Of a stretch of DNA of 64,000 nt, positions 1-64,000 are shown piece after piece. Where the stretch lies: contig NZ_CP094288.1 of the NCBI RefSeq assembly GCF_022693705.1, forward strand, positions 1-64,000, given 5' to 3'. The stretch comes from Infirmifilum sp. NZ (GTDB taxonomy: Archaea > Thermoproteota > Thermoprotei > Thermofilales > Thermofilaceae). A model generated the notes under the pieces. It searched no databases. It saw nothing but the letters and a program-made list of their open reading frames with translations, and was not told the DNA's origin. Numbering within the stretch: position 1 is the first letter of the stretch; each line of letters starts with the position of its first letter. The position numbers and the translations under genes were made by a program.

Positions 1-616
1 CGCCGCAGCTAGGGCAGGCGCGTAGCGTCGCCTGCTCCCGGAGCGGAGAACGCTCCGCCCGCTCTGCTGCCTCGAGCCAGACTACCCTCCTCTCCTCCCC
101 ACTCTCCCACCTCGCGACCACGGCTACGGGCACTCTTCCAGCTTTCTTCAGCCTCACCGGCACCTCTACCACTCCCTCAGCCTCGCCAGGGTCGATCCAC
201 TCCACCTCACCCTCGAGCAGAAGCCTAGCCCTGCCACTGAGCGACACCTTCAGGGAGCCCCACTCACCAGCAGCCAGCCGGGGAGCCTCGACCGACGCAA
301 TGAGGCTCCGCCGCGCAACGGCCTGCGGCCGGGCTGAGCGCACCTGCCTAGCCCCCTCCTCGAGGAGCCCAACAACCCCCCAGTGACCCCTCTCCCTCGC
401 GAGGTCCAAGGGAGTCCTCCCCTTCTTATCCCTCGCGTCGACGTCTGCCCCACTCTCTACGAGTAGCCTAGCAACATCTAGGTGGCCGTAACTAGCGGCG
501 TAGTGTAGCGGCGTATAGCCGATATTGTCCCTTGCGTTGACGTCTGCCCCCTCCTCGAGGAGCTTTCTAACCTTTTTCAAGTCCCCCTTAGTCGCCGCTT
601 GGTGGAGCTCGCTCAT
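1..616 (-). CDS. Ankyrin-repeat protein, 3' end beyond window
   Basis: The ATG at 614-616 opens a frame that stays open for 205 codons to the window edge, so the C-terminus is missing. Residues about 1-95 are ankyrin repeats; two clear copies carry the hallmark 'TPLHYAA' and 'TPLDLA' blocks with 'GADVNARD' and 'GADVDARD' loops. The second half is a beta-rich domain of unknown type, followed at the edge by a CPSCG motif, half of a possible zinc ribbon. Ankyrin repeats mediate protein-protein contacts; no enzymatic motif is visible, so the partner is unknown. Codon use matches the neighbours. Certain as a gene, function only at domain level. Confidence 0.85.
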   Translation of the reverse strand, partial: MSELHQAATKGDLKKVRKLLEEGADVNARDNIGYTPLHYAASYGHLDVARLLVESGADVDARDKKGRTPLDLARERGHWGVVGLLEEGARQVRSARPQAVARRSLIASVEAPRLAAGEWGSLKVSLSGRARLLLEGEVEWIDPGEAEGVVEVPVRLKKAGRVPVAVVARWESGEERRVVWLEAAERAERSPLREQATLRACPSCG

Positions 617-730
617 CGATTGGGAGTGCTGATATCTTGTAAAAGAATTTTTTGGACATGGTGTCGGTTTGAGAGCTTCAAGCTTTCAGTAACTAGATAG
701 GGGCGTGGACTTAAAGGCTCCTTCGGCGGT

Positions 731-883
731 GTGCTTTGGAGGCTCGGGGAGCGGTACTACGACGGAGCGTACTTCAAGGGGGTCTTCGCGGTGCGCCACT
801 GCCACAAGTACATCTACGTGTTCAAGCCCGAGGTGCTTGGGAGCTCCGTAAACGCAGGCGTCGAGTGCGCTGGTCCCTATTGA
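731..883 (+). other. Small open frame, possible gene remnant
   Basis: A GTG-initiated frame of 50 residues (begins VLWRLGERYYDGAYFKGVF) has the amino-acid composition of a real protein: aromatic, with HCHKY and VFKPEV stretches, and ends in TGA at 881-883. No clear ribosome binding site or TATA box precedes it, and the frame is open upstream only to 701. I do not recognise the family. It is either a very small gene or the tail of a decayed one. The rest of the 617-986 gap holds the TATA box (about 950-958) of the next gene and nothing else that I can support. Confidence 0.25.
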
Positions 884-986
884 GTACTTGCAGAATTCCA
901 TTTAAAAGCTGGCAAACTCTAAACGGAGTTTCACCGCCTGGGAACACGTTTATATCGCCTTCTGAGCTTTCTCCATCAGGTGTAGC

Positions 987-1424
987 ATGGCCGTCCGCTC
1001 AAGAGGTGCTGCGAACGAGCGGGTACATGTGGGTGAGCACCTTGAAGTCGCGGAGGCCTACCTGAGCAGAGCGCTTGAGCTGCTCGGGAAGGGCGACCCC
1101 CACGACGCCGCCGAGAAGCTATGGGCCTCGGTGCGTCGTGTCACTCTCGCGCTTACCGAGCTCGCCCTCGGCCGCGCAGCGCCCGAGAGGGGCGAGACGT
1201 GGAGGGCGTTCGTCGCGAGAGCCCTTCGGGTAGCTGGCCTCGAGGGTAGCAGGGCGGAGGAGCTGGCGTCAGCGTTCGTCGGGGTTCGGGACAGGTTGCA
1301 TGGGGCCGTGTTCTATGGCGCTGTCTACGAGGAGCAGGAGCACAGGCCGGTGTTCGAGAAGGGCTTCGAGTACGTGAGGATCGTTGCAGGCCTCGTATCC
1401 AGGCTCGCGGGCGCCGCGACCTGA
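987..1424 (+). CDS. PaREP1-like HEPN-fold helical protein
   Basis: The product is 145 residues and almost entirely helical. Residues about 22-50 read 'LEVAEAYLSRALELLGKGD' followed by 'HDAAEKLWASVRRV', the pattern of the archaeal PaREP1 family (helix, 'GDP..A.EK.y.a.e' motif, helix), which is related to HEPN domains. The ATG at 987 lies about 33 bp after a TATA-like TTTATATCG. It stands upstream of a true HEPN gene and a nucleotidyltransferase gene on the same strand. PaREP1 proteins are expanded in Thermoproteales, but their function is not established; RNA or toxin-antitoxin roles are inference from the fold. Confidence 0.7.
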   Translation: MAVRSRGAANERVHVGEHLEVAEAYLSRALELLGKGDPHDAAEKLWASVRRVTLALTELALGRAAPERGETWRAFVARALRVAGLEGSRAEELASAFVGVRDRLHGAVFYGAVYEEQEHRPVFEKGFEYVRIVAGLVSRLAGAAT

Positions 1425-1532
1425 TGCTTTACCTGCGCTGGGGCGGGCCTTCAGCTTTCCCTGCGGGTTCGCTTCGGGGGAGCTGGGCGAGTTTTTATAG
1501 CTCGTCCCCGGGTTAGCGGGTGGGTATGTGCT

Positions 1533-1946
1533 GTGTCGAGCTACGAGAGGTACGTTGACTGGCTGGAGGAGGCTCTCGACGACTACGGGGCGGCGGTTGA
1601 CCTGATGAGGCTGGGGAGGTACGGCAAGGCGTGCTTCCTCGCCCAGCAGGCAGCTGAGAAGGCGGTGAAGGCCCTCATGATCAAGAGGCTGGGGGTGCAC
1701 GTTACCGTCCACAGCGTGGCTGAGCTCCTCAGGAGGCTCAGGCCGGCGGTGAGCGTCCCCGATGAGCTCGTCGCAGTGGGGGAGAAGCTCGACAGGTACT
1801 ACGTGCCGACCAGGTACCCCAACGCTTGGCCCTTCGGGGCCCCGCACAAGCACTACACGGAGGAGGACGCGAGGGAGGCTGTCGAGTGTGCAGGCAGGGT
1901 GCTCGAATTCGTTAAGAGAGAGATTGAGCCGGGTCGCTCCTCCTAA
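1533..1946 (+). CDS. HEPN domain protein (minimal-nucleotidyltransferase partner type)
   Basis: A 137-residue helical protein with the full HEPN layout: N-terminal 'YVDWLEEALDDYGAAVDLM', the helix 'YGKACFLAQQAAEKAVKALM' and a C-terminal 'RYYVPTRYPNAWP' segment. The last matches the family's Arg-x4-6-His-like basic region, although the His there is replaced by Tyr/Asn. HEPN proteins are usually RNases or RNase-derived toxins paired with an MNT nucleotidyltransferase antitoxin. The GTG start at 1533 follows TTTTTATAG (about 1492-1500) at promoter distance. Its likely MNT partner starts at 2458, separated by a small SWIM gene rather than directly adjacent, which is unusual for the pair. Confidence 0.85.
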   Translation: MSSYERYVDWLEEALDDYGAAVDLMRLGRYGKACFLAQQAAEKAVKALMIKRLGVHVTVHSVAELLRRLRPAVSVPDELVAVGEKLDRYYVPTRYPNAWPFGAPHKHYTEEDAREAVECAGRVLEFVKREIEPGRSS

Positions 1947-2144
1947 CTGCCCCCACTGGCCCCCCTTAAAGTCGTCGCCATCTTTCTTCGGGCCTCGGGG
2001 TTGCCCCACGGGGGCGGCGCATCGCCCAGTGGGCCTGCCCCTCTCGGGGCTTCCGGGGAGGGGCGTCCAGCGGCCGCCACGCCTCAGCGGCCAACTGCCC
2101 TACCCGTTAGAGGCGGTGCTGCAGGGGTTTATCTCCCTTTCGCT

Positions 2145-2375
2145 GTGAACGCTGAAAGTGAGCCGCTCGAGCAACTCCCAGGAAGGTGCAGAGGGCTTAA
2201 AAGCGGGCACCGGCTGGTGAAGGCGTTGCCGGAGGTGGGAGACACCTACCACTGGTACAACGTGTGGACAAGCAAAGGGAAATATGGGTGCGACTGCCTC
2301 TTCCGCGCCTACGGCTACGTGCGTAAGGCGAGGGTTTGTAGCCACATCGCCACCGTCATGCTTTATGCGAGGTAG
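2145..2375 (+). CDS. Small SWIM zinc-finger protein
   Basis: The 76-residue product contains a textbook SWIM signature near its C-terminus: C-D-C, eleven residues, then C-S-H (CxCxnCxH), with 'YHWYNVWTSKGKYGC' just before it. SWIM domains bind zinc and DNA or protein and occur in MuDR-type transposases, SNF2 ATPases and the archaeal Sws1-like recombination factors; stand-alone copies are common in Thermoproteota. The GTG at 2145 was chosen because the TTTATC stretch sits about 15-20 bp upstream and the sequence before it is not protein-like. It lies between the HEPN and MNT genes on the same strand. Role unknown. Confidence 0.7.
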   Translation: MNAESEPLEQLPGRCRGLKSGHRLVKALPEVGDTYHWYNVWTSKGKYGCDCLFRAYGYVRKARVCSHIATVMLYAR

Positions 2376-2457
2376 CGAGGCTCAGAGCCTACCTCACAAA
2401 GACAATATTTTTCATAGTGTTCCAGGTGGTTGTATTCTCAGAGAGGTTTTGAGTCCC

Positions 2458-2865
2458 ATGCACAGCAATGAGAAGCTGAAGGATAGCGCCGAGGTCCTAA
2501 GGAGGCTTAGCCGGGTCGTTGAGGACCCGGAGCTCCTCGAGGGCCTCTGCGCCACCATAGCCGAGCTGGTGGAGGCCTTCAGGCCGCTCTCCGTCGTGGT
2601 CGCCGGCTCCCTGGCGCGGAGGAGGTTCGTGAAGGGGGTGAGCGACGTCGACCTGCTAGTGGTGGTCGAGCGCGTCAGGGACGAGGACAGGTTCCACCTG
2701 AGGGCTGTGGGCTCCACAGATGTGGAGATCACTGTGGTGGGGCTCGACGAGCTCGTGGAGGCGGTGAGGCGCGGGAACCAGTTCTACAGGGAGTGCCTCG
2801 ACGGCGTGGAGGTGTACGGCTCTTTGCTCCCAGAGCTGAGGCGCCGAGCCGGCCTGCAGGGCTAG
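2458..2865 (+). CDS. MNT-type nucleotidyltransferase (Pol beta superfamily)
   Basis: The product (135 residues from the ATG at 2458) carries the minimal nucleotidyltransferase active site: 'GSLARRRFVKGVSDVDLLV', matching GSx(10+)SDxDLLV, in which the Asp pair binds metal, and a third acidic residue in 'DVEITVV'. Such proteins AMPylate or otherwise neutralise HEPN toxins, so this is probably the antitoxin for the HEPN gene at 1533. An N-terminal helical extension of about 40 residues precedes the catalytic core. An AT-rich patch at 2403-2415 may act as the promoter. A longer frame reaches back to 2284 but overlaps the SWIM gene and has no support. Confidence 0.82.
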   Translation: MHSNEKLKDSAEVLRRLSRVVEDPELLEGLCATIAELVEAFRPLSVVVAGSLARRRFVKGVSDVDLLVVVERVRDEDRFHLRAVGSTDVEITVVGLDELVEAVRRGNQFYRECLDGVEVYGSLLPELRRRAGLQG

Positions 2866-3029
2866 CAAAGCTAAGGGCCTGCTGCGGGAGGCTCCCTTTT
2901 ACCCCTCAGTTGAGTGCCAGTCTTGATGGAAGCTCTTCAGCTACGGGCCCCTCAGGGGTCCAGCATCTCAGCTCTTAGGATCCCTAACCTGAAGGCTTTG
3001 AGAAAAAAATTTCACGGGTGAAGGTTGGC

Positions 3030-3659
3030 TTAGGGAGGGGGTAGCGAGTTCTTCAGGAGGTGGACGTGCTCGTCTGTGAGTTCGGCCTGCGCGAAGGTCT
3101 CCAGCGAGGCCTGCCCGCCCTTGACCGCGACTCTGTGGAAGAGGAACTTCTTTGCCGCGAGGTCGGCTGTGAAGACCCTCACCTCGGGTAGCGACTCGAG
3201 GTACCTGCACAGCTCCCCGTCGGCCAGGACTGTCTGAAGCTTGTTTGTCGCGAGCCACGTCCTGACGTGGATCACGAGCCTGCCCTTGAAGCCGCTCCCA
3301 GACAGGGCCCTCAGGAAATCGATTGTGTACCTGCTCACGTCGGACATCCTGCTCTCGCCGCCGAAGAGGATCATGGCGGTGTCTGGGCCCCAGGAAGCCA
3401 CGCGGGAAGCGGTCTCGCGCGGGTTCGCGGTGTTGTACTCGAAGACGGACACCAGCTTCTCCCTCCTCCCGTTCAGCGCCCAGTAGGTGGCCGCGGTGGC
3501 CGAGGCTATTGAGAGGCATATCCTGTCGTTCAGAGGCACCAGCGCAACCCTGCGGGCGCCCCTGAGTAGCTCAGAGCCGATGAAGTTCCCGGTCAAGGCT
3601 CGCAGGTAGACTTCCTCGCCGATTGTAAGCAGCCCAGCTGTAGCACCCTTATCCGACAT
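3030..3659 (-). CDS. Hypothetical protein with alpha/beta pattern
   Basis: I do not recognise the family. From the ATG at 3659 the product has 209 residues with alternating hydrophobic strands and helices: 'VALVPLNDR', 'TAMILFGGESRMS', 'GRLVIHVRTWLA' and 'VRVFTADLAAKKF' suggest a Rossmann-like fold with four parallel strands. The ATG at 3659 has GGTG six bases upstream; in-frame alternatives are ATG 3680 and TTG 3722. A strong TATA box (TTTATAAATA, 3691-3700) sits about 37 bp upstream, which places transcription start downstream of the two longer starts and supports 3659. No partner gene is evident; convergent with the MNT gene. Confidence 0.65.
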   Translation of the reverse strand: MSDKGATAGLLTIGEEVYLRALTGNFIGSELLRGARRVALVPLNDRICLSIASATAATYWALNGRREKLVSVFEYNTANPRETASRVASWGPDTAMILFGGESRMSDVSRYTIDFLRALSGSGFKGRLVIHVRTWLATNKLQTVLADGELCRYLESLPEVRVFTADLAAKKFLFHRVAVKGGQASLETFAQAELTDEHVHLLKNSLPPP

Positions 3660-4150
3660 CTTCCTCACCGCTAGGACCATTTCGTTTGCATTTATAAATA
3701 TTTGGTTGGTATATCTAACCAAGAAACATTAAATCCGGTTAAAAAAGGGAAAGTCCCCTATCTGCCCCTCTAATTCAATTGATACAGATTCCCGGAGGGT
3801 AAACACGCTGTACCGAGAGCGGTGACATGCTACCCTAGAAATCCCGCTCAGCTCCTTCTGCTGAGAGAAAACGGAGGTACATTTAAGCGGCGGGGGCTCA
3901 AACGCTGTTATATCCATCCTTCAGTAGAGGAAAATTGAGTTTCTATAAAAGCTCCGCACCTTGGATGATTCGCGTAGGCACCTTCTCGGTATTCCGGATC
4001 GCTTGCGTGTAAAACGGGAGCTTAGGGTGGCTTGAAGGTGAACTCTATCTTCACGTGTACATCCACTCCTGTGAGCGCGCGGGAATTTCGAGTCTTACAA
4101 CACCTTTGGGCGCGTCGAGCAACGCAGTGAACCTGTTTAGGAGCCCTCAG
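3660..4150. other. Intergenic, AT-rich, no gene seen
   Basis: The stretch holds the TATA box for the leftward gene (3691-3700) and a short GGGA/TCCC hairpin near 3746-3757. A second TATA-like box (CTATAAAAG, about 3944-3953) has no convincing gene after it. Short open frames here on either strand lack ribosome binding sites and family-like composition. It may be a worn remnant of older genes. Confidence 0.4.
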
Positions 4151-4543
4151 CTACAGCTCGACCAGGCTCCAACCCAGCTCCATCTTCCTTTCCTTCACCT
4201 CGCGGATCAGCCGCTCGATTGCCCCGTGCCTGGCGCCCGATGTCTCCACCGCCCCGGCCGCCTCCTCGAGGCTGTCGAACACCCCGAGTAGCCTCCCGCC
4301 GGCGAAGGCCGCGTAGCGCCCCTTGTGCTCCGCGAGCAGCCTTTCGCGCGCCCCCTCGAAGGCCCTCCTGTTCAGCTCGGCCTCCCTCTCGACGTCCTCA
4401 AGCTCCCGGAGGACTTCGGGCTTTATGCTCAGCCACAGCCTGAGGGCTTCCTCGAAAACGTCCCCCACCCTTACCCCCCTCAGCGCCGCGACGGCCTTGA
4501 CCCTCCTGTAGAGCTCCTCGTCTAAGCCCCTAACGGGTACCAT
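4151..4543 (-). CDS. Ribbon-helix-helix-like N-terminus fused to a DUF5678-like domain
   Basis: The 130-residue protein opens with 'VPVRGLDEELYRRVKAVAAL', a strand-helix pattern typical of ribbon-helix-helix DNA-binding regulators and VapB antitoxins. A charged helical linker follows, then 'HKGRYAAFAGGRLLGVFDSLEEA' (residues about 88-110), the DUF5678 pattern of a small beta sheet. The start at 4543 is supported by a TATA box (ATTATAAATG, 4570-4579) about 30 bp upstream, so the transcript is nearly leaderless. Proteins of this kind often act as antitoxins or small regulators; no toxin gene is next to it. DNA binding is inferred from fold only. Confidence 0.72.
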   Translation of the reverse strand: MVPVRGLDEELYRRVKAVAALRGVRVGDVFEEALRLWLSIKPEVLRELEDVEREAELNRRAFEGARERLLAEHKGRYAAFAGGRLLGVFDSLEEAAGAVETSGARHGAIERLIREVKERKMELGWSLVEL

Positions 4544-4633
4544 GCCTATAACGGTGGGTAGCTTCGATCATTTATAATAGTTTCTGGACTTAGACCGCTC
4601 AGCTCCTTGAAGACTTTTCTATGGACAATAACT

Positions 4634-4822
4634 TTAAATAATTTCATCGAGATCCATGAAGGCCCCTTTTTGTCCTTTAAGAAAGTCATTTAACCTAGAC
4701 TTTATCTCCTTAACTTCGTCCTCAGATAGCTCCTCACACTCCATTATCATAATACCAACTGCTTTCGCAAGTATCGCTAATTTTCTCTCAAGCTCTGCTA
4801 CTCGGGCTTCGATGCTGGACAT
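4634..4822 (-). CDS. Small coiled-coil protein, antitoxin-like
   Basis: A 62-residue acidic protein: a heptad helix ('IEARVAELERKLAILAKAV'), then 'ECEELSEDEVKEIKSRLNDFL' and an acidic tail. The gene is clearly richer in A+T than its neighbours. A TATA-like AATTAAATTT lies about 35 bp before the ATG. Size and composition resemble archaeal VapB/Phd-like antitoxins, but no toxin follows, so this is at best an orphan. Function unknown. Confidence 0.6.
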   Translation of the reverse strand: MSSIEARVAELERKLAILAKAVGIMIMECEELSEDEVKEIKSRLNDFLKGQKGAFMDLDEII

Positions 4823-5160
4823 TAATGTGTCCGAAGAATGTTGCTTCTAGCAAAATTTAATTCTTCCCCCTAAGATCAATGTAGGGTAAAACTGTTTAGG
4901 CTTGAATGATCTTCCACGCAACGGGTGGGGAAAAGCTGACTGTGAGGTAGCAGAGCACCCCCAAACCTGGAACGATGAGAAAATGCTAGGAGCTGGAGGT
5001 ATTTCCTCCCTGCACATTGCTACCCTACTGCTTGCGAAAAAACGGCCGATGAGCATTGGCTCAGATGTTTTCGGCATAGGTTGATGTCTATGTGTAGCGA
5101 CAGCCTGGGGTTTCACTCAAACGGCGCATCAGGGTAAAGCGGGGCACATGTGCGTGGGGC
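4823..5160. other. Intergenic with possible transposase-tail remnant
   Basis: The stretch has no gene that I can support. A plus-strand frame at 4902-5084 (RNGWGKADCEVAEHP and onwards) has an ordinary composition but no ribosome binding site, and its minus-strand counterpart is equally open. It could be a worn fragment of a mobile-element gene; this is a guess from the region's mixed base composition. Confidence 0.25.
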
Positions 5161-5949
5161 TCAGGCGCGCATCATCGCTAGAACCTTCCTTTTCCAGTTT
5201 AACGCGGTGAGGGCAAGGGACGCGGCAAGGGCCAGCAGAACAGCACCCGGCCCGAACTCCACCGATGCGCTCTGCATCACACCCCCTTTCCACTCAGCGT
5301 TTAGTTTCACGAGGGTGAGCGGCCCGACATCTAGGCTACCCAGCACCGGCGCCGCCACCACCAAGGCAACGGCTACAGCCAGGAAGGACCAGACCGTGTA
5401 GTCTATGAAGACGGCGAGGAGCAAAGGCTGATGCCTCGGGCAGCACCCGCGCACTTCGATGGCGTGGCCCCTGTCGGCTACGCGCGCCTCCCTCACGGAG
5501 GCGGCCGCGAGCAGGAGGAGAAGGTCCCCGCACAGACCCGCGGTGTTCCAGAACCCGGCGAACCAGAACACGTCCCTCAAAGCCCCCTCAGACGCCCCCG
5601 CCGCAACCGCCCACAGGGGAGTCAGCGCGAGCGGGGCCAGAACCGTTACCGCCACGCGCGCGAAATCAAGCTCGGCGGGGCTCTTCACGTAGATGCCGAC
5701 GATCCACTTCGACCTAATGAGCCCGAGCTCGATCCCACGCACTCCCATGAGCCACAGCGCTGCGACGTGAGCGAGCTCGTGTAGGAGCCCGCCCAGCAGG
5801 AGTCCCGCGGCCATCCACGCTAAGCTTGCACCGTTCAGCGTTATGGAGCCCGCGACAGCCCCCCACAGGAAGGAGAGGGCGAAGAAGTGGGATGTGAGCT
5901 CGCGCTTGTGGCGGAGCGCGTCGAACGTGAAGGCATACCCGTTGTCCAT
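5161..5949 (-). CDS. Membrane zincin-type peptidase, DUF3267-like
   Basis: The 262-residue product has about six membrane segments and a zinc motif within one of them: 'LLHELAHVAALWLMG' (HExxH, residues about 58-62), as in DUF3267 and site-2-protease-like families. A conserved Asp in 'NTAGLCGDLLLLLA' may be the third ligand. These proteins are thought to be intramembrane or membrane-anchored metallopeptidases, but substrates are mostly unknown. The promoter is TTTTTATTTAAC at 5978-5989 on the minus strand. It is divergent from tyrS and not obviously in an operon. Confidence 0.75.
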   Translation of the reverse strand: MDNGYAFTFDALRHKRELTSHFFALSFLWGAVAGSITLNGASLAWMAAGLLLGGLLHELAHVAALWLMGVRGIELGLIRSKWIVGIYVKSPAELDFARVAVTVLAPLALTPLWAVAAGASEGALRDVFWFAGFWNTAGLCGDLLLLLAAASVREARVADRGHAIEVRGCCPRHQPLLLAVFIDYTVWSFLAVAVALVVAAPVLGSLDVGPLTLVKLNAEWKGGVMQSASVEFGPGAVLLALAASLALTALNWKRKVLAMMRA

Positions 5950-6069
5950 GGCTTGCTCGAGGCTCAGCCCAGTTTGTTAAATAAAAAGCTTTGCCCCTGA
6001 TGCTGCTTGCAAGATCTAAGGCCTGAGGCGGCTGAGATCCGAGAGACGTAGGGCACAAATCAAATAAGC

Positions 6070-7233
6070 ATGGCTCCTAATCTACGGCAGGGGTCCTGCT
6101 TGGACGCTGATCTCTTGGTTGAGATGGCCTTGAGAGAGCCGACGGAGGAGCTCCTCACGCCCGAGAGGCTCCGCGAGCTGGCTGAGCGGGGTGAGAGGCT
6201 TGTCCACTACATCGGCTTCGAGGTCTCGGGCCTCGTCCACCTAGGGACGGGCCTGATCTCAATGCAGAAGGTCGCCGACCTTCAGCGGGCTGGCGTGGAG
6301 ACGCAGGTCTTCCTGGCGGACTACCACAGCTGGATCAACAAGAAGCTGGGAGGCGACCTGTCGACGATCAGGCGTGTCGCCGGCGGCTACTTCAAGGAGG
6401 CCCTCAGGGTTTCCCTGAGGATCGCCGGGGGCGACCCGGACAGGACGCGCTTCCTGATGGGCAGCGAGGTTTACGAGAAGCTCGGCCTCGACTACTTCAC
6501 GAGCGTCGTGAAGGTGTCCATGGAGACGACGCTGTCAAGGGTCAGGAGGTCAATAACCATCCTGGGGCGGAAGGAGGCTGAGGCCCTCAGCTTCGCCCAG
6601 CTGCTCTACGTGCCGATGCAGGTCGCCGACATCTTCTCCCTCGGGGTGAACGTGGCGCACGGGGGGATGGATCAGAGGAAGGCCCACGTGATAGCGATAG
6701 ACATCGGTGAGAAGGCTTTCGGGTACAAGCCCGTGGCGCTCCACCACCACCTCCTCCCGGGGCTCAGCCTGGATCAGGAGGCCTGGAAGAGGCTCGTGGA
6801 GGCGAAGAGCTCGGGCAACAAGGAGGAGTTCACCGGCATCCTAGCCGACGTGAAGATGTCCAAGTCCAAGCCGGAGACGGCGATCTTCATACACGACTCG
6901 GAGGAGGAGGTTAGGAGGAAGATCATGCAAGCCTTCTGCCCCGCGGGCGAGGTCGAGCTCAACCCCGTCCTGGAGATCGCGCGCTACATAATCTTCAGGA
7001 ACAGGAGCGAGCCCTTCGAGGTCATCAACAAGAAGACGGGCGAGAGGCTCGTGTTCAGCAGCTACCGTGAGCTCGAGGAGAAGTTCAGGGCGCGGAAGGT
7101 CCATCCCCTCGACCTCAAGGCGGCCGTCGCGGAGGAGCTCGCCCGGATCCTGGAGCCCGCCCGGAAGCACTTCACGGAGGGGCCGGGCAGGAACTTCCTC
7201 GAGGACCTCCGGGAGATAAGGATCACCAGGTGA
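6070..7233 (+). CDS. tyrS: Tyrosyl-tRNA synthetase
   Basis: The 387-residue product is an archaeal class I tyrosyl-tRNA synthetase, which charges tRNA-Tyr with tyrosine using ATP in the cytosol. It carries the HIGH-like motif 'VHLGTG' (about residue 57) and the second signature 'KMSKSKP' (about 261-267). 'YHSWINKKLGGD' and 'HGGMDQRKAHVIAIDIG' are typical of the archaeal TyrRS/TrpRS core; the presence of the second and the length favour Tyr over Trp. The C-terminal 'HPLDLKAAVAEELARILEPARKH' helix is also standard. The ATG at 6070 gives a full N-terminus. A deacylase follows 6 bp downstream, probably co-transcribed. Confidence 0.93.
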   Translation: MAPNLRQGSCLDADLLVEMALREPTEELLTPERLRELAERGERLVHYIGFEVSGLVHLGTGLISMQKVADLQRAGVETQVFLADYHSWINKKLGGDLSTIRRVAGGYFKEALRVSLRIAGGDPDRTRFLMGSEVYEKLGLDYFTSVVKVSMETTLSRVRRSITILGRKEAEALSFAQLLYVPMQVADIFSLGVNVAHGGMDQRKAHVIAIDIGEKAFGYKPVALHHHLLPGLSLDQEAWKRLVEAKSSGNKEEFTGILADVKMSKSKPETAIFIHDSEEEVRRKIMQAFCPAGEVELNPVLEIARYIIFRNRSEPFEVINKKTGERLVFSSYRELEEKFRARKVHPLDLKAAVAEELARILEPARKHFTEGPGRNFLEDLREIRITR

Positions 7234-7239
7234 ACCCCC

Positions 7240-7704
7240 TTGCTCGGCCCCAGCCACCTCGAGGAGTTCCTCAGGTCCCGGGGGATCCCCTACAGGCTCG
7301 TGGAGGTCGGTGAGGCGGCGACCTCGGACGACGCGTCGAGGAGCCTAGGCGTCGAGAAGTCCCAGATAGCCAAAACGGTTGTCTTCATCTCGGACAGTGG
7401 CGAAACCGTCTTGGTCGTCGTGCGGGCAGACCGAAGGGTGGATCAGGCTAGGCTCGCTAAGCTGCTAGGCTACAGGAGGCTGAGGCTCGCGAGGACCGAG
7501 GAGGTTGCGGAGAGCACCGGCTACCCTCCGGGAGGCGTCCCTCCCCTCGGGCACCTCAGGGAGCTTCCAGTTATCCTGGACCTGGAGATCGCTGGAGGCG
7601 AGTACTGGTGCGGGGGCGGGGACGAGAGGCACCTCCTGCTCCTGGACTTCAGGATGATAGCAGGGCCAGGCTTTAAGGTGATGGATGTCCCCAAGAAGCA
7701 GTGA
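7240..7704 (+). CDS. YbaK/ProX-type aminoacyl-tRNA deacylase
   Basis: The 154-residue protein matches the YbaK/prolyl-tRNA editing domain. It opens with 'LEEFLRSRGIPYRLVEVGE', continues with 'DDASRSLGVEKSQIAKTVVF' (the conserved Lys that positions the tRNA end) and ends with 'GAGGE'-like loops ('EIAGGEYWCGGGDER') followed by a strand 'RHLLLLDF'. Such proteins clear mischarged tRNA, e.g. Cys-tRNA-Pro or Ala-tRNA-Pro. It starts with TTG 6 bp after tyrS, so the two form a translation-quality operon. Exact substrate cannot be read from sequence. Confidence 0.82.
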   Translation: MLGPSHLEEFLRSRGIPYRLVEVGEAATSDDASRSLGVEKSQIAKTVVFISDSGETVLVVVRADRRVDQARLAKLLGYRRLRLARTEEVAESTGYPPGGVPPLGHLRELPVILDLEIAGGEYWCGGGDERHLLLLDFRMIAGPGFKVMDVPKKQ

Positions 7705-7752
7705 GCATTATAACCAAAATGTTGTAGTATAGTGTTGTGGAGGCGTGTCCGT

Positions 7753-8142
7753 ATGAGAAGAGTGTCTGTCACACTCCCCGATGAGGTCTACAAGGCCCTC
7801 GAGGAGCTCGAGGCTAAGACGCGGATCGCGAACAGGTCCAGGCTCGTGGGAGACGCGGTCATGCTCCTCTACAACCAGACCCTTGAGGACGACGCGGTTT
7901 ACGCTGGGGGCCTCGTGGTCGTCTACGACCACTCGAGGGGGGAGACGGTCTACGGTGTGGTGGACGCGCAGCACGACTACACGGACCTAGTTAGGGGGAG
8001 CATCCACGTCCACTTAACAGAGGAGAAGTGCGTCGAGGTCATCGCGGTTCAGGGAAAGGGGGCTGAGATCAAGGAGCTGGCTTCCAGGCTGAGAAAGGTG
8101 AGCGGCGTCATCACAGTCCAGCACAGCCTGGTGAAAGTCTAG
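7753..8142 (+). CDS. nikR: NikR-type nickel-responsive regulator
   Basis: A ribbon-helix-helix domain ('RRVSVTLPDEVYKALEELEAK') is followed by an ACT-like metal-binding domain. The four nickel ligands of the family are all present: His in 'QHDYTD', two His in 'SIHVHL' and Cys in 'EKCVEVI'. With nickel bound, NikR tetramers repress nickel uptake genes. The ATG at 7753 is chosen over a longer GTG/ATG frame because the domain begins there; a TATA-like CATTATAAC lies at 7706-7714. No nickel transporter or hydrogenase gene is in the window, so the target is elsewhere. Confidence 0.88.
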   Translation: MRRVSVTLPDEVYKALEELEAKTRIANRSRLVGDAVMLLYNQTLEDDAVYAGGLVVVYDHSRGETVYGVVDAQHDYTDLVRGSIHVHLTEEKCVEVIAVQGKGAEIKELASRLRKVSGVITVQHSLVKV

Positions 8143-9416
8143 ATTATGCAATGAGCTAAGCCGGCGCTGTAAACGCATTCGCTGCACCCCACCTCGTTGC
8201 CGTAGCAGTCGTACTCGTTGCTGTCGATGAACCAGCACTTCCTCGTCGCGAAGGGGCAGTCCGCGCACCAGGGCACCCCCGCGGGGAGGTTCTTCCTCAC
8301 CTTGCGGAACTGCACGTACCTGGGGCTGTTCCACACCTCCTCGATGCTCTGGGACGCGACGCTGCCGAAGCGCACAGCTCTCACGTTCTTCTCGTGAAGG
8401 TTCGTGTAGAGGGGGTGCTCGTAGGCGAGATCCATGCAAGGCGCGACGTTGCCGTCCCAGAGTATCATCATCGCGTTCTCGTCTATGTAGGGGCAGCTCC
8501 GCCTGAGCGAGTCCGCGTAGACGCTGGGTAGCTTTGCCTCTAGGCCGTAGGCCCTCGCAACCTCCCTGGCCTCCTCTATGTACTCCTCAACCTCCCGGAG
8601 CAGCTGCTCGCGCTGTAGCGTGTCCCGCGCGATGTCCGCGTTCACGCTGTAGCCCCTAGCCGCGATCTTCTCGACAAGCTGGAGGTACAGCTTCTGCTTC
8701 CCCGAGCTTGAGTACGTGTAGTGGGCCAGCAGGCTGTCGTATATCGCCTCCCGCGCCAGGCTGTCCAGCCTCCCGCCCGTCTCCTTGAAGAACTCTACCG
8801 CCTCTCTGCTCGCGGTGCTGTAGACAGTCTCACAGGCGAGGGCCGGATGGTACGGCACCATGTGGGATACGACGATGAAGTCCAGGTTTAGCTCCCCCGC
8901 GCGCCTCACGATCTCCGGTAGCATCCTGTAGTTGCGCCTCATCAGCACCACGGCTACCCCGACCCTGGCCGCGTACTCCTCCTTGGCTCTCGCCGCCTCC
9001 CTGAGGTTACCCAGGACGTCGTAGCGCTGGGCGCCGACGCGTATCTCGCTTAAAGGCTCGAGGTCGGGAGCGTCGACGCTGAACGCGACCTGGTCGGCCC
9101 CGGCCTCGAAGACCCGCCTGGCTGCGGAGCCGTCCATCAGCGTGCCGTTCGTGACGAAGTGGATGAACACGCCGTCCCCCATTTTCTCCCTGGCGTAGGC
9201 CAGGAGGTCGATGAACCTGGGGTGGTTTAGGGGCTCGCCGAAGCCGTAGAGGGCCAGCCTCCTGACCCGCCCGGCGGCCTCGTCCACAACCTTTCGGAAT
9301 AGCTCGAAGCTCATGTGCCCGAACGACGCCTGGCGCCAGGTCCTCCTGACGCACATGACGCAGGAAAGGTTACAGGTGTTCGTGGGCTCGACCTGCAGGA
9401 CTTCCGGAAAGCTCAT
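8139..9416 (-). CDS. Radical SAM/SPASM enzyme
   Basis: The 425-residue protein has the radical SAM cysteines CNLSCVMC (CxxxCxxC, about residues 15-22) and a partial TIM barrel with 'LYGFGEPLNHP' (the GGEP motif). A C-terminal SPASM-type cluster-binding region is rich in Cys ('WCADCPFATRKCWF', 'CYGNEVGCSECVYSAGLAHC'). SPASM proteins modify peptides or mature metal cofactors, including the tungstopterin enzymes; an aldehyde oxidoreductase is encoded at 58.5 kb, but a link is speculation. The ATG at 9416 follows a TATA box (GCATATATT, about 9444-9450); a GTG at 9425 would lie at the likely transcription start. Overlaps the nikR end by 4 bp, convergently. Confidence 0.86.
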   Translation of the reverse strand: MSFPEVLQVEPTNTCNLSCVMCVRRTWRQASFGHMSFELFRKVVDEAAGRVRRLALYGFGEPLNHPRFIDLLAYAREKMGDGVFIHFVTNGTLMDGSAARRVFEAGADQVAFSVDAPDLEPLSEIRVGAQRYDVLGNLREAARAKEEYAARVGVAVVLMRRNYRMLPEIVRRAGELNLDFIVVSHMVPYHPALACETVYSTASREAVEFFKETGGRLDSLAREAIYDSLLAHYTYSSSGKQKLYLQLVEKIAARGYSVNADIARDTLQREQLLREVEEYIEEAREVARAYGLEAKLPSVYADSLRRSCPYIDENAMMILWDGNVAPCMDLAYEHPLYTNLHEKNVRAVRFGSVASQSIEEVWNSPRYVQFRKVRKNLPAGVPWCADCPFATRKCWFIDSNEYDCYGNEVGCSECVYSAGLAHCII

Positions 9417-9576
9417 TGCTACCACTCCCCCGAAGCCGAATATATGCGTATCCCCTCCGTATGCGGGGAATCCGCGGCTCGGGCTCCCAGGTCACCTCAT
9501 ACCCGTCTCTGCTCGTCTGCGTCTGGTGCGGCCTAGCCCCCTCTAAGCTTTTAAACCGCGGGGCGTTTCGTGGACA

Positions 9577-10113
9577 ATGCCTGTAAGGCTGCTCCGGGAC
9601 GAGCTGCGTGAGCTGTACTCCACGTACATCGAGGAGCTTAAACCAGCCGTCGTAGTCGACGTGGGCACAGGCCTGGGGGAGAGCCTGCGAGCGCTGGTCG
9701 AAGCCTCGGGGAGTAAAGCCAGCGTCTTGACGATCGACGTGGACTGCTCCACGCTCCAGAGGGCGAGGGCCGTCACCCATCACGCGTACGAGCGGGGAGC
9801 GGTAGACCTGATGTGCGCCGACGCCCACAAGCTCCCCCTTCGCGGCGAATCCGTTAAGCTCCTGGCGACGGTCGCCATGCTGCACCACCTCGCCGACGCG
9901 GAGGCGTTCGTGGAGGGCTGTGCTCGCGTCCTAGCCCGAGGCGGAGTAGCCGTGATCGTGGACTGGACACCCGGCTCAAGGCTCTCCCCGCACCCGCCTT
10001 CGGAGCACAGGGAGGCTCTCGCCAAGCTCAAGCGGCTTCTGCCGGAGTACCTCAAGCTCGAGGACCTCAGGGTCTACAAGGACTACTTCATAGCCGTCGG
10101 CGCGAAGCCCTAG
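9577..10113 (+). CDS. Class I SAM-dependent methyltransferase
   Basis: 178 residues with the complete methyltransferase fold: motif I 'VVVDVGTGLGESLRAL', motif II 'VLTIDVDCSTLQRAR', an acidic 'CADAHKLPLRGESV' and motif IV-like 'ATVAMLHHLADAEAF', then 'ARGGVAVIVDWTPG'. The pattern is that of Methyltransf_11, so it transfers a methyl group from S-adenosylmethionine; substrate is unknown. The ATG lies behind a TTTTAAACC box (about 9549-9557). It converges with the DUF4349 gene and overlaps its downstream part by 26 bp. Confidence 0.82.
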   Translation: MPVRLLRDELRELYSTYIEELKPAVVVDVGTGLGESLRALVEASGSKASVLTIDVDCSTLQRARAVTHHAYERGAVDLMCADAHKLPLRGESVKLLATVAMLHHLADAEAFVEGCARVLARGGVAVIVDWTPGSRLSPHPPSEHREALAKLKRLLPEYLKLEDLRVYKDYFIAVGAKP

Positions 10114-10944
10114 CCTTCACCAGGGCTCGGTAAGCGAGGTACACGGCCGCGGCGAGCACCGCTAGGGGAAGTAGCCCTATCAGCCCGGCGATGATAAGGG
10201 ATACCACTAGCACAGCGAAAGCCACACCGCTCCGCACAGCCCCCACTACGTCCAGCGCGGGCCACTCCACAGGTTCGAGGAGGGCTTAAACGTGACCGTT
10301 ATGGTCGCGTAAACCACGCTGCGCTCCAGGTTCCGCAACTGCGCGTCATAGAACTCGATCTGGTACCGCACGTACGAGAGCCTGTCCTCAACCTGGAGTA
10401 CATTGGATACGCTTGACGCCTTGTCGAGAAGCTGGAGCAGCCTCTCCTCCTCGGCCCTAAGGTTCCTCAGCCTGGCGGAGAGGTCTACCCACTGGTCCGT
10501 CACGTCCAAGGCCCTCTCCACCACCCTGTCGACCCTACCTAGCCCTGAGAGCGCGTCGAGCGCCCTCCGGTAGTTCGAGGCCGGCACCTTAAGGGTCACA
10601 GTGGCGCTTCCACCGCCGCTAGCCTCGAGCTGCACCGAGGCGACGTACCCTCCCGTCTCCCCGGCCAGCGATTTGGCCCTGGTGACAGCCAGCGACACGT
10701 TCTCCACTGAGACCTCGACCTCCGCCGAGTAGGTTATGTTCCTCTGCGAAACCGACGGGGTTGAAGCTGGGGCGCTGGGAGCCGCAGGTTTAACGGTTGT
10801 TTGCTGCGCCGCCTCTTTAAGAGGTAGCGTTGAGGCCTGCTGGGAAACCGTAGTCGCCGGGTTAGGGGCTAGGAGGAGGTATAGCGTCGCCGCAAGGAGA
10901 AAAGCGGCCAACAAGGCTGAAGCGACCAGTACTCGGCGTCTCAC
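10088..10944 (-). pseudogene. DUF4349 membrane protein, split by a frameshift
   Basis: The frame 10246-10944 (GTG start) encodes an N-terminal membrane anchor, a Ser/Thr/Pro-rich linker and a DUF4349 domain with the 'GGYVASVQLEASGGG' and long coiled-coil core ('LRNLRAEEERLLQLLDKA'). It stops just after 'ATITVTFKPS'. The usual C-terminal membrane helix of DUF4349 is instead encoded in a second frame at 10088-10270 ('FAVLVVSLIIAGLIGLLPLA'), overlapping by 25 bp. A single-base change near 10260-10275 would rejoin the two into one protein of about 285 residues. Either a recent disabling mutation, a sequencing error, or recoding. DUF4349 has no known function. Confidence 0.75.
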
Positions 10945-11050
10945 GCGGTTCAGAGCCGGATCGCCGTTAATAACGATTCGGTAGCTCGGCTACGTACCTA
11001 TGCTACGTTAGTAATTCAAAGTTAAATCCAGGAAACACCATTCTAGATGC

Positions 11051-11758
11051 GTGAAGGCCGTAAGCTTCGACGTCTGGTCCACCCTGATGAGCATCGACGT
11101 GTTCTACAGGGCCGTCGCAGAGGCCCTCGCCGAGGCGACAGGCCGCGACCCAGGCGAGGTCTTCAACCGCGTAAAGAGGGCCTACTCCGCCGTGAAGTCC
11201 GCCAGGCGGGCCGGCCTGGTCAACGAGTCTAGGGTGGTTCAGAGCTCCACCGAAATCTTCCTCGAGGCTCTGGGCATCGCCTCGAAGTACGAGCTCTACT
11301 GGGCTGTCGCCCGGGCCGTCAACGCGGTCGACGCCCGCGCGCTACCCCTCGACGGCGCCGCCGAGGCCCTCCAGGAGCTGTCGTCGCAAGGCTACGCGCT
11401 AGCCGTCACGAGCAACGTGATCTTCTGGCCAGGCTACCTCACCAGGGTCCTACTGGACAAGGCGGGGCTAGGCAGGTTCTTCAGAGTCCAGGTCTACGCC
11501 GACGAGGTGGGGACGCTGAAGCCCAGCGTGAAGCCCTTCCAGGAGGTGCTCCAGGCCCTGGGGGCAAGCCCCTCAGAGGCCGTCCACGTGGGCGACAGCC
11601 CCCAGGAGGACTTAGCGGGAGCACTCAACGCCGGGATGGGCGCAGTGCTGCTCGACTGGGGGCGCGAGAAAGCGCTGTTGGACGCGAGGCTCAGGGTCGC
11701 GGTTGTGGGCTCTCTCGGTGAAGTCCCCAGTGCTGTGGCCGCGTTGCTTCAAGCGTGA
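11051..11758 (+). CDS. HAD-superfamily hydrolase
   Basis: The 235-residue protein has all HAD motifs: motif I 'AVSFDVWSTL' (nucleophile Asp at residue 7, but a second Asp replaced by Trp-Ser, as in some haloacid dehalogenase-type members), motif II 'VTSNV', motif III Lys in 'LKPSVKPF' and motif IV 'HVGDSPQEDLAGA'. The helical cap (residues about 15-95) is the C1 type. These enzymes dephosphorylate or dehalogenate small metabolites. GTG start at 11051, preceded by an AT-rich promoter-like stretch about 11010-11030. Confidence 0.85.
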   Translation: MKAVSFDVWSTLMSIDVFYRAVAEALAEATGRDPGEVFNRVKRAYSAVKSARRAGLVNESRVVQSSTEIFLEALGIASKYELYWAVARAVNAVDARALPLDGAAEALQELSSQGYALAVTSNVIFWPGYLTRVLLDKAGLGRFFRVQVYADEVGTLKPSVKPFQEVLQALGASPSEAVHVGDSPQEDLAGALNAGMGAVLLDWGREKALLDARLRVAVVGSLGEVPSAVAALLQA

Positions 11759-11874
11759 TCAAGCCCCCGAATCCCAGCTCTCCGCAACGAACCTGTAGGG
11801 GTACGGAGTCCCGCCCCTGCCTCGAGGGCGTGGCCTCGTGTCATGAAGGTGCGTGGGTGTGGAGTCCTTGCCGC

Positions 11875-12015
11875 TCACCCTAGAATCTCTCCTATGGCTT
11901 CGCTGGTTTTCAACACTCTGATGGGCTTGGCCCGACCTATTGCCTCGAAGTGCCTGTCGTTGGATATTAGGGTCGCCCCTATTTTTATGCATGCTGCTGT
12001 GAACACGTTAGTGTC
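11875..12015 (-). pseudogene. PIN-domain toxin with internal deletion
   Basis: Just after the AbrB-type antitoxin stop, the frame reads 'ADTNVF', the first strand and first acidic residue of a PIN ribonuclease. It then jumps to 'TAACIKIGATLISNDRHFEAIG', the C-terminal part that normally lies some 80-90 residues further on. The catalytic middle is missing, so the product would be dead. The remainder of the C-terminus ('RVLKTSEAIGEILG') is intact and ends in TGA. This is a VapC-like toxin inactivated by deletion while its antitoxin gene survived. An alternative reading is that 'ADTNVF' is part of the C-terminal motif; either way the gene is truncated. Confidence 0.75.
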
Positions 12016-12286
12016 CGCTAAGAATCTCTTTGATTTTCTCCGTTGCAAGCCTGTCTGCCTCCTTCTCCACTTCAAGGTCGATCTTCTCCAAGGGGACCCC
12101 CTTTTCGCTAACCTCCCTAGCGATTGTTGCCAGGAGTTTCCTGACGTCGAGCTTCCTGAGAACGATGGTGTCGTCGCTGACCGCGACTAGCAAGAGCTGC
12201 TCGCCCCTGCGGAGGCCAAGCCGCTTGCGAAGCTCCTTTGGGATTACAACCCTACCCTTGTCGTCAACAGCCACAACTCTGATCAT
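12008..12286 (-). CDS. AbrB/SpoVT-type antitoxin
   Basis: The 92-residue protein starts with a swapped-hairpin AbrB domain ('RVVAVDDKGRVVIPKELRKRLGLRRGEQLLL') that binds DNA as a dimer, followed by a helical toxin-binding tail. The ATG at 12286 is adjacent to a GTG at 12289; a TATA-like TAATATAG about 12312-12320 makes it leaderless. It overlaps or abuts a PIN toxin remnant, so it is the antitoxin of a broken pair and may still autoregulate. Confidence 0.85.
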   Translation of the reverse strand: MIRVVAVDDKGRVVIPKELRKRLGLRRGEQLLLVAVSDDTIVLRKLDVRKLLATIAREVSEKGVPLEKIDLEVEKEADRLATEKIKEILSGH

Positions 12287-12407
12287 CACACCACAGCTCT
12301 CACATAGACAGCTATATTACTTTAGCCCTAAGTTGGGAGCAATAGCTCTTAGAAAAGCTCGAATTTCACCCAGCGCCGGGTCCGTTGACTAAGGGATGCG
12401 AGGAGCG

Positions 12408-13205
12408 TTAAGCTCCGCTGTCCCCGTACCACCTGACGTAGAGGTCGCGCCTCAGCAGCTGGAGGACGGGGACAAGCCTCCTGGCCTCCTCGACCTCACC
12501 CCTGTTGATCTCCACGACTATGACCCCCTCGCGCTCCCCGAGGTCCACGAGCCTATGCCCGAGCGGGGTGACGATAGTGCTGTGGCCCGCGAAAAGGCTC
12601 CCAGTCTGGTCGACCGCGATGAGGTAGGCGGTGTTCTCGTGGGCCCTCGCGGCCGTGAGCGCGAGCCACTGCTCCACCTTGTACGGCCCCCGGTACCAGG
12701 CCGAGGGCACTATGAATAGCTCGGCGCCGCGGAGCGCCATGGCCCTGAAGAGCTCTGGGAAGCGCAGGTCGAAGCACACAGCTAAGCCCACCGTGAAGTC
12801 GCCCAGCCTCGCCACGGCTAGGGAGTCGCCTGGAGCGAAGACGCTGGACTCCCTGTACCCGAACGCGTCGAAGAGGTGCACCTTCCTGTAGACCGTCACC
12901 ACCCTGCCCCTGTCCGCCAGGACGGCGGCGTTGTAGACCCCGTCGCCCTCTCTTAGGAACGCGGAGAACGCTACGGCGGTGCCCAGCTCCCCGCTCTTTT
13001 CCACCACGCTGGCGGCGAAGGGCCCTTCGAGCGGCTCGGCCAGAGCGTGGACGTGCTCGCGCGAAACGCCTCCCTCACCAACCCCCATGAGGTACTCCGG
13101 GAAGACGTGGAGGTCCGCGTCAGCCCTGCTCAACTTCTCAAGGACCCTGCGGAGGTTCTCCTCCTTGTTGGGCCCAGCAACCATCTGGTGGAGCGCGACC
13201 TTCAC
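12408..13205 (-). CDS. Carbon-nitrogen hydrolase (nitrilase/omega-amidase family)
   Basis: A 265-residue cytosolic enzyme of the nitrilase superfamily. The catalytic triad is visible: Glu in 'HVFPEYL' (about residue 37), Lys in 'VYRKVHLF' (about 108) and Cys in 'GLAVCFDLRFPELFR' (about 145). A downstream 'ARAHENTAYLIAVDQTG' is family-typical. Members hydrolyse amides, often omega-amides such as 2-oxoglutaramate, or carbamoyl compounds; substrate cannot be assigned. Standard length and complete. It stands alone between the toxin-antitoxin remnant and the ATPase island. Confidence 0.88.
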   Translation of the reverse strand: MKVALHQMVAGPNKEENLRRVLEKLSRADADLHVFPEYLMGVGEGGVSREHVHALAEPLEGPFAASVVEKSGELGTAVAFSAFLREGDGVYNAAVLADRGRVVTVYRKVHLFDAFGYRESSVFAPGDSLAVARLGDFTVGLAVCFDLRFPELFRAMALRGAELFIVPSAWYRGPYKVEQWLALTAARAHENTAYLIAVDQTGSLFAGHSTIVTPLGHRLVDLGEREGVIVVEINRGEVEEARRLVPVLQLLRRDLYVRWYGDSGA

Positions 13206-13426
13206 GGAAGGAGTAAAATGCGGCCGCCGCTAATAAACTGTGTGCAAACCCTGACTACGTGGAAAGCTTGAGCACCCTGTATTAATGTAAGTAGCAGGTC
13301 ATGCTTCACCGCTACTGTGAGCACGTCCTCGCTGAGCACCTGCCTCTAATTATCCGCGAGCATCCAAGTGATTAAGCAGTATATTGGCGATCGGCTGCCT
13401 CGTTGAGTGCTGTCTACTGGTAAGGA

Positions 13427-13478
13427 AAAGAAATAAATAGTTCAGGGGGTGAACTATGTTTCAGGGGGTGAACTATGC
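13427..13478 (+). promoter_or_regulatory. Promoter with duplicated palindromic leader
   Basis: A TATA-like AAATAAATAG (about 13430-13440) is followed by two tandem 19-bp copies of a block that contains GGGGGTGAACTATG (13441-13459 and 13460-13478). The first copy is a perfect palindrome, TAGTTCA-GGGGG-TGAACTA (13439-13457). Each copy carries a GGTGAA ribosome binding site and an ATG; the first ATG (13456) opens a nine-codon frame that ends at 13485, overlapping the true start at 13475. Confidence 0.6.
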
Positions 13479-14527
13479 TGTTTGATCCCAGGCCCAAGTC
13501 CACTAGGAGCGAGCTCTTCGATAGAGACGCGGAGCTCAGTGAGCTACACAGGTTAATCGATGAGGAGAGGCCTATAGTAGCTTTAACTGGCGTTAGGAGG
13601 ATTGGGAAGACGAGTGTGCTTAGGGTTTTACTCAGCGAGGTAAATATACCCTTCATACTCATGGACGCACGAGGGTTGCCAGCGAACTACGGCTTAAGGG
13701 ATCTCTACGCACTCCTCTCGAGCGGCATGTCAAACAAGGGCTTCATCGAGTCCATGAGGAGTATCCTGGAGTCCATTAGGGGCTTAAGGATAATGGGCTT
13801 CGAGGTTGAGCTGGCTTGGAAGGGTAGGAGCGCGCTGCCCCTGCCCGTTCTCCTAGACTACCTGAATAAGAGGAGAGTTATAATAGCTGTCGACGAGGCA
13901 CAGTGCTTGAGGGGGCCGCGTGGCGGGGTGTTCCTTGAGGCGCTTGCCCACGCATACGACTACGATGACAACATCACCTTTATACTAACGGGCTCCGAGG
14001 TGGGCCTCCTCTTCGAGTACCTGGGGGTAGATGATACGTCGTCACCCCTATATGGTAGGAGAGTGGATACTATTACCCTGGATAGGTTTTCTAGGGATGA
14101 TTCCGTGGAGTTCCTTAGGCAGGGCTTCAGGGAGGCCGGGGTAGAGGTGCCTTCCCATTACATTGAGGCAATAGTCGACTTCTTCGACGGGATACCGGGC
14201 TGGCTGGCTATGGCCGGGGGCACAGTCGTCTCGGCGCGCGGGAGGATAGGGCTTGAGGAGTTGAGGAGGCAGGCGGTCGAGGTCGCAAGGAGGGAGCTAA
14301 TGGAGATAGTTAAAGCCAGGGGGAGGAGGTATGCCCTAGTGTTAAAGCTAATAGCTCAGGGCGTGAAGAGGTGGAGTGAGCTCAAGTCGAGGCTGGAGGA
14401 GGCAGAGGGCAGGATAGTGCCTAGCAGCGTGCTACACAACATCCTCGAATCCCTCAGGAAGCTGAGCATAGTGGAAGACTACGAGTTCCTAGACCCAGTC
14501 TACAGGGAGGCTGCCAGGACACTCTAG
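13475..14527 (+). CDS. Archaeal-type P-loop ATPase (Arch_ATPase)
   Basis: The 350-residue protein is an archaeal STAND-like ATPase. Walker A is 'LTGVRRIGKTSVLRVL' (residues about 38-50), Walker B 'RVIIAVDEAQCLRG' and sensor 'ILTGSEVG'; the C-terminus has a winged-helix-like 'LVLKLIAQGVKRWSELKSRL'. The chosen ATG follows GGGGGTGAACT, a strong ribosome binding site. Genes of this family are spread on mobile and defence-related loci of archaea, with unknown function. Base composition is lower in G+C and richer in AUA codons than in the flanking genes. A nuclease-like gene converges on it 25 bp downstream. Confidence 0.83.
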   Translation: MLFDPRPKSTRSELFDRDAELSELHRLIDEERPIVALTGVRRIGKTSVLRVLLSEVNIPFILMDARGLPANYGLRDLYALLSSGMSNKGFIESMRSILESIRGLRIMGFEVELAWKGRSALPLPVLLDYLNKRRVIIAVDEAQCLRGPRGGVFLEALAHAYDYDDNITFILTGSEVGLLFEYLGVDDTSSPLYGRRVDTITLDRFSRDDSVEFLRQGFREAGVEVPSHYIEAIVDFFDGIPGWLAMAGGTVVSARGRIGLEELRRQAVEVARRELMEIVKARGRRYALVLKLIAQGVKRWSELKSRLEEAEGRIVPSSVLHNILESLRKLSIVEDYEFLDPVYREAARTL

Positions 14528-14552
14528 CACCTGTTCATTGCACTCGTATACT

Positions 14553-15290
14553 CTAAAGCGTTCTACCCGGCCTCAGGCTCCATGTGCCCAGGTATTCCCA
14601 TTTACCAGTGTCCGTGTTAAACCTGTATTTAACTATCGGATGATAATCTTCAAGCTCCTTTAGCTCCCTATATGTGCACTCATCATCACTTAACTTTAAT
14701 ATGTACTCCCATAGCTCGTTCAGTACACCTAGATCCCTCTCCACCCGCCTCTCTACTAGTGTATAGTAACCGTTTGCATCCTCGGTGAAGTATATTAGTC
14801 TAAGCTCCCCGAGCAATGCGAAGACCCTGCACTGCTCCTTCGCACACCTCCCAGCATCCTCATCCTTCTCTACATTATAGCTCTTCACCTCGTAGAAGAC
14901 TCTGTCTCTGTCCCAGAAGTCGGGCTGTGCGAATACACCGTACACCATCCCGCTTCTCTCTAAGAGTACAACACGGGTTCTGGGCCTGAGCAACCCAGTG
15001 TACTTGCTCTTCCTCCAGCAGGAGAGCATTCTCCAGGCTCTCCCAGCATACATCCTTCTCTCGCCATCGGATAACTCTACTCCCTGCTTCCGCAGCTCTT
15101 CTGTGAAGACCTTCATAGCGCATTTCATGGCCTCCATGAGGAGGGATCTACGGGTCCATGACTGATAGTAGTTGTACTGGGCTAGGGCTGTATCGATAGC
15201 CTTCCCAAAGGCTAGGTCCACTGGGTTCCCCCTCAAACTGCACCGTGAGTTAACGAATCTATATGTGGGTATGAGCTTAACCTTCACCAT
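14553..15290 (-). CDS. PD-(D/E)XK nuclease-like protein
   Basis: I do not recognise a named family, but the 245-residue product carries 'AQPDFWDRDRVFYEVKSYNV', the PD...ExK active site of restriction-like nucleases, with a downstream 'CAKEQCRVFALL' helix where a conserved Gln/Lys is usual. Two Cys pairs (C17 region, CWRK and CAKEQC) could bind a metal or cluster as in Cas4/AddB-like nucleases. Its G+C is visibly lower than the region average, like that of the converging ATPase. The two may form one mobile or defence module. Starts at ATG 15290. Confidence 0.68.
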   Translation of the reverse strand: MVKVKLIPTYRFVNSRCSLRGNPVDLAFGKAIDTALAQYNYYQSWTRRSLLMEAMKCAMKVFTEELRKQGVELSDGERRMYAGRAWRMLSCWRKSKYTGLLRPRTRVVLLERSGMVYGVFAQPDFWDRDRVFYEVKSYNVEKDEDAGRCAKEQCRVFALLGELRLIYFTEDANGYYTLVERRVERDLGVLNELWEYILKLSDDECTYRELKELEDYHPIVKYRFNTDTGKWEYLGTWSLRPGRTL

Positions 15291-15308
15291 GCCGCTTACC
15301 AGGAGGCT

Positions 15309-16112
15309 TTACCCGCGGTCAGCGTTACCGCTTGGCTTACGACTTTCAAGATGAAGTGGGGCTCGAGTAGTTACCTCTGCAAGCCTTGCCCCTAGCTTCC
15401 TGAGGGCCTCCAGTGCGCCTTTGAGCCGCGAGGGGCTGTAGCCGTACCTGTGCCTGCTGGCCTCGTAGGCGTAGAGGGTTGCCCCGATGAGGGTTATGAT
15501 GGCGCTCCTCAGGTACTGGACCGGCGTGGGCTCAAGCTTGGCGACGAGCATGAGGCCGAACTCGACTAAGCGGGGTAGCGGGATTTGGGTGCAGTTGCTC
15601 GCCACGCACTTCACGGTGACGACCCGGTAGACCCCAGGCTTGACGGGTAGTTGCACTTGACTAACGGGGGGCGTGAACACGATGACTGGAGTGGTGTTCA
15701 CGAGGGCTCTAGGTGTGCTCACAGGCACCTTCGCTAGGGCTTTCCGCGACAAAACCGAGAGTGTGTCCGCGAGCCTAACGCCAGAGGCGCTGAGCACAGC
15801 CATAACCTGCGGGTAGTCTCTCTCGTCGAGGAGGAAGACCGTCGTGTTGCCTGAAGCGTATACACAAGTGGCGTTGGGCACCTGCACGTAGGCTGTGATG
15901 TAGGGGTGGATGAGGGAGATGTTGTAGGAGAAGCCCTCAGTCTCCGGGATCTGGATGGGGCCCAGCACCTGCACGGTGCAGTTCTCCACGTCAAGGAAAT
16001 AGGGCCGGTAACTCACGTAGGTCGTGGTGGTGTACCCCCACGCAGACGCCAGCAGCGCGAGAGCGGTGAAAGCCCCCGCGATCACCAGCGTGAGCCCAAG
16101 CACCTTCAGCAC
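15309..16112 (-). CDS. Membrane protein linked to ABC exporter
   Basis: A 267-residue protein with an N-terminal anchor ('VLGLTLVIAGAFTALALLA'), a large extracytoplasmic beta-rich domain with several N-glycosylation-type NxT/S sites and four Cys (DVENCT, NATCVY, VKCVASNCT), and a second membrane helix near residue 210 ('YLRSAIITLIGATLYAY'). Starts with GTG directly after the permease stop, so it is the third gene of a leftward operon (ATPase, permease, this). No family recognised; probably an accessory or periplasmic sensor of the exporter. Confidence 0.7.
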   Translation of the reverse strand: MLKVLGLTLVIAGAFTALALLASAWGYTTTTYVSYRPYFLDVENCTVQVLGPIQIPETEGFSYNISLIHPYITAYVQVPNATCVYASGNTTVFLLDERDYPQVMAVLSASGVRLADTLSVLSRKALAKVPVSTPRALVNTTPVIVFTPPVSQVQLPVKPGVYRVVTVKCVASNCTQIPLPRLVEFGLMLVAKLEPTPVQYLRSAIITLIGATLYAYEASRHRYGYSPSRLKGALEALRKLGARLAEVTTRAPLHLESRKPSGNADRG

Positions 16113-16910
16113 CTACCTCACCTCGAACCTCCTCTCCGCGTAAGCGACCGTCAGCGTAAGCGAGGCCAAGAGGACGGCTAGAGGCGCTAGACCTAGTAAC
16201 GCCTCGTACCCCTGGAAAACCGCCTGGAGGTACCTGCCGAGCGCCAAGCGCAGGGTGAAAGGCCTCAGCGCGAAGGCCGCTACCAGGAGGGTTAGGGTCG
16301 CGGGTGGGAGTTGGATCACCTGAGGTGGCATGGGGGCCCCGCCCAGTGTGACGGTCGCGGTCAGGCTGGCGAACAGGGGCGCTACGTACAGGAGGAAGCC
16401 GACCCCTAGCGAGAACAGCGCGCTCCTCGTTAGCGTCGCCAGCGTGAAAACGAGCAGGCCAAGCTCGAGGCTCTCAACCAGGAGCATCGCGAAGTCCTCG
16501 AGCCTCACCCAGCCCAGGAGCCTGACGTCTATCACTGCGATGGGGGCAGCGAGGCTCAGCAGGTACGAGGCCACGGGCACGACGACGGAGCTGAGGGCCC
16601 ACGCCGAGACGTAGGCCACCCGGGAGATCGGCTGGCTGAGGAACAGCGCGTAGCTACCAGAGTTCATGTCCCCCACGTACTGGCTGATGGCAACGAACAT
16701 GACTATGAGAAGCGCCACGCCGGTGATACTGTACAGCACGGCGAGGAACTCCGGTCCCGGAGACTGGAAGGCCGCGGCGCCCAGCGCGAACAGGACGTTC
16801 AGCGGCGCAACCACCCCGGGGATCACCGCTATTACCTTCGCTTGGTTGTCTAGGACGAACCTGAAGTACTCGGAGAACGCGCCGAGTTTACGCCCCCACA
16901 ACCCTTTCAT
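16113..16910 (-). CDS. ABC-2 type transporter permease
   Basis: The 265-residue protein has about six membrane helices in the ABC-2 pattern, with 'MFVAISQYVGDMNSGSYALFLSQPISRVAYVSAW', a typical 'E/G...L.S.P.SR' loop after the second helix. It partners the ATPase just upstream; the start ATG at 16910 lies inside the ATPase 3' end (23 bp overlap) and follows GGTGAGCTCT, a good ribosome binding site. A longer frame reaching 17048 is only the reverse overlap. Substrate unknown; such exporters move peptides, drugs or lipids. Confidence 0.8.
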   Translation of the reverse strand: MKGLWGRKLGAFSEYFRFVLDNQAKVIAVIPGVVAPLNVLFALGAAAFQSPGPEFLAVLYSITGVALLIVMFVAISQYVGDMNSGSYALFLSQPISRVAYVSAWALSSVVVPVASYLLSLAAPIAVIDVRLLGWVRLEDFAMLLVESLELGLLVFTLATLTRSALFSLGVGFLLYVAPLFASLTATVTLGGAPMPPQVIQLPPATLTLLVAAFALRPFTLRLALGRYLQAVFQGYEALLGLAPLAVLLASLTLTVAYAERRFEVR

Positions 16911-17802
16911 AGAGCTCACCAAGGCTCGCCGTGTAGGGTCTGTACTCCTCAACCATATCCACTTCAGCGAGCTGCCTGAGGAAGAGCTCTGCCTCCCCGA
17001 GCTTCTCGCCTTCAACTGCGACCAGAACCTCGCTGCCGCGGACCTCAACGCTCCTCGCGAAGCTCTCCCGGATTATCTCCGCGGCCGCCTCCCGGGGGCT
17101 CCTGGAGCGTACCAGGAAGCTCGTAGCCACCCCGCGCCTCCTGCCGAGCTCGTGCAGCCTCCCGTGCTCGAGGACGACGCCCTGGCTAATGAAGACCGCG
17201 TAGTCGCAGACCTGCTGGAGCTCCGGTATTATGTGGCTGGAGATAAGGATCGTTGTGCTCAGCTCCTCCTTCAGGCTCCTGATCAGGCCCAGGATCTCCC
17301 CCCTCGCCCCGGGGTCGAGGTTCGCGGTTGGCTCGTCGAGCAGGAGCAGAGGCGGCTCCCCGAGAACCGCGATCGCAAGGCCCAGCCTCTGGAGGTAACC
17401 CCTGCTGAGCGCCCTGACGGGGGTGAAGGCGTACTGCTCAAGGCCCATGAACCTCAGCACGCGGGACACCTCCCCATCTCCGAGCCCCCTCATCCTGGCC
17501 ACGTGGGTGAGCAGCCTTCCGACGGTGACGCCTGGTGGGTAGTAGGGCTTCTCGTGAAGCACCCCTGCCAGCCTCCTTACCTCAACCTCCTCTCGCGCCG
17601 GGTCGTGGCCTAGGACCTCCACGTCCCCGCCACTCGGCCTGAGGAGGCCCAGCAGGATCTTTATGGTCGTGGTCTTGCCGGCCCCGTTGGGCCCGAGGAG
17701 CGCGGCCGCGGCCCCTTCAGGCACCTCGAACGTGGCCTCGCGGATCGCGTAGTTTTTGCCGAACCGCTTGCTGAGCCCTTTGACCCGGATGGCCGCGCCC
17801 AT
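16888..17802 (-). CDS. ABC transporter ATPase
   Basis: A 304-residue ATPase that powers the permease after it. Walker A 'LLGPNGAGKTTTIK', Walker B 'LLLLDEPTANLDP' and H-loop 'LISSHIIPE' are complete; the signature is 'LSRGYLQRLGLA' rather than the usual LSGGQ, a noticeable deviation. A C-terminal regulatory tail of about 90 residues is typical of ABC-2 exporters. The ATG at 17802 is chosen over 17829 because the TATA box (AATATTAAT, about 17826-17836) would place transcription start near it. The same TATA serves the divergent plus-strand operon. Confidence 0.85.
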   Translation of the reverse strand: MGAAIRVKGLSKRFGKNYAIREATFEVPEGAAAALLGPNGAGKTTTIKILLGLLRPSGGDVEVLGHDPAREEVEVRRLAGVLHEKPYYPPGVTVGRLLTHVARMRGLGDGEVSRVLRFMGLEQYAFTPVRALSRGYLQRLGLAIAVLGEPPLLLLDEPTANLDPGARGEILGLIRSLKEELSTTILISSHIIPELQQVCDYAVFISQGVVLEHGRLHELGRRRGVATSFLVRSRSPREAAAEIIRESFARSVEVRGSEVLVAVEGEKLGEAELFLRQLAEVDMVEEYRPYTASLGELYERVVGA

Positions 17803-17862
17803 ATCAGCCTCACTTACGAGGCGCGGCATTAATATTTCCGTTTTGTTGAGTTAGTGGAGTGC

Positions 17863-18735
17863 ATGGGCTGGAGAAGGGAAGCCTTGCTTGCTGCCGTACT
17901 ACTGCTGCTGACCGCGGCTCTCGCCATTACCTACTTGAGGCCCCGCGGTACTAGGGCCGCCGTCGCGATCAGCGAGCTACCCAGCACTTTCACAGAGGTT
18001 GCCTCTAGGGTGAACCTCTCGACCTTCAACCTCCTCCGGTCGCTGAGGAGAGGCGCCCCCGGCTCTCCGGAGAACAGGGCCCGCCTCGAGCAGCTCGCCC
18101 AGCTTCTCGCAAACCTCACCGAGTCTGGTGAGTGGCAGCTTAGCGAGCTGGGCCTGCAGCTCAGGGCTTCCTCCGGCAACTACTCGCTACTCGCCTCGGC
18201 TGGAGCCGATATGGAGCTCGCCGCTGACGCCATGAGCGGGCTACACCCGGCGCTGGAGTCGTTCCTGGAGGGGCTGGCGCGCTGCAACGGGACTCAGGCG
18301 GAGCTGGCCGCGAGGGCACTGCTTCCATCCATCCCCAAGGCTAGGGGCGAGCTCCAAGACGCCCTAGGGAAGCTGGCCCTCGTCGACGAGGAGTCTCTGC
18401 CGCTGGAATCCCACAGGAGGGTTTTTGAAAGCGCCGTAGGCAACGCCACGAGAGCCCTGAAGGCCCTCGCTGAGCTCGAGAAGGCGGCGCGGCTGGTCAG
18501 CGCTCTGGGCGGATCCTACCTCGAAGCCCGCTGCCGGGGCGAGGGTGCGGGGTTGCCGTCGCAGGACGCGGTAACCTTGGCGAGGTCGATCGACCCTAAG
18601 GCCTACCCTGAAGCCTCTTACGAGCTGGCGCTGCTGAAGTCCCTCGTGCTCCAGGGCGAGGGCTCGAGCGGAGGCAGTGGTACGGGCGGCGCGGGTAGCG
18701 GAGCTGGGTGGGGGTCCCCGCCGGGTGACGACTAG
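17863..18735 (+). CDS. Membrane-anchored helical protein of vWA/MoxR cluster
   Basis: No family recognised. The 290-residue protein has one N-terminal membrane helix ('ALLAAVLLLLTAALAITYL'), then a long helical domain of repeated Leu/Ala-rich segments with several NxT/S sites, and a Gly/Ser-rich C-terminal tail ('GEGSSGGSGTGGAGSGAG'). It is the first gene of an operon with two vWA proteins: its stop shares a base with the next start. By position it corresponds to the accessory component of Bat/MoxR-type cell-envelope assemblies. ATG 17863 is supported by the shared TATA box at 17826-17836. Confidence 0.7.
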   Translation: MGWRREALLAAVLLLLTAALAITYLRPRGTRAAVAISELPSTFTEVASRVNLSTFNLLRSLRRGAPGSPENRARLEQLAQLLANLTESGEWQLSELGLQLRASSGNYSLLASAGADMELAADAMSGLHPALESFLEGLARCNGTQAELAARALLPSIPKARGELQDALGKLALVDEESLPLESHRRVFESAVGNATRALKALAELEKAARLVSALGGSYLEARCRGEGAGLPSQDAVTLARSIDPKAYPEASYELALLKSLVLQGEGSSGGSGTGGAGSGAGWGSPPGDD

Positions 18736-19649
18736 TGCTCGCGGGCTTCGGCTTCGAGAACCCAGAGCTGCTCCTCGCGGCCCCGCTGGCCGCGGCTCCG
18801 CTACTCCTCTACCGCAGAGCTGCGAGGTTCAGGGCGCTGCTCGAGAGGTACGCGGACGTCAGGGTCACGCGCCTATTCGGGGTCACCGCCGCTCTAAAGC
18901 TGGCCCTGCCGCTCCTCCTGCTCTTGGCGTCGGCGTCGCCCTACGTGGTGTTGACGAGGAGGGTCGAGGTGGGCCTCGGCGAGGCCGCGCTCCTGGGCTC
19001 TAAGCCTGTGCAGCACGTGCTGGTGGTGGACGTATCGAGGAGCATGTCATACGCGCTCGGAATCGGGACCAGGCTGGACGCGGTGAAGGGGATGCTGAGG
19101 GAGTACCTGCTGAGCCTCAGTAGTAACGACACCGTCGTCGTGGCGACGTTCTCCGCAAGGGTCAGGGTGGTCTGCTCCGGGAAGCCGGCCGAGTGCCTGC
19201 CGGTCGTGGAGGGCCTGAGGGCCAACGAGAGCTACACCGCTGTGGGCGACGCCCTGGCCTTCTCCCTCTCACTCGCCGACGCGTCCTACGCGTCTGCAGC
19301 AATCCTACTCTTCACCGACGGCGCCAGCAACTACGGGGTGGACCCGCTCTCACTCGCCTCGAGGGTCCCGCCGGGGAAGTACACTGGCGCGGTGATCTCG
19401 GTCCCGCACAACCCATCCATGCTCGAGCTGGCCAGGAGGCTCGGCTGGAGGTACTACACGCTCGACGATTTCACAGCGTCAAGTGCCGGGGAGCTCGCTA
19501 GCAGGGTGCAGAGCGAGGCGAGGTACGACGCCTTGAAGGCGAGGGGGCAGGCCTTCGTGGAGGAGAGCTTCAGGGACTACACACCCACCTACGCGCTGAT
19601 CCTCCTAGCCGTAGCGGTCGCCCTGGCGGTGCTGTTCGAGGGTGCCTGA
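18735..19649 (+). CDS. vWA-domain membrane protein (BatA-like)
   Basis: The 304-residue protein has two N-terminal membrane helices, a von Willebrand A domain and a C-terminal helix ('YALILLAVAVALAVLF'), the architecture of aerotolerance BatA. The MIDAS metal site is largely kept: 'VVDVSRSMS' (DxSxS), a Thr in 'ESYTAVGDAL' and 'LLFTDGASN'. Starts GTG at 18735, overlapping the previous stop. Second of a three-gene operon; the next gene overlaps by 8 bp. The vWA faces outward of the membrane or cytoplasm by analogy only. Confidence 0.82.
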   Translation: MLAGFGFENPELLLAAPLAAAPLLLYRRAARFRALLERYADVRVTRLFGVTAALKLALPLLLLLASASPYVVLTRRVEVGLGEAALLGSKPVQHVLVVDVSRSMSYALGIGTRLDAVKGMLREYLLSLSSNDTVVVATFSARVRVVCSGKPAECLPVVEGLRANESYTAVGDALAFSLSLADASYASAAILLFTDGASNYGVDPLSLASRVPPGKYTGAVISVPHNPSMLELARRLGWRYYTLDDFTASSAGELASRVQSEARYDALKARGQAFVEESFRDYTPTYALILLAVAVALAVLFEGA

Positions 19650-20634
19650 AGTGCTCGAGCTAGAGAACCCCCTCGTCTTCCTCCTCATCCCCGCGCTGCT
19701 CGCTTACGTCACCTACACGCACCGCGGATACTGGCGTAGAGCGCACAGGTTCTACTCCGTCTCCAACCCCCTCTTCAGGGTGCTTGAAGTGAAGCCCCGA
19801 AGTAGCTCTAGGCGCCTATCGCTTGCGCTAAAGCTGGCCTCGGTGACGCTCCTCGCTCTGGCCCTCGCGTCTCCCGCGCTCGTTGAGAACGTTAAGGTCG
19901 CCAGGACAGTCGACATCACGGGGACGGAGGTCTACAGGCTGGCGAAGCCAGCGGTGGTCATCCTGCTCGACGTCTCGGGCAGCATGGGGGAGCAGATACC
20001 AGGCGGCGTCAAGATCGAGGTCGCGAAAGCCGCCATAGCCCGCTTCATAGACTCGCTCCCGCAGAACCTCAGCGTGGGGCTCGTGGCGTTCGACCACGCC
20101 GTCGAGCTAGCGGTCCCGGTCACCTCGAACAGGACAGCCGTCAAGGCCGAGCTTTCTAAGCTGAGCCCCATGGGCGGAACGATGTTCACCTACCCTCTTT
20201 ACACAGCCCTAAACGCCCTGCAACCCTACAGGGTTTTCAACGCCTCATGCGCCGCGGTGCTCGTGACGGACGGGCTCCCGGCCGACAGGGGGCTGTACGA
20301 CGACCTCCTCCGGCAGTTCGCGAGCCTCAGGATACCCGTCTACACCGTCTACGTGGGGCCGGGCGGCGACGAGGGCGAGGCGGAGCTGAGGAGGATATCT
20401 GGCCTCACGGGGGGCAAGGGCTACACCGCGTGGGAGTCCGAGGCGCTGAGCCAAGTCTTGGCGAAGCTGGCTGGGGAGATCTCGCGGCTCAGCGTGCAGT
20501 ACACTGGAAAGGCTGTGGTGGAGGAGGACGTCGTAGTGCGAACACCCCTGCGCGGCTACCTCCTCGCCGCGGCGCTCGTCCTCTACGTGGCCCACAGCTA
20601 CTTGAGGCACAGGCTCGTGAAGCTCTCCTTCTAG
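19642..20634 (+). CDS. vWA-domain membrane protein (BatA/BatB-like), second copy
   Basis: A 330-residue paralogue of the upstream protein: 'ELENPLVFLLIPALLAYV' and a second helix at the N-terminus, then a vWA domain with a perfect MIDAS motif ('LLDVSGSMGEQ'), a Thr in 'GGTMFTYPL' and 'VTDGLPAD', and a C-terminal helix. GTG start inside the previous gene indicates translational coupling. Two vWA proteins plus MoxR and DUF58 are the usual core of the bacterial Bat/MoxR chaperone system. Target complex unknown here. Confidence 0.85.
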   Translation: MPEVLELENPLVFLLIPALLAYVTYTHRGYWRRAHRFYSVSNPLFRVLEVKPRSSSRRLSLALKLASVTLLALALASPALVENVKVARTVDITGTEVYRLAKPAVVILLDVSGSMGEQIPGGVKIEVAKAAIARFIDSLPQNLSVGLVAFDHAVELAVPVTSNRTAVKAELSKLSPMGGTMFTYPLYTALNALQPYRVFNASCAAVLVTDGLPADRGLYDDLLRQFASLRIPVYTVYVGPGGDEGEAELRRISGLTGGKGYTAWESEALSQVLAKLAGEISRLSVQYTGKAVVEEDVVVRTPLRGYLLAAALVLYVAHSYLRHRLVKLSF

Positions 20635-21485
20635 AGCCCCTGCCTGAGCCTGAGGTACGCTTCGACCACGTAGGGTGCCCGCTCGACGGCGTGCTCGTAG
20701 GAGCCCAGCTCGACCGCTCTCCTCCCGACTGCCGCCCTCACCCTGGCGATGTGCCTCCTGGCCTGGCGGGCCGCCTCCGCGAGCTCCACCATGCCCGTGG
20801 ATCCGGACTCCCTGTCGGCCGCTGCGACGAGCGCGGTTTCCGCGATCCTCGAGACATCGGCCTCCCTAGTGAACAGGAAGTAGAGCGCGCCACGGCCTAG
20901 CGCCCTTGACGCCTCGAGGAGCCTAGCGTACTCCTCAGGCTTGTTCGAGAGGTCTGTGTACACCGCCCAGTAGGCCCCCCTCCCGAACGACGACGCAGCC
21001 CTCAGCGCTTCCCCAAGGCTCAGCCCGCCCCTAGCCCCCCTGCAGGCCTGCCTCAGGAGCCGCTCGAGCAAAAGCCTGCTGGACGTGTACTCGTACGTCT
21101 CCACCCTGTCGCTGACCACGACCGCCGACACCCTGTCGCGGAGCCTGGCCGAAGCCTCGGCGTGCAGCGTTAGTACGAGCACTAGGCTCTCAAGCTTGTC
21201 CTTGAAGCCCATCGAGGCCGTCAAGTCGACGAGCCAGAGCAGCCTAGACTCCCTCTCAGCGCGGAACTCCTTCACGTACAGCCTCTCAAGCCCAGTCCTC
21301 GCTGAAGCCCTCCAGTCAATGTACCTCGAGTCGTCCCCATAGACGTACTGCCGCAGGTCCTCGTACTCCAGCCCAAGCCCCTTCACCCTCATCGGGCTGT
21401 CCCCGGCCAGGACGCCGCTGGCAATAACCCTGCCCTGAACCCTGGCCCTCTTAAGCTTTGTGCAGACTGGAACCGCGGGGTTCAC
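20631..21485 (-). CDS. DUF58 protein of MoxR cluster
   Basis: The 284-residue protein contains the DUF58 core 'GLEYEDLRQYVYGDDSRYIDWRASARTGLERLYVKEF' followed by a vWA-like beta sheet ('WLVDLTASMGFKD') and 'LLVDLTASMG' as a degenerate MIDAS. It lacks the N-terminal membrane segments of longer DUF58 proteins. The GTG start overlaps the preceding gene by 4 bp. DUF58 proteins accompany MoxR ATPases, and the pair assists assembly of periplasmic or membrane complexes in bacteria. It converges with the second vWA gene. Confidence 0.85.
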   Translation of the reverse strand: MNPAVPVCTKLKRARVQGRVIASGVLAGDSPMRVKGLGLEYEDLRQYVYGDDSRYIDWRASARTGLERLYVKEFRAERESRLLWLVDLTASMGFKDKLESLVLVLTLHAEASARLRDRVSAVVVSDRVETYEYTSSRLLLERLLRQACRGARGGLSLGEALRAASSFGRGAYWAVYTDLSNKPEEYARLLEASRALGRGALYFLFTREADVSRIAETALVAAADRESGSTGMVELAEAARQARRHIARVRAAVGRRAVELGSYEHAVERAPYVVEAYLRLRQGL

Positions 21486-22303
21486 GCGACCACCAGGGCG
21501 TCCCCGAGCTTCCTGACAGAGCTCCAGGGCACGTCCACGTACTCCGACCTGCTCACCTCCAGGTACGACTCGAGCTCTCTGACGCCTGCGGGGCCCAGCA
21601 CCCTCGCCACAGCCTCTCTGGCCCTCTCAACCAGAGCGCCGCTGAGCCTCGGGTTCGCGTAGGGGTCGATCTCGCCGGCTAGCGCGTCGGCCTCACGCCC
21701 AGCCCCCCTCCTCTTGAGCCCGTGGACGAACTGCATCCACTTGAGCTCAACCGATCCCCCTCCCCTGGCAACGCGCACGCCCAGCTCCCCGGGGCCGACG
21801 ACGATCTCCGACGCGAACCCGAGGAACCCGTTCGAAACGCTCAAGACAGGCTTGCCGTCCACCTCTCCCGGCCTCGGGAAAGCCGGGGGCTCCAGCGGGG
21901 GCTGCCCGCGGAAGCTCGCCTCGCGGGGAGTCCTCAGGAGGATCACCCTGAACTCGGGGATCGATGCGTCGACCCAGGCGATCTCGCTCACGGGGCAGTA
22001 CGCCTTCAGCAGGCTCACCTCCCTCTCCGCCCTCCTCCTCGGGATCTCGATGCCTTCGCTCCTCGCCACCTCCACCGCGGCCTCCAGCGTGAGGCCTGAA
22101 GTCGACAGCCCCCTCCTCGCCAGCTCGCCGTAGAGGGCCTCGGCGTCTATCACGCTCTCCCCCACGCTCCTAGTTAGGAACACCTCAATGTAGGCTCCCT
22201 CCTCCCGCAGGATCAGGGAGCCCGCGTCGCCGTAGTAGAGCCCCTCGCTGTCGTAGATCCTGGCGCCCTTAATCTCCCGCTGGGAGTAAAACGCTTTGGG
22301 CAA
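21482..22303 (-). CDS. Two PRC-barrel-like domains, MoxR-cluster protein
   Basis: The 273-residue protein begins with 'YSQREIKGARIYDSEGLYYGDAGSL' and ends with 'SEYVDVPWSSVRKLGDALVV', both of which resemble PRC-barrel modules (ExxG.xVyd.dG..lG). The middle is a long region with no clear motif. PRC barrels act as adaptors in RNA-binding and photosynthetic proteins; here the neighbour is DUF58, so it may be a scaffold. TTG start at 22303 is judged from frame and lack of alternatives; a promoter was not obvious. Confidence 0.65.
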   Translation of the reverse strand: MPKAFYSQREIKGARIYDSEGLYYGDAGSLILREEGAYIEVFLTRSVGESVIDAEALYGELARRGLSTSGLTLEAAVEVARSEGIEIPRRRAEREVSLLKAYCPVSEIAWVDASIPEFRVILLRTPREASFRGQPPLEPPAFPRPGEVDGKPVLSVSNGFLGFASEIVVGPGELGVRVARGGGSVELKWMQFVHGLKRRGAGREADALAGEIDPYANPRLSGALVERAREAVARVLGPAGVRELESYLEVSRSEYVDVPWSSVRKLGDALVVA

Positions 22304-22588
22304 GCACTAACACCGGTTCAGAGATACACGCGCGCGGAAATAGGCTTTACCGTTAACGTTCACCTCTCCCTATCTTACCTGCTGCATTTATCTGCGGTCT
22401 CTCGCCTCGCCTACGGGCAGTCTGGCCCCCTGGGTCATGGAAGCTGTGATGTCCAGCGCGCACGTAGCTCGCATCCAGGGCTGGTCACATAAACCCCGGG
22501 TAGCTGAAGGGGTTGCCTCCAGCGATACCTCACTCGGCTCGAGCTCACCGAGGGTATATTTACCGGCGCGAGCATCGGTAGTAGTGGT

Positions 22589-23644
22589 ATGGAGCAGGCC
22601 GACTTCATCCGCGACGCTAGGCGGCTTGTAGAGGTGCTCGACAGGGTTGTGGTTGGCTACAGCGTTGAGAAGAGGGTTGTCCTCGCCAGCCTGCTGGCCA
22701 ACGGCCACGTCCTCCTCGAGGGCCCTCCCGGCATCGCGAAGACCACGCTTGCGAAGGCGCTTGCAAGGGCGTTCGGGCTCCTCGACAGCAGGGTCAGCAT
22801 CGGGGGAGTGGAGTACAGGGGCTTCTCTAGGATACAGTTCACCCCGGACCTCCTCCCGTCGGACGTCACCGGGAGCCTCGTCTACAACCCGGTTACACGC
22901 GAGTTCGAGCCCCGACTGGGCCCCATATTCGCGTACATAGTGCTGGTGGACGAGGTCAACCGCGCGACGCCTAGAACCCAGAGCGCGCTCCTGGAGGCGA
23001 TGCAGGAGAGGCAGGTCACGATCGGCGGCAGAACCTACCCCCTTGAGGACAGGAAAGCGGGCAAGTTCTTCGCCGTCCTGGCGACCCAGAACCCGGTTGA
23101 GCAGGAGGGCACGTACCCCCTGCCGGAGGCCCAGCTCGACAGGTTCATCACCCGCGTGGTCTTCCCCTACCCGAGGGCGCTCGAGGAGGAGAAGAGCATC
23201 CTGAGGCTTCACGCGCAGAGACTCTCAGAGCCCCTGGAGGACCTCGAGTCGATCCTCGACCCCAAGTGGCTCCACGCGGCTCAGAGCTTCGTGGCGGAGC
23301 AGGTGGCGGTGCAGGACGACGTGCTCGACTACGTCTCGCAGCTGGTCCGCTTCACGAGGCCGGAGGTCAGCGCCACCGCGAGGGAGTTCTTCGAGCTCGG
23401 CGCGAGCCCCAGGGCGGGAATAGCGCTGCTGCGCGTGGCTAAGGCGTGGGCTATGCTTGAGGGGAGGACCGTCGCCACGAGGAGGGACGTCGATGCCGTG
23501 GCGTTCCCCGTCCTGAACCACAGGGTAATACCGAAGCTCGACAGGGTTATCGAGGCCGAAGAGGCCGTGGGCCGCTACAGCGCGAGGTACGAGGCCACAC
23601 GGCGGGGGCTGGAGGAGATCATGAAGAGCATCCGCGCGCTGTGA
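22589..23644 (+). CDS. MoxR-family AAA+ ATPase
   Basis: The 351-residue protein has the MoxR signature: Walker A 'EGPPGIAKTTLAKALA', Walker B 'VLVDEVNRATPRTQSALLEAMQERQVT', sensor 1 'ATQNPVEQEGTYPLPEAQLDRF' and a C-terminal lid with 'ASPRAGIALLRVAKAWA'. It is a chaperone ATPase that works with vWA proteins to assemble complexes or insert cofactors. A TATA box (TATATTTA, about 22553-22560) precedes the ATG by about 30 bp. Divergent from the DUF58/PRC pair and facing away from the vWA operon. Confidence 0.93.
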   Translation: MEQADFIRDARRLVEVLDRVVVGYSVEKRVVLASLLANGHVLLEGPPGIAKTTLAKALARAFGLLDSRVSIGGVEYRGFSRIQFTPDLLPSDVTGSLVYNPVTREFEPRLGPIFAYIVLVDEVNRATPRTQSALLEAMQERQVTIGGRTYPLEDRKAGKFFAVLATQNPVEQEGTYPLPEAQLDRFITRVVFPYPRALEEEKSILRLHAQRLSEPLEDLESILDPKWLHAAQSFVAEQVAVQDDVLDYVSQLVRFTRPEVSATAREFFELGASPRAGIALLRVAKAWAMLEGRTVATRRDVDAVAFPVLNHRVIPKLDRVIEAEEAVGRYSARYEATRRGLEEIMKSIRAL

Positions 23645-23768
23645 CTCTCGTTCTTCTTATAAGACTGGCGAATAGGAGCCTCAGTCTCGTCGAATCTTCT
23701 CGAGGTCTTTAGCTCGCTGATTCGCTGGTGCCTTGCCGCTTCGAAAAGGCGCAGGGAAAAGTTTATAC

Positions 23769-23782
23769 GTGCATGCATGCAC
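23769..23782. promoter_or_regulatory. Palindromic operator of vapBC
   Basis: GTGCATGCATGCAC is a perfect 14-bp palindrome, directly after the TATA box TTTATAC (23762-23768) and about ten bases before the vapB GTG. The position covers the probable transcription start, as expected for an autorepressor site. Confidence 0.7.
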
Positions 23783-23791
23783 TTTTAACAT

Positions 23792-24013
23792 GTGACGGTG
23801 AAGACCATAACGATATCGCTGGAGGCTTACGAAGCCCTGCTGCGGGAGAAGAAACCGGGGGAGAGCTTTTCGGATGTGATACTCAGGCTTGTGAAGAGTA
23901 GCGGCGATATAATGGAGCTTGCAGGCCGCTGGAGTGATATCAGCGATGAGGCCCTTGAAGCCTTCCTTAGGAACGTTAGGGAAAGGTGGAGAGAGTGGAG
24001 AAGTACGCGCTAG
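23792..24013 (+). CDS. vapB: VapB antitoxin (DUF217 type)
   Basis: A 73-residue protein: 'KTITISLEAYEALLREKKPGESFSDVILRLVK' is the AbrB/RHH-like DUF217 VapB DNA-binding segment, followed by a C-terminal helix 'ISDEALEAFLRNVRERWREW' that normally covers the toxin active site. GTG start. The 3' end overlaps vapC by 28 bp, so the two are translated together. The operator palindrome lies just upstream. Confidence 0.9.
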   Translation: MTVKTITISLEAYEALLREKKPGESFSDVILRLVKSSGDIMELAGRWSDISDEALEAFLRNVRERWREWRSTR

Positions 24014-24414
24014 ACACTGATTTCTTAGTGGAGTTCCTGAGGGGTCGTAGCCCCGCAGTCACGCTGATGGCCAAGCTGAGGGAATCAGGCTACCTGGCTA
24101 CCACCGTGATCAACGCTTTTGAGCTCTACTGGGGTGCTTATAAGTTCAATGGTAAACGGGCGGAAGACGTCAGAAAACTCCTTAGACGGATGGTGGTACT
24201 AAACATGGATGAGAGAATAGCTGAGAAAGCTGGGGAGGAAATAGCATACCTGGAGCAAATGGGTCTGCCTGTAGACGTAAGGGATCTTTTCACTGGCGTG
24301 ATCTCAAGGGAGCACGGCTACGCGATCATTACGGGCAATGAGGAACACTTCAAAAGGATACGAGGGTTGAGGGTTATAAACTGGAGGAGCCTCGAGCCCG
24401 ATGCGCGCCCATAG
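23986..24414 (+). CDS. vapC: VapC toxin, PIN-domain ribonuclease
   Basis: A 142-residue PIN domain with the acidic residues in place: D in 'YALDTDFLVEF', E in 'VINAFELYWG' and D in 'DVRDLFTGVISREHGYAIITGNEEHF' (the last normally Asp in 'TxD/N'). VapC enzymes cleave tRNA or rRNA under stress when free of VapB. Length and order are normal. GTG start at 23986 with an alternative at 23995. Confidence 0.92.
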   Translation: MERVEKYALDTDFLVEFLRGRSPAVTLMAKLRESGYLATTVINAFELYWGAYKFNGKRAEDVRKLLRRMVVLNMDERIAEKAGEEIAYLEQMGLPVDVRDLFTGVISREHGYAIITGNEEHFKRIRGLRVINWRSLEPDARP

Positions 24415-24646
24415 CAATTCCAACGGAGAATCTTCTCTCTGAGCCAATGTTGGAGACCTGACAGTCGCCGGTTGCAACCTCGCAGACCAGAGCCTTTTTC
24501 TACGACTATGCTGGGCTGTGACGTGAGAAGGCAGTGGTCACGACGCGCGGGCATAAGCGTGCTTGAGCTATAAGCTAAACCGGAGTACTCCGGCCAGTAA
24601 GGGGTAAGATAGGACAAGTGTAGCCCAATGATAGTGGTGTGGTAAG

Positions 24647-24656
24647 GCTTATAGCG
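24647..24656 (+). promoter_or_regulatory. TATA box for the C/D sRNA
   Basis: GCTTATAGCG lies about 27 bp before the C box, the usual archaeal TATA-to-start spacing. It is framed by GTAAGGC (24642-24648) and its inverse GCCTTAC (24664-24670), which might be a protein site. Confidence 0.5.
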
Positions 24657-24676
24657 GTTCTGCGCCTTACTTTGTT

Positions 24677-24729
24677 CGGGGATGAGGAAGAGACGATCTG
24701 AAGTGTGATGACATCATCTAACACTGATG
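24677..24729 (+). ncRNA. Candidate C/D box sRNA (2'-O-methylation guide)
   Basis: Four boxes in archaeal order: C box GGGATGA (24679-24685, one mismatch from RTGATGA), D' CTGA (24698-24701), C' GTGATGA (24705-24711, perfect) and D CTGA (24724-24727). The guide spacers are exactly 12 and 12 nt and the D'-C' gap is 3 nt, as in typical archaeal C/D sRNAs of about 50 nt. A TATA box stands at the right distance upstream. It overlaps only the unsupported upstream extension of the next gene. Guide targets were not searched; the guides are the 12 nt before each D box. Confidence 0.65.
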
Positions 24730-24776
24730 CTCTTCTGCGCGTCAAGTATTTAGCGCCTCCCCACCCAACTCACTGC

Positions 24777-25253
24777 GTGAAAGTCCTCATACTCGACCTC
24801 GACAGGACGCTTTGGAGCCACCACGACGTGACCACAACCGTTCCCCCGTACAGGAGGGTCTCGGAGGACGCGGTCGTCGACTCCCGGGGCGACGTGATCA
24901 GGCTCAACCCCTGCGCCAAGGACCTACTCGAGCTCGCCAAGTCGATGGGGGTGAAGCTGGCGGTCGCCAGCTGGAACAGCCCCGACAAAGCGCTCCAGGC
25001 TCTTGAGGCGCTCGGCTTGAGCGGGTGGTTCGACGTCGTGGTGGTGGAGCCGCACCCCAACAAAGACCGGATGATCCGGAAGATACTGAAGGCGCTCAGG
25101 CTGGCCCCACAGGACGCCGTCTTCGTCGACGACAACCCGGCGATCTGCGACCTCGTGAAGAGGAGCCTCCCCGAGGTGAACGTCCTGAACATCGGCGCTG
25201 ACGTGGAGAGCCTCTGCGAGGTGAAAACGCTCCTCGAGCGAAATCAACAATAG
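24777..25253 (+). CDS. HAD phosphatase, magnesium-dependent phosphatase-1-like
   Basis: The 158-residue protein opens with 'VKVLILDLDRTLWSHHDV' (HAD motif I with both Asp), continues with 'LAVASWNSPDKA' (motif II), Lys in 'EPHPNKDRM' and 'AVFVDDNPAICDL' (motif IV). This is the pattern of MDP-1, a phosphotyrosine/sugar phosphatase. The GTG at 24777 is preferred because an earlier GTG at 24705 falls in the sRNA and would add a protein segment not found in the family. Confidence 0.85.
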   Translation: MKVLILDLDRTLWSHHDVTTTVPPYRRVSEDAVVDSRGDVIRLNPCAKDLLELAKSMGVKLAVASWNSPDKALQALEALGLSGWFDVVVVEPHPNKDRMIRKILKALRLAPQDAVFVDDNPAICDLVKRSLPEVNVLNIGADVESLCEVKTLLERNQQ

Positions 25254-25275
25254 CCGCCCCGCGCACCGTTTAGCC

Positions 25276-26400
25276 GTGGGCTGCGCGCTCAAGTGCCCCA
25301 AGTGCGGCCGCGAGTACGAGCTAGGGGCCCGGGTCTGGAGGTGCGAGTGCGGGTCACCGCTCCAGGTCCTCTGCGATCCCTTCCAGTTCAAGCCCGCGGT
25401 GGGCGTGAGGGGCATGTGGAGGTACAGGGCCTCGCTGCCCTTGGTGGAGGGGGCTGAGCCGGTCACGCTCGGCGAGGGGGGCACGCCTGTCGTGAGGCTG
25501 GACGTTTCGGGCGTGAGGCTCCACCTCAAGCTCGAGTACCTCAACCCCACGGGCTCGTTCAAGGACAGGGGCTCCAGCCTGGCCCTGACCAACCTCAAAG
25601 CCTCAGGCGTCACCGAGGTAGTCGAGGACAGCTCGGGTAACGCGGGCGCCTCGATCTCCGCCTACTCCGCGGCAGCGGGTGTTAGGTGCAGGGTCTACAC
25701 GCCAGCGTCGGCACCCCAAGGCAAGAAGCTCCAGGTGAGGCTCTACGGGGCCAACTTAATAGAGGTCCCCGGGGACCGCGGTGAGGCCGCGAGGCGCGCG
25801 CTGGGCGAGCTCGCTGGGGCGTTCTACGCGAGCCACCTCTGGAGCCCCTTCTTCCCAGAGGCGAACGCCACGATAGCCTACGAGTTCTACGAGGAGGTAG
25901 GCGTACCCAACGCGGTCGTCGCCCCCGTGGGCAGCGGCGGGCTCATCCTGGGGATACACCTCGGCTTCAGGCGGCTGAGCGAGAACGGCTACGCCGACGC
26001 GGCGCCTAGGCTCTACGGGGTGCAGTCGGCCACGAACCCCGTGCTCTACGAGGCCCTGTACGGCAGGAGGTACGAGAAACCCGAGCTCGAGGTCGTGGCC
26101 GAGGGGGTGATGGTCCGGGAGCCTCCCCGGCTAGAGGAGGTCGTCGAGAGCATAAGGGGGAGCGGTGGGGGAGTCGTCGTGGTCGGCAAGGAGGAGGTGG
26201 CTGAGGGCCTCAGATTCTTAGCTAAGCGCGGCTTGCTCGTGGAGCCGACGAGCGCGACCGTCATCCCAGCAGTGGTGAGGCTCGTAGAGGAAGGCCTAGT
26301 AGACAGGGGGGAGAGCATCCTAGCCCCGCTCACGGGCTCCGGCCTCAAGGCCCTCGACAGGGTCGAGAGCCTCCTGAGGGAAGCGGTGGGGAAGCCGTAG
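25276..26400 (+). CDS. thrC: Threonine synthase or related PLP enzyme
   Basis: 374 residues with a zinc-ribbon N-terminus ('CPKCGREYELGARVWRCECG') and a fold-type II PLP core: 'TLGEGGTPVVRL', the PLP-binding Lys in 'NPTGSFKDRGSSLAL', 'SSGNAGASISAYSAAAG' and a phosphate-binding loop 'APVGSGGLILGIHLGF'. This is the threonine synthase pattern, converting O-phosphohomoserine to threonine; a cysteate-synthase-like enzyme is the main alternative. Starts with GTG 23 bp after the previous gene. Complete. Confidence 0.85.
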   Translation: MGCALKCPKCGREYELGARVWRCECGSPLQVLCDPFQFKPAVGVRGMWRYRASLPLVEGAEPVTLGEGGTPVVRLDVSGVRLHLKLEYLNPTGSFKDRGSSLALTNLKASGVTEVVEDSSGNAGASISAYSAAAGVRCRVYTPASAPQGKKLQVRLYGANLIEVPGDRGEAARRALGELAGAFYASHLWSPFFPEANATIAYEFYEEVGVPNAVVAPVGSGGLILGIHLGFRRLSENGYADAAPRLYGVQSATNPVLYEALYGRRYEKPELEVVAEGVMVREPPRLEEVVESIRGSGGGVVVVGKEEVAEGLRFLAKRGLLVEPTSATVIPAVVRLVEEGLVDRGESILAPLTGSGLKALDRVESLLREAVGKP

Positions 26401-26473
26401 CCTACAGGGAGCGGCGCGGGGAGGTTAAGTTTAAGTCCCGGGAAAGGCTTAAGCTTATAGAAAGAAGAGCGGT

Positions 26474-27150
26474 ATGCCCGTGGCCCTCCTAGCCCCAAGG
26501 CTCAGGCTAGCTAGGCTCAAGCTGGCCAGCGTGCTCAGCGGCGAGCTAGCCGGGGAGAAGCCCCTCGTCGCGCTACCCTACCCGCGCGAGGCTGAGAAGC
26601 CGCTGAACCTCTACGCGAAGGGGCTGATCGACTGGCCCAGGCTCAAGCTCGCGCTACGAGACATCTACGGCGACTTCTACAGGAGCTGGCTCTGGACCGA
26701 GGAGCCGCTCATCAGGGCCCTCCCCCTCGCGGAGGCGAGGGTCAAGTGCTACGGGGCCAGCCACTCGGAGCAGGTGAAGAGGGGGGCGACCTTGCCGTTC
26801 TGGCCTTCAGGGCCCGGGTCAGGGGCGAGGTGGATCTCGAGGAGTGGAGGAGGCTCCTGGAGGGCAGGCCGAGCCTCGACCCAGGCCTCTACGACGCCGT
26901 TGTCTCATCAACGCCGATAGAGGGGTTTGAGAGCAGGGAGGTCTGGGGCCTCCCCTACCCTCCCAGCGAGACCCTCGGCTCAGAGCCCCTGACGCGGGAG
27001 GCGGTGCAGGAGTACGTCGACTACCTCTTCAACTACGTCGTGAGGTCCAGGAACCTGGACGAAGCGTACCTGAGGTGGCTGGAGGAGCGCAGAGGCGCCA
27101 AGGCCCGGGACCTGTGGGAGCTCCTCGAGCGGAGCAAAGCCGACCTCTAG
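26474..27150 (+). pseudogene. Hypothetical gene broken by a frameshift in a G6 run
   Basis: The first frame (ATG 26474) gives 'LLAPRLRLARLKLASVL..' and runs through 'YGASHSEQVKRG', then continues out of frame. The correct continuation 'GDLAVLAFRARVRGEVDL' lies in the +1 frame and runs to 27150. The switch falls in the run of six G at 26781-26786; one G more or less restores a single protein of about 225 residues. I do not recognise the family. A TATA box (TTAAGCTTATAG, about 26449-26459) and a GGT-ATG start make it look like an expressed gene. The run is a classic slippage site, for polymerase or sequencing. Confidence 0.7.
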
Positions 27151-27500
27151 CCCGAAACGACACGCCTCAAGGCATAGCCTGCTGATTTCGCGATCAAAGG
27201 CTTTACGTATTTTGGCAACATTGCATCGTTAGCAAAAAGCTAAAATAAACCTAAAGCCATTAAGCACTGGGAGCTGGATAAGGATAGCTCGTTTCAAAGG
27301 CCGCCTAAGTATCCAATCTTCCGCTTTAGTTTAATTAAATTAACTCCATTCATTTGAGGAACATTATCTCCTTCACGGATTCTCCGGTAAAAGTACAACT
27401 CCAAGCGGAGGATGATTAAAAAATGGAAATAAAATTCGGCATTAAATGATACAAAGTAAAAAAGATTATCCTGCGAGCCCGGACCTAGTGCTCGATAACC
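27151..27500. other. AT-rich intergenic region
   Basis: About 350 bp, strongly AT-rich compared with its flanks, with several A-runs (near 27418-27425 and 27458-27465). No open frame of note, no C/D boxes, no repeats. It contains the TATA-like AAAAAAGATTATCC just before the small membrane gene at 27501. Confidence 0.5.
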
Positions 27501-27635
27501 ATGAAGGCATGGCTGAGAGTGTTCCTTGAGCAGCTGAAGACCCCCGCAGTACTTGCCCTGCTAATCTCACTTGTGCTCGCAGCCACTTTGGGTGTTGCCG
27601 ACCCGAAGAACGACCCGTTTCCGATTCCGAAGTGA
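27501..27635 (+). CDS. Small membrane peptide (44 residues)
   Basis: A start ATG followed by 'KAWLRVFLEQLKTPAVLALLISLVLAATLG' and an acidic/proline tail 'VADPKNDPFPIPK' gives one membrane helix with a positively charged amphipathic N-terminus. TATA-like sequence lies about 30 bp upstream and would make a leaderless message. Too short for standard gene callers. Its stop overlaps the TATA box of the next gene, so it could be a regulatory peptide, leader or toxin. Function unknown. Confidence 0.5.
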   Translation: MKAWLRVFLEQLKTPAVLALLISLVLAATLGVADPKNDPFPIPK

Positions 27636-27673
27636 AAGTTTTAAATACTGGTTTTTCTTTTGTTTTTTGGCTG

Positions 27674-28678
27674 ATGGGAATGGTTGTTAGGGTTGACGTT
27701 AAGAGGCTACTTTACGCGCTTCCCCACTCTAGGACTCTGCGCGAGCTAGCCAGGAACGCTAAGGTGTCTCACACGGCTGTGAGGCGCGTTGTAAAAGAGC
27801 TCTCGAAGGATGGCTCCTTCAGGGTGATAACCGACGACAGCTTCTACAACCTGACGAAGTTAGTGGCCTTCGTAGACAAGGTCCCCGAGAGGCTTCCATT
27901 CGGCACCACGGGCGTCAGGCTCTTCAACTCCCTCGAAGGCAGGAAGATTGGCGTCTTCGCGTACCTCCCCAGGCCCCTCGCAGAGGACTACATCAGGAGC
28001 CTTTCCGAGGAGGCTCACGTGCTCGAGTGGTTCGCCTCAACAGACTACGTAGCCTGGCTACCACACCCGGAGCTGGAATCCATAGCGCCGAGGGACTTCG
28101 ACTCCCTGGTGGACAGGGCCCACGAGCTCATACCCCCCAGGACCAACCTCAGGCCCCTCCCGATGCTGGACCAGATCGATTTGGTGTTGCTGTGGGGGAA
28201 GTTGCTGCTAGGCCCGTTCGCGAGGCCCACCGAGATATACAACAGGCTGCTCGCGGAGGGGGAGAAGGTTGAGGCTCCGTCGAAGCAGGTGCTCAGCTAC
28301 CACTACCGCGTCCACATCCAGCCAGGCTGGAGGTACAACACATACTTCAAGTACACAAGCCACGAAGAGCTCCCATTCACCGCATACTACATGAAAGGCA
28401 AAGAAGCCGAGAAGGTAGCCAGAGCGCTGGCGCTACTACCCAGGCTAGGGATGTCCATCATCGGCCAAGGCAAAGCACTCTACCTAGGCCAGCCGCTATG
28501 CGCATACCACCCACTCCTCGTCGAAATCCCACAGACGTACGTCGTCGAGCCCCTAACAATGTACATGAAACTAGACCTATACACGGATGTTCCCAGGCTT
28601 TGGAAGCTACTAGACCCAGAGACCAAGCGCTGGCGCTGGGTCGAGGAGAAGATCCCGGTCAAAGCGCAGAGCCAGTAG
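27674..28678 (+). CDS. HTH DNA-binding protein (Lrp/MarR-like N-terminus)
   Basis: The 334-residue protein begins with a winged-helix domain ('RLLYALPHSRTLRELARNAKVSHTAVRRVVKELSKDG'), followed by about 280 residues of mixed alpha/beta with no family I recognise; 'HELIPPRTNLRPLPMLDQIDLVLLWGKLLLGPF' reads like a segment that begins a second domain. The ATG at 27674 follows TTTTAAATA (27637-27646) by about 30 bp. Resembles archaeal two-domain transcription factors of the Thermofilaceae. No target evident. Confidence 0.7.
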   Translation: MGMVVRVDVKRLLYALPHSRTLRELARNAKVSHTAVRRVVKELSKDGSFRVITDDSFYNLTKLVAFVDKVPERLPFGTTGVRLFNSLEGRKIGVFAYLPRPLAEDYIRSLSEEAHVLEWFASTDYVAWLPHPELESIAPRDFDSLVDRAHELIPPRTNLRPLPMLDQIDLVLLWGKLLLGPFARPTEIYNRLLAEGEKVEAPSKQVLSYHYRVHIQPGWRYNTYFKYTSHEELPFTAYYMKGKEAEKVARALALLPRLGMSIIGQGKALYLGQPLCAYHPLLVEIPQTYVVEPLTMYMKLDLYTDVPRLWKLLDPETKRWRWVEEKIPVKAQSQ

Positions 28679-28873
28679 CTCTCCCAATTCCTATTTTTAG
28701 CTTTGGGTTCAGGCAACTTCGTTTTGTTTTTGGGCACGCAACGGTTCTAGCATCCCTGCTTTGAGCCCGTTGTAGCCACTAGGGTCAGGAGGGAGGCTGG
28801 AGCTGGGTTTTTCCGTAGCGGTGTGGATACTAAAGTATAATAGTGGCCTGCGAGGATGGGTTCACGAGCTTAG

Positions 28874-30235
28874 ATGGGTATCGCTTACCCCAGGTACGAG
28901 GAGCTTGAGAGCCGCAGGCCTTTGGCCACGATAGCGCTCGTCGCCATCAACACGCTCGTTTACCTCGCGACATCTGTGGGCAACGGGTTCCTCGCCGTGG
29001 AGGACCAGTGGGTTCAGTCGCTCGCCTTTGTCCCCGCCTTCATCATGAAGCCCAGCCAGCTCTACAGGGTTTTCACCAGCATGTTCCTTCACGCGAACCT
29101 GGCGCACATATTCTTCAACATGCTGTACCTGTACGCCTTCGGGAGGCAGGTCGAGGCTGCTCTGGGATCCAAGCGCTACCTGGCGCTCTACTTTCTCAGC
29201 GGCGTCTTCGCCACGGTTTTCCACACCGCGTACATACCCATCGAGGGGGCCTCCTCCGCCTTCGTCCCCGCGCTCGGGGCCAGCGGGGCAATAAGCGGCG
29301 TTTTGGGCGCGTACCTGCTCCTCTTCCCAGGCACGAGGCTCACCATGTGCTTCTTCTACTTCTTCATACCCCTGTGCTTTACCACCCGCGCCGCAGCGTA
29401 CATAATATTCTGGTTCGCCACCCAGATCCTTCAGGGCTACCTGGGCGCGAGCCTCGGCGTCGCGGTGTTCGCCCACGCGGGCGGCTTCATAGGGGGCATC
29501 GCCCTACTCCCGCTCGTCGTAAATCGCGAGAGGCTGGGCTTGCTCAGAGTCTACGCGTCCATGAGGCGCTTCTTCTACAACGTCTTCTTCGTCAAGCCAG
29601 GGCTCGGCGGAGCCGCTAAGGCCATCATTGTGCTCCTCATCGCCCTCACGGCGGCCGGAGCCGTCTACTCGGCTTACGCTGGGGCCTCGGCCGGCGGTGT
29701 CAACAAGATCCTGGACTTCAGCGTGATGGAGTGCACCTCGGCCTGCACGGGCGTCTACGACAACGAGAGCGTCATCGTGCAACTGAACGGCGGGAAGCTG
29801 GACTACAGCCCCATCTCAACAGATAGCGTCAGAGTCGTCTTCAACAGGCTGAACGCTGCGGGCCTCGTGTACAGCAAGGCGTACCAGGGGCAGAGCGTGA
29901 CGGTGAAGCTCGCCACCACCAGGAGCGTCCAGGGGATACCCGTTAAGATAAGCATCAACGGCTCCCTCACGTTCGACAAGTACGGCTTGCTTGATTCAGG
30001 GGCCGGGACCGTGACAACGGAGGTCCTGCGCTGCGACCCTCTCACGGGCGCGTGCACCAAGGGCCAGGTTTTGACCTACAGCTTCCTTGTCACGACCTCT
30101 GCGAGCATGGAGGGCTTCGAAGGAATACCTATCTCCCAGCTAGCGCTCCTATCCCTGCTCGGATCCCTCGCATCGATCGCCGTCGTCTGGCAGGCGGAGA
30201 AGTACGAGATCCTGGGAGAGGCTGCATTTCCTTAA
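28874..30235 (+). CDS. Rhomboid-family intramembrane serine protease
   Basis: A 453-residue protein with a rhomboid domain of six helices: 'LYRVFTSMFLHANLAHIFFNMLYLYAFG' (the HxxxN motif region), the catalytic Ser in 'GASGAISGVLGAYLL' (GxSG) and the His in 'VAVFAHAGGFIGG'. A large beta-rich extracytoplasmic C-terminal domain (about residues 270-430) with NxS/T sites and four Cys ('ECTSACTG', 'RCDPLTGACTK') is followed by a last membrane helix. The extra domain is unusual and may hold substrate. Starts at ATG 28874, no operon partner. Confidence 0.87.
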   Translation: MGIAYPRYEELESRRPLATIALVAINTLVYLATSVGNGFLAVEDQWVQSLAFVPAFIMKPSQLYRVFTSMFLHANLAHIFFNMLYLYAFGRQVEAALGSKRYLALYFLSGVFATVFHTAYIPIEGASSAFVPALGASGAISGVLGAYLLLFPGTRLTMCFFYFFIPLCFTTRAAAYIIFWFATQILQGYLGASLGVAVFAHAGGFIGGIALLPLVVNRERLGLLRVYASMRRFFYNVFFVKPGLGGAAKAIIVLLIALTAAGAVYSAYAGASAGGVNKILDFSVMECTSACTGVYDNESVIVQLNGGKLDYSPISTDSVRVVFNRLNAAGLVYSKAYQGQSVTVKLATTRSVQGIPVKISINGSLTFDKYGLLDSGAGTVTTEVLRCDPLTGACTKGQVLTYSFLVTTSASMEGFEGIPISQLALLSLLGSLASIAVVWQAEKYEILGEAAFP

Positions 30236-30356
30236 ATCAACTGGGCCGGCGTTTTAAAGCTTTTTAACAAACGCTTTACTTAATTTTCGGGTTCGAGAGT
30301 AAAGCACATAAGAACTCCTCGCGTCATGCGGCTGAGGGTACTTCCGGTGGGGGTCG

Positions 30357-33041
30357 TTGAAGCCACTGCTACCAGAGCAAGTCCTTGCCACGCTGGGCTC
30401 CTCCCCAGCTGGGCTCTCCTGGGAGGAAGCCAAGAGGAGGCTCTCGCAGTACGGCCCAAACCTGCTCCTCGCGGAGAGGAGGAGGTGGAGGAGCCTTAAA
30501 AGGTTCCTTAAGCACTTAACGGACCCTCTCTCCCTGCTCCTCATAATCGCGGCTATCTTATCCTTCATAATAGGCTCATCCCAGCTCGGCTTCGCCATCC
30601 TCGCGCTAACTCTGCTCAACTCCCTCCTCAACACGCTCCAGGAGTGGCGCGCCGAGAAGGCCCTCGAGAAGCTCAAAGCCTGGGTGCCCGCCTACGCGAA
30701 GGTCCTCAGGGACGGGGAGCCAGCACTAGTGCACGTCAGCGAGATTGTGCCGGGCGACGTGATACTGGTCGAGGAGGGGGACCGCGTGCCGGCGGACGCG
30801 GTCCTGCTGGAGGCCCACGACCTCTGGGTGAGCAACATACCCCTCACGGGCGAGGCTGCGCCCCAGCCGAAGTACGTCGACGGCCTGGAGGAGGAGTACT
30901 CGTCCTACCTCGAGATGCCCAACGTGATACTGGCAGGGACAACCGTGGTCAGGGGTAGCGGGAAGGCCGTGGTCTTCGCCACGGGACCCAGGACGATGTT
31001 CGGCGACATCGTCAAGCTCGCGGAGGAGGTCGAGGAGGAGGAAAGCCCCCTCGAGCGCGAGATCGCGTCCCTTGCGAGGTACACCTTCGCGGTGGCGATG
31101 GTTGTCGGCCTTGCCTTCTTCGCGGCGAGCCTCTTGCTCCTGCACCAGCCCGTCTACGACAGCATGCTCTTCATGATCGGCGTCATGACCTCCCTGGTCC
31201 CCGAGGGCCTGCAGATCACGGTGTCGATGGCCCTCGCGCTCGCGGTTCTCGACATGGCCCGGAGGAACGTCCTCGTGAAGAGGCTCTCGGCGGTCCAAAC
31301 CCTGGGCAGCGTGACGGTTATCGGGACGGACAAGACGGGGACGATAACCAAGGGGGAGATGGTCGTCTCCAGGGTTTGGGTCTACGACAGGGACTACGAG
31401 GTCACCGGCAACGGGTACGAGCCCGTAGGGGAGTTCCTCCTAAACGGCTCAAGGGCCGACAGGAGCGACTCCGCGCTCCAGAAGCTCCTCGAGGCAGCCG
31501 CCCTCTCCTCCAACTCCCACCTCCAGCCTCCGCAGAGGGAGGGTGAGCCCTGGCGCGTGATAGGCGACCCGACCGACGGGGCGATAATTGTCGCGGCGCT
31601 GAAGTACGGGGTCGACAGGGACATGCTCCTGGAAGAGTACAAGCTGAAGTACCGGAAGCCGCTGGACCCCGTCAAGAAGACGATGTACAGCGTGTACGAG
31701 AAAGGAGGCGCAACATACCTGTTCCTCAAGGGGGCACCCAGGGGGGTCCTGAACTCCTCAACGCACATCCTCGTGGACGGAGGGGTCAGGCCCCTCGACG
31801 GGCCGCTGAAGGCCAGGGTTGAGGAGAAGATACGCGAGTACGGGGAAGCTGGCTTGCGCGTTATAGGCGTGGCTTTCGGCTCGAACACGGAGGAGGACTC
31901 GAACCTCGTGTTCCTGGGGCTCATAGGCATAGCAGACCCCCTGAGGCCCGAGGTCCCCGAGTTCGTCGCTAAGGCCAAGAGGGGAGGGATCAAGATAGTG
32001 ATACTGACCGGCGACTACGGCCCCACGGCTATGTCCATCGCGGTGAAGGCTGGCATCGTGGGGGAGAACGCCCGGGTGATCAGGGGCGTCGACCTTGAGA
32101 GCATGAGCGAAGAGGAGCTGGCGAGGATACTGCGGGAGGAGGAGGTCGTGTTCTCGCGCCTCACGCCGGAGCAGAAGCTCAGGGTGCTGAGGGTGTTGAA
32201 GAAGAACGGCGAGGTGGTGGCTATGATAGGCGACGGCGTCAACGACGCGCCCTCGCTCAAGGAGGCCGACGTGGGCGTCGCGATGGGCGTCACCGGTACA
32301 GACGTGGCCAGGGAGGTCGCGGACGTCATCCTGCTGGACGACAGCTTCGCCTCGATCGTGAAAGGCATCGAGGCCGGGAGAGCGATATTCGACAACATAA
32401 AGAAGTTCGTAACCTACGTCTTCGCCCACAACTGGGCAGAGCTCCTCCCATTCCTGGCCTTCATAACAGCCAGGATACCCCTCCCCCTCACCGTCACCCA
32501 GGTGCTCGCCATAGACCTCGGCATCGACGTCCTCCCATCCGTCGCCCTGAGCAGGGAGCCGCCCGAGGAGGGCGTAATGGAGGAGCCGCCGCGGAGCAAG
32601 ACCGAGAGGCTTTTCGACAAGAGAGTGCTCCTCAGGTCCCTAGCGGTCGGGCTCGTCGCGGCAACGCTCGCGCTCCAAGGTTGCCTCCAGGCCTGGCGGC
32701 AGGGAGGCTGGTCGCCGCGCCTCAGCCTGGACCCGGAGAGCCCCGTGTACCTCAAAGGCGTGACGATGACCTTCGCCGGGATCGTGCTCGCCCAGATGGG
32801 CAACCTCGTCGCCTCGAGGAAGAGGAAGGGCTTCCCCCTCGAGCCGGGCCTCCTCAAGGACAGGTGGATCCTCCTCAGCCTCCTGGCCCAGCTCCTCGTG
32901 CTGGTCGCGATAGTCTACGCCCCTCCCCTCCAGCTCGTATTCCAGACCTACCCCCTGGGGCTACAGGACTGGCTGAACCTGGCCTACATACCGGCCGCGG
33001 TCATCGCGGTAAACTACGCCCTCAGGAAGGCTGGCCTCTAG
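30357..33041 (+). CDS. P2-type cation-transporting ATPase
   Basis: 894 residues with all P-type landmarks: phosphorylation site 'GTDKTGTITKGEM', nucleotide-binding 'VKKTMYSVYEKGG', the hinge 'IGDGVNDAPSLKEADVGVAMG' and ten membrane helices. The actuator loop reads 'LTGEAAPQPK' where TGES is usual; Ser is replaced by Ala, common only in some subfamilies. The N-terminal cation ATPase domain 'LSWEEAKRRLSQYGPNLL' is present. It moves cations (Ca, H, Na or heavy metals) across the membrane; ion is uncertain. TTG start behind GGTGGGGGTCG. Overlaps the next leftward gene at the 3' end by 4 bp. Confidence 0.88.
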   Translation: MKPLLPEQVLATLGSSPAGLSWEEAKRRLSQYGPNLLLAERRRWRSLKRFLKHLTDPLSLLLIIAAILSFIIGSSQLGFAILALTLLNSLLNTLQEWRAEKALEKLKAWVPAYAKVLRDGEPALVHVSEIVPGDVILVEEGDRVPADAVLLEAHDLWVSNIPLTGEAAPQPKYVDGLEEEYSSYLEMPNVILAGTTVVRGSGKAVVFATGPRTMFGDIVKLAEEVEEEESPLEREIASLARYTFAVAMVVGLAFFAASLLLLHQPVYDSMLFMIGVMTSLVPEGLQITVSMALALAVLDMARRNVLVKRLSAVQTLGSVTVIGTDKTGTITKGEMVVSRVWVYDRDYEVTGNGYEPVGEFLLNGSRADRSDSALQKLLEAAALSSNSHLQPPQREGEPWRVIGDPTDGAIIVAALKYGVDRDMLLEEYKLKYRKPLDPVKKTMYSVYEKGGATYLFLKGAPRGVLNSSTHILVDGGVRPLDGPLKARVEEKIREYGEAGLRVIGVAFGSNTEEDSNLVFLGLIGIADPLRPEVPEFVAKAKRGGIKIVILTGDYGPTAMSIAVKAGIVGENARVIRGVDLESMSEEELARILREEEVVFSRLTPEQKLRVLRVLKKNGEVVAMIGDGVNDAPSLKEADVGVAMGVTGTDVAREVADVILLDDSFASIVKGIEAGRAIFDNIKKFVTYVFAHNWAELLPFLAFITARIPLPLTVTQVLAIDLGIDVLPSVALSREPPEEGVMEEPPRSKTERLFDKRVLLRSLAVGLVAATLALQGCLQAWRQGGWSPRLSLDPESPVYLKGVTMTFAGIVLAQMGNLVASRKRKGFPLEPGLLKDRWILLSLLAQLLVLVAIVYAPPLQLVFQTYPLGLQDWLNLAYIPAAVIAVNYALRKAGL

Positions 33042-34345
33042 CTGTCCGGCGATAACCCGAGGAGGTCTCCCAGCCTGTCGTAGTAGAGGAGCAACAGCGG
33101 CAGTGGGATGGTACCCGGCCCCGAGGCCTGCAGCGCAGCGGTGTAGACGGCTACTCTCCCCACTCTCCTGAGGCGCTCGGAGTCTCTGGACTTCACCTCG
33201 AACCCCACACCCAGCTCGGGGACCACGATGTCGACCTCGAACCCGTCGCGCCAATAGCCAACCCTGTACGCCCTGGCGATGTGCTCAGCCACAACAGCCT
33301 CGAGAACCGCGCCTTCTTCAGGCTGCCGCACACCGGCCCACCTCGACACCACGCGGTAGAGGAGGGGGTCGACGAAGTGGACTTTCCGCTCCTTCCTGAC
33401 GTCCTCGACGAGCCGTGAGACATCCACGTAGAGGAGGCTGCGCGCGAGGAACAGCTTCTCAAAGAGGTCGATGTACGACAAAACCACCTTGTGCGACCTG
33501 AGGCCGTACTCCCTCGCGACACTGTTTAAGCTGAAGGCATTCGGCGCCTTCTCCACGATCGCCCTCGCAACCCTCTTCGCGAAGACCTCGCTTCGCCTGA
33601 GCCTGTTCAAGTCGAAAACAATGGAGTTCAGCAGGTCTCGCTCGAAACCCGTGTCGACAACACCCTTGGACAGGCACGAGACGACGCTCCTTGGGAAGCC
33701 CCCGCACTCGAGGTACCTCTCAAGCAGCTCCTCCAGGACGCCGAGCCAGCCTAGAAGGTCGCTGGGGCTAGAGGTCACTGGGACGTCGCTCCTCGCGACC
33801 CCGACGAAGTCGCGGAAGCTCAGAGGCGTCAAGAGGAAGTCCCTCCCGAGGCCCCTTCTCCCCGGGAAGGCCTCGAGCTCCCTCCTCGCGACCATCGAGA
33901 GCGAGCCCGTCGCCACAACCACGTCGCTTGAAAGCAACCCGCGGTCGATCAGGCTCTTGACAGCCCTGAACCACTCCCTCGGGTACGTCACCTCGTCCAG
34001 CAGGATGACGGAGCTCCTCACCCCCCAGCTGGACCTGAGCCTCAAGTACCCCCTGAGCACCTCCTCGAGCTCCCGGTAATCCCCCAGCATGTCGCAGCTG
34101 TAGTAGAAGATCGCCCTCGGATCCCACCCCCTCCCGAGGAGCTCCCTTACGAGAAGCTTCAGGAGCGTCGTCTTCCCGACCTGCCTCGGGCCGAAGAGGA
34201 AGTGCAGCGAGAAAGGCTTCAACGCGCCCATAATCTCGTGGAGCAGCGGCGGGACCCACCTGACCGGGCTCTCCACCCACCTTCGGATATCGTAGTCCTC
34301 GTCCAGCTTTCCGGCCCCCCTCCACCACGGGTTAAACTCCTCCAT
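33038..34345 (-). CDS. DUF4143-type P-loop ATPase
   Basis: The 435-residue protein combines a AAA_14 domain (Walker A 'LFGPRQVGKTTLLKLL', Walker B 'VILLDEVTYP', sensor 'VVVATGSLSM') with a C-terminal DUF4143 domain that ends in a nuclease-like patch ('FEVDIVVPELGVGFEVKSRD', an ExK motif). Such proteins are common mobile, possibly defence-linked ATPases in archaea. The ATG at 34345 is chosen because the TATA box (TTTATATAGG, 34371-34380 reversed) puts the transcription start at about 34350; longer frames run through the promoter. Expression is probably controlled by the two operators around the TATA box. Confidence 0.85.
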   Translation of the reverse strand: MEEFNPWWRGAGKLDEDYDIRRWVESPVRWVPPLLHEIMGALKPFSLHFLFGPRQVGKTTLLKLLVRELLGRGWDPRAIFYYSCDMLGDYRELEEVLRGYLRLRSSWGVRSSVILLDEVTYPREWFRAVKSLIDRGLLSSDVVVATGSLSMVARRELEAFPGRRGLGRDFLLTPLSFRDFVGVARSDVPVTSSPSDLLGWLGVLEELLERYLECGGFPRSVVSCLSKGVVDTGFERDLLNSIVFDLNRLRRSEVFAKRVARAIVEKAPNAFSLNSVAREYGLRSHKVVLSYIDLFEKLFLARSLLYVDVSRLVEDVRKERKVHFVDPLLYRVVSRWAGVRQPEEGAVLEAVVAEHIARAYRVGYWRDGFEVDIVVPELGVGFEVKSRDSERLRRVGRVAVYTAALQASGPGTIPLPLLLLYYDRLGDLLGLSPDS

Positions 34346-34349
34346 ACTC

Positions 34350-34402
34350 TTGGAATTCTCAATTCCAACACCTATATAAACTCTTGGAATCCAGGATTCC
34401 AA
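34350..34402 (-). promoter_or_regulatory. Promoter with two identical-type operators
   Basis: Two 19-bp dyads of the form TTGGAATN5ATTCCAA lie at 34350-34368 and 34384-34402, centred 34 bp apart, with the TATA box (34371-34380) between them. The first covers the transcription start of the leftward ATPase gene, the second sits upstream of TATA. Both arms match perfectly in each site. Confidence 0.75.
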
Positions 34403-34597
34403 GAACATGTGTGGTCGCTGGCCTCGGAGGCTGGGTGGGGCTGAGCCGAGGCCTTTCCGCTAACGTGCGGGGCCGGAGCGCGTCAAAACATTATTAGTAG
34501 CCTGAGCGCTGAAGCCTGTGGGGCTCATGGGGCACACTTTCGCCGACGTCAGGCTCAGGCCGCGCCTGGCGTCATCTGCCCCCCTCATTGGTCTGGA

Positions 34598-34661
34598 GGG
34601 CCCCCTTGCGGGGTGTCATGGGTCGCCCATTTCGGGGCGGGCCGCCGTGCTAGGCGGCCTT
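34598..34661 (-). ncRNA. Candidate omega/reRNA of the TnpB
   Basis: Directly after the tnpB stop, on the same strand, there are three GC-rich hairpins: GGCCGCC/GGCGGCC with a 6-nt loop (34640-34659), GCCC/GGGC with loop (34625-34638) and CCCC/GGGG with a tetraloop (34602-34613). TnpB guide RNAs normally begin in the 3' part of tnpB and end in structured elements at the right end of the element, so the location fits. The exact right boundary and guide were not determinable. Confidence 0.5.
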
Positions 34662-36119
34662 TTAGCCCGCGTTGCCGCGGGCACATCCCCTCCTCGCGCC
34701 GCGCGCGGCACCCGCCAGACGGCTCTCCGCCGGGGCGGGAACTGGTGCTGGGGCCTTTCTCTCCGTTTGCTTCGGGAAGCTCCGCGAGCCGTGCACCAGT
34801 GCTCGTGGGTGGCTCTGGAGCCACTGGCTTAGGGCTTCGAGCTGTTTTGTTGCTTTGCAAACCTTCAGGAAGAGCTTGGTCGCGTTGAAGGCCGCTGTCC
34901 AGTCCCTGCCGTAGACTAGGCCGCAGCGCTTGCACTTGTAGTATCTTCTCTGAACCTCCACCCCCTCTCTCCCGCAGAGGGGGCACCGCTTCCCACTGAT
35001 GTTATTGTCAAGCTTGAACCACCTCGCTCCCTCGTAGAAGGCGAGGTTCTCCAGCCTCTCCGCCACCCTGAGCAGTGTCCTCTGCAGCTGCGAGCCTCTG
35101 AGGGACTCGGCCCGGGGCACGTCCACTACAATGACGACGGTGTAGCCCTGATCCCGCAGCTTTCTTATCAACGTTCTCAGCTCTCTGAGCACGCTACGAA
35201 TCCAGTCGTCGTTGAGCTTCCTCACCTTCCTCAATGCCTGCCCCGCAATTCTCTCAGCCCTTTCCGGCGTGATGTTTATCTTCGCCCTGAGCTTCTCAGC
35301 GAGCCTCAAGGCCTCCTCCACAGCGTAGCCCCTCCCCTCTCTCTGCAGCCCCCTGACGTCCCTCCTCTCCCTGAACCTCTCTACGGCTTTACTCCAGCAC
35401 TTAACCTTGGAGTAGCTGTGCATCAGCGCCGCGAGGAGCCGCAGTAGCATCGTGTTGGGCAACTTAAACACGCGCTGAACAACCAGCCTCACCTCGCCGT
35501 CGAACGCGAAGGCAAGGAGGTAGAGACCGTGAGAGCTGTTCACGTCCACCGCTATGACAGCCAGCTTGCCGTCACCGCCCCACCAAGCCGGCTTGACCAC
35601 GCGGCGCGCCACTAGCCTCAGCCTGCCCCTGCTTGTGAGCTGCAGCGTCAGCTTGAAATCGGGAAAGCGCTCGACGTCCTCGAGCACCGCTCTGGTTAAT
35701 GATGGCTTCAGCCTCACCGCGACGCCTGCACTGGGGACGCGTAGCTCGTTTCTCGAGACGTCGAGCACCGCAAGGGCGTCGCCTTTGCCGTGAAGCCTCT
35801 CGCCGTTGCTGACCACCCTTACGAGCAACGGCACCGGCGGTGGGGTGTACCTGCTACGCCTCTTAGACTTCCTCCTCGCCTCAGCGAGCATCTTGCACCA
35901 CTCTCCCGCGTAGTAGAGCAGGCCCTTAGGCAGCCCAGCCAGCCTCGAAGCCTCCTCGATCAACTCCTCGCTGAACTTCTCAGGCCCCCTCCTGAACGCG
36001 TCGCCGTACTTCTTTTCAAGGTCCCTGCAGGCCTGCCTGACTGCGCTCGAAAGCCTCACGTACAGCCGTTGTAGGTTGCGAGCGTAAGGAAGGCTCCTAG
36101 CGCGGTCACTCCTCCCCAC
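34662..36119 (-). CDS. tnpB: TnpB-family RNA-guided nuclease (IS605/IS1341 OrfB)
   Basis: A 485-residue TnpB. RuvC-I Asp lies in 'VIAVDVNSSHG'; the zinc ribbon is 'CPLCGREGVEVQRRYYKCKRCG', followed by RuvC-III Asp in 'YGRDWTAAFNATK'. The RuvC-II position reads 'VVIVVDVPRAESL', where a Glu is usual, so activity may be lost or altered. It lacks the usual first strand: the GTG start lies in the last codons of the CidA-type gene (14-bp overlap). The C-terminal 50 residues are a Pro/Ala/Arg tail. No TnpA transposase neighbours it, as in IS1341-type single-gene elements. Confidence 0.85.
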   Translation of the reverse strand: MGRSDRARSLPYARNLQRLYVRLSSAVRQACRDLEKKYGDAFRRGPEKFSEELIEEASRLAGLPKGLLYYAGEWCKMLAEARRKSKRRSRYTPPPVPLLVRVVSNGERLHGKGDALAVLDVSRNELRVPSAGVAVRLKPSLTRAVLEDVERFPDFKLTLQLTSRGRLRLVARRVVKPAWWGGDGKLAVIAVDVNSSHGLYLLAFAFDGEVRLVVQRVFKLPNTMLLRLLAALMHSYSKVKCWSKAVERFRERRDVRGLQREGRGYAVEEALRLAEKLRAKINITPERAERIAGQALRKVRKLNDDWIRSVLRELRTLIRKLRDQGYTVVIVVDVPRAESLRGSQLQRTLLRVAERLENLAFYEGARWFKLDNNISGKRCPLCGREGVEVQRRYYKCKRCGLVYGRDWTAAFNATKLFLKVCKATKQLEALSQWLQSHPRALVHGSRSFPKQTERKAPAPVPAPAESRLAGAARGARRGCARGNAG

Positions 36120-36444
36120 CGAGCAGATCGATGAGCTTGCCTGTTGTTACGAGGGTTGCGGCGAAGCTGAGGGCGAGCGCGAGGGAGAGTGGGAGGAGCT
36201 GGGACTGGACGAGGCTCCAGTAGGCGATGACGCCTACGCCCGGCGGTATGAACATGACGCTCATGTTCCTGACCAGGAACTCCGCCACGTCCTCGACGTC
36301 CTCAAGCTTCACCAGGCCGGAGAGCAACGCAAGCGTGAGGTAGAGCATGCCGAGGACGCTCCCTGGGATGGGCAGCTTGAGGAGGCCGCTGGTGAGCTCG
36401 CCGAGGAAGTAGAAGCCGAATATCAGGGCTAGGCCCTTGTACAT
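36106..36444 (-). CDS. CidA/LrgA-type membrane protein
   Basis: The 112-residue protein has four membrane helices and the CidA/LrgA pattern: 'IPGSVLGMLYLTLALLSGLVKLEDVE' and 'FLVRNMSVMFIPPGVGVIAYWSLV'. In bacteria it is a holin-like or metabolite (pyruvate) transporter component paired with LrgB. Here no LrgB follows; a tnpB gene sits directly after it, overlapping, as if inserted in the operon. ATG 36444 with GGTGG just upstream; a longer GTG start at 36450 is possible. Confidence 0.8.
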   Translation of the reverse strand: MYKGLALIFGFYFLGELTSGLLKLPIPGSVLGMLYLTLALLSGLVKLEDVEDVAEFLVRNMSVMFIPPGVGVIAYWSLVQSQLLPLSLALALSFAATLVTTGKLIDLLGGEE

Positions 36445-36538
36445 GTCCACCAGTTTACACTTTCGGGCTCGGGCGTTAAGGCTGGCGTAATAACGTGTGA
36501 GAGTAAAAAGCGCGTGAAGCCTTAGCCGGGGCGGGGAC

Positions 36539-37534
36539 TCACTTCACGTAGCCGTTCTCTCTATACCACTGGATGGTCTCCTGGAGGCCGGTCTTCAGCG
36601 TGTAGCGCGGTGAGTAGCCGAGCTCCCTCTTCGCCTTTTTGACGCTGTAGGCCCTGTCGACGGTGACGGAGTCGACTAGGGCTCTGCGGTGCATGATGTT
36701 GCCCTCCCGGGTTAGGGTGTCGTAGAGCTCGAGGGGGAGTAGCAGCGCCTTGGCGGCCCAGGGGGGTAGGCTCAGCCTGGGGGGCCCTCTGCCGGTTAGC
36801 TCGTGGAGTATGCTGTAGACCTCGTTGTAGGTGTACCACCTGTCCTCGCTGATGATGTAGGTGTTGCCCGCGGCGGCGTCCTTCTCGAGGGCTAGGAGGA
36901 AGCCCTGGACCACGTCCTTCACGTGGGCGAACTGCACGAGGTTGTTGCCTGAGCCGACCTTCACGAGGCTGGCTAGGCCCCCGTTCGCGTAGCTGGTTAT
37001 GAACCAGTAGGCGACGTCGTCCACGTTCCTCGGGCCGTATATGCCTGACGGCCTGATGATCGTGTACTGCAGGCCCTCCCGCTCGAGGCCCTTGACGACG
37101 TTCTCGGCTCTGAGCTTCGACCTGCCGTACTCGAACTGGGGGTTGGGGGGTGTGCTCTCGTCGGCGGGCGGGTTCTTGACGGGGCCTATCGCCTCGGTGC
37201 TGCTGCAGTATATGAACCGCCTAACCCCCGCCTTCAGCGAAGCCCTTGCCACCCACTCGGTGCCCCTGACGTTCACGAGCTCGTAGAGCTCCTTCTTGCC
37301 GAAGAAGGTGTAGTAGGCCGCTAGGTGCACCACGGCGTCGACGCCCTTGACCGCGGGGCCGAGGGTCTCCGGCTGGGTTATGTCGCCGAAAGCCAGCTCG
37401 ACGCCGAGCTCCCTGAGGAGGTCGGTCCTGCTGGTCTTCCTCACGAGGGCCCTGACGCTGTAGCCCCTCCTGACGAGCTCCTCCACGAGGTGGCCGCCGA
37501 GGAAGCCGCTAGCCCCGGTGACGAGCACTTTCAC
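36539..37534 (-). CDS. Extended SDR / NAD(P)-dependent epimerase-reductase
   Basis: The 331-residue protein has an N-terminal nucleotide-binding motif 'VTGASGFLGGHLVEELVRRGY' (TGxxGxxG) and the catalytic 'FEYGRSKLRAENV' (YxxxK) near residue 136, with Ser in 'FIYCSSTEAIG'. It is of the dihydroflavonol reductase-type extended SDR. Third gene of the LuxE-LuxC operon, GTG overlapping the previous stop by 4 bp. Likely reduces or rearranges the aldehyde or a downstream oxo-product; substrate unknown. Confidence 0.85.
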   Translation of the reverse strand: MKVLVTGASGFLGGHLVEELVRRGYSVRALVRKTSRTDLLRELGVELAFGDITQPETLGPAVKGVDAVVHLAAYYTFFGKKELYELVNVRGTEWVARASLKAGVRRFIYCSSTEAIGPVKNPPADESTPPNPQFEYGRSKLRAENVVKGLEREGLQYTIIRPSGIYGPRNVDDVAYWFITSYANGGLASLVKVGSGNNLVQFAHVKDVVQGFLLALEKDAAAGNTYIISEDRWYTYNEVYSILHELTGRGPPRLSLPPWAAKALLLPLELYDTLTREGNIMHRRALVDSVTVDRAYSVKKAKRELGYSPRYTLKTGLQETIQWYRENGYVK

Positions 37535-38970
37535 GGGCCCCTCACCCTCACGTAGGCCGTGTACGTGAAAGCCGTGGGGAGGTAGGAGCCGTCGTACGGC
37601 TCAGCTGGGGTGCGGAGGTAGCTCTCCCCGAGGGGCACGACGCGGTAGACGCCCAGCCTGTAGAGGTTCCTGAGGACCCAATCGAGCCTCTCCCTGCTCA
37701 CGGCGACGGCGAGCGTCTGAACCCTGTCCACGCCTGCGTAGGCGGGGTTCCCGGGAAGGCTCGCGATGAGCCTGAGCGCCTGCTCCATGTTGTCCACGGC
37801 TACGATCTCGAGGAAGCGCCTCCTGACGTACAGCGGGATTAGAGAGCTCCGCGGCACCCTGCCGAGCGCGGACGAGCCCTCCGCGAGGACGAGGGTCCAG
37901 GGGTTCTTGGGGTTGTCGCTGGCCAGCACCCTCGCCCCGGCGAGCTCGAGCGTCCTGCGGAGGACGAAGAGGGGGTAGGGTATGCTGTCGAGGTGCATCG
38001 GGTACTCAGCCCCGACCCTGTCGAGGGCGTCGGCGAGCATCGCGGCGAACTCCCGCGCTTCCTTGGGGGTGCCGATGAAGGCCGCCTGCGTCGGGCTGCT
38101 GCAGAGCTGCTGCTCGTAGAGAACCACCTCGAGGGCGAGCTTCTCCGCCACCTCCCTCGACGCGCTCTCCCCGTCTACCACGGCGAAGCCGGTCATGGGG
38201 CCGTTTTGGACGAACCTGGGCCTGTTGGGGTTGGCGGCGACAGTCCTCGAGATGAGGGTCCTGCCGGGCTCTCCACCCCAGTAGTTGACGACGCCGAGGG
38301 GGGCCTGCTCCAGGAGCGCCTTGAGGGTTTTGCTCTCGTGCGGGAAGTACGCCACGAGGATGGCGCGCCTCAGGGGGTTGTCCTCAGGCAGGCCTAGTAG
38401 ACCGGCGAGGGCCTCCGCCACGGCCCTGAAGTTCGCCAGCGAGGGTCGCAGGATGGTGAAGTTCCCGACGGCGAGCGAGGCTGTCGCTGGGATGAGCGGT
38501 GGTATCAGGGAGTTCCCCGAGCCTATTATAAGCGCGGGGCCTGCGGGCAGAGTCCTGACGTACTCGCCTGGGGCGACCCCGACGGGGGCCTCGAGGCTCG
38601 CTGCGCCGCCGATGATGGAGTGGTCGAGCATCCTCCTTATGTTCTCGGCGTTGAGCACCTCAAGGACGAACTCCAGCTCCATCTCCACTAGGGGCGGACT
38701 GTAGCCGGTGGCCTTGACCAGCTCCTCCTTCACCCAGCCGAGGTTGCCCGCGTCCAGCTTCTCGCGCCAGACCCTGCCCGCCTCCTCTATGCTCCTGAGC
38801 CTCTTCTCAAGGGGGGTGTCGGCGAGCTGGGACTGCAGGCTGGCCGCGCCCTCCAGGAGGGATCGGAGCCACTCCAGCTTGGGCTCGTAGATCTTGGTCC
38901 CCGCGTGCTCCACGGCTTCGAGGCTCGCGGGAGTCAGGGAGGGGTATAGGGGTATTAGGTGGTCGCTCAT
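37531..38970 (-). CDS. LuxC-type acyl-CoA/acyl-protein reductase
   Basis: The 479-residue protein resembles LuxC, the NADPH-dependent reductase of fatty acid reductase complexes (ALDH fold). It carries a Gly-rich segment ('LIIGSGNSLIPPLIPATASLAVGN') and the catalytic Cys in 'VLYEQQLCSSPTQAAFIG'. It would reduce an acyl thioester to an aldehyde. Start ATG overlaps the luxE stop by 4 bp (ATGA). Known in bioluminescent bacteria and in some other bacteria; unexpected in an archaeon. Which acid it handles is unknown. Confidence 0.83.
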   Translation of the reverse strand: MSDHLIPLYPSLTPASLEAVEHAGTKIYEPKLEWLRSLLEGAASLQSQLADTPLEKRLRSIEEAGRVWREKLDAGNLGWVKEELVKATGYSPPLVEMELEFVLEVLNAENIRRMLDHSIIGGAASLEAPVGVAPGEYVRTLPAGPALIIGSGNSLIPPLIPATASLAVGNFTILRPSLANFRAVAEALAGLLGLPEDNPLRRAILVAYFPHESKTLKALLEQAPLGVVNYWGGEPGRTLISRTVAANPNRPRFVQNGPMTGFAVVDGESASREVAEKLALEVVLYEQQLCSSPTQAAFIGTPKEAREFAAMLADALDRVGAEYPMHLDSIPYPLFVLRRTLELAGARVLASDNPKNPWTLVLAEGSSALGRVPRSSLIPLYVRRRFLEIVAVDNMEQALRLIASLPGNPAYAGVDRVQTLAVAVSRERLDWVLRNLYRLGVYRVVPLGESYLRTPAEPYDGSYLPTAFTYTAYVRVRGP

Positions 38971-40253
38971 CCGACCCTAGCACCCCTGTAGATGAGCTCC
39001 TCCAGCGTCCCGCCGCAGGCGCGCTGGAGGCTCCAGCCCTCCTCCTCGGTAAGCCGCCGGACGTACACGAACTCCCTGCCGTAGTAGCGCTCCGAGGGCA
39101 CCTGCTTCACAACGTCGCCGGGTATGAAGACCTCTAGCCAGGAGGTTGCCATAGGGTCGAAGATGAGTAGCAGGCCCTCCTTGCCGTCCTCCTGCATGGG
39201 CTTGTAGGTCTTGGGGTCAAGGAGCAGCACCTCCTGCAACGGGTGAGGGATCTTGTGCATGACGCCGTGCTTGTCGAGCAGGGCCGTTAGCGTCTCGGTC
39301 ATTCCCAGGACGTCCATGAACGGCACCTCAACCTCATCCCCGGTGTCCGGGTGGCGGGCCTTGAAGACCTTCCTGGCCTCCCTGACGATGGCGTCGTAGT
39401 CGGGCACCTGGAAGCCCTTCGAGCCTCCCCCCGTAACGACGACCCCGCCCCTCCCCAGGTCGACTGGAGGGGCGCCGGCGAGGATCTTCGAGACTAGGCG
39501 CTTAGCTAGGCTCATGGAGGCGAACTGCTGAGTTAGGAGGTGCACGCCGGCCGGCGCTGAGAAGAACAGCTTGGGCTCGTCCCTGCTCTTCACGAACTCC
39601 AGGATCCTCTTCGTGTTCGGGACGAGCCTCTTCCACATCGGGCCTGAGCCCTGGTCGCCGACGAGGTCCATGCCGTAGAGGAGCCGTATGCCTTTGTACT
39701 GGAGCGCCAGGTCCACGAAGGCGACGAAGTTGAGGTGGTTTTTCAGCTCCTCAGCGGCCAGGAAGAGGGCTAGACCCTTCCCGCGCTCGAGCTCCCTCCC
39801 GTACACGTACTCGAACAGGTTGGCGTTCGCGACGGTCATCATCAGCAGCTCCAGGGGGCTCCTGTAGATCCTCACCGGCTCCTTGCCGCTCGTCCCGCTC
39901 GAGCGGAAGGTGAAGCCGCCCGGGTCGTGGTCGGGTATGAGAAAAGTCTTGAAGCCGTCGCCCCTCAGGAGGTCTGAGGGAACCGCCAGCTTGGCTAGGT
40001 CCTCGGTTTCGGCTGCGCTGGGTTCTATGCCCTGCGACTGGAAGAGCTTCTCGTAGAACTCGCTGTGCCTTGCGAAGAAGTCGAGGGAGCTTCTGAGGAG
40101 GTCCCTGCGGAGCTTAGCCAGGTAGTCGGGGCTCTTCTCGAAGAGGGACCTGTCCTGCGAGAGCTCCAAGAGGCGTTTAACGTGAGGGTCTTTCAGCAAC
40201 CTGCTCTGCTCGGCCCGCGCCTTAATCTCCTCATAGGAGGGTAGAGACTCCAT
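38967..40253 (-). CDS. LuxE/PaaK-family acyl-activating enzyme
   Basis: A 428-residue LuxE-like acyl-protein synthetase: 'GFTFRSSGTSGKEPVRIYRSP' is the ATP-binding SGTSGxP loop, and 'MDVLGMTETLTAL' corresponds to the A5 motif of adenylate-forming enzymes. A Cys near the end ('RACGGTLEE') is a possible acyl acceptor, as in LuxE. It would make acyl-AMP and pass the acyl group to its own Cys or LuxC. ATG 40253 is preferred because TATA (AACTTAATTG, about 40278-40288) lies about 30 bp upstream; an earlier start at 40280 lies in that promoter. First gene of the operon. Confidence 0.85.
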   Translation of the reverse strand: MESLPSYEEIKARAEQSRLLKDPHVKRLLELSQDRSLFEKSPDYLAKLRRDLLRSSLDFFARHSEFYEKLFQSQGIEPSAAETEDLAKLAVPSDLLRGDGFKTFLIPDHDPGGFTFRSSGTSGKEPVRIYRSPLELLMMTVANANLFEYVYGRELERGKGLALFLAAEELKNHLNFVAFVDLALQYKGIRLLYGMDLVGDQGSGPMWKRLVPNTKRILEFVKSRDEPKLFFSAPAGVHLLTQQFASMSLAKRLVSKILAGAPPVDLGRGGVVVTGGGSKGFQVPDYDAIVREARKVFKARHPDTGDEVEVPFMDVLGMTETLTALLDKHGVMHKIPHPLQEVLLLDPKTYKPMQEDGKEGLLLIFDPMATSWLEVFIPGDVVKQVPSERYYGREFVYVRRLTEEEGWSLQRACGGTLEELIYRGARVG

Positions 40254-40486
40254 AGTGCCTTTATCATGCGTTACGTTCAATTAAGTTTTGTTTTTCGACG
40301 ATTGCATATACAAGGGTGCAGCGACCTCGCTGAGCGTCGAGTAGACCTTAGGCCTGTGGGTCGTAGCCAGGGTTCGTAAAGCAAGACACGGGGGTGCACG
40401 GCGGGGCGCGAGGATTCAGGTTTCTGATTCGAAGTTCCCTTAAATCGAAGCCATGTAAAGCTGAAGGGCTGAGGCGTAGCGAGGAG
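40254..40486. other. Intergenic, promoter of luxE operon
   Basis: About 230 bp with the leftward TATA (about 40278-40288) and no gene. The stretch 40320-40480 has no clear RNA or repeat. Confidence 0.4.
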
Positions 40487-41548
40487 TCACCGGCCTAGGA
40501 CCTCCGCGACGAGCGTGCTCACCCGCTCGACGAGCTCCTCGAGGGTGTACTTCTTCCTGACGAGCGTGTAGTGGTAGTTGTTCTCCCAGATCCCCCTAGC
40601 TCTGGGCGAGAGGAGGCTGTCCAGGTTCCGCTTCACCGGGGAAGCGTCCAGGGGGCCCGCGTGCCTCCTTACGCTCTCCTTGTCCGCGTAAGCTAGGAGG
40701 CGCAGATCTAGCATTGCTTTGAGGACGTCGTGAAGGTTGTACTCGAGGTCGGGGCCAAAGTCCCATGCGACCTTGAAGGTGATCTTCGACGCTAGCTGGT
40801 ACTCGAGCTTCGTGACCCAAGCCCTTACGGCTGTGCCGAACGCGTCCTCGAGCGTGGCCTCCTCCCGGGGCATCTCGCCTGGGTCGAGGGAGACCTCGAG
40901 CCTGACGTAGTCGATCCTGGGGTCCCTCACGCCCAGCTCCTCCTCGAAGACGCCCCGGAGACCCTCTATGAGGTTGAAGTCCTGTATGCCGAGGAACTCG
41001 TGGAAGGGTCTGCCGTCGTACCTAGTTATGACGGGCACGCGGAGGGAGAGGAGGGTTGGGAAGTGGTCCTTCTCCGCGTCGTACTCGACAACGAACAGCT
41101 TCGCGAACCTCTTGGGGGCCACCGGCAGGTCCAGCGTGAGACCGTTCTCTGCGAGCCACCTGTTGAACTTCAGCATCCCCCCAATTACGACCCGCTTGGA
41201 CGCGACCCTCCTGTGCCATGCCGAATCCAAGTCGAAGGTCAGCCTGGGCGGCTCGCCGTGCCTAACCATGTATACGTAGTTCAGGACGGAGCCGCCGCCG
41301 AAGAACAGCCTGTCGCCGAAGTACTCGGAGAGAAGCCTGAGCAACCTCATGATGTGCCAGACCCTCTCAAGCCCCCTGGCCACGGCGTGCGCCTCGCGCC
41401 GGCTCAGCCCTCCCTCGGCTCCTGGGAGCCTGCGTGCCACGTCGAGCAGGAGGGCGAATTTAGGCGTGAGCACGCGAAGCCGCGCCCTCAGTTCTTCAAG
41501 CTGATCCCCGCTTATACCCGGGCCCGCGGAGCCGTCCACCTTAAACAC
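40487..41548 (-). CDS. AbiEii-type nucleotidyltransferase toxin
   Basis: The 353-residue protein has the DUF1814/AbiEii pattern: 'YFGDRLFFGGGSVLNYVYM' (the GG[S/T]xL motif) followed by 'RLTFDLDSAW' (RxTxDLD metal residues) and a helical C-terminus ('EYNLHDVLKAMLDLRLLAY'). AbiEii toxins transfer nucleotides to tRNA and block growth when not neutralised. GTG start overlaps the antitoxin stop by 8 bp, so it is co-transcribed. The family is widespread in archaea as an innate or phage-defence pair. Confidence 0.86.
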   Translation of the reverse strand: MFKVDGSAGPGISGDQLEELRARLRVLTPKFALLLDVARRLPGAEGGLSRREAHAVARGLERVWHIMRLLRLLSEYFGDRLFFGGGSVLNYVYMVRHGEPPRLTFDLDSAWHRRVASKRVVIGGMLKFNRWLAENGLTLDLPVAPKRFAKLFVVEYDAEKDHFPTLLSLRVPVITRYDGRPFHEFLGIQDFNLIEGLRGVFEEELGVRDPRIDYVRLEVSLDPGEMPREEATLEDAFGTAVRAWVTKLEYQLASKITFKVAWDFGPDLEYNLHDVLKAMLDLRLLAYADKESVRRHAGPLDASPVKRNLDSLLSPRARGIWENNYHYTLVRKKYTLEELVERVSTLVAEVLGR

Positions 41549-42320
41549 GCCTCTCCTCCGCTACCCCGTTGGCGAACACCAGGCTTGTGTACTCTCCGAG
41601 CCTCTTCTCGAGGATGGCGGGGTCCGCGAGCCTTAAGTAGTCGAACCCGGTTGCTACTTGCTTGCCGGTGGCCGTCCTGAGGAATGCCAGGAAGGTTGAG
41701 AGCCTTCGGAGGCCGCGCGGGTTTGTCCTGCGGGCGACCTCGTCCAGGTTCAGCCAACTCAGGTTGTGGTAGATGTACTGCTCGGCGGGGTAGGCTGGGT
41801 CGTATGCCAGGAGGTCGGCTAGGCTCTGCTCGGGTAGGCTCATGGACACCTTCAGGTCCCAGTCGTACCTCCAGGCCCTGCCCCTCAGGCTGATGTAGAC
41901 CGGCAGGTAGCCTTCAGGCGGGTCTACTCTGCCTTGGAGGAGGCTGTCGACGATAACCAGCGTTTTTTCGGGGAAGCCGAGCCACTCGATGCTCGGGGGT
42001 TCGGCGATGTAGTAGTAGACCTCGGGCACCGACCTGGCCCAGTACTCGTGCGAACCGCTACCCTCAGCTGTCTCGAGCACGTACTCCGCGAGCGCCCTGG
42101 CTTTGCCCGTGTCGCGCAGCGCCCACCTCCCGCGGCCCACCTCCCTCGCGATGCCGTCATCCCTGAGCTCTCTAAGGAACTTGTAGACGAGGCCGGAGTT
42201 AAGGCCGAAAACCCTTACGATGCGGGCTACGGGCACGTCAAGGTTCAGCCTCCAGGCTTTCGCAAGCTCTAACAGCACAGCCCACCGTAACTTCGACACA
42301 CGTAAAGCCACGCGATTCAC
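41541..42320 (-). CDS. AbiEi-type antitoxin with N-terminal HTH
   Basis: The 259-residue protein begins with a winged helix ('VPVARIVRVFGLNSGLVYKFLRELRDDGIAREVGRGRWALR') and continues with the AbiEi_3/4-like C-terminal domain ('YYYIAEPPSIEWLGFPEKTLVIVDSLL'). AbiEi is a DNA-binding antitoxin that represses its own operon through inverted repeats. The GTG start at 42320 sits about 25 bp after a TATA box (CTATAAATC, around 42346). A perfect palindrome lies beside it. Paired with the nucleotidyltransferase toxin downstream. Confidence 0.85.
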   Translation of the reverse strand: MNRVALRVSKLRWAVLLELAKAWRLNLDVPVARIVRVFGLNSGLVYKFLRELRDDGIAREVGRGRWALRDTGKARALAEYVLETAEGSGSHEYWARSVPEVYYYIAEPPSIEWLGFPEKTLVIVDSLLQGRVDPPEGYLPVYISLRGRAWRYDWDLKVSMSLPEQSLADLLAYDPAYPAEQYIYHNLSWLNLDEVARRTNPRGLRRLSTFLAFLRTATGKQVATGFDYLRLADPAILEKRLGEYTSLVFANGVAEERRV

Positions 42321-42347
42321 AATGCCATAGTTTTTTATAAAGATTTA

Positions 42348-42364
42348 TAGGCAGTTACTGCCTA
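42348..42364 (-). promoter_or_regulatory. Palindromic operator at abiE promoter
   Basis: TAGGCAGTTACTGCCTA is an 8+1+8 perfect palindrome adjoining and partly overlapping the TATA boxes TATAAATC and TTTATAAA in front of the AbiEi gene. Fits a self-repression site for the antitoxin. Confidence 0.75.
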
Positions 42365-42476
42365 CAATTAATGGGACATATGTTGCATTGAGACTGATTT
42401 CAGGAGCTGCTGAAGGGTTAAAGTTAATAGCTCTCCGGATTTGTAGAGAGAAAGAGAAGAACCTGGCTACCAGAAG

Positions 42477-42632
42477 GTGGACGGGTTGCGACTCAAGGCG
42501 AAGAAAGGTGATAGTCAGAGGCTGAGGGTTAGGCTGTTCAAGCTGAGAGGTGTGGACAGAATGGAGGGGCTGTCAGAGGAGGTGGATAAGATCAGGGAGG
42601 AGTGGGACCGGGAATTCGAGGAGAGAACGTGA
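42477..42632 (+). other. Small helical frame, uncertain
   Basis: A 51-residue frame starting at GTG 42477 is basic then acidic: 'RLKAKKGDSQRLRVRLFKL' followed by 'MEGLSEEVDKIREEWDREF', like the tail of a small antitoxin. A shorter start is ATG 42561. Upstream AT-rich DNA has no clear ribosome binding site. Either a small antitoxin-like gene or a remnant. The rest of the gap 42365-42809 holds nothing I can support except the TATA box (TTTATAGG, about 42773-42780) of the next gene. Confidence 0.3.
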
Positions 42633-42809
42633 ACTGGATCCCTACAATGATAAGATAGTAGAAAGAGAGGCGCGAACGTCCAGTGAAAACTCGAGTCGAG
42701 TACGAGCGCGATTGCTCGGTTTTAGGAGGTGCTCCTCGGGACCGGAGCCAGCTTAAACCTCAGAAGTGAACGCATTTATAGGCAAAGCTCCACCTGAGTG
42801 TGAGAGCAG

Positions 42810-43163
42810 ATGGGCCACGTTTCTGTGAGGGCGAGGATATGCTCGCTGGACAAGTCGAAGTGCGCGGACGTTGAAGCGCTAGTGGACACTGGGGCGACGC
42901 TGACCGCGATCCCGAGGAGCCTAGCTGAGACGCTGGGCATCGAAGCCGTCAGGAGGGACGTCGTCGAGACAGGGGCTGGGCTCGTGGAGGTTGAGCGTGG
43001 CGCCGCCGTGGTCTCGGTGGAGGGCAGGGAAACGGTCACAGAGGTGTGGGTAAGCGATATCATCGGAAGGGTGCTCATCGGGGTTGCAACGCTGGAGATG
43101 CTCGGGCTCCGCGTCGACCCTAGGACGGGGAAGCTTGAGCCTTCGCCCCTGCTGCTCTACTAG
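42810..43163 (+). CDS. Retropepsin-like aspartic protease domain
   Basis: The 117-residue protein has the single-chain clan AA signature: 'VEALVDTGATLTAIP' (active-site DTGA), then a beta-rich body ending with 'VLIGVATLEMLGLRVDPRTGKL', the second motif seen in retropepsins (I-G-x-x-x-L-x-x-L-x-L). Such proteins homodimerise into proteases. ATG 42810 follows the TATA box by about 30 bp. No signal peptide. Small aspartic proteases of this kind are common in Thermoproteales, function unknown. Confidence 0.82.
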   Translation: MGHVSVRARICSLDKSKCADVEALVDTGATLTAIPRSLAETLGIEAVRRDVVETGAGLVEVERGAAVVSVEGRETVTEVWVSDIIGRVLIGVATLEMLGLRVDPRTGKLEPSPLLLY

Positions 43164-43261
43164 CCCATACGGTTGCTTGACTACTCTCAGCGCGTACAGC
43201 TCAAAGCACAGCATGTGTGAAGGTTTAAATCCCCCGGCATCCGCTTAAGCGCGACAGTCGA

Positions 43262-43606
43262 GTGGACAGAGAGATCTGGGACTGCGTTGCGAGGTGGCTC
43301 AGGCTGACGGGCCTCGCTAAAGCGCTCTAGAGGCTCAGGCAGCCGAAGCCCCTCAGCAGGGCGTTCGGCACGAGGAACACGAGGTACATAGCTAGCGTTC
43401 TCGAGAGGCTGCGCCTCGCGGGCCTTGTCAAAGAGGCTGTGGTCGGCGACGTGAGGTACGTCTACCTGACGGAGAGGGCTTGCGGCCTGCTTGCGCTGCT
43501 CGGCTACAGCCTCGAGGAGCGGGCGTGCGGGGAGCAGGCGTTCAGGCTCATCCGGCGCGGAGCCCATGAGTACCCGAAGAGGGGCCTCGGATCAGTGAAG
43601 GGGTGA
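43262..43606 (+). pseudogene. Winged-helix gene with one in-frame amber codon
   Basis: From GTG 43262 the frame reads 'VDREIWDCVARWLRLTGLAKAL', then TAG (43328-43330), then continues unbroken for 92 codons to TGA 43604-43606 with 'SRAFGTRNTRYIASVLERLRLAGLVKEAVVGDVRYVYLTERACGLLALLGY', a typical winged-helix layout. The stop reads CTC-TAG-AGG where CTC-GAG-AGG would give a Leu-Glu-Arg typical of such helices. A TATA-like TTTAAATC stands upstream about 43223-43230. Either a fresh nonsense mutation or a recoding event. Confidence 0.7.
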
Positions 43607-43696
43607 ATGTGCTAGGCGCAGCCGGGTACCTCGACGCCTCGTAGTGCCTCTCAAGCACCCGGGCCCGCGGGGCAAGGAAGGCCAGCGAGGGAAAAC

Positions 43697-43978
43697 TTAA
43701 AAAGCTGCAATGCTGCGAGAACTTGATGGAAACTGCTGGTCGGCTTCTTCCACTTCCACCTCCAGTGACCCGAGCGCCAGCGCTAGGCCCCAAGCCAGCG
43801 CGGCGACGCTCATAAGCAATGCCCCCAGCGCGCAGAAGAAAAGCGCCACGAGGCGGCCGGAAGGGTCATTTGAGGAGCGGTATCCCTCGAAGCCTGCGAC
43901 GAAGAACGTAAGCCCCACTAACGCTGGCAGAAACGCCGCTGGAGAACCCTTCTCGGAGAACCTCAGCCTCCTGGGCAT
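43697..43978 (-). CDS. Small membrane protein with acidic tail
   Basis: The 93-residue product has two membrane helices ('AAFLPALVGLTFFVAGFEGY', 'VALFFCALGALLMSVAALAWG') and an acidic C-terminal tail 'EVEVEEADQQ'. No family recognised. ATG 43978 is chosen because a leftward TATA-like CTTATTAG (about 44005-44012) would put transcription start near it; a longer start at 43999 has an unusual Cys-rich head. Real small membrane protein, function unknown. Confidence 0.6.
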   Translation of the reverse strand: MPRRLRFSEKGSPAAFLPALVGLTFFVAGFEGYRSSNDPSGRLVALFFCALGALLMSVAALAWGLALALGSLEVEVEEADQQFPSSSRSIAAF

Positions 43979-44348
43979 CCAACACCCACATAATTGCACT
44001 ATCCTAACTAATAAGCGCTTCGAATCCGAGGAGCCTTAAATAGTCATCACTCACTCTGCGAAGCCCTCACCAGCTAGATACAAACCCTTGTATCCAAGGC
44101 GTCGCAGTAGCTGGCCGCTCTAGAGCTAAGCCGAAAACTTGGCGAGCCGCAGGGTAAAGCCACACTGACGCTTTTGCGCTTCCCGATTTATCTTGACTCT
44201 GGAAGCATAGTAAGTCTCTATGTAGTTTCACATAGATAATAAAAAGCGCTATTAGCATGTTTAACAGAGACGAAAATAACTTTTAAAGGCAGACCAAAAA
44301 CAAGGGCAACAGCAAGATTTATAAGCAAGCCCGCCAAATAACCCTTGT
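43979..44348. other. AT-rich intergenic region with hairpin
   Basis: No gene seen. Contains an inverted repeat GATACAA-ACCC-TTGTATC (44077-44094), the leftward TATA for the small membrane gene and the rightward TATA (TTTATAAG, 44316-44323) for the pilin gene. Some stretches are strongly AT-rich (about 44220-44320), suggestive of a promoter-dense leader. Confidence 0.45.
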
Positions 44349-44810
44349 ATGGCGAAAAGACAGGCAATAAGCCCCGTAATCGCAACAGTTATCATAGTCG
44401 CCGTCACCATCGCCGTCGCAATCGCGGTAGCCTTCTGGATGACGGGCATCATCGGCATCTTCACTGGCTTCGAGCAGCTCACGATCGAGACGATTTACGC
44501 GCAACCCGAAGCAGGAGGCTGGACTGTGACTCTCATTGTCTCTAACAAGGGGACGTCCCCCACATCGATCACCGACATCTTCATAAACGGGGTGAAAGCC
44601 GGAGGTACAGGATGTCCCGTTAAAGATAACGCAAGCATAATCGCGGGGACTCCGCTGCCGATAGACCCGGGAAGCAAGGCGACGATACTCCTGACGATAC
44701 CGCCTGGTAGCAGTTGCGGCGCTACGAAGTTCGTCGCTGGTCAGAGCATCGAGGTGAAGCTTCACAGCTCGGGCGGCAAGGATTACCCGAAGCTTGTCGT
44801 GCTGCCCTAA
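44349..44810 (+). CDS. Archaeal type IV pilin-like protein (class III signal)
   Basis: The 153-residue protein opens 'MAKRQAISPVIATVIIVAVTIAVAIAVAFWM', the class III signal (KRQ-AISPVIA) and pilin helix recognised by PibD prepilin peptidase. The secreted domain (from 'GFEQLTIETIYAQ' on) is beta-rich, with two Cys that may bond. Cleavage would leave AISPVIA at the N-terminus. A TATA box (TTTATAAGC, about 44316-44323) about 28 bp upstream gives a short-leader mRNA; the stop is followed by a T-run (44820-44826). The C-terminal half has a paralogue in the decayed gene at 44882-45886. Confidence 0.88.
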   Translation: MAKRQAISPVIATVIIVAVTIAVAIAVAFWMTGIIGIFTGFEQLTIETIYAQPEAGGWTVTLIVSNKGTSPTSITDIFINGVKAGGTGCPVKDNASIIAGTPLPIDPGSKATILLTIPPGSSCGATKFVAGQSIEVKLHSSGGKDYPKLVVLP

Positions 44811-44811
44811 A

Positions 44812-44826
44812 GGAAAAATTTTTTTG
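44812..44826 (+). terminator. Oligo-T terminator after pilin gene
   Basis: AAAAA followed by a run of seven to eight T directly after the TAA stop is typical of archaeal factor-independent termination. Confidence 0.55.
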
Positions 44827-44846
44827 TCTGTTGGCGCAGTGCTTAT

Positions 44847-44870
44847 AAAGTTATTTTTCTCGATAACTTT
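44847..44870 (+). promoter_or_regulatory. Inverted repeat at SPFH-gene promoter
   Basis: AAAGTTAT (44847-44854) and ATAACTTT (44863-44870) form a perfect inverted repeat with an 8-nt gap. It overlaps the TATA box (TTATAAAG) and ends near the transcription start about 12 bp before the ATG at 44882, as expected for a repressor site or a hairpin. Confidence 0.55.
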
Positions 44871-44881
44871 CTTGAAGGTGT

Positions 44882-45886
44882 ATGCGTAAGACTGTTGGGA
44901 TCGGCTTGCTGGCTCTCGCAGTCATTTCAGCGGTTGCGCTGTTTTCCTCGGTGGTTGTGCTGGGGCCCGGAGTGGTCGCGGTGGTCTACGACCCGCTTAC
45001 GGGCTTTATCAGCGGTCCACACGTGGGGCCCTCGGCGTTCCTCAAGGCTCCGTGGCAGGGCGTGGTTAGGGGCTCCTGCGGTGTGGAGGTCGTGGAGCTT
45101 TCGGGTAGGCCCGACTCTTCTCGGGGGCCGGTGGCGGCGCGCACGAGGGACGGCGTCGAGGTGTGGGTGGACTTGGCTCTCGCCTACAGCGTTGGACCCT
45201 CTGCGCTTCGGGGAGCTGGTGAGGAGCTACCCGGGGCTCGACTTCGCGGAGAAGGCGCTCGCACCCTACCTGGAGCAGGCGGCTCGGGAGGTGGTAGCGG
45301 GGTACACGGCTGAGGAGCTTTTCGCGGCCGGTAGCCGGGTTTCGGAGGAGATCAGGTAGGCGTTTCTGAGGAGAGTTCGGGCCGACGGTAGCCTCGCGGC
45401 CGTAGAGGTGAGGGACGTCAGGGTCGGGGAGATCAAGCTTCCCCGGAGGTCGAGCAGGCATTGCAGGAGAAGGTGGCGTCGTACCAGAGGATGCTCGCCG
45501 AGTACTACAGGAGGGTGGGGGAGGCGTTGGCTAGCGCCACACCGGGGTTCGAGCAGCTAGCCGTCGATACGGTCTACGCGCAGGCGGCGCCGGGGGGCTG
45601 GACTGTGACGGTGCAGGTCTCCAACAGGGGCTCGCTCCCCGCGCTGGTGACAGCCGTGAGGGTGAACGGGGTGGATGTCAGCGAGTGCAGGGACTCTGTG
45701 CGGGCGACCCCGAACGTTGCTGTGAACCCTCTCCCGGTTCTCCCAGGCGGCTCGGCGACGATACTGCTCTCAGTGTCCAGGTCCGGGAAGTGCGGTGCAA
45801 CGGTGTTCACCGCCGGCTCGAGCATCGAGGTAAGGCTACGCACGGCCTCGGGTGCGGAGTACGCGAAGCTCGTCGTCCTGCCCTGA
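44882..45886 (+). pseudogene. SPFH/prohibitin-like gene fused to pilin-like domain, decayed
   Basis: The frame from ATG 44882 encodes a membrane helix and a prohibitin-like domain ('VVLGPGVVAVVYDPLTGF', 'VRDGVEVWVDLALAYSV'). It is broken by a frameshift near 45195, an amber codon at 45357-45359 and a second frameshift near 45440, after which 'EVEQALQEKVASYQRMLAEYYRR' is a band-7 coiled coil. From 'GFEQLAVDTVYAQ' (about 45547) it is homologous to the secreted half of the pilin-like protein just upstream. So the intact gene was an SPFH protein with a pilin-like C-terminal domain, probably cell-surface scaffold. No longer translated as one piece. Chimera versus fusion artefact is open. Confidence 0.7.
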
Positions 45887-45906
45887 CCGCAGCGACTGAA
45901 GATCGA

Positions 45907-47802
45907 TCAGCCTGATTGAGCCGCCTGGGGCTTGCTGCGGCGCTGCCTTTGCTCCTCGAGGGCTTTCAGGGTGAAGGCGACGAGCTCTGCCGTCTCCCTT
46001 GCCCTCACCTCGGGTGTGGCTCCGAGGTGGCCGCTTCTCGTCTCGACTCGCAGGTACGCGGGGGCGCCGAGGTCTAGGAGCCTGGCGGTGAGCTTGAGGG
46101 CGTGGGATGGGTGGACGCGGTCGTCGGCGAGGCCCGTGTAGGCGAGGACGTAGGGGTAGTCGGCTGGCTTGAGGTTGTGGATGGGGGAGTAGGACTCGAG
46201 CACCCTCCTGTCCTCGGGGTCGTCGGGGTCGCCGTACTCGGTGGTCCAGAGCCTGCCGAGGTGGAGCCTGTGGTAGCGGAGCATGTCGGTGAGGGGGTAG
46301 CCGGCGAGGGCCACGTCGATGAGCTCGGGCCTCCTAGCCACCACCGCGGCGACTAGGAGCCCCCCGTTGCTCCTGCCTGTCGCGACGGTCATGTAGCCCC
46401 TGGCCCTGTAGTGCTCGAGGAAAGCCCCGAAGTCCTCGAACACCCTCACCTTGTTCCCGCGCATCCCGGCCCTGTGCCACTCCTCCCCGTACTCGAAGCC
46501 ACCCCTCAGGTTCGTCGAGACGAAGGTCGCGCCGGCCTCCAGGAGCATGACGGCCTCCGGCTGGAAGCGGGGCTTGACCGACAGCGCGAACCCCCCGTAG
46601 CCGTACACCACAGCCACCCCGCCGTCCCGGGCGGCCCTGCTCCTCACCTCGAAGCCGTGCACCCTCGTCCCGTCCCGCGAGGAGACCCACAGCTCCCTGA
46701 CCTCCAGCCCGAGGGGAAGCGAGGAGCCCTCGACCAGCCACGCGCCCCCCTGGTCTACGAGGTAGAGCTTGCTCGGCGTGTCGAAGGACTCGTACCTCGC
46801 CAGCGCCGCGCCGAAGCCCCTGGAGAGGATGGTGACGCTGCCCGGCCCCTCGCCGAGCCCCACCTCCCCAGCCGGCTCTCCCTCCGGGCTGTAGAGCTCG
46901 AGCCTGTTCGCGCCGTCGACGAGCCTCACCGCTAGGAGCCTCCCGCCGACGGGGGCGGCGTCCTCGATGGGGTGGGCCTCGGCCCTCAAGATTACCCTGG
47001 CCCCCCGGCCAACCTCGACGACCTGGCCCAGGCTGTGCTCGTAGCTAAGCACGTAGCTGCGGCCCCCGAGCCTGCCCACCGGGTAGGCCTTGGAGCCTCC
47101 GGGGTCGTAGAGCAGCCTGAAGCCGCCGCCTGCGAGCTCGTACACGAGGGACCTCGACCAGCCGTGAAAAGCTACGGCGTACACCGACTCCCCGTCGCCC
47201 GCGAGGTGGACCAGCCAGTTCGTGCCCAGGCCCTCGCCGAAGACCAGCTCCTCCCCGGCCCCGAGCTCCGCCTCGAACACCCTGCTCGCCGGCGCCTCGA
47301 CGCCGTCCGGAGCGGTGCCGGACCTGTAGGTGCGGACGTACAGGAACCTCTCCCTCGTGAGCCAGACGGGGGGCGAGACGTAGCCCTCTGGCCCCTCGAT
47401 ACGCTCGCCGGTCTCGGTGTCGACGATGAGCGTGCGCGCGTAGTCCGAGCCGGCCCTCGTGTGCAGGGCGGCCAGCATCCTCCCGTCCCTGCTCGCGCTG
47501 ATCGATGCAACGACGGCGTCGCCGCCGAGCTCCCGCGCGTCCAGCACCGTCTGCGGCTCCGCGTCGCCGGTGCTGTACCTCTTGACGGTGAAGGTGCCAC
47601 GCTCCCTGGTCAGGGCGTAGAGGCCCCCCTCGAAGAGCGCCGCGTCGACCACGTAGGGCAGGCTGTGGAGCTCCAGCGCGCGCTGGTAGAGGGCATCGGC
47701 GAGGGGCGAGACGAACTCCCTGAACCTCCGGTTCTGCTCCTCGATGAAGGCCTTCACGCGGGGGTCCTCGAGGTCCTCGAGCCAGTCGTAGCCGCTAGGC
47801 AC
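45907..47802 (-). CDS. Prolyl oligopeptidase family serine peptidase (S9A)
   Basis: A 631-residue cytosolic peptidase with an N-terminal 'YDWLEDLEDPRVKAFIEEQNRRF' helix, a beta-propeller of about 350 residues and a C-terminal alpha/beta hydrolase. Triad: Ser in 'GRSNGGLLVAAV', Asp in 'YTGLADDRVHPSHA' and His in 'RSGHLGATPEV'. Cleaves peptides after proline, up to about 30 residues. Length and domain order are standard. ATG-type start at 47802 in a GC-rich region. No operon partner. Confidence 0.93.
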   Translation of the reverse strand: MPSGYDWLEDLEDPRVKAFIEEQNRRFREFVSPLADALYQRALELHSLPYVVDAALFEGGLYALTRERGTFTVKRYSTGDAEPQTVLDARELGGDAVVASISASRDGRMLAALHTRAGSDYARTLIVDTETGERIEGPEGYVSPPVWLTRERFLYVRTYRSGTAPDGVEAPASRVFEAELGAGEELVFGEGLGTNWLVHLAGDGESVYAVAFHGWSRSLVYELAGGGFRLLYDPGGSKAYPVGRLGGRSYVLSYEHSLGQVVEVGRGARVILRAEAHPIEDAAPVGGRLLAVRLVDGANRLELYSPEGEPAGEVGLGEGPGSVTILSRGFGAALARYESFDTPSKLYLVDQGGAWLVEGSSLPLGLEVRELWVSSRDGTRVHGFEVRSRAARDGGVAVVYGYGGFALSVKPRFQPEAVMLLEAGATFVSTNLRGGFEYGEEWHRAGMRGNKVRVFEDFGAFLEHYRARGYMTVATGRSNGGLLVAAVVARRPELIDVALAGYPLTDMLRYHRLHLGRLWTTEYGDPDDPEDRRVLESYSPIHNLKPADYPYVLAYTGLADDRVHPSHALKLTARLLDLGAPAYLRVETRSGHLGATPEVRARETAELVAFTLKALEEQRQRRSKPQAAQSG

Positions 47803-48005
47803 GGTCCATGCACGCGGCTTTCGAAAATAAAAGTTACGTCGGTGGAATCATCCCTAGCATACGGGTGAGGCGTTTTCCCAAGAGCCTTTGCAATCCAGCC
47901 GGGGACTGGGGTGCAAACTCCAACCGGCTTCCTCGCACGCGAACGGTCGGATGTGCACGAAACCCTTTTAAGCTGAGATGGAGTGGTTTGCCGCAGGGAG
48001 CGGGG

Positions 48006-48857
48006 TTGGAGTTGCTCAGCAAGGAGGAGAGGCTGAGGATCCTGAGGACCGTCGCCGAGGACGAGGAGTTCAGGCACGCGCTGATGGGCGCGCTTGGCTA
48101 CTCCGAGCTCCTCTCAAACCTCGAGAAGATATGGAAGGAAATCGAGGAGATCAAGCGCGAGCAGGCGAAGATCTGGCAGGAGATAAGGGCTATAAGGGAG
48201 GAGACCAAGAAGATCTGGCAGGAGATAGAGGGCATCAAGCGCGAGCAGGTCAAGATATGGGAGGAGATCAAAGCGCTCAGGGAGGAGGCGAACAAGCTCT
48301 GGAAGGAGGTCAGAGACCTCAAGGAGGGGCAGAGGAGGCTTGAGGAGGGCCTAGAGAAGGTGTGGGGTGCGCTCTTCCATGGTTTCTCGCAGCTCAGTAA
48401 GTTCGCCGGGTTGACGTTCGAGGAGTTCGTGAGGACGCTTCTGACGGACCTCTTCCGGAGGCACGGCGAGATCCCGGAGGGCGCTGAGCTGAAGCGGGCC
48501 GTGATTGACGGGGAAGAGGTGGACATTTTCCTCGAGGACCCGCTCATCGTCGGCGAGGTGACGGCGCGCGCGGCCGCCTGGATCGACTGCATACCTAATA
48601 GCACCATACTCGCCGTCAACGACGTCTCCTACGACCAGATACAAGCCCCCGTCGTTAGCAAGTGCTGGTTCAGCTCGAGGAGCTCCGTCGCCTTGACTTC
48701 CGCCTCTGTCCGGGCGGAGGGCAAGTACCTCATCTGCTACGCCCGTGCGATGTCGACCCAGTGGACGCAGTTCAGCCAGTTCGTCTTCTGGGTTAACGGC
48801 CAGGTAAGCTGCACAGGGTCCCACTCCGCTTGGGCTGCCATAGGTTGCGGTTGCTAA
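48006..48857 (+). CDS. Coiled-coil / DUF3782-like nuclease with unrelated C-terminus
   Basis: Residues about 1-35 are helical; 35-115 form a coiled coil made of imperfect repeats (IWxEIxxIKREQ, four to five copies), then 'AGLTFEEFVRTLLTDLFRR' and 'IDGEEVDIFLEDPLIVGEVTA' match the start of the PD-(D/E)XK core of DUF3782-type proteins. There the homology stops and about 90 residues of a different, Cys-rich, secreted-looking domain follow ('WIDCIPNSTIL', 'CYARAMSTQW', 'CTGSHSAWAAIGCGC'). TTG 48006 is chosen after TATA (CTTTTAAG, about 47964-47971). Chimeric; T-run after the stop. Confidence 0.65.
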   Translation: MELLSKEERLRILRTVAEDEEFRHALMGALGYSELLSNLEKIWKEIEEIKREQAKIWQEIRAIREETKKIWQEIEGIKREQVKIWEEIKALREEANKLWKEVRDLKEGQRRLEEGLEKVWGALFHGFSQLSKFAGLTFEEFVRTLLTDLFRRHGEIPEGAELKRAVIDGEEVDIFLEDPLIVGEVTARAAAWIDCIPNSTILAVNDVSYDQIQAPVVSKCWFSSRSSVALTSASVRAEGKYLICYARAMSTQWTQFSQFVFWVNGQVSCTGSHSAWAAIGCGC

Positions 48858-48872
48858 AAAATATTTTTCCTC
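48858..48872 (+). terminator. Oligo-T terminator
   Basis: The stop of the coiled-coil gene is followed by A-run then ATATTTTTC, an archaeal T-rich termination signal. Confidence 0.45.
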
Positions 48873-48946
48873 ACTGATTTGAGGTTGCCTCAACGGCGCG
48901 GCATTTTCGTCATCCTGCGAGTGCCTGGTTCTGGTTGAGCAATCGT

Positions 48947-49510
48947 CTAGGCATTCTCGTCGCGCTTGACGGATATGCTGAAGCTGGGCTTGTCCCACCG
49001 GTGCCGGTGTGGGTGGTGCTTTCTTAGAATCTCGAACACCTCGTCGAGCCTCGCCTGCCAGTCGGGGACCCTGTAGTCGTCTGGGTCGATGAACCTGTAG
49101 CTCGTGAGGGGCTTGATGTCGAGCACGGGGGTGCCTGAGAAGCAGTCGCAGCCGGCCACGAACAAAACCCTGCCGCTCCTTTTCAGCAGGTGGACCGTTG
49201 TCAACGCGATGGGGTTCGGCCTGAAGGGGCTGGCGACGGCGAACACCCCGACTTCCGGCATTGACTCGTCGCTCACCCCCAGCCTCTGGACGACGTCCCT
49301 GAAGATCCTGACGGGCTTCGTCCTCAGGGGTAGGCGCTGCGCCTTGTGCATGAAGGTTACGAGTATCAGGTGCGAGAAGCCGTCGATCCCGCCCAGCGCC
49401 TCAGCGTACTCCTCGTCGACCTCTACGAAGGCCTCGACGGCCCCAGCTCTTCTGACCTGCTCGTCTGTGTAGCCGTGATAGACGTAGCCGATGGGCTTTA
49501 CCTCGAGCAC
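48947..49510 (-). CDS. trmO: TrmO-type tRNA m6t6A37 methyltransferase
   Basis: The 187-residue product matches the TrmO/TsaA fold: 'FSHLILVTFMHKA', 'GVFAVASPFRPNPIALTTVHLL' (family signature SPFRPNPI) and 'VLDIKPLTSYRF'. It transfers a methyl group from SAM to N6-threonylcarbamoyladenosine-37 of tRNA-Thr. GTG start at 49510, leaderless, with TATA (TTTAAATATT) on the minus strand near 49535. Divergent from a Trm112 gene with overlapping promoters. Confidence 0.88.
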   Translation of the reverse strand: MLEVKPIGYVYHGYTDEQVRRAGAVEAFVEVDEEYAEALGGIDGFSHLILVTFMHKAQRLPLRTKPVRIFRDVVQRLGVSDESMPEVGVFAVASPFRPNPIALTTVHLLKRSGRVLFVAGCDCFSGTPVLDIKPLTSYRFIDPDDYRVPDWQARLDEVFEILRKHHPHRHRWDKPSFSISVKRDENA

Positions 49511-49562
49511 TTGTACGCGTGTCGACTGAAATATTTAAACGTAAGCTGGTAATACGCTCACC

Positions 49563-49988
49563 GTGAGGTACTACGCCCTCGACGTGCTAGCATGCCCCTA
49601 CTGCCACGCGTTCCCGCTGAAGCTGGTGGTGCTGGAGGAGAGGAGGAGCCCCATGAAGTACCCCTGGCCGAGCAAGCCCTTCTGCGACTACGTCTGTGCG
49701 TTCAGGGGCGTAGAGGTTGCGAAGTGCGAGAGCTGCGAGTGCGAGGAGTGCCTCAGCCGGGAGGTGGTGAGCGGCGTGCTGGTGTGCCCGAAGTGCGGCA
49801 GGTGGTTTGCCGTGGTTGAAGGCGTGCCTCAGCTACTGCCCGACGAGGCTAGGGATTTCGACGCTGAGAGGGCTCTGCTTTCAAGGTTCAGGGAGAAGCT
49901 AGAGCGGCTCGACCCCGAGGTCGCTAGGCGCGTTTTCGGTGAAGCTTCTCATGTTGGGGGAACGGGGCAGGCTCCTGGACGGGTGTAG
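49563..49988 (+). CDS. Trm112-like zinc-binding methyltransferase activator
   Basis: The 141-residue protein begins 'RYYALDVLACPYCHAFPLKLVVLE' and has 'GVLVCPKCGRWFAVVEGVPQLLPDE', the classic Trm112 zinc hairpins, with an extra Cys-rich insertion between ('CESCECEECL') not in the usual family. Trm112 stabilises several rRNA, tRNA and protein methyltransferases. GTG start. Convergent TATA boxes with trmO in the 49513-49562 gap suggest shared control of translation-factor modification genes. Confidence 0.88.
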   Translation: MRYYALDVLACPYCHAFPLKLVVLEERRSPMKYPWPSKPFCDYVCAFRGVEVAKCESCECEECLSREVVSGVLVCPKCGRWFAVVEGVPQLLPDEARDFDAERALLSRFREKLERLDPEVARRVFGEASHVGGTGQAPGRV

Positions 49989-50135
49989 TCTGCATCCGCG
50001 GTGTAGAGGCTAGATGACTTTAGGTCTGCGAAACAGCTGGTATGATTAACTAACTTTATGTGGTGTTTCTTAGTTTTTCAAACGGAAAGCTTTTATTATC
50101 TTGAGTTAAGCTTTTTAATCGCCGGTGAGGCAGAA

Positions 50136-51758
50136 ATGGGTCTCTTGGAGCAGTGGCTGAGCTACCCGGCAGCCTGGGACAGGATTCTGAGCATTATCGG
50201 CATCGAGATCCACTGGCTGATACTGCAGTACGTGCTAGGCCTACCCCTAATGGTGCTGGTAGCCCTACTAGCGTACAGGAGGAGCGGGGACGCCCGCTGG
50301 GAGCGCATGGCGAGGACGATGACGAAGGCTCTGGGGCTCGTATTCGCGGTCGGAGCTGCCACGGGGACGGCTAGCGAGTTCGGCCTAGTGGTCGTGTGGC
50401 CGAATCTTCTCGAGGCGGCTGGGCGGTACATCTACTACCCCCTGTACCTCGAGATCTTCGCCTTCCTCACGGAGATCGTCTTCATATACCTCCTCGTCTT
50501 CGGCTGGTCCAAGCTTTCCGTGAATGCGAAGATAGCGGTCGCGTTCCTCGCGATGTTCGGCGCCTGGTTCAGCGGCGCTATGATAACGAGCGTGAACAGC
50601 TACATGGTGGCTCCGACCGGCATAGTCGCGGCCTACGACCCGCTCACGGGCTGGAAGTACGACCAGGGCTACCCTAAGGTGCTGCTCGTGGTGCCGAAGG
50701 ACATCGTCGGCGCGCTGGACGTCGGCAAGCTCCAGTCGCTCGGGATGGAGGTCGTCGGCGACACGGGCCAAGGGGTCGCGGTGCTGATGCCGTCGAAGAT
50801 CGTCGCGAGGCTGGCGGCCGAGGCCTGGGGCGGGGTGAGGGTCAGGGACAGCGTCCTGAAGCTCGTCGTCAAGCCTGAGGCCCTCGGGGCAGTCGGGGAC
50901 CTGCTGGTCAAGGATGTCGTCGACAAGATACTGGTCTTGACCGTTCAGACCGTCGGGTACACCACCGTCACGTTCCAGTCGCCCGTGTACCCGGGCACCC
51001 TCGTCCACTCGATAGGAGCGGGGGTGACGGTGACCGCCTTCACGATACTCGGTGCTTACGCGCTTCTCCTCATCAAGTCCAGGGACGAGAAGAGCAGGGA
51101 CTACTACATGCTCGGCTTGAAGTTCGGCGTGGTGGCGTCCCTGGTCGCCATAGTCCTCCAGGGAGCAGTGTTCGGGCACGTGATGGGCGAGGAGATCGCG
51201 AAGTACAACCCGGAGAAGCTGGCGGCCATGGAGGGGACGAGCTCGTCCATCCTAAGCGTGTCCAGGATGCTTGGGCTCGAGAAGCTGATGCCCCTCATAG
51301 CCTACGGTAGCCTCGAGGCGAAGCTCCCGAGCTACGACGCGATACCGGCCGACTACTGCACCCTCCTCGGAGTGCCGGGCGTGTCGGACTGCAGGCCGCC
51401 CCTCATGATACACTACCTCTACTACGCTAAGATCGGCCTGGCAGTGCTCCTCGGCCTCTACGCGCTGCTGCTCGCCTTCCTGCTCTACCGCAGGGCCAGC
51501 CTGCCGGGCTGGGTGCTGTGGGCTGGGGCGCTCTCCCCGGTTGCCGCGCAGCTGGTCAGCTTCCTCGGCTGGGCCGTCAGGGAGATGGGTCGGAAGCCCT
51601 GGTCGATCTACGGCGTGATGACCGTCGACGTCGCCCACACAATGAACCCCGCCGACCCGCTCGCCTACGTTCTCGTGGCCCTGCTGTTCCTCGGAACGCT
51701 CGCCGGGCTCATATACGCCGCTTTCAAGGTACTCTACGAGCCCTCGGTTAAGGGGTGA
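50136..51758 (+). CDS. cydA: Cytochrome bd-type oxidase subunit I (CydA)
   Basis: The 540-residue protein has about nine membrane helices. It keeps an N-terminal His ('IEIHWLILQYVLG', heme b595 ligand region), Glu in 'GTASEFGLVVVWPN', 'VHSIGAGVTVTAFT' and the loop 'EMGRKPW' (usual GRQPW). A large soluble domain of about 120 residues after 'YDPLTGWKYDQGYPKVLL' replaces the usual Q-loop. It would accept electrons from quinol and reduce oxygen to water in the membrane. ATG 50136 with GGTGAGG. First gene of a two-gene operon. Confidence 0.85.
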   Translation: MGLLEQWLSYPAAWDRILSIIGIEIHWLILQYVLGLPLMVLVALLAYRRSGDARWERMARTMTKALGLVFAVGAATGTASEFGLVVVWPNLLEAAGRYIYYPLYLEIFAFLTEIVFIYLLVFGWSKLSVNAKIAVAFLAMFGAWFSGAMITSVNSYMVAPTGIVAAYDPLTGWKYDQGYPKVLLVVPKDIVGALDVGKLQSLGMEVVGDTGQGVAVLMPSKIVARLAAEAWGGVRVRDSVLKLVVKPEALGAVGDLLVKDVVDKILVLTVQTVGYTTVTFQSPVYPGTLVHSIGAGVTVTAFTILGAYALLLIKSRDEKSRDYYMLGLKFGVVASLVAIVLQGAVFGHVMGEEIAKYNPEKLAAMEGTSSSILSVSRMLGLEKLMPLIAYGSLEAKLPSYDAIPADYCTLLGVPGVSDCRPPLMIHYLYYAKIGLAVLLGLYALLLAFLLYRRASLPGWVLWAGALSPVAAQLVSFLGWAVREMGRKPWSIYGVMTVDVAHTMNPADPLAYVLVALLFLGTLAGLIYAAFKVLYEPSVKG

Positions 51759-52942
51759 TCGCGGTGGAGGCTCCGGTGTTCTTCCTGGCGCTGGTGTTCG
51801 GGATCCACATAGTCGCGGTGAACGTCGGGATAGCGCTCGCGACGCTCGTGCCCATCCTCAAGAGGAGGGCTGAGCTCAGCGGGGACGCCAGGCTCGCCGA
51901 GACCGCTAGGGGGCTGTTCAGGATATACGCGGCCACCTACGGGCTCGCGGGCGTGATGGGCACGGCCTTCACGGTCTTCCTCCTCAGCTTCTACCCGGAG
52001 TTCGTCGGCGTAGCGGGGAATATCGCCATGATACCCTTCGGGATCGCCATCGTAGCCATAGTCCTTCACTTCTTCGCCATCGTTGCCTACTGGTACGGCT
52101 GGGACGCCTTCAGCCCCACAGCGCACTTCTACGCAGGCGTCCTACTAGCCCTCACAGCCTACCTGATCCCGCTCGGCTTCAGGGCGGTGTTCGCGTTTCT
52201 CAACACGCCCGCTGGCTTGAGCTTCGACGGGAAGCCCTGGCTCGACGTCGCCAAGGCCCTGGCCAACCCAACTTTCCTGCCCCTGTACCTCAAGAGCGTA
52301 GTGGGGGCGCTCACGCTGGGATTCCTCTTCGTCTCCGCGGTGCTCGCGGTCAAGGGCCTCAGGGGCGGCGGGCTCAGCGGGGTCGAGGAGGACCTGTACA
52401 GGGACGGGTTGAAGTGGGGCACAGCCGGCCTCCTGGCTATGGCTTTCCTCGGCGCGTGGTACACCGTCTCCCTAACCAACACGCCGATAAAGTTCAACAA
52501 CATCTTCAAGGGGCTCGGCTGGGCAGTCCAGGGAGTTGAGAGGCTCTCAGACTACTCGTGGCTCTTCGCGGTCAAGATGCTGCTCGTCTTGGCTCAGGCC
52601 CACATACTTCTCCGGTTGACGGTGTTCAAGCCGGCTGAGGCCTCGACGCGGGCCGGCTACCTTGGCTCCATCTACGCGGCGACCGCGGCGGCTCTCACCG
52701 TCCTGACCGGGGAGTACCTGAACGCGTTCAGCCAGTACCCGTTCTTCGTCGCCAACCTACCGCTCATCACCTCAAGCGTCCCCGAGCCCTGGAGGACGAT
52801 ACTGGGCAGGTCGCTCGACCTGAGGAACGTGAGCCCCCTAGCCCTGGACCCCGCGCTCTACGCCGTGACCGCGGTGGGCCTGCTCGCGCTGCTCGCGGCG
52901 GCCGGCTACTTCCTCTACGTCGTCTTCCTTAAAAGCGAGTAG
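51755..52942 (+). CDS. Cytochrome bd-type oxidase subunit II (CydA'-like)
   Basis: The 395-residue subunit has about nine membrane helices and looks more like a second CydA than like CydB: 'FGIHIVAVNVGIALATLVP' retains an N-terminal His, but the acidic residues and GRxPW loop are missing. This is the arrangement of the archaeal CydA-CydA' type. GTG overlaps the cydA stop by 4 bp. Together the two form a quinol oxidase or a related oxygen-scavenging complex; whether it still reduces oxygen is uncertain. Confidence 0.78.
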   Translation: MIAVEAPVFFLALVFGIHIVAVNVGIALATLVPILKRRAELSGDARLAETARGLFRIYAATYGLAGVMGTAFTVFLLSFYPEFVGVAGNIAMIPFGIAIVAIVLHFFAIVAYWYGWDAFSPTAHFYAGVLLALTAYLIPLGFRAVFAFLNTPAGLSFDGKPWLDVAKALANPTFLPLYLKSVVGALTLGFLFVSAVLAVKGLRGGGLSGVEEDLYRDGLKWGTAGLLAMAFLGAWYTVSLTNTPIKFNNIFKGLGWAVQGVERLSDYSWLFAVKMLLVLAQAHILLRLTVFKPAEASTRAGYLGSIYAATAAALTVLTGEYLNAFSQYPFFVANLPLITSSVPEPWRTILGRSLDLRNVSPLALDPALYAVTAVGLLALLAAAGYFLYVVFLKSE

Positions 52943-53523
52943 CTTTTTAAGTAGTGTATTTTCACCCCCATTTTCTCGAGGACCTGAGCGGTGTAGAGCT
53001 TAACAAGCCTGTCCAGCACCTTCCCGCTTATGCCGGCGGCCTCGCGGATGATGAACATCCTGAGGTGCTGGTAGGCGTGGAGAACCACAGCTAGGTTCCA
53101 GTAGGCCGCCTTCACGAGTGCCGGAACGTCTGTGGGGGATTCAAGGAACCTCGCTGCCTCGCCGACCAGGTGGCCCACGGATCCGACGAGGACGCTCTCG
53201 CTGAGGCCCAGCTGTATGTACGCGAGGCCAGCCCTGAACACCGTCTCCGCGTGCTCGCGGCCGTAGTCACCCATGAAGAGGAACGTCAGGAGGCTCTCGA
53301 GGACCATCCGCAGCCCGAGCTCCGTGCTCTCGTCCTGGAGTATCGAGGAGGTCTCGGGCATCTTCTTGATCGCCTCGAGGGTGCTCGAGACAATCTCCTC
53401 CTCGCGCTCTAGGATGCTGGGAGCCAGGGACTGGAGGCGGCCCACCTCGCTGCTCGTAAGCCCTAGAAGCCGGAAAGCAACCTCTCCCTCACGCACCACC
53501 TCCGCTAGTATCTCCTCCTGCAC
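52915..53523 (-). CDS. Protoglobin-like globin-sensor protein lacking proximal His
   Basis: A 202-residue all-helical protein with the globin-coupled-sensor/protoglobin layout; 'FRAGLAYIQLGLSESVLVGSVGHLVGEAARFLE' aligns with the F helix 'iGxxHvriGl...' but Tyr replaces the usual heme-ligating His. A second His in 'SVGHLVG' is one turn too far. It may be a hemeless sensor, or use a different ligand. It converges on cydA' with a 28-bp overlap of 3' ends, so the location next to an oxidase fits an oxygen or redox role. Confidence 0.6.
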   Translation of the reverse strand: MQEEILAEVVREGEVAFRLLGLTSSEVGRLQSLAPSILEREEEIVSSTLEAIKKMPETSSILQDESTELGLRMVLESLLTFLFMGDYGREHAETVFRAGLAYIQLGLSESVLVGSVGHLVGEAARFLESPTDVPALVKAAYWNLAVVLHAYQHLRMFIIREAAGISGKVLDRLVKLYTAQVLEKMGVKIHYLKSYSLLRKTT

Positions 53524-53626
53524 ATTCAGGACTCGCTTTCGGCACAGATATACTTTACGCTAAGTTTAGCTGAGACGATAAAACGAAATAAAAAGAAAAC
53601 GGAATAAAAAGAGTTTCCCAGCCTCT

Positions 53627-54901
53627 CTAGAAGCCCTTCCTGGCCTCTCCCTTCCTCACGAACTGAAGGGTTACGGCCGAGAGCAGGAGGAAGGCGATCG
53701 AGTAGGGCATCAGCGTCGGGTAGCCTAGAAGGTCGATGAACAGGCCCGCGATAGGCGGAGCGAGGATTGCCGCGCTCTGCGACGCAAAGTAGTAGAGCCC
53801 CGTGTAGGCCCCCAGCTTCTCGCGCGTCGTCATGTCCACCACTGTTGGCAGGCTGTTCACGTTGACCAGAGCCCAAGCAAAGCCCCCGAGGAAGAACAGC
53901 GCCTCGACAGTATAGACGAGCACTGATCCTGTAATGCTGAGAGCCGCGAGGTGGACACCTGCCAGGAGGGAGACGAGCAGGAGGAGCCCCAGAGTCATCG
54001 TCCTCCTCCTGCCCAGCTTGGCGCCGATGAAGCCTGCCGGGAGGGAGAAGATGAGGAAGCCCAGCGCGACGAAACCGAGGATGAAGGACCCGGTGGCCTC
54101 GTCTAGCCCCATGTACCACTTGGCGTAGCTCGTGAAGAAGGTTTCGATGGCGTTGTAGCCTATGAACCAGAGGAAGATGGAGGAGAGCATAAACAGGAGG
54201 CTCTTGTCGGGGTCCGTGAACGCTAGCTTGAGGTTGTCAGCGAGTTCCCTGAAGCTCTGCCTGAATGTTTTCCTTAGGACCTCGGTGAAGCTGGGACCCC
54301 CGGCTTCCTTGACCTTGAACTCCTCCGGCTCGTCGACTAGCAGTATCACCAGCAGGCTGGCGAGGAGTAGGATGACCCCTGAGGCCACGAATGGGTAGGT
54401 GGGGTTCATCTTGTAGAGCAGTGAGCCGACGAAGTAGGCGAGGAGGGACCCGACGCCGCCCATGAAGTTTATTATCCCGTTAGCCTGGCTCCTCTTCTCG
54501 CTCGGCGTTATGTCGGGCATGAACGCTATGACCGGCGACCTGAAGAGCGCCATAGACAGGTTCATGACGACGATCACCGCCATCATCGGCAGGAGCTCGG
54601 CCCTGAAGAACGGTATCAGCGCGAAGGTGAGGGCGGCGGGCGGGGCGCCGAGGAGGATGTAGGGCTTCCTCCTGCCGATACGCGTGCGCGTAACGTCGCT
54701 GAGGACACCGAGGTAGGGCAGTAGCACAACGGCGAAGATGTTGTCGATAGTCATTATGAAGCCCACGAGCCACGAGGCCAGCCCGAGCTCCTTTAGGAAT
54801 ACCGGGACGTATGAGTTGTAGACCGACCAGATGACGCTTATGCCGAAGAAGCCGAACCCAAGCAGGAACACTTTAAAGTAGCTGAACTTCTCGGCTTGCA
54901 T
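53627..54901 (-). CDS. MFS transporter, sugar-type
   Basis: The 424-residue protein has twelve membrane helices. Between helices 2 and 3 is 'GVLSDVTRTRIGRRKPYILLGAPPAA', the MFS signature (G-x-x-x-D-x-x-x-x-R-R-x-x) of the GPH/SLC45-like family, which moves sugars or glycosides with protons. It is divergent from the five-gene sugar-degradation operon, so it is the likely importer of that sugar. ATG 54901; promoter in the 54902-55041 intergenic region. Confidence 0.85.
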   Translation of the reverse strand: MQAEKFSYFKVFLLGFGFFGISVIWSVYNSYVPVFLKELGLASWLVGFIMTIDNIFAVVLLPYLGVLSDVTRTRIGRRKPYILLGAPPAALTFALIPFFRAELLPMMAVIVVMNLSMALFRSPVIAFMPDITPSEKRSQANGIINFMGGVGSLLAYFVGSLLYKMNPTYPFVASGVILLLASLLVILLVDEPEEFKVKEAGGPSFTEVLRKTFRQSFRELADNLKLAFTDPDKSLLFMLSSIFLWFIGYNAIETFFTSYAKWYMGLDEATGSFILGFVALGFLIFSLPAGFIGAKLGRRRTMTLGLLLLVSLLAGVHLAALSITGSVLVYTVEALFFLGGFAWALVNVNSLPTVVDMTTREKLGAYTGLYYFASQSAAILAPPIAGLFIDLLGYPTLMPYSIAFLLLSAVTLQFVRKGEARKGF

Positions 54902-55041
54902 ACAGTGCTATCCTCTAATTAGGTTGTTTAAATGTATTTCTCTTAAGACCATTATACCACATGTAAGTGGGGCGAATCTATTAGCTTAATTAATCTTCTT
55001 TACACTAAGTTTATTAAGTCACTAAGTCGGATTATAATCGT
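54902..55041. promoter_or_regulatory. Divergent promoter of sugar operon and MFS
   Basis: An AT-rich 140-bp region. Rightward TATA TTTATTAAG (about 55009-55017) is about 27 bp before the SCP2 ATG; leftward TATA-like TTTAAATG (about 54927-54934) serves the transporter. A short inverted repeat CCAC-ATGTAA-GTGG (about 54958-54971) lies between and may be a regulatory site. Confidence 0.5.
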
Positions 55042-55374
55042 ATGGGCGAGGATTTAGAAAGAAGTATAGAGCTTTTAAAGAAGAGGTTTGAAGATCCGGA
55101 GGTCGTGAAGTCGCTTTCTGGTTTCACAAAGGTGGTGATCTTCGAGTTTCCCGATGTAGGTAAGAGCTACACCTTCAATATTGAGAATGGGCTTCTCAAA
55201 AGCGTAATTGAGGGCGCACAAGGCCAAGGAGATATCCGGATAACTATGTCGTCCACAACATTCACGGATATAATGAGCAAGAAGGCGAACCCTATCAGAG
55301 AGTACCAACTTGGCAGGATAACAGTTAAGGGCTCCATGAGCGATCTCCTAAAAATGAGGAAGTTGCTGCTCTAG
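55042..55374 (+). CDS. SCP2 sterol-carrier-fold domain protein
   Basis: A 110-residue SCP2-fold protein: 'VVIFEFPDVGKSYTFNIENGLL' and 'ADIRITMSSTTFTDIMSKKANPIREYQLGRITVKGSMSDLLKM' are the typical strand and binding-site segments. SCP2 proteins bind lipids or fatty acids and also act as accessory modules in unusual enzymes. First gene of the sugar operon, whose link to lipid binding is unclear. Base composition is lower in G+C than the rest of the operon. Confidence 0.85.
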   Translation: MGEDLERSIELLKKRFEDPEVVKSLSGFTKVVIFEFPDVGKSYTFNIENGLLKSVIEGAQGQGDIRITMSSTTFTDIMSKKANPIREYQLGRITVKGSMSDLLKMRKLLL

Positions 55375-55380
55375 GGAAAC

Positions 55381-56409
55381 ATGCCTCGGAAGGCACTAGT
55401 GACGGCGCGCTTCGCGAAAGATGCTCTAGCTGAGCTTGGGAAGCACCTCGAGGTCAGGTACGAGAGCTGGTTTGACAGGCACTACGTACTCTCGGAGGAG
55501 GAACTGTTAGAGCGCGTGCGGCGTGAAGGATACGATGTACTTATCGTCGAGCTAGAGCGCGTGAGCGCGGAGGTTTTGGATGGCTCGGATCTCAGCATCG
55601 TGAGCATTTGCAGAAACGACCCCTCCAAGAACATAGACCTTGCGAAGGCCACCGAGCGGGGGGTTCTCGTCACGTACACGCCTGGGAGGAACGCGAACGC
55701 CGTAGCAGAGCTGACCGTAGCTTTGATGCTCGCAGTTCTGAGGAAAGTTGTGCGAGCCGACCGTAGACTTCGGGGCGGGTTTACGGTTTCCAGCTTCGAA
55801 GATTTTGTAGCTCTCAGGTCTGAGCTGGAGGGTAGCGAGCTGTCTGGGAAAACTGTCGGCATAGTGGGGCTCGGCAAGATAGGAAGCCGTGTTGCCGAAT
55901 TACTTGCGGGCTTCAACGTCAGGCTCCTCGCATACGACCCTTACGTCGATAGTGCGAAAGCGGAGAAGCTGGGGGTTAGGCTTGTAAGCCTCGAGGAGCT
56001 CCTCCGCGAGAGCGATATCATCACGTTGCACGTCCCTCCCACCCCTGAGACGGTGAACCTGATCGGCAAGAGGGAGATCGACTTAATGAAGCCGACAGCG
56101 ATACTCCTAAACCTGGCTAACCCGGTTGTCGTGGATGAGGACGCTCTCTACGAGGCTCTAGCCCAGGGCAGAATCGCAGGAGCAGGTTTGGACGTGTTCA
56201 CGGAGGAGCCTGTGGATTCCTCTAACAGGTTCCTCAAGCTCGACAACGTCGTGGTCACCCCGCATATCGGCGGCAATACCCTCGAGACTGTTCACAGGCA
56301 GTCCTGGATGGTTGTCGAGGACTTGACTCTCGCCCTCAAAGGCGAGAAGCCTAGGCGCTTGCTGAACCCGGAGGTCTGGGAGAGATGGAGAAAGAGGTTT
56401 TCCTGGTAA
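55381..56409 (+). CDS. D-isomer 2-hydroxyacid dehydrogenase family
   Basis: The 342-residue NAD-dependent dehydrogenase has the Rossmann motif 'GKTVGIVGLGKIGSRVAELLAG' and 'HVPPTPETVNLIGKREIDLMKPTAILLN', and the catalytic His in 'TPHIGGNT'. The usual 'NxxRG' Arg is replaced: 'LNLANPVVVDEDAL' has Asn-Pro where Arg-Gly is normal, while Glu in 'DVFTEEPV' is retained. So substrate handling may be atypical. Second of the operon, SD-like region overlaps the SCP2 stop by short distance; its end overlaps the kinase start by 25 bp. Confidence 0.82.
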   Translation: MPRKALVTARFAKDALAELGKHLEVRYESWFDRHYVLSEEELLERVRREGYDVLIVELERVSAEVLDGSDLSIVSICRNDPSKNIDLAKATERGVLVTYTPGRNANAVAELTVALMLAVLRKVVRADRRLRGGFTVSSFEDFVALRSELEGSELSGKTVGIVGLGKIGSRVAELLAGFNVRLLAYDPYVDSAKAEKLGVRLVSLEELLRESDIITLHVPPTPETVNLIGKREIDLMKPTAILLNLANPVVVDEDALYEALAQGRIAGAGLDVFTEEPVDSSNRFLKLDNVVVTPHIGGNTLETVHRQSWMVVEDLTLALKGEKPRRLLNPEVWERWRKRFSW

Positions 56410-57875
56410 TCGACCTTGGGACATCGTGCCTGAGGACACTAGCCCTAACGCGAGAGGGGAGAGCTGTCGCTGGGGCTAGACGCGTGCCGAGAATCTTGCG
56501 CGGAGAATTCCCCTTTATCCTGCAGTATGATGTTGACTCGCTCACCTCGGATCTCTACACCTCCATTTCAGAGGTACTCGAGCAGCTCCGCGGAAGGAAG
56601 TTCAGTCTGAGGGCAATAGGGGTAACTGCTCAGCGTGGGGGTGCATGCTTCCTCGACAGAGACCTGAACGAAATTTACGTAGGTCCGAACATCGACGCCA
56701 GAGGCTTTCTGGCAACGATCGACCTGGCTGAAGACCGGTTGCGCAGGGTTTATGAGTCCACGGGACAGTACCCTCCACAGCTCTTCGTACCAGGGAGGCT
56801 TCAGTGGTTCCGCGAGTACGCTGAGGAAGAGTCTCGGAGGATAGCTCACGTGATAACGCTCCTCGACTGGGTTGTGTTACGGCTCACGGGGAGGGTTACC
56901 AGCGAGCTCTCCAGCGCTTCGAGCACCATGCTCCTCGACGTAAGGCGTCGGGAGTGGAGCAAGGTAGCGCTGGAGGCTTTCGCGGTAGACCCCGCGTTGC
57001 TTGCGGAGATCAGCGAACCGGGCCTCGTATCCGAAAACATTTCACCCGAGCTATCCAGGAAAACTGGCCTACCCGAGAAAACGCCCGTTGTCGTGTGCGG
57101 CGGGGACACCCACGTTGCTTCACTGGCTTTTGGCGCGACAGTAACTGGCGTTGCCGGTGCAGTGGCGGGCGCAACCTGCCCGGTGGTTCAGGTCCTTAGT
57201 GAGCCTCGCGTAGATCCTGAGATGCGCATGTGGACGAGCGTCCACGTAATCCCAGGGCACTGGATCTTAGAGAGTAATACAGGTCGTTGCGGTGGAGTGG
57301 TTGACTGGTTTGTGGAGAGCCTCCTTCTGAGGCCCGGGGACTACGAGTACTTCGACGAACTTGTGTTGTCGTCTCCTCCGGGGTCACGGGGGGTCCGATT
57401 CAAGCACGGAGCCTCAGTGATGAACGCTAGGAAAACAGGAGAGCAGGACGTAGACATTTACGTGAGAGTCCCCGAGTTCTCGCTCCACGAGGAGCAGGTG
57501 GCAATACGGGACGTCGCTCGAAGCCTCCTGGAATCCATCTCTTACTCGGTCAGGGCTAACTACGAGCAACTCAGGAGCGTGTCTGGAGCAGCCTCGCCGT
57601 TCTTCGGCGTAACAGGGGGCTTGACAAGGCTTCAGAGCTTCCGGAAGATTCTGCCCGCCGTCATGGGTTTCGAGACGAGGTTCACGAGGCAGCACAACGG
57701 CACAGCGCTAGGTTGCTTGGCTCTGACGATGCAAGCGCTAGGCGAGTTTAGGTCGGTTGGCGAGGCTGTAGCCGCAGTAAGTGATGTTGAGGGGGTCAGA
57801 CCCCCTGAAGGGGAGTGCCAGGAGTACAACACGCTTTATTATAACTGGCTGGAGTTTTACAGGGAGGTGATCTGA
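56385..57875 (+). CDS. FGGY-family carbohydrate kinase
   Basis: The 496-residue kinase opens 'FLVIDLGTSCLRTLALTREG' (the DxGTxxxR phosphate loop) and has 'HVITLLDWVVLRLTGR', 'VVCGGDTHVASLAFGA' and 'NTGRCGGVVDWF' of the FGGY pattern. Phosphorylates a ketose or polyol with ATP (xylulose, ribulose, fuculose type). Exact sugar uncertain. Starts within the previous gene; followed directly by the aldolase. Confidence 0.88.
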   Translation: MEKEVFLVIDLGTSCLRTLALTREGRAVAGARRVPRILRGEFPFILQYDVDSLTSDLYTSISEVLEQLRGRKFSLRAIGVTAQRGGACFLDRDLNEIYVGPNIDARGFLATIDLAEDRLRRVYESTGQYPPQLFVPGRLQWFREYAEEESRRIAHVITLLDWVVLRLTGRVTSELSSASSTMLLDVRRREWSKVALEAFAVDPALLAEISEPGLVSENISPELSRKTGLPEKTPVVVCGGDTHVASLAFGATVTGVAGAVAGATCPVVQVLSEPRVDPEMRMWTSVHVIPGHWILESNTGRCGGVVDWFVESLLLRPGDYEYFDELVLSSPPGSRGVRFKHGASVMNARKTGEQDVDIYVRVPEFSLHEEQVAIRDVARSLLESISYSVRANYEQLRSVSGAASPFFGVTGGLTRLQSFRKILPAVMGFETRFTRQHNGTALGCLALTMQALGEFRSVGEAVAAVSDVEGVRPPEGECQEYNTLYYNWLEFYREVI

Positions 57876-58526
57876 TTGTTATACCCAGAGCTGAGGAAGG
57901 GCATCGTGGAGGCTTTCAGGTTCCTCGAGGAAAGAAACCTGAATTACGGCTACAGCGGGAACATCAGCGTTCGGGTCCCCCAGGGCGACCTATACCTCAT
58001 AACACCAAGCGGGGTGAAGAAGGCTCGTTTATCGCCCGAGGATGTTCTTGTTGTGGATCGTAGCCTTAACGTTGTTGAGGGTCGCGGTAACCCCTCCGTT
58101 GAGGCGCGGATGCACCTTGCGATCTACGATGCACGGGAGGACGTGCGGGCAATCGTGCATGCACACCCACTCTACTCCTCGGTGCTTGCCGCTATTCGAA
58201 GGAGCCTCCCCCCGCTCCTCGAGGAAACAGTGCTCTACCTTGGGGGAACGGTAGAGGTCGCTGACTACGCTCCCTCAGGAACCGAGGAGCTCGCCAGGAA
58301 TGTGGTCAGAGCGCTTGGCGGGAAAAGCGCGGTTCTGCTTGCCAATCACGGCGCGTTGACGTGCGGGTCCAGCCTCGAGGAGGCTCTCGACGCAATGGTG
58401 TACCTCGAGAGAGCCGCGCTCGTATACGTGCTGGCAAGCCTCCTGGGCGCTCCACATGAACTACCAAGCGAGGTGGTCGAACTCGAGCGCGAGCTTTACG
58501 AAGCGAGGAGGTGGAGCCCTAGATGA
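57876..58526 (+). CDS. Class II aldolase/adducin (fuculose-phosphate aldolase type)
   Basis: The 216-residue protein has the class II zinc aldolase pattern: 'NYGYSGNISVRVP', 'SVEARMHLAIY', zinc His pair 'IVHAHPLYS' and 'LANHGALTCG'. Glu in 'PSVEARMH' is the family acid. Such aldolases cleave L-fuculose-1-P, L-rhamnulose-1-P or L-ribulose-5-P related sugars to DHAP plus an aldehyde. TTG start directly after GGAGGTGATC, a perfect ribosome binding site. Overlaps the oxidoreductase by 4 bp. Confidence 0.9.
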   Translation: MLYPELRKGIVEAFRFLEERNLNYGYSGNISVRVPQGDLYLITPSGVKKARLSPEDVLVVDRSLNVVEGRGNPSVEARMHLAIYDAREDVRAIVHAHPLYSSVLAAIRRSLPPLLEETVLYLGGTVEVADYAPSGTEELARNVVRALGGKSAVLLANHGALTCGSSLEEALDAMVYLERAALVYVLASLLGAPHELPSEVVELERELYEARRWSPR

Positions 58527-60343
58527 AGTTGCCGTATGCCGGGAGGGTTGCGCTGATAGATCTCTCGAACCGAAAGGTAGAGTATTGGACCCCAGACGAG
58601 AATCTTCTCAGATCGTTTTTAGGGGGCGCATCGCTCTCAGCCGCCCTGTATGTTAAAGCGCGCCCAAGCCTGCCACCCCCTCTTTCCCCTGAGAACCCCT
58701 TGATCTTCATGACTGGGCCCCTTACCGCTACCCGCGCCCCGACTTCAAACAGGTACTCGGTCTCCTCGAGGTCTCCCTTAACGGGCCTTTGGGGTGAAGC
58801 CACCTCTGGTGGTGCTTTCGGGGCGAAAATGAAGCTCGCGGGTTTTGACGGTATCGTAGTTACCGGTGTCAGTGAGACGCCCGTTTATATCTTCCTGTCG
58901 GACGGGAGAGCAGAGATTAGGGAAGCTAAGGAGCTCTGGGGGTTAGGCACATATGCAACGCAAAGGCTGATCAAGCAGGAGTTGGGCTCAAGTGCCAGTG
59001 TAGCGTGCATAGGACCCGCAGGCGAGAACCTGGTGAAGATCTCGGCTATCATAAATGACGCTGGGAGAGCGGCCGCGCGAACGGGTTTAGGAGCTGTAAT
59101 GGGCTCGAAAAAGCTCAAAGCTATCGCCGCTATCGGAGATGGCGTAATTGGAGCTGCTACAGAGGAGTTCGAGTCGTACGCGCGAGAGCTCTGGAGCAAG
59201 ATAGCGACCTCTCTCTCCGCGCAGGCCATGAGGGAACTCGGAACCGCCTCCTACTTCGACATCGGCTACGACTTCGGCGACATTCCCGGGAAGTACTTCA
59301 CCAGCCTCGAGTTCGATCCATCGCAGCTTAGCGGATCTCGCCTCAGGGAGGTGTTCAAAGTAGAGCCCCTCGCCTGCTACATGTGCCCGATAGGCTGTGG
59401 CCGCAGAGTGCGCGTAGAAGGAGGAATCGTGGACGGTCCTGAGTACGAGACGCTCGCCAGCCTGGGCTCGCTAAACCTCGTAGCAGACATAAAGGCGGTG
59501 GTTGAGGCGAACCACCTGTGCAATGACCTTGGGCTTGACACGATATCCACAGGTGTCACAATAGCTTTCCTCAACTACTCCTCCGAGAGGGGCTACGTGA
59601 GCGGTATGAAGCCTCGGTGGGGTGACGGGGAGGCGCTGAAGAGTATGATCGTTGACATAGCCTACAGGAGGGGCCTCGGCGATACCCTGGCAGAGGGCGT
59701 CAGGGTAGCGGCCAAGAGGCTCGGTGTACCCGAGGAGATCGCGGCTCACGTGAAGGGGCTCGAAATCCCAATGCACGACCCTAGAGCATTCTACTCGGTA
59801 GCGCTGAGCTACGCAACAGGCCCCAGGGGGGCGTGCCACCTGCGAGCGGACTCCTACCTAGCAGACATGGGAGCTTTCGAGGATCCAGAACTTGGAATAG
59901 GTCCAGGGGAGTTTCACACGCTCGAGGGCAAAGCCTCTGTCGTGATTGCCATGCAGAACCTAAGGGAAGTCTTCAACTCCGCTCTGCTGTGCATTTTCAC
60001 AGGCCTCAAGTCTTCCGAGCTTGCAAGGCTACTCTCGCTAGCCACAGGATGGGACATAGACTCCAAGGCGGTGTTCATTCTAGGTGACAGGTCCTTCACC
60101 CTAAAGAGGGTGATCAATAACGCCCTTGGCGTTACCAGGAGGGACGACCGTCTACCAGAGATAGTTCTTCAGCCCTACAGCTCTGGACCGATAGCGGGGA
60201 AGACGCCGAAGCAAGAGCTCGACCACGCACTTGACGAGTACTACGCCCTTAGAGGATGGGACGCGGAGGGTCGGCCAACAGATGAGAAGATTCTATCCCT
60301 AGGGTTATCCGAGTACAAGTCCATTCTGTCCAAGCACGCTTGA
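58523..60343 (+). CDS. Tungsten aldehyde:ferredoxin oxidoreductase family
   Basis: The 606-residue protein is an AOR. It has the N-terminal tungstopterin-binding domain ('GPLTATRAPTSNRYSVSSRSPLTG'), the 4Fe-4S cysteines 'CYMCPIGC' (about residue 287) with a last Cys in 'SALLCIFTG', and 'MHDPRAFYSVALSYATGPRGACHLRA'. It oxidises aldehydes to acids and reduces ferredoxin. In this operon it would oxidise the aldehyde released by the aldolase. The start overlaps the aldolase stop (ATGA). Last gene of the operon. Confidence 0.92.
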   Translation: MKLPYAGRVALIDLSNRKVEYWTPDENLLRSFLGGASLSAALYVKARPSLPPPLSPENPLIFMTGPLTATRAPTSNRYSVSSRSPLTGLWGEATSGGAFGAKMKLAGFDGIVVTGVSETPVYIFLSDGRAEIREAKELWGLGTYATQRLIKQELGSSASVACIGPAGENLVKISAIINDAGRAAARTGLGAVMGSKKLKAIAAIGDGVIGAATEEFESYARELWSKIATSLSAQAMRELGTASYFDIGYDFGDIPGKYFTSLEFDPSQLSGSRLREVFKVEPLACYMCPIGCGRRVRVEGGIVDGPEYETLASLGSLNLVADIKAVVEANHLCNDLGLDTISTGVTIAFLNYSSERGYVSGMKPRWGDGEALKSMIVDIAYRRGLGDTLAEGVRVAAKRLGVPEEIAAHVKGLEIPMHDPRAFYSVALSYATGPRGACHLRADSYLADMGAFEDPELGIGPGEFHTLEGKASVVIAMQNLREVFNSALLCIFTGLKSSELARLLSLATGWDIDSKAVFILGDRSFTLKRVINNALGVTRRDDRLPEIVLQPYSSGPIAGKTPKQELDHALDEYYALRGWDAEGRPTDEKILSLGLSEYKSILSKHA

Positions 60344-60510
60344 AGGCTGAGCCATACTGTTGGCACAAGGCATAGACAAGGTCGAAAGCCGCAGATTGCT
60401 GTGCTCCAGGCTGGACTGTTAACTAGCAAGGAACAGGAAAAGTATTAGATTAGGTTGAAGGGTTAAGCTTAGCGCTGGATTTCGCGGGCGGGTACTAGCC
60501 GAAAGGTGTG
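60344..60510. other. Intergenic, no gene seen
   Basis: About 170 bp between the AOR operon and a decayed gene. A TATA-like AAGTATTAG near 60439-60447 may have served the decayed gene that follows. Confidence 0.35.
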
Positions 60511-60841
60511 GTGGCTTCGCTAACGGTCCTCGCGTTACTTTTCCTGATCGCTTCTGTGAACCCACCAGGTTCTGGAGAACTACTCGAAGGCGGGGTAGCT
60601 CCCAGAGCTCGAAGACTGAAGAATACGATGCGTATACGGCTTACTCCTACACGCTAGCTTCGCTAAGGTCAGATACATCGTTAGAGCTCTGCCGGGTTCC
60701 AACTACTCGAAAGTGAAAGGGGTTCTTTTCACCGCCGGGCAGAGCTGTTTCTTCCGGAAAGCTTCGAAGATATGTTGGGATTCAGGGTTAAAGTTTCTCA
60801 TCACTGTTCAGGGCTCCAGACCTTCAATCATCCTTCATTGA
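60511..60841 (+). pseudogene. Decayed secreted-protein gene
   Basis: Three adjacent frames each carry a plausible piece: frame 1 from GTG 60511 encodes a signal peptide ('ASLTVLALLFLIASVNPP'), a second frame reads 'EEYDAYTAYSYTLASLR', a third reads 'AKVRYIVRALPGSNYSKVKGVLFTAGQSC' and on to TGA 60839-60841. Together they look like one small secreted protein split by at least two frameshifts. Family unknown. Confidence 0.5.
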
Positions 60842-60911
60842 ATCCGCCGCGGAGGGATAAATACTGAGTGGTCTAGGGATAGCTTCCCTTATGCGAAAGG
60901 TTTATAAAGTA

Positions 60912-60936
60912 ATGTCTATAGACTGTCTGCAGACAT
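60912..60936 (+). promoter_or_regulatory. Dyad operator of padR promoter
   Basis: A near-perfect 25-bp dyad, ATGTCT-n3-GAC-n-GTC-n3-AGACAT, includes the perfect palindromes GTCTATAGAC (60914-60923) and TGTCTGCAGACA (60924-60935). It lies between the TATA box (TTTATAAAG, 60901-60909) and the start codon, covering the likely transcription start. PadR operators of the ATGT-n8-ACAT type look like this. Confidence 0.8.
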
Positions 60937-60938
60937 GT

Positions 60939-61415
60939 ATGCAGAGGTTTCGGTTCAAGAGCAGGTTCCGGGGTGGCTTGAGGTTGCTCGTGCTCCAGAT
61001 ACTCAGCGAGGAGCCTACGCACGCGTACGGGATCATGCGGAGGCTCGGCGAGCTGACGGGCTTCATGCCGAGCAGTGGCGCCTTCTTCCCACTGCTCAGG
61101 AGCCTGGTTAGGAGCGGGCTGGTGGAGGTCGATGAGGTTGAAAGGGGTGGTAAGGCTGTGAAGGTCTACCGCTTGAGCGAGGAGGGGAGGAGGGTTCTCG
61201 AGAGCCACCGCAGCCAGGTTGAGGAGGTTTTGAGGCTCGCCCGATCGTTCAGGCGTTTTAACGACTCGGGGCTCTCCCGGGTCTTCCAGGTTGTTGACGA
61301 GGTACTGGGGAGTATGGATAGGTTGAGTGACAGGCAAGTTGAGGAGCTCAGGAGGGCTATTATGGACTTCGAGTACAGGGTTTTGGGTATCCTGAGGGGT
61401 GGTGGCGGTGAGTGA
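60939..61415 (+). CDS. PadR-family transcriptional regulator
   Basis: The 158-residue protein starts at ATG 60939, 30 bp after the TATA box. It has the PadR winged helix 'LVLQILSEEPTHAYGIMRRLGELTG' and wing 'GAFFPLLRSLVRSGLVEVDEVERGGKAVKVYRLSEEG', followed by a coiled dimerisation helix. PadR regulators repress exporter operons and are released by ligand. The frame upstream to 60891 crosses the operator and is not used. Its last codons overlap the ABC ATPase start. Confidence 0.9.
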   Translation: MQRFRFKSRFRGGLRLLVLQILSEEPTHAYGIMRRLGELTGFMPSSGAFFPLLRSLVRSGLVEVDEVERGGKAVKVYRLSEEGRRVLESHRSQVEEVLRLARSFRRFNDSGLSRVFQVVDEVLGSMDRLSDRQVEELRRAIMDFEYRVLGILRGGGGE

Positions 61416-62385
61416 GGCAATCGTCGTGGAGGACCTAGTTAAGAGGTTTAAGGACGTGACGGCAGTGGACCACGTAAGCTTCAAGGTCAAGAGCGGTGAG
61501 ATCTACGGCCTCCTGGGGCCGAACGGCGCCGGCAAGACAACCACCATACACATCCTGACGACGCTCCTGAGGCCCACCAGCGGTAGGGCGCTCGTGGCGG
61601 GCTTCGACGTGGTCGAGCAGCCCCACGAGGTGAGGAAGCGCATAGGCATCGTCTTCCAGGACCCGAGCATCGACAACCAGCTCACGGCCTACGACAACAT
61701 GTACATCCACGGCAGGCTGTACGGGCTCAGCGGGGAGGAGCTGAAGAGGAAGATCTACGAGCTCCTCGACTTCGTGGAGCTGAAGCCCTACGCCAACAAG
61801 CTTGTGAAGAACTTCTCCGGGGGCATGAGGAGGAGGCTCGAGATCGCCCGCTCCCTCCTCCACGAGCCCGATATACTGTTCCTCGACGAGCCGACGATAG
61901 GCCTGGACCCCCAGACGCGGGTGAAGATATGGGACTACATAACGGCTATAAAGAAGGAGCACGGCATGACCATCCTCCTGACGACGCACTACATGGACGA
62001 GGCGGACCAGCTGTGCGACCGCATAGCTATAATGGACCACGGCAAGATAAAGGCCGAGGGCTCCCCCGAGGAGCTGAAGTCGATGCTCGGCAACGAGGTG
62101 GTCTACCTCAAGCTCGACGGCCACATCGAGGCCACGCCCTGCATTGAAGCCGACTTCATCGAGAACTGCAAGCCCGTCTCAAGGAACACAGTGCAGCTCG
62201 TGGTCAAGAACGCCTCAACCGCGCTGCCCAGGATATTCGAGCTCGCCGGAAGCAAGGGGCTCAGGATTGTGGAGGTCACGTACAAGAGGCCCACTCTCAA
62301 CGAGGTCTTCATCCACCTGACGGGGCGCGAGCTCCGCGACTCGCTTGAGGAGGGCGGGCCCAGGCCGCCGCATAGGAGGTGGTAG
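61408..62385 (+). CDS. ABC-2 exporter ATPase (DrrA-like)
   Basis: The 325-residue ATPase has Walker A 'LLGPNGAGKTTTIH', signature 'FSGGMRRRLEIARSL', Walker B 'ILFLDEPTIGLDP' and 'LLTTHYMDEADQLCDRIAIMDHGKI'. A C-terminal 90-residue tail is typical of the daunorubicin resistance (DrrA) subfamily. Start codon is GTG at 61408 with earlier GTGs at 61399-61402; the overlap with padR indicates co-translation. Powers the following permease; regulated by PadR. Confidence 0.9.
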   Translation: MSEAIVVEDLVKRFKDVTAVDHVSFKVKSGEIYGLLGPNGAGKTTTIHILTTLLRPTSGRALVAGFDVVEQPHEVRKRIGIVFQDPSIDNQLTAYDNMYIHGRLYGLSGEELKRKIYELLDFVELKPYANKLVKNFSGGMRRRLEIARSLLHEPDILFLDEPTIGLDPQTRVKIWDYITAIKKEHGMTILLTTHYMDEADQLCDRIAIMDHGKIKAEGSPEELKSMLGNEVVYLKLDGHIEATPCIEADFIENCKPVSRNTVQLVVKNASTALPRIFELAGSKGLRIVEVTYKRPTLNEVFIHLTGRELRDSLEEGGPRPPHRRW

Positions 62386-62388
62386 GTT

Positions 62389-63156
62389 ATGAAGGGAGTA
62401 GTTCCGATGGTATACAGGCAGGTGAAGAGGTTCGTAAACGCGCGGTCCAGGCTCGTCATGACCATCGTCCAGCCACTGATATGGCTGGTCTTCTTCGGCA
62501 TGGGGTGGAGCAGGGCCTTCAGCTTCCCGGGCGCCAGGGCGATGTTCGGGGGGCTAGACTACCTAACTTACCTCGCCTCAGGGATGGTCGCCATGACCGT
62601 AATGACCGGCTCCTTCATGAGCGGGGTGTCGGTGATCTGGGACAAGCAGTTCGGCTTCCTCAAGGAGACCCTCGTCGCCCCCGCGTCCAGGGCGGAGGTG
62701 ATCCTGGGCAGGGCGCTCGGCGACGCGCTGGTGGTGAACCTCCAGGCCATGGTGATACTCGCGCTGGTCTTCCTGATAGCCCCTGGCCTCAACCCCGCAG
62801 GCGTGATACCGGCGTTCCTCTACGGGCTGCTCCTCTCCCTGGGCTTCGCGAGCTTCGGCATAGCCCTCTCTGTGAAGCTTTCGAGCATGGAGGGCTTCCA
62901 GATGATCGTCAACCTGATAACGATGCCCCTGCTCTTCATGAGCGGCATCTTCTACCCCCTCACTACGATGCCCGACTGGATGAAGGCGATAGCCTACTTC
63001 AACCCCGCAACCTACGCCGTGGACGGCATGCGGTTCTGGCTCACCGGGGTATCCTACTTCGACCCAGCCGAGGACATCGCGCTCCTGCTCGCCCTAACGG
63101 CCATCCTGCTCTTCATAGGCGTCAGATCCTTCGAGAGGGCAACAATCGAGGACTAA
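62389..63156 (+). CDS. ABC-2 exporter permease (DrrB-like)
   Basis: The 255-residue protein has six membrane helices in the ABC-2 order, with 'QKQFGFLKETLVAPASRAEVILGRALGD' as the typical loop after helix 2 and 'LPLLFMSGIFYPLTTMPDWMKAIAYFNPATYAVDGMR' after helix 5. Together with the ATPase it forms a drug or lipid exporter. Start 4 bp after the ATPase stop. Third gene of the padR operon. Confidence 0.9.
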   Translation: MKGVVPMVYRQVKRFVNARSRLVMTIVQPLIWLVFFGMGWSRAFSFPGARAMFGGLDYLTYLASGMVAMTVMTGSFMSGVSVIWDKQFGFLKETLVAPASRAEVILGRALGDALVVNLQAMVILALVFLIAPGLNPAGVIPAFLYGLLLSLGFASFGIALSVKLSSMEGFQMIVNLITMPLLFMSGIFYPLTTMPDWMKAIAYFNPATYAVDGMRFWLTGVSYFDPAEDIALLLALTAILLFIGVRSFERATIED

Positions 63157-63270
63157 AACCCGTAGCCCCAATCACAACCCCCTTTTTCTAAACCTACTCT
63201 TTCTCTATTCGAAGCTGTAGCGAGCAGACAGCAAAATAATGTTTTTTAGCCTGCTACTCCCCAGCCACTC

Positions 63271-64000
63271 GTGGCAAGTGTCTCGGCCAGGAGCCCCGAC
63301 CTCGGGGGAGGCTTGCAGTACCACATCAGGTGCAAGCCCGGCGATGTCGCCCCGTACGTTCTGCTCCCCGGCGACCCAGACAGGGTTCCGCTGATCTCCA
63401 GCTTCTGGGATGAGAGGCGCGAGGTCGCGAGGCACCGCGAGTACACGACCCACACCGGGAGGTACAAGGGGGCACCCATCTCAGCCACGTCCACCGGTAT
63501 CGGGGGCCCCGCCGCGTCCATAGCCGTCGAGGAGCTACTGAGGGTCGGAGCCGGTACGCTCATAAGGGTCGGGACCACGGGGGCTATACAGCGTGACATC
63601 AGGGTCGGCGACCTCGTGATCGCCACCGGGGCCGTCAGGCTCGACGGCGCCAGCCAGGAGTACGTGATGGCGGAATACCCAGCCCTAGCGCACTTCGAAG
63701 TCGCGCTGGCGCTCATAGAGGCGGCCGAGAGCCTGGGCGCGAGGTACCATGTGGGCGTCGTCGCCTCAACCGACACCTTCTACACGGGGCAGTCCAGGCC
63801 GGGGTTCAAGGGCTACCAGCCGAGCTGGTCCCCAAGCCTCATGGCCGACCTCCAGGCCGCCGGGGTGCTGAGCTTCGAGATGGAGGCCGCAACGGTGTTC
63901 ACGCTCGCGTCGATCTACGGGGCCAGAGCCGGGGCGGTGCTCGCCGTCCTAGCCAACAGGGTGACAGACGAGTTCGTCCCAGAGGCGGGGGTTGAGGACG
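63271..64000 (+). CDS. udp: Uridine phosphorylase, 3' end beyond window
   Basis: The frame from GTG 63271 gives 243 residues to the edge. 'YVLLPGDPDRVPLISSFWDE', 'STGIGGPAASIAVEELLRVGAGTLIRVGTTGAIQ' and 'VGVVASTDTFYTGQSRPGFKG' and 'LSFEMEAATVFTLAS' are the nucleoside phosphorylase I signatures; the family with 'ASTDTFY' is uridine phosphorylase. It cleaves uridine with phosphate to uracil and ribose-1-phosphate. The C-terminus is not in the window. TATA-like AAAATAATG precedes about 30 bp upstream. Confidence 0.9.
   Translation, partial: MASVSARSPDLGGGLQYHIRCKPGDVAPYVLLPGDPDRVPLISSFWDERREVARHREYTTHTGRYKGAPISATSTGIGGPAASIAVEELLRVGAGTLIRVGTTGAIQRDIRVGDLVIATGAVRLDGASQEYVMAEYPALAHFEVALALIEAAESLGARYHVGVVASTDTFYTGQSRPGFKGYQPSWSPSLMADLQAAGVLSFEMEAATVFTLASIYGARAGAVLAVLANRVTDEFVPEAGVED

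Follow-up and report, generated by a model that had tools for sequence, protein, structure and literature searches.

A probable SPFH-pilin pseudogene next to a variable type IV pilin gene in Infirmifilum sp. NZ

The DNA analyzed here (the window) is the first 64,000 nucleotides (nts) of the single-contig 1.83-Mb genome of Infirmifilum sp. NZ (NZ_CP094288.1); the genes of the locus lie on its forward strand. At 44349 to 44810 is an intact open reading frame (ORF) of 153 amino acids (aa), pilin A, which a signal/helix model and the predicted fold identify as an archaeal type IV pilin. Pilin A starts with a class III signal peptide and hydrophobic helix (MAKRQAISPVIATVIIVAVTIAVAIAVAFW) and continues with an Ig-like beta domain. 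The N-terminal part was recognized by NCBIfam TIGR02537, the model for archaellin and type IV pilin N termini, at 25.4 bits (cutoff, 20); Pfam Pilin_N scored 18.8, under its cutoff of 25.2. The C-terminal Ig-like domain was recognized by its predicted fold and by its match to a solved structure. The AlphaFold model has a pLDDT of 82, is based on an alignment of three sequences only, with the beta domain as its confident part, and consists of a helix at residues 9 to 37 followed by a beta sandwich. The closest fold in the PDB is 8fk7, the type IV pilus of Pyrobaculum calidifontis (E = 4e-7). The genome has four matches above the cutoff to PF00437, the candidate assembly ATPase, of which two are strong (E about 1e-36); none is linked to the pilin A locus.

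The next gene starts at 44882, 72 bp past the end of pilin A, and encodes a broken SPFH (Band_7) protein. An earlier note on this DNA had placed the gene 700 bp downstream; that distance does not apply to the gene itself but is close to that of its last domain, domain B, which lies about 735 bp downstream. A possible TATA box (CTTATAAAG; 44843 to 44852, forward strand), found by inspection of the sequence about 35 bp upstream of where the SPFH gene starts, is retained in a conspecific metagenome-assembled genome (MAG), Thermofilum sp. NZ13 (L025; NDWX01000008.1). The SPFH homology falls into four parts. The first (44882 to 45193) comprises the membrane anchor and the beginning of the Band_7 domain, and the second (45195 to 45359), which is in a different frame, ends at the TAG at 45357 to 45359. 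Both matched Pfam Band_7 below the cutoff (E = 0.0046 and 0.0019, respectively), and the second was also placed by alignment. The third part (AFLRRVRADGSLAAVEVRDVRVGEIK; 45360 to 45437) was recognized by its alignment to intact SPFH proteins and extends to a second frame change; the fourth (SPEVEQALQEKVASYQRMLAEYYRRVGEALASATP; 45440 to 45544), also recognized by alignment to SPFH proteins, is the last SPFH-derived stretch and is in frame with the pilin domain that adjoins it. The gene does carry the two frameshifts and the amber codon that the earlier note reported: a frame change near 45194, the TAG, and a frame change near 45435 to 45440. The two frame changes compensate for each other, and consequently the first and last parts are in one frame.

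Assignment to the SPFH/Band_7 family is based on the two subthreshold Pfam matches, on relatives in 18 genomes (best E = 7e-18), and on the continuity of the alignment; the first part is about 27 to 47% identical to the SPFH proteins of relatives. The weak Pfam matches to both halves and the clear matches to relatives indicate a membrane anchor followed by an SPFH domain. According to the alignment, the C-terminal coiled coil, or oligomerization tail, is absent, and domain B is in its place.

Domain B (45545 to 45883; 113 aa, with the stop codon at 45884 to 45886) is a duplicated pilin ectodomain, identified by homology to pilin A and by its AlphaFold model. That the ectodomain of pilin A, from GFEQL on, recurs as the C-terminal domain of the SPFH gene had been claimed previously and is well founded: the local alignment of pilin A with domain B scored 281, whereas the highest score among 500 shuffles was 50. 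The alignment extends from GFEQL to the last residue, and both sequences end in KLVVLP. Identity is 49% in amino acids over 114 aligned positions and 61% in nucleotides in the codon alignment; about half of the residues differ, and the previous estimate of about one-third was too low. The earlier note had suggested structure prediction, which gave both domains the same fold, with a type IV pilin as the closest solved structure; the domain B model, which also has a pLDDT of 82, a three-sequence alignment, and the beta domain as its confident part, again had 8fk7 as its top PDB match (E = 7e-7).

The junction between the two homologies is abrupt. SPFH homology extends to RRVGEALASAT and is followed at once, in frame, by pilin homology starting with GFEQL, which is the boundary between the helix and the beta domain of the pilin. 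No residues of the pilin helix are retained in the alignment; with GFEQL coming right after SPFH-derived sequence, domain B has neither a signal peptide nor a helix of its own. It does retain 10 of the 11 columns that are invariant among the other 13 members of the family, and its identity to pilin A is concentrated in conserved columns (25 of 33 versus 31 of 80; Fisher's P = 0.0004). Both observations indicate that most of the divergence of domain B built up under constraint.

We searched for intact versions of the fusion in relatives. SPFH relatives were present in 18 related genomes in addition to that of the window, and a profile of the pilin domain had no match in any of them; in those with a complete frame, the C terminus consists of a coiled coil followed by a VVSPxGxxP-like tail. 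Among the pilin domains of 81 genomes of the class, none was in an SPFH frame. Nearly all were in ordinary pilin-length frames, and the exceptions appear to be stop-to-stop extensions or pilin-headed secreted proteins. In one genome (G017; L093, 2606 to 5406), two long frames, of 415 and 478 aa, contain a pilin-like domain and were considered as SPFH-pilin fusions. They were rejected, as they are pilin-headed secreted proteins without SPFH, with the pilin-type signal/helix and beta domain first and other domains after. In another genome, G005, a pilin gene is directly beside the same peptidase gene that follows the SPFH gene in the window, with no SPFH gene between them. A second short pilin-like gene adjoins a pilin gene in a further genome of the genus Thermofilum (G003; L006, 2182 to 2586).

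Thus, no intact ORF for an SPFH-pilin fusion was found: neither the window nor NZ13 has an unbroken copy, and the related genomes searched have none. We found no paper linking SPFH, archaea, and Thermofilum, and pilins go unmentioned in a survey of prokaryotic SPFH proteins. The earlier note had proposed a new band-7/pilin envelope architecture, to be given up if intact relatives had the two domains as separate genes. Every intact relative that we found has them as separate genes, which largely disposes of the proposal, and as a living system the architecture is unsupported. An unbroken fusion gene may persist in strains that have yet to be sampled.

The NZ13 locus has the same gene order as the window, namely, pilin A, the broken SPFH gene with domain B, and the peptidase gene; it differs in its lesions, in the loss of the junction, and in the allele type of the pilin A middle. 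In the NZ13 copy, codon 16 is TAA, 21 bp are missing at one place, and ∼0.5 kb is missing at another, with short microhomology at the ends of this larger deletion. The larger deletion takes in all three sites that are lesioned in the window. The SPFH-B junction is also deleted and is visible in one genome only. The presence of different lesions in the same gene of a conspecific supports the earlier claim that the gene is decaying and makes it unlikely that the decay is purely a fault of assembly. Between the two strains, the SPFH part has 11 nonsynonymous codon changes versus 15.7 expected if it were neutral (P = 0.02); domain B shows no departure from neutrality, with 8 nonsynonymous codons versus 9.9 expected (P = 0.20). 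These sequence comparisons suggest that the coding parts, SPFH and B, were constrained for much of their history, a constraint that says nothing about their having been one protein at the time.

The explanation that we favor, and consider likely, is that the SPFH-B gene is a lineage-specific chimeric pseudogene, in which a duplicated pilin ectodomain was joined to an SPFH gene that was later inactivated, and that pilin A is the working gene. In a Thermofilum ancestor, an SPFH (stomatin/prohibitin-type) gene would have had a type IV pilin gene on one side and a prolyl-oligopeptidase-like gene on the other. Its C-terminal coiled-coil third would have been replaced by the duplicated extracellular Ig-like domain of the pilin, joined at the helix/beta boundary. 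The product of the intact chimera would presumably have been a membrane-anchored SPFH protein with a pilin-type beta domain displayed outside the cell; having no pilin signal or helix, it would have been unable to enter a pilus. The chimera would then have been inactivated by different lesions in the two strains, while pilin A would have remained intact and working, its exposed middle undergoing exchange or diversification, probably driven by viruses or by other interactions at the cell surface. In this scheme, the chimera was probably functional once and is now a pseudogene. A fused SPFH-pilin protein may once have been made and used, and the in-frame joint at a domain boundary favors such a working fusion.

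Alternatively, the fusion could be an accident of decay, if a deletion removed the C-terminal third of the SPFH gene, the spacer, and the signal and helix of a second complete pilin gene, in which case the fused protein was never used. The ∼0.5-kb deletion in NZ13, with its microhomology, shows that deletions do occur at this locus, and in G005 a stand-alone pilin gene sits where domain B sits, beside the peptidase gene. In addition, with the junction present in one genome and the corresponding stretch deleted from NZ13, the junction may have arisen during decay and not in a working gene. However, a random deletion would seldom preserve the frame and also hit the domain boundary precisely, leaving nothing of the pilin helix or of the SPFH tail, and we consider this explanation unlikely.

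It is more improbable still that the SPFH-B gene is intact and owes its frameshifts and amber codon to mistakes in sequencing or assembly. Both frame changes are next to short runs of G or C and compensate for each other, and the affected stretch is missing from NZ13. But there are three lesions within about 250 bp, adjoining long open genes, and the NZ13 copy of the gene independently carries two deletions and a stop codon.

Pilin A itself varies between strains. Its central segment (44460 to 44760, roughly residues 45 to 133) is hypervariable, with 57% aa and 58% nt identity to the NZ13 allele, whereas the two ends are 98% and 100% identical in amino acids. Overall, pilin A is 71% identical to its NZ13 counterpart, compared to a median of 96% aa identity over 167 gene comparisons; the few genes that scored lower mostly resembled matches to paralogues. 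The flanks of the locus are about 97 to 99% identical in DNA between the window and NZ13. In 100-bp steps, the diverged tract extends from about 44.2 to 47.0 kb and has its minimum, 46%, in the middle of pilin A. This tract (44200 to 47000), centered on the pilin middle, resembles a hot spot of recombination at a surface gene that is diversifying. Third-position GC is 0.36 in the middle of the NZ13 allele and 0.42 in the G005 allele, versus 0.94 in the neighboring peptidase gene. In the domain tree, the NZ13 pilin A allele groups with that of G005, which is another species (93/90), and the window pilin A groups weakly with domain B (80/73).

From these sequences, of two strains, the simplest reading, which we offer as a lead, is that alleles of a diversifying surface pilin are imported by homologous recombination. 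A role for domain B as a silent cassette that passes sequence to pilin A through gene conversion, in the manner of the antigenic variation of gonococcal pilin, would fit the hypervariable middle and conserved ends of pilin A, the lack of the 5′ part of the gene in the downstream copy, and the grouping of the alleles (window pilin A with B, NZ13 pilin A with G005), but from the two strains compared it is very unlikely, given that nucleotide identity between pilin A and B is only 61%, that there is a single extra copy, and that codons for the same residue agree in 31 of 57 cases versus 25 expected from codon usage, no clearer an excess than that between the pilin A alleles of the two strains (29 versus 22) and thus no sign of a recent conversion tract. 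There were no tandem repeats around the locus, and no relative of pilin A was encoded in viral contigs.

Two other genes were noted in this region. A small protein encoded at 42810 to 43163 matches gag-type aspartyl protease families (Pfam PF13975 and PF13650, above the cutoff). At 47808 to 48857 is a coiled-coil protein whose C terminus, from about 48557, is unlike that of the NZ13 copy; at this point the NZ13 genome is longer by about 2.8 kb.

The type IV pili of Thermoproteales are reported to be extremely diverse and to evolve unusually fast (PMC4858521), and in Sulfolobus islandicus pilin deletions confer resistance to viruses (PMC7217056). By extension, viruses may be tied to pilin variation in Thermofilum, and pilin A provides a concrete locus at which to test for the diversification and virus link described in those studies. 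It is a candidate diversifying locus because its conspecific alleles differ as much as alleles of separate species. If the favored explanation is correct, the neighboring gene gives a rare view of domain shuffling at the archaeal surface, in which an unrelated gene for a membrane scaffold took up a pilin ectodomain that was later lost again. The broader picture, that an SPFH scaffold with a pilin-type Ig domain once worked at the cell surface, beside a pilin that exchanges its exposed part among strains and species through homologous recombination, is tentative, and we hold it to be somewhat less than probable.

Like the known type IV pilins of Thermoproteota (8fk7; Pyrobaculum arsenaticum, 6w8u; Sulfolobales, 6nav, 6w8x, and 8q30), pilin A has a class III signal/hydrophobic helix and an Ig-like domain. 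Domain B has the beta domain of these pilins but, unlike them, is joined to an SPFH remnant and has no signal or helix. The SPFH/Band_7 proteins of Thermofilales, including the intact paralogue that this genome has at 316943 (L045), align with the window gene throughout the anchor, the SPFH domain, and the start of the next helix; the window gene differs in being broken, in lacking the coiled-coil tail and the VVSPxGxxP-like ending, and in having a pilin domain last. As in the pilE/pilS antigenic variation of Neisseria, pilin A has conserved ends and a variable middle. Unlike in Neisseria, there is no evidence that the downstream copy donates sequence by conversion, and the variation resembles the import of alleles by homologous recombination.
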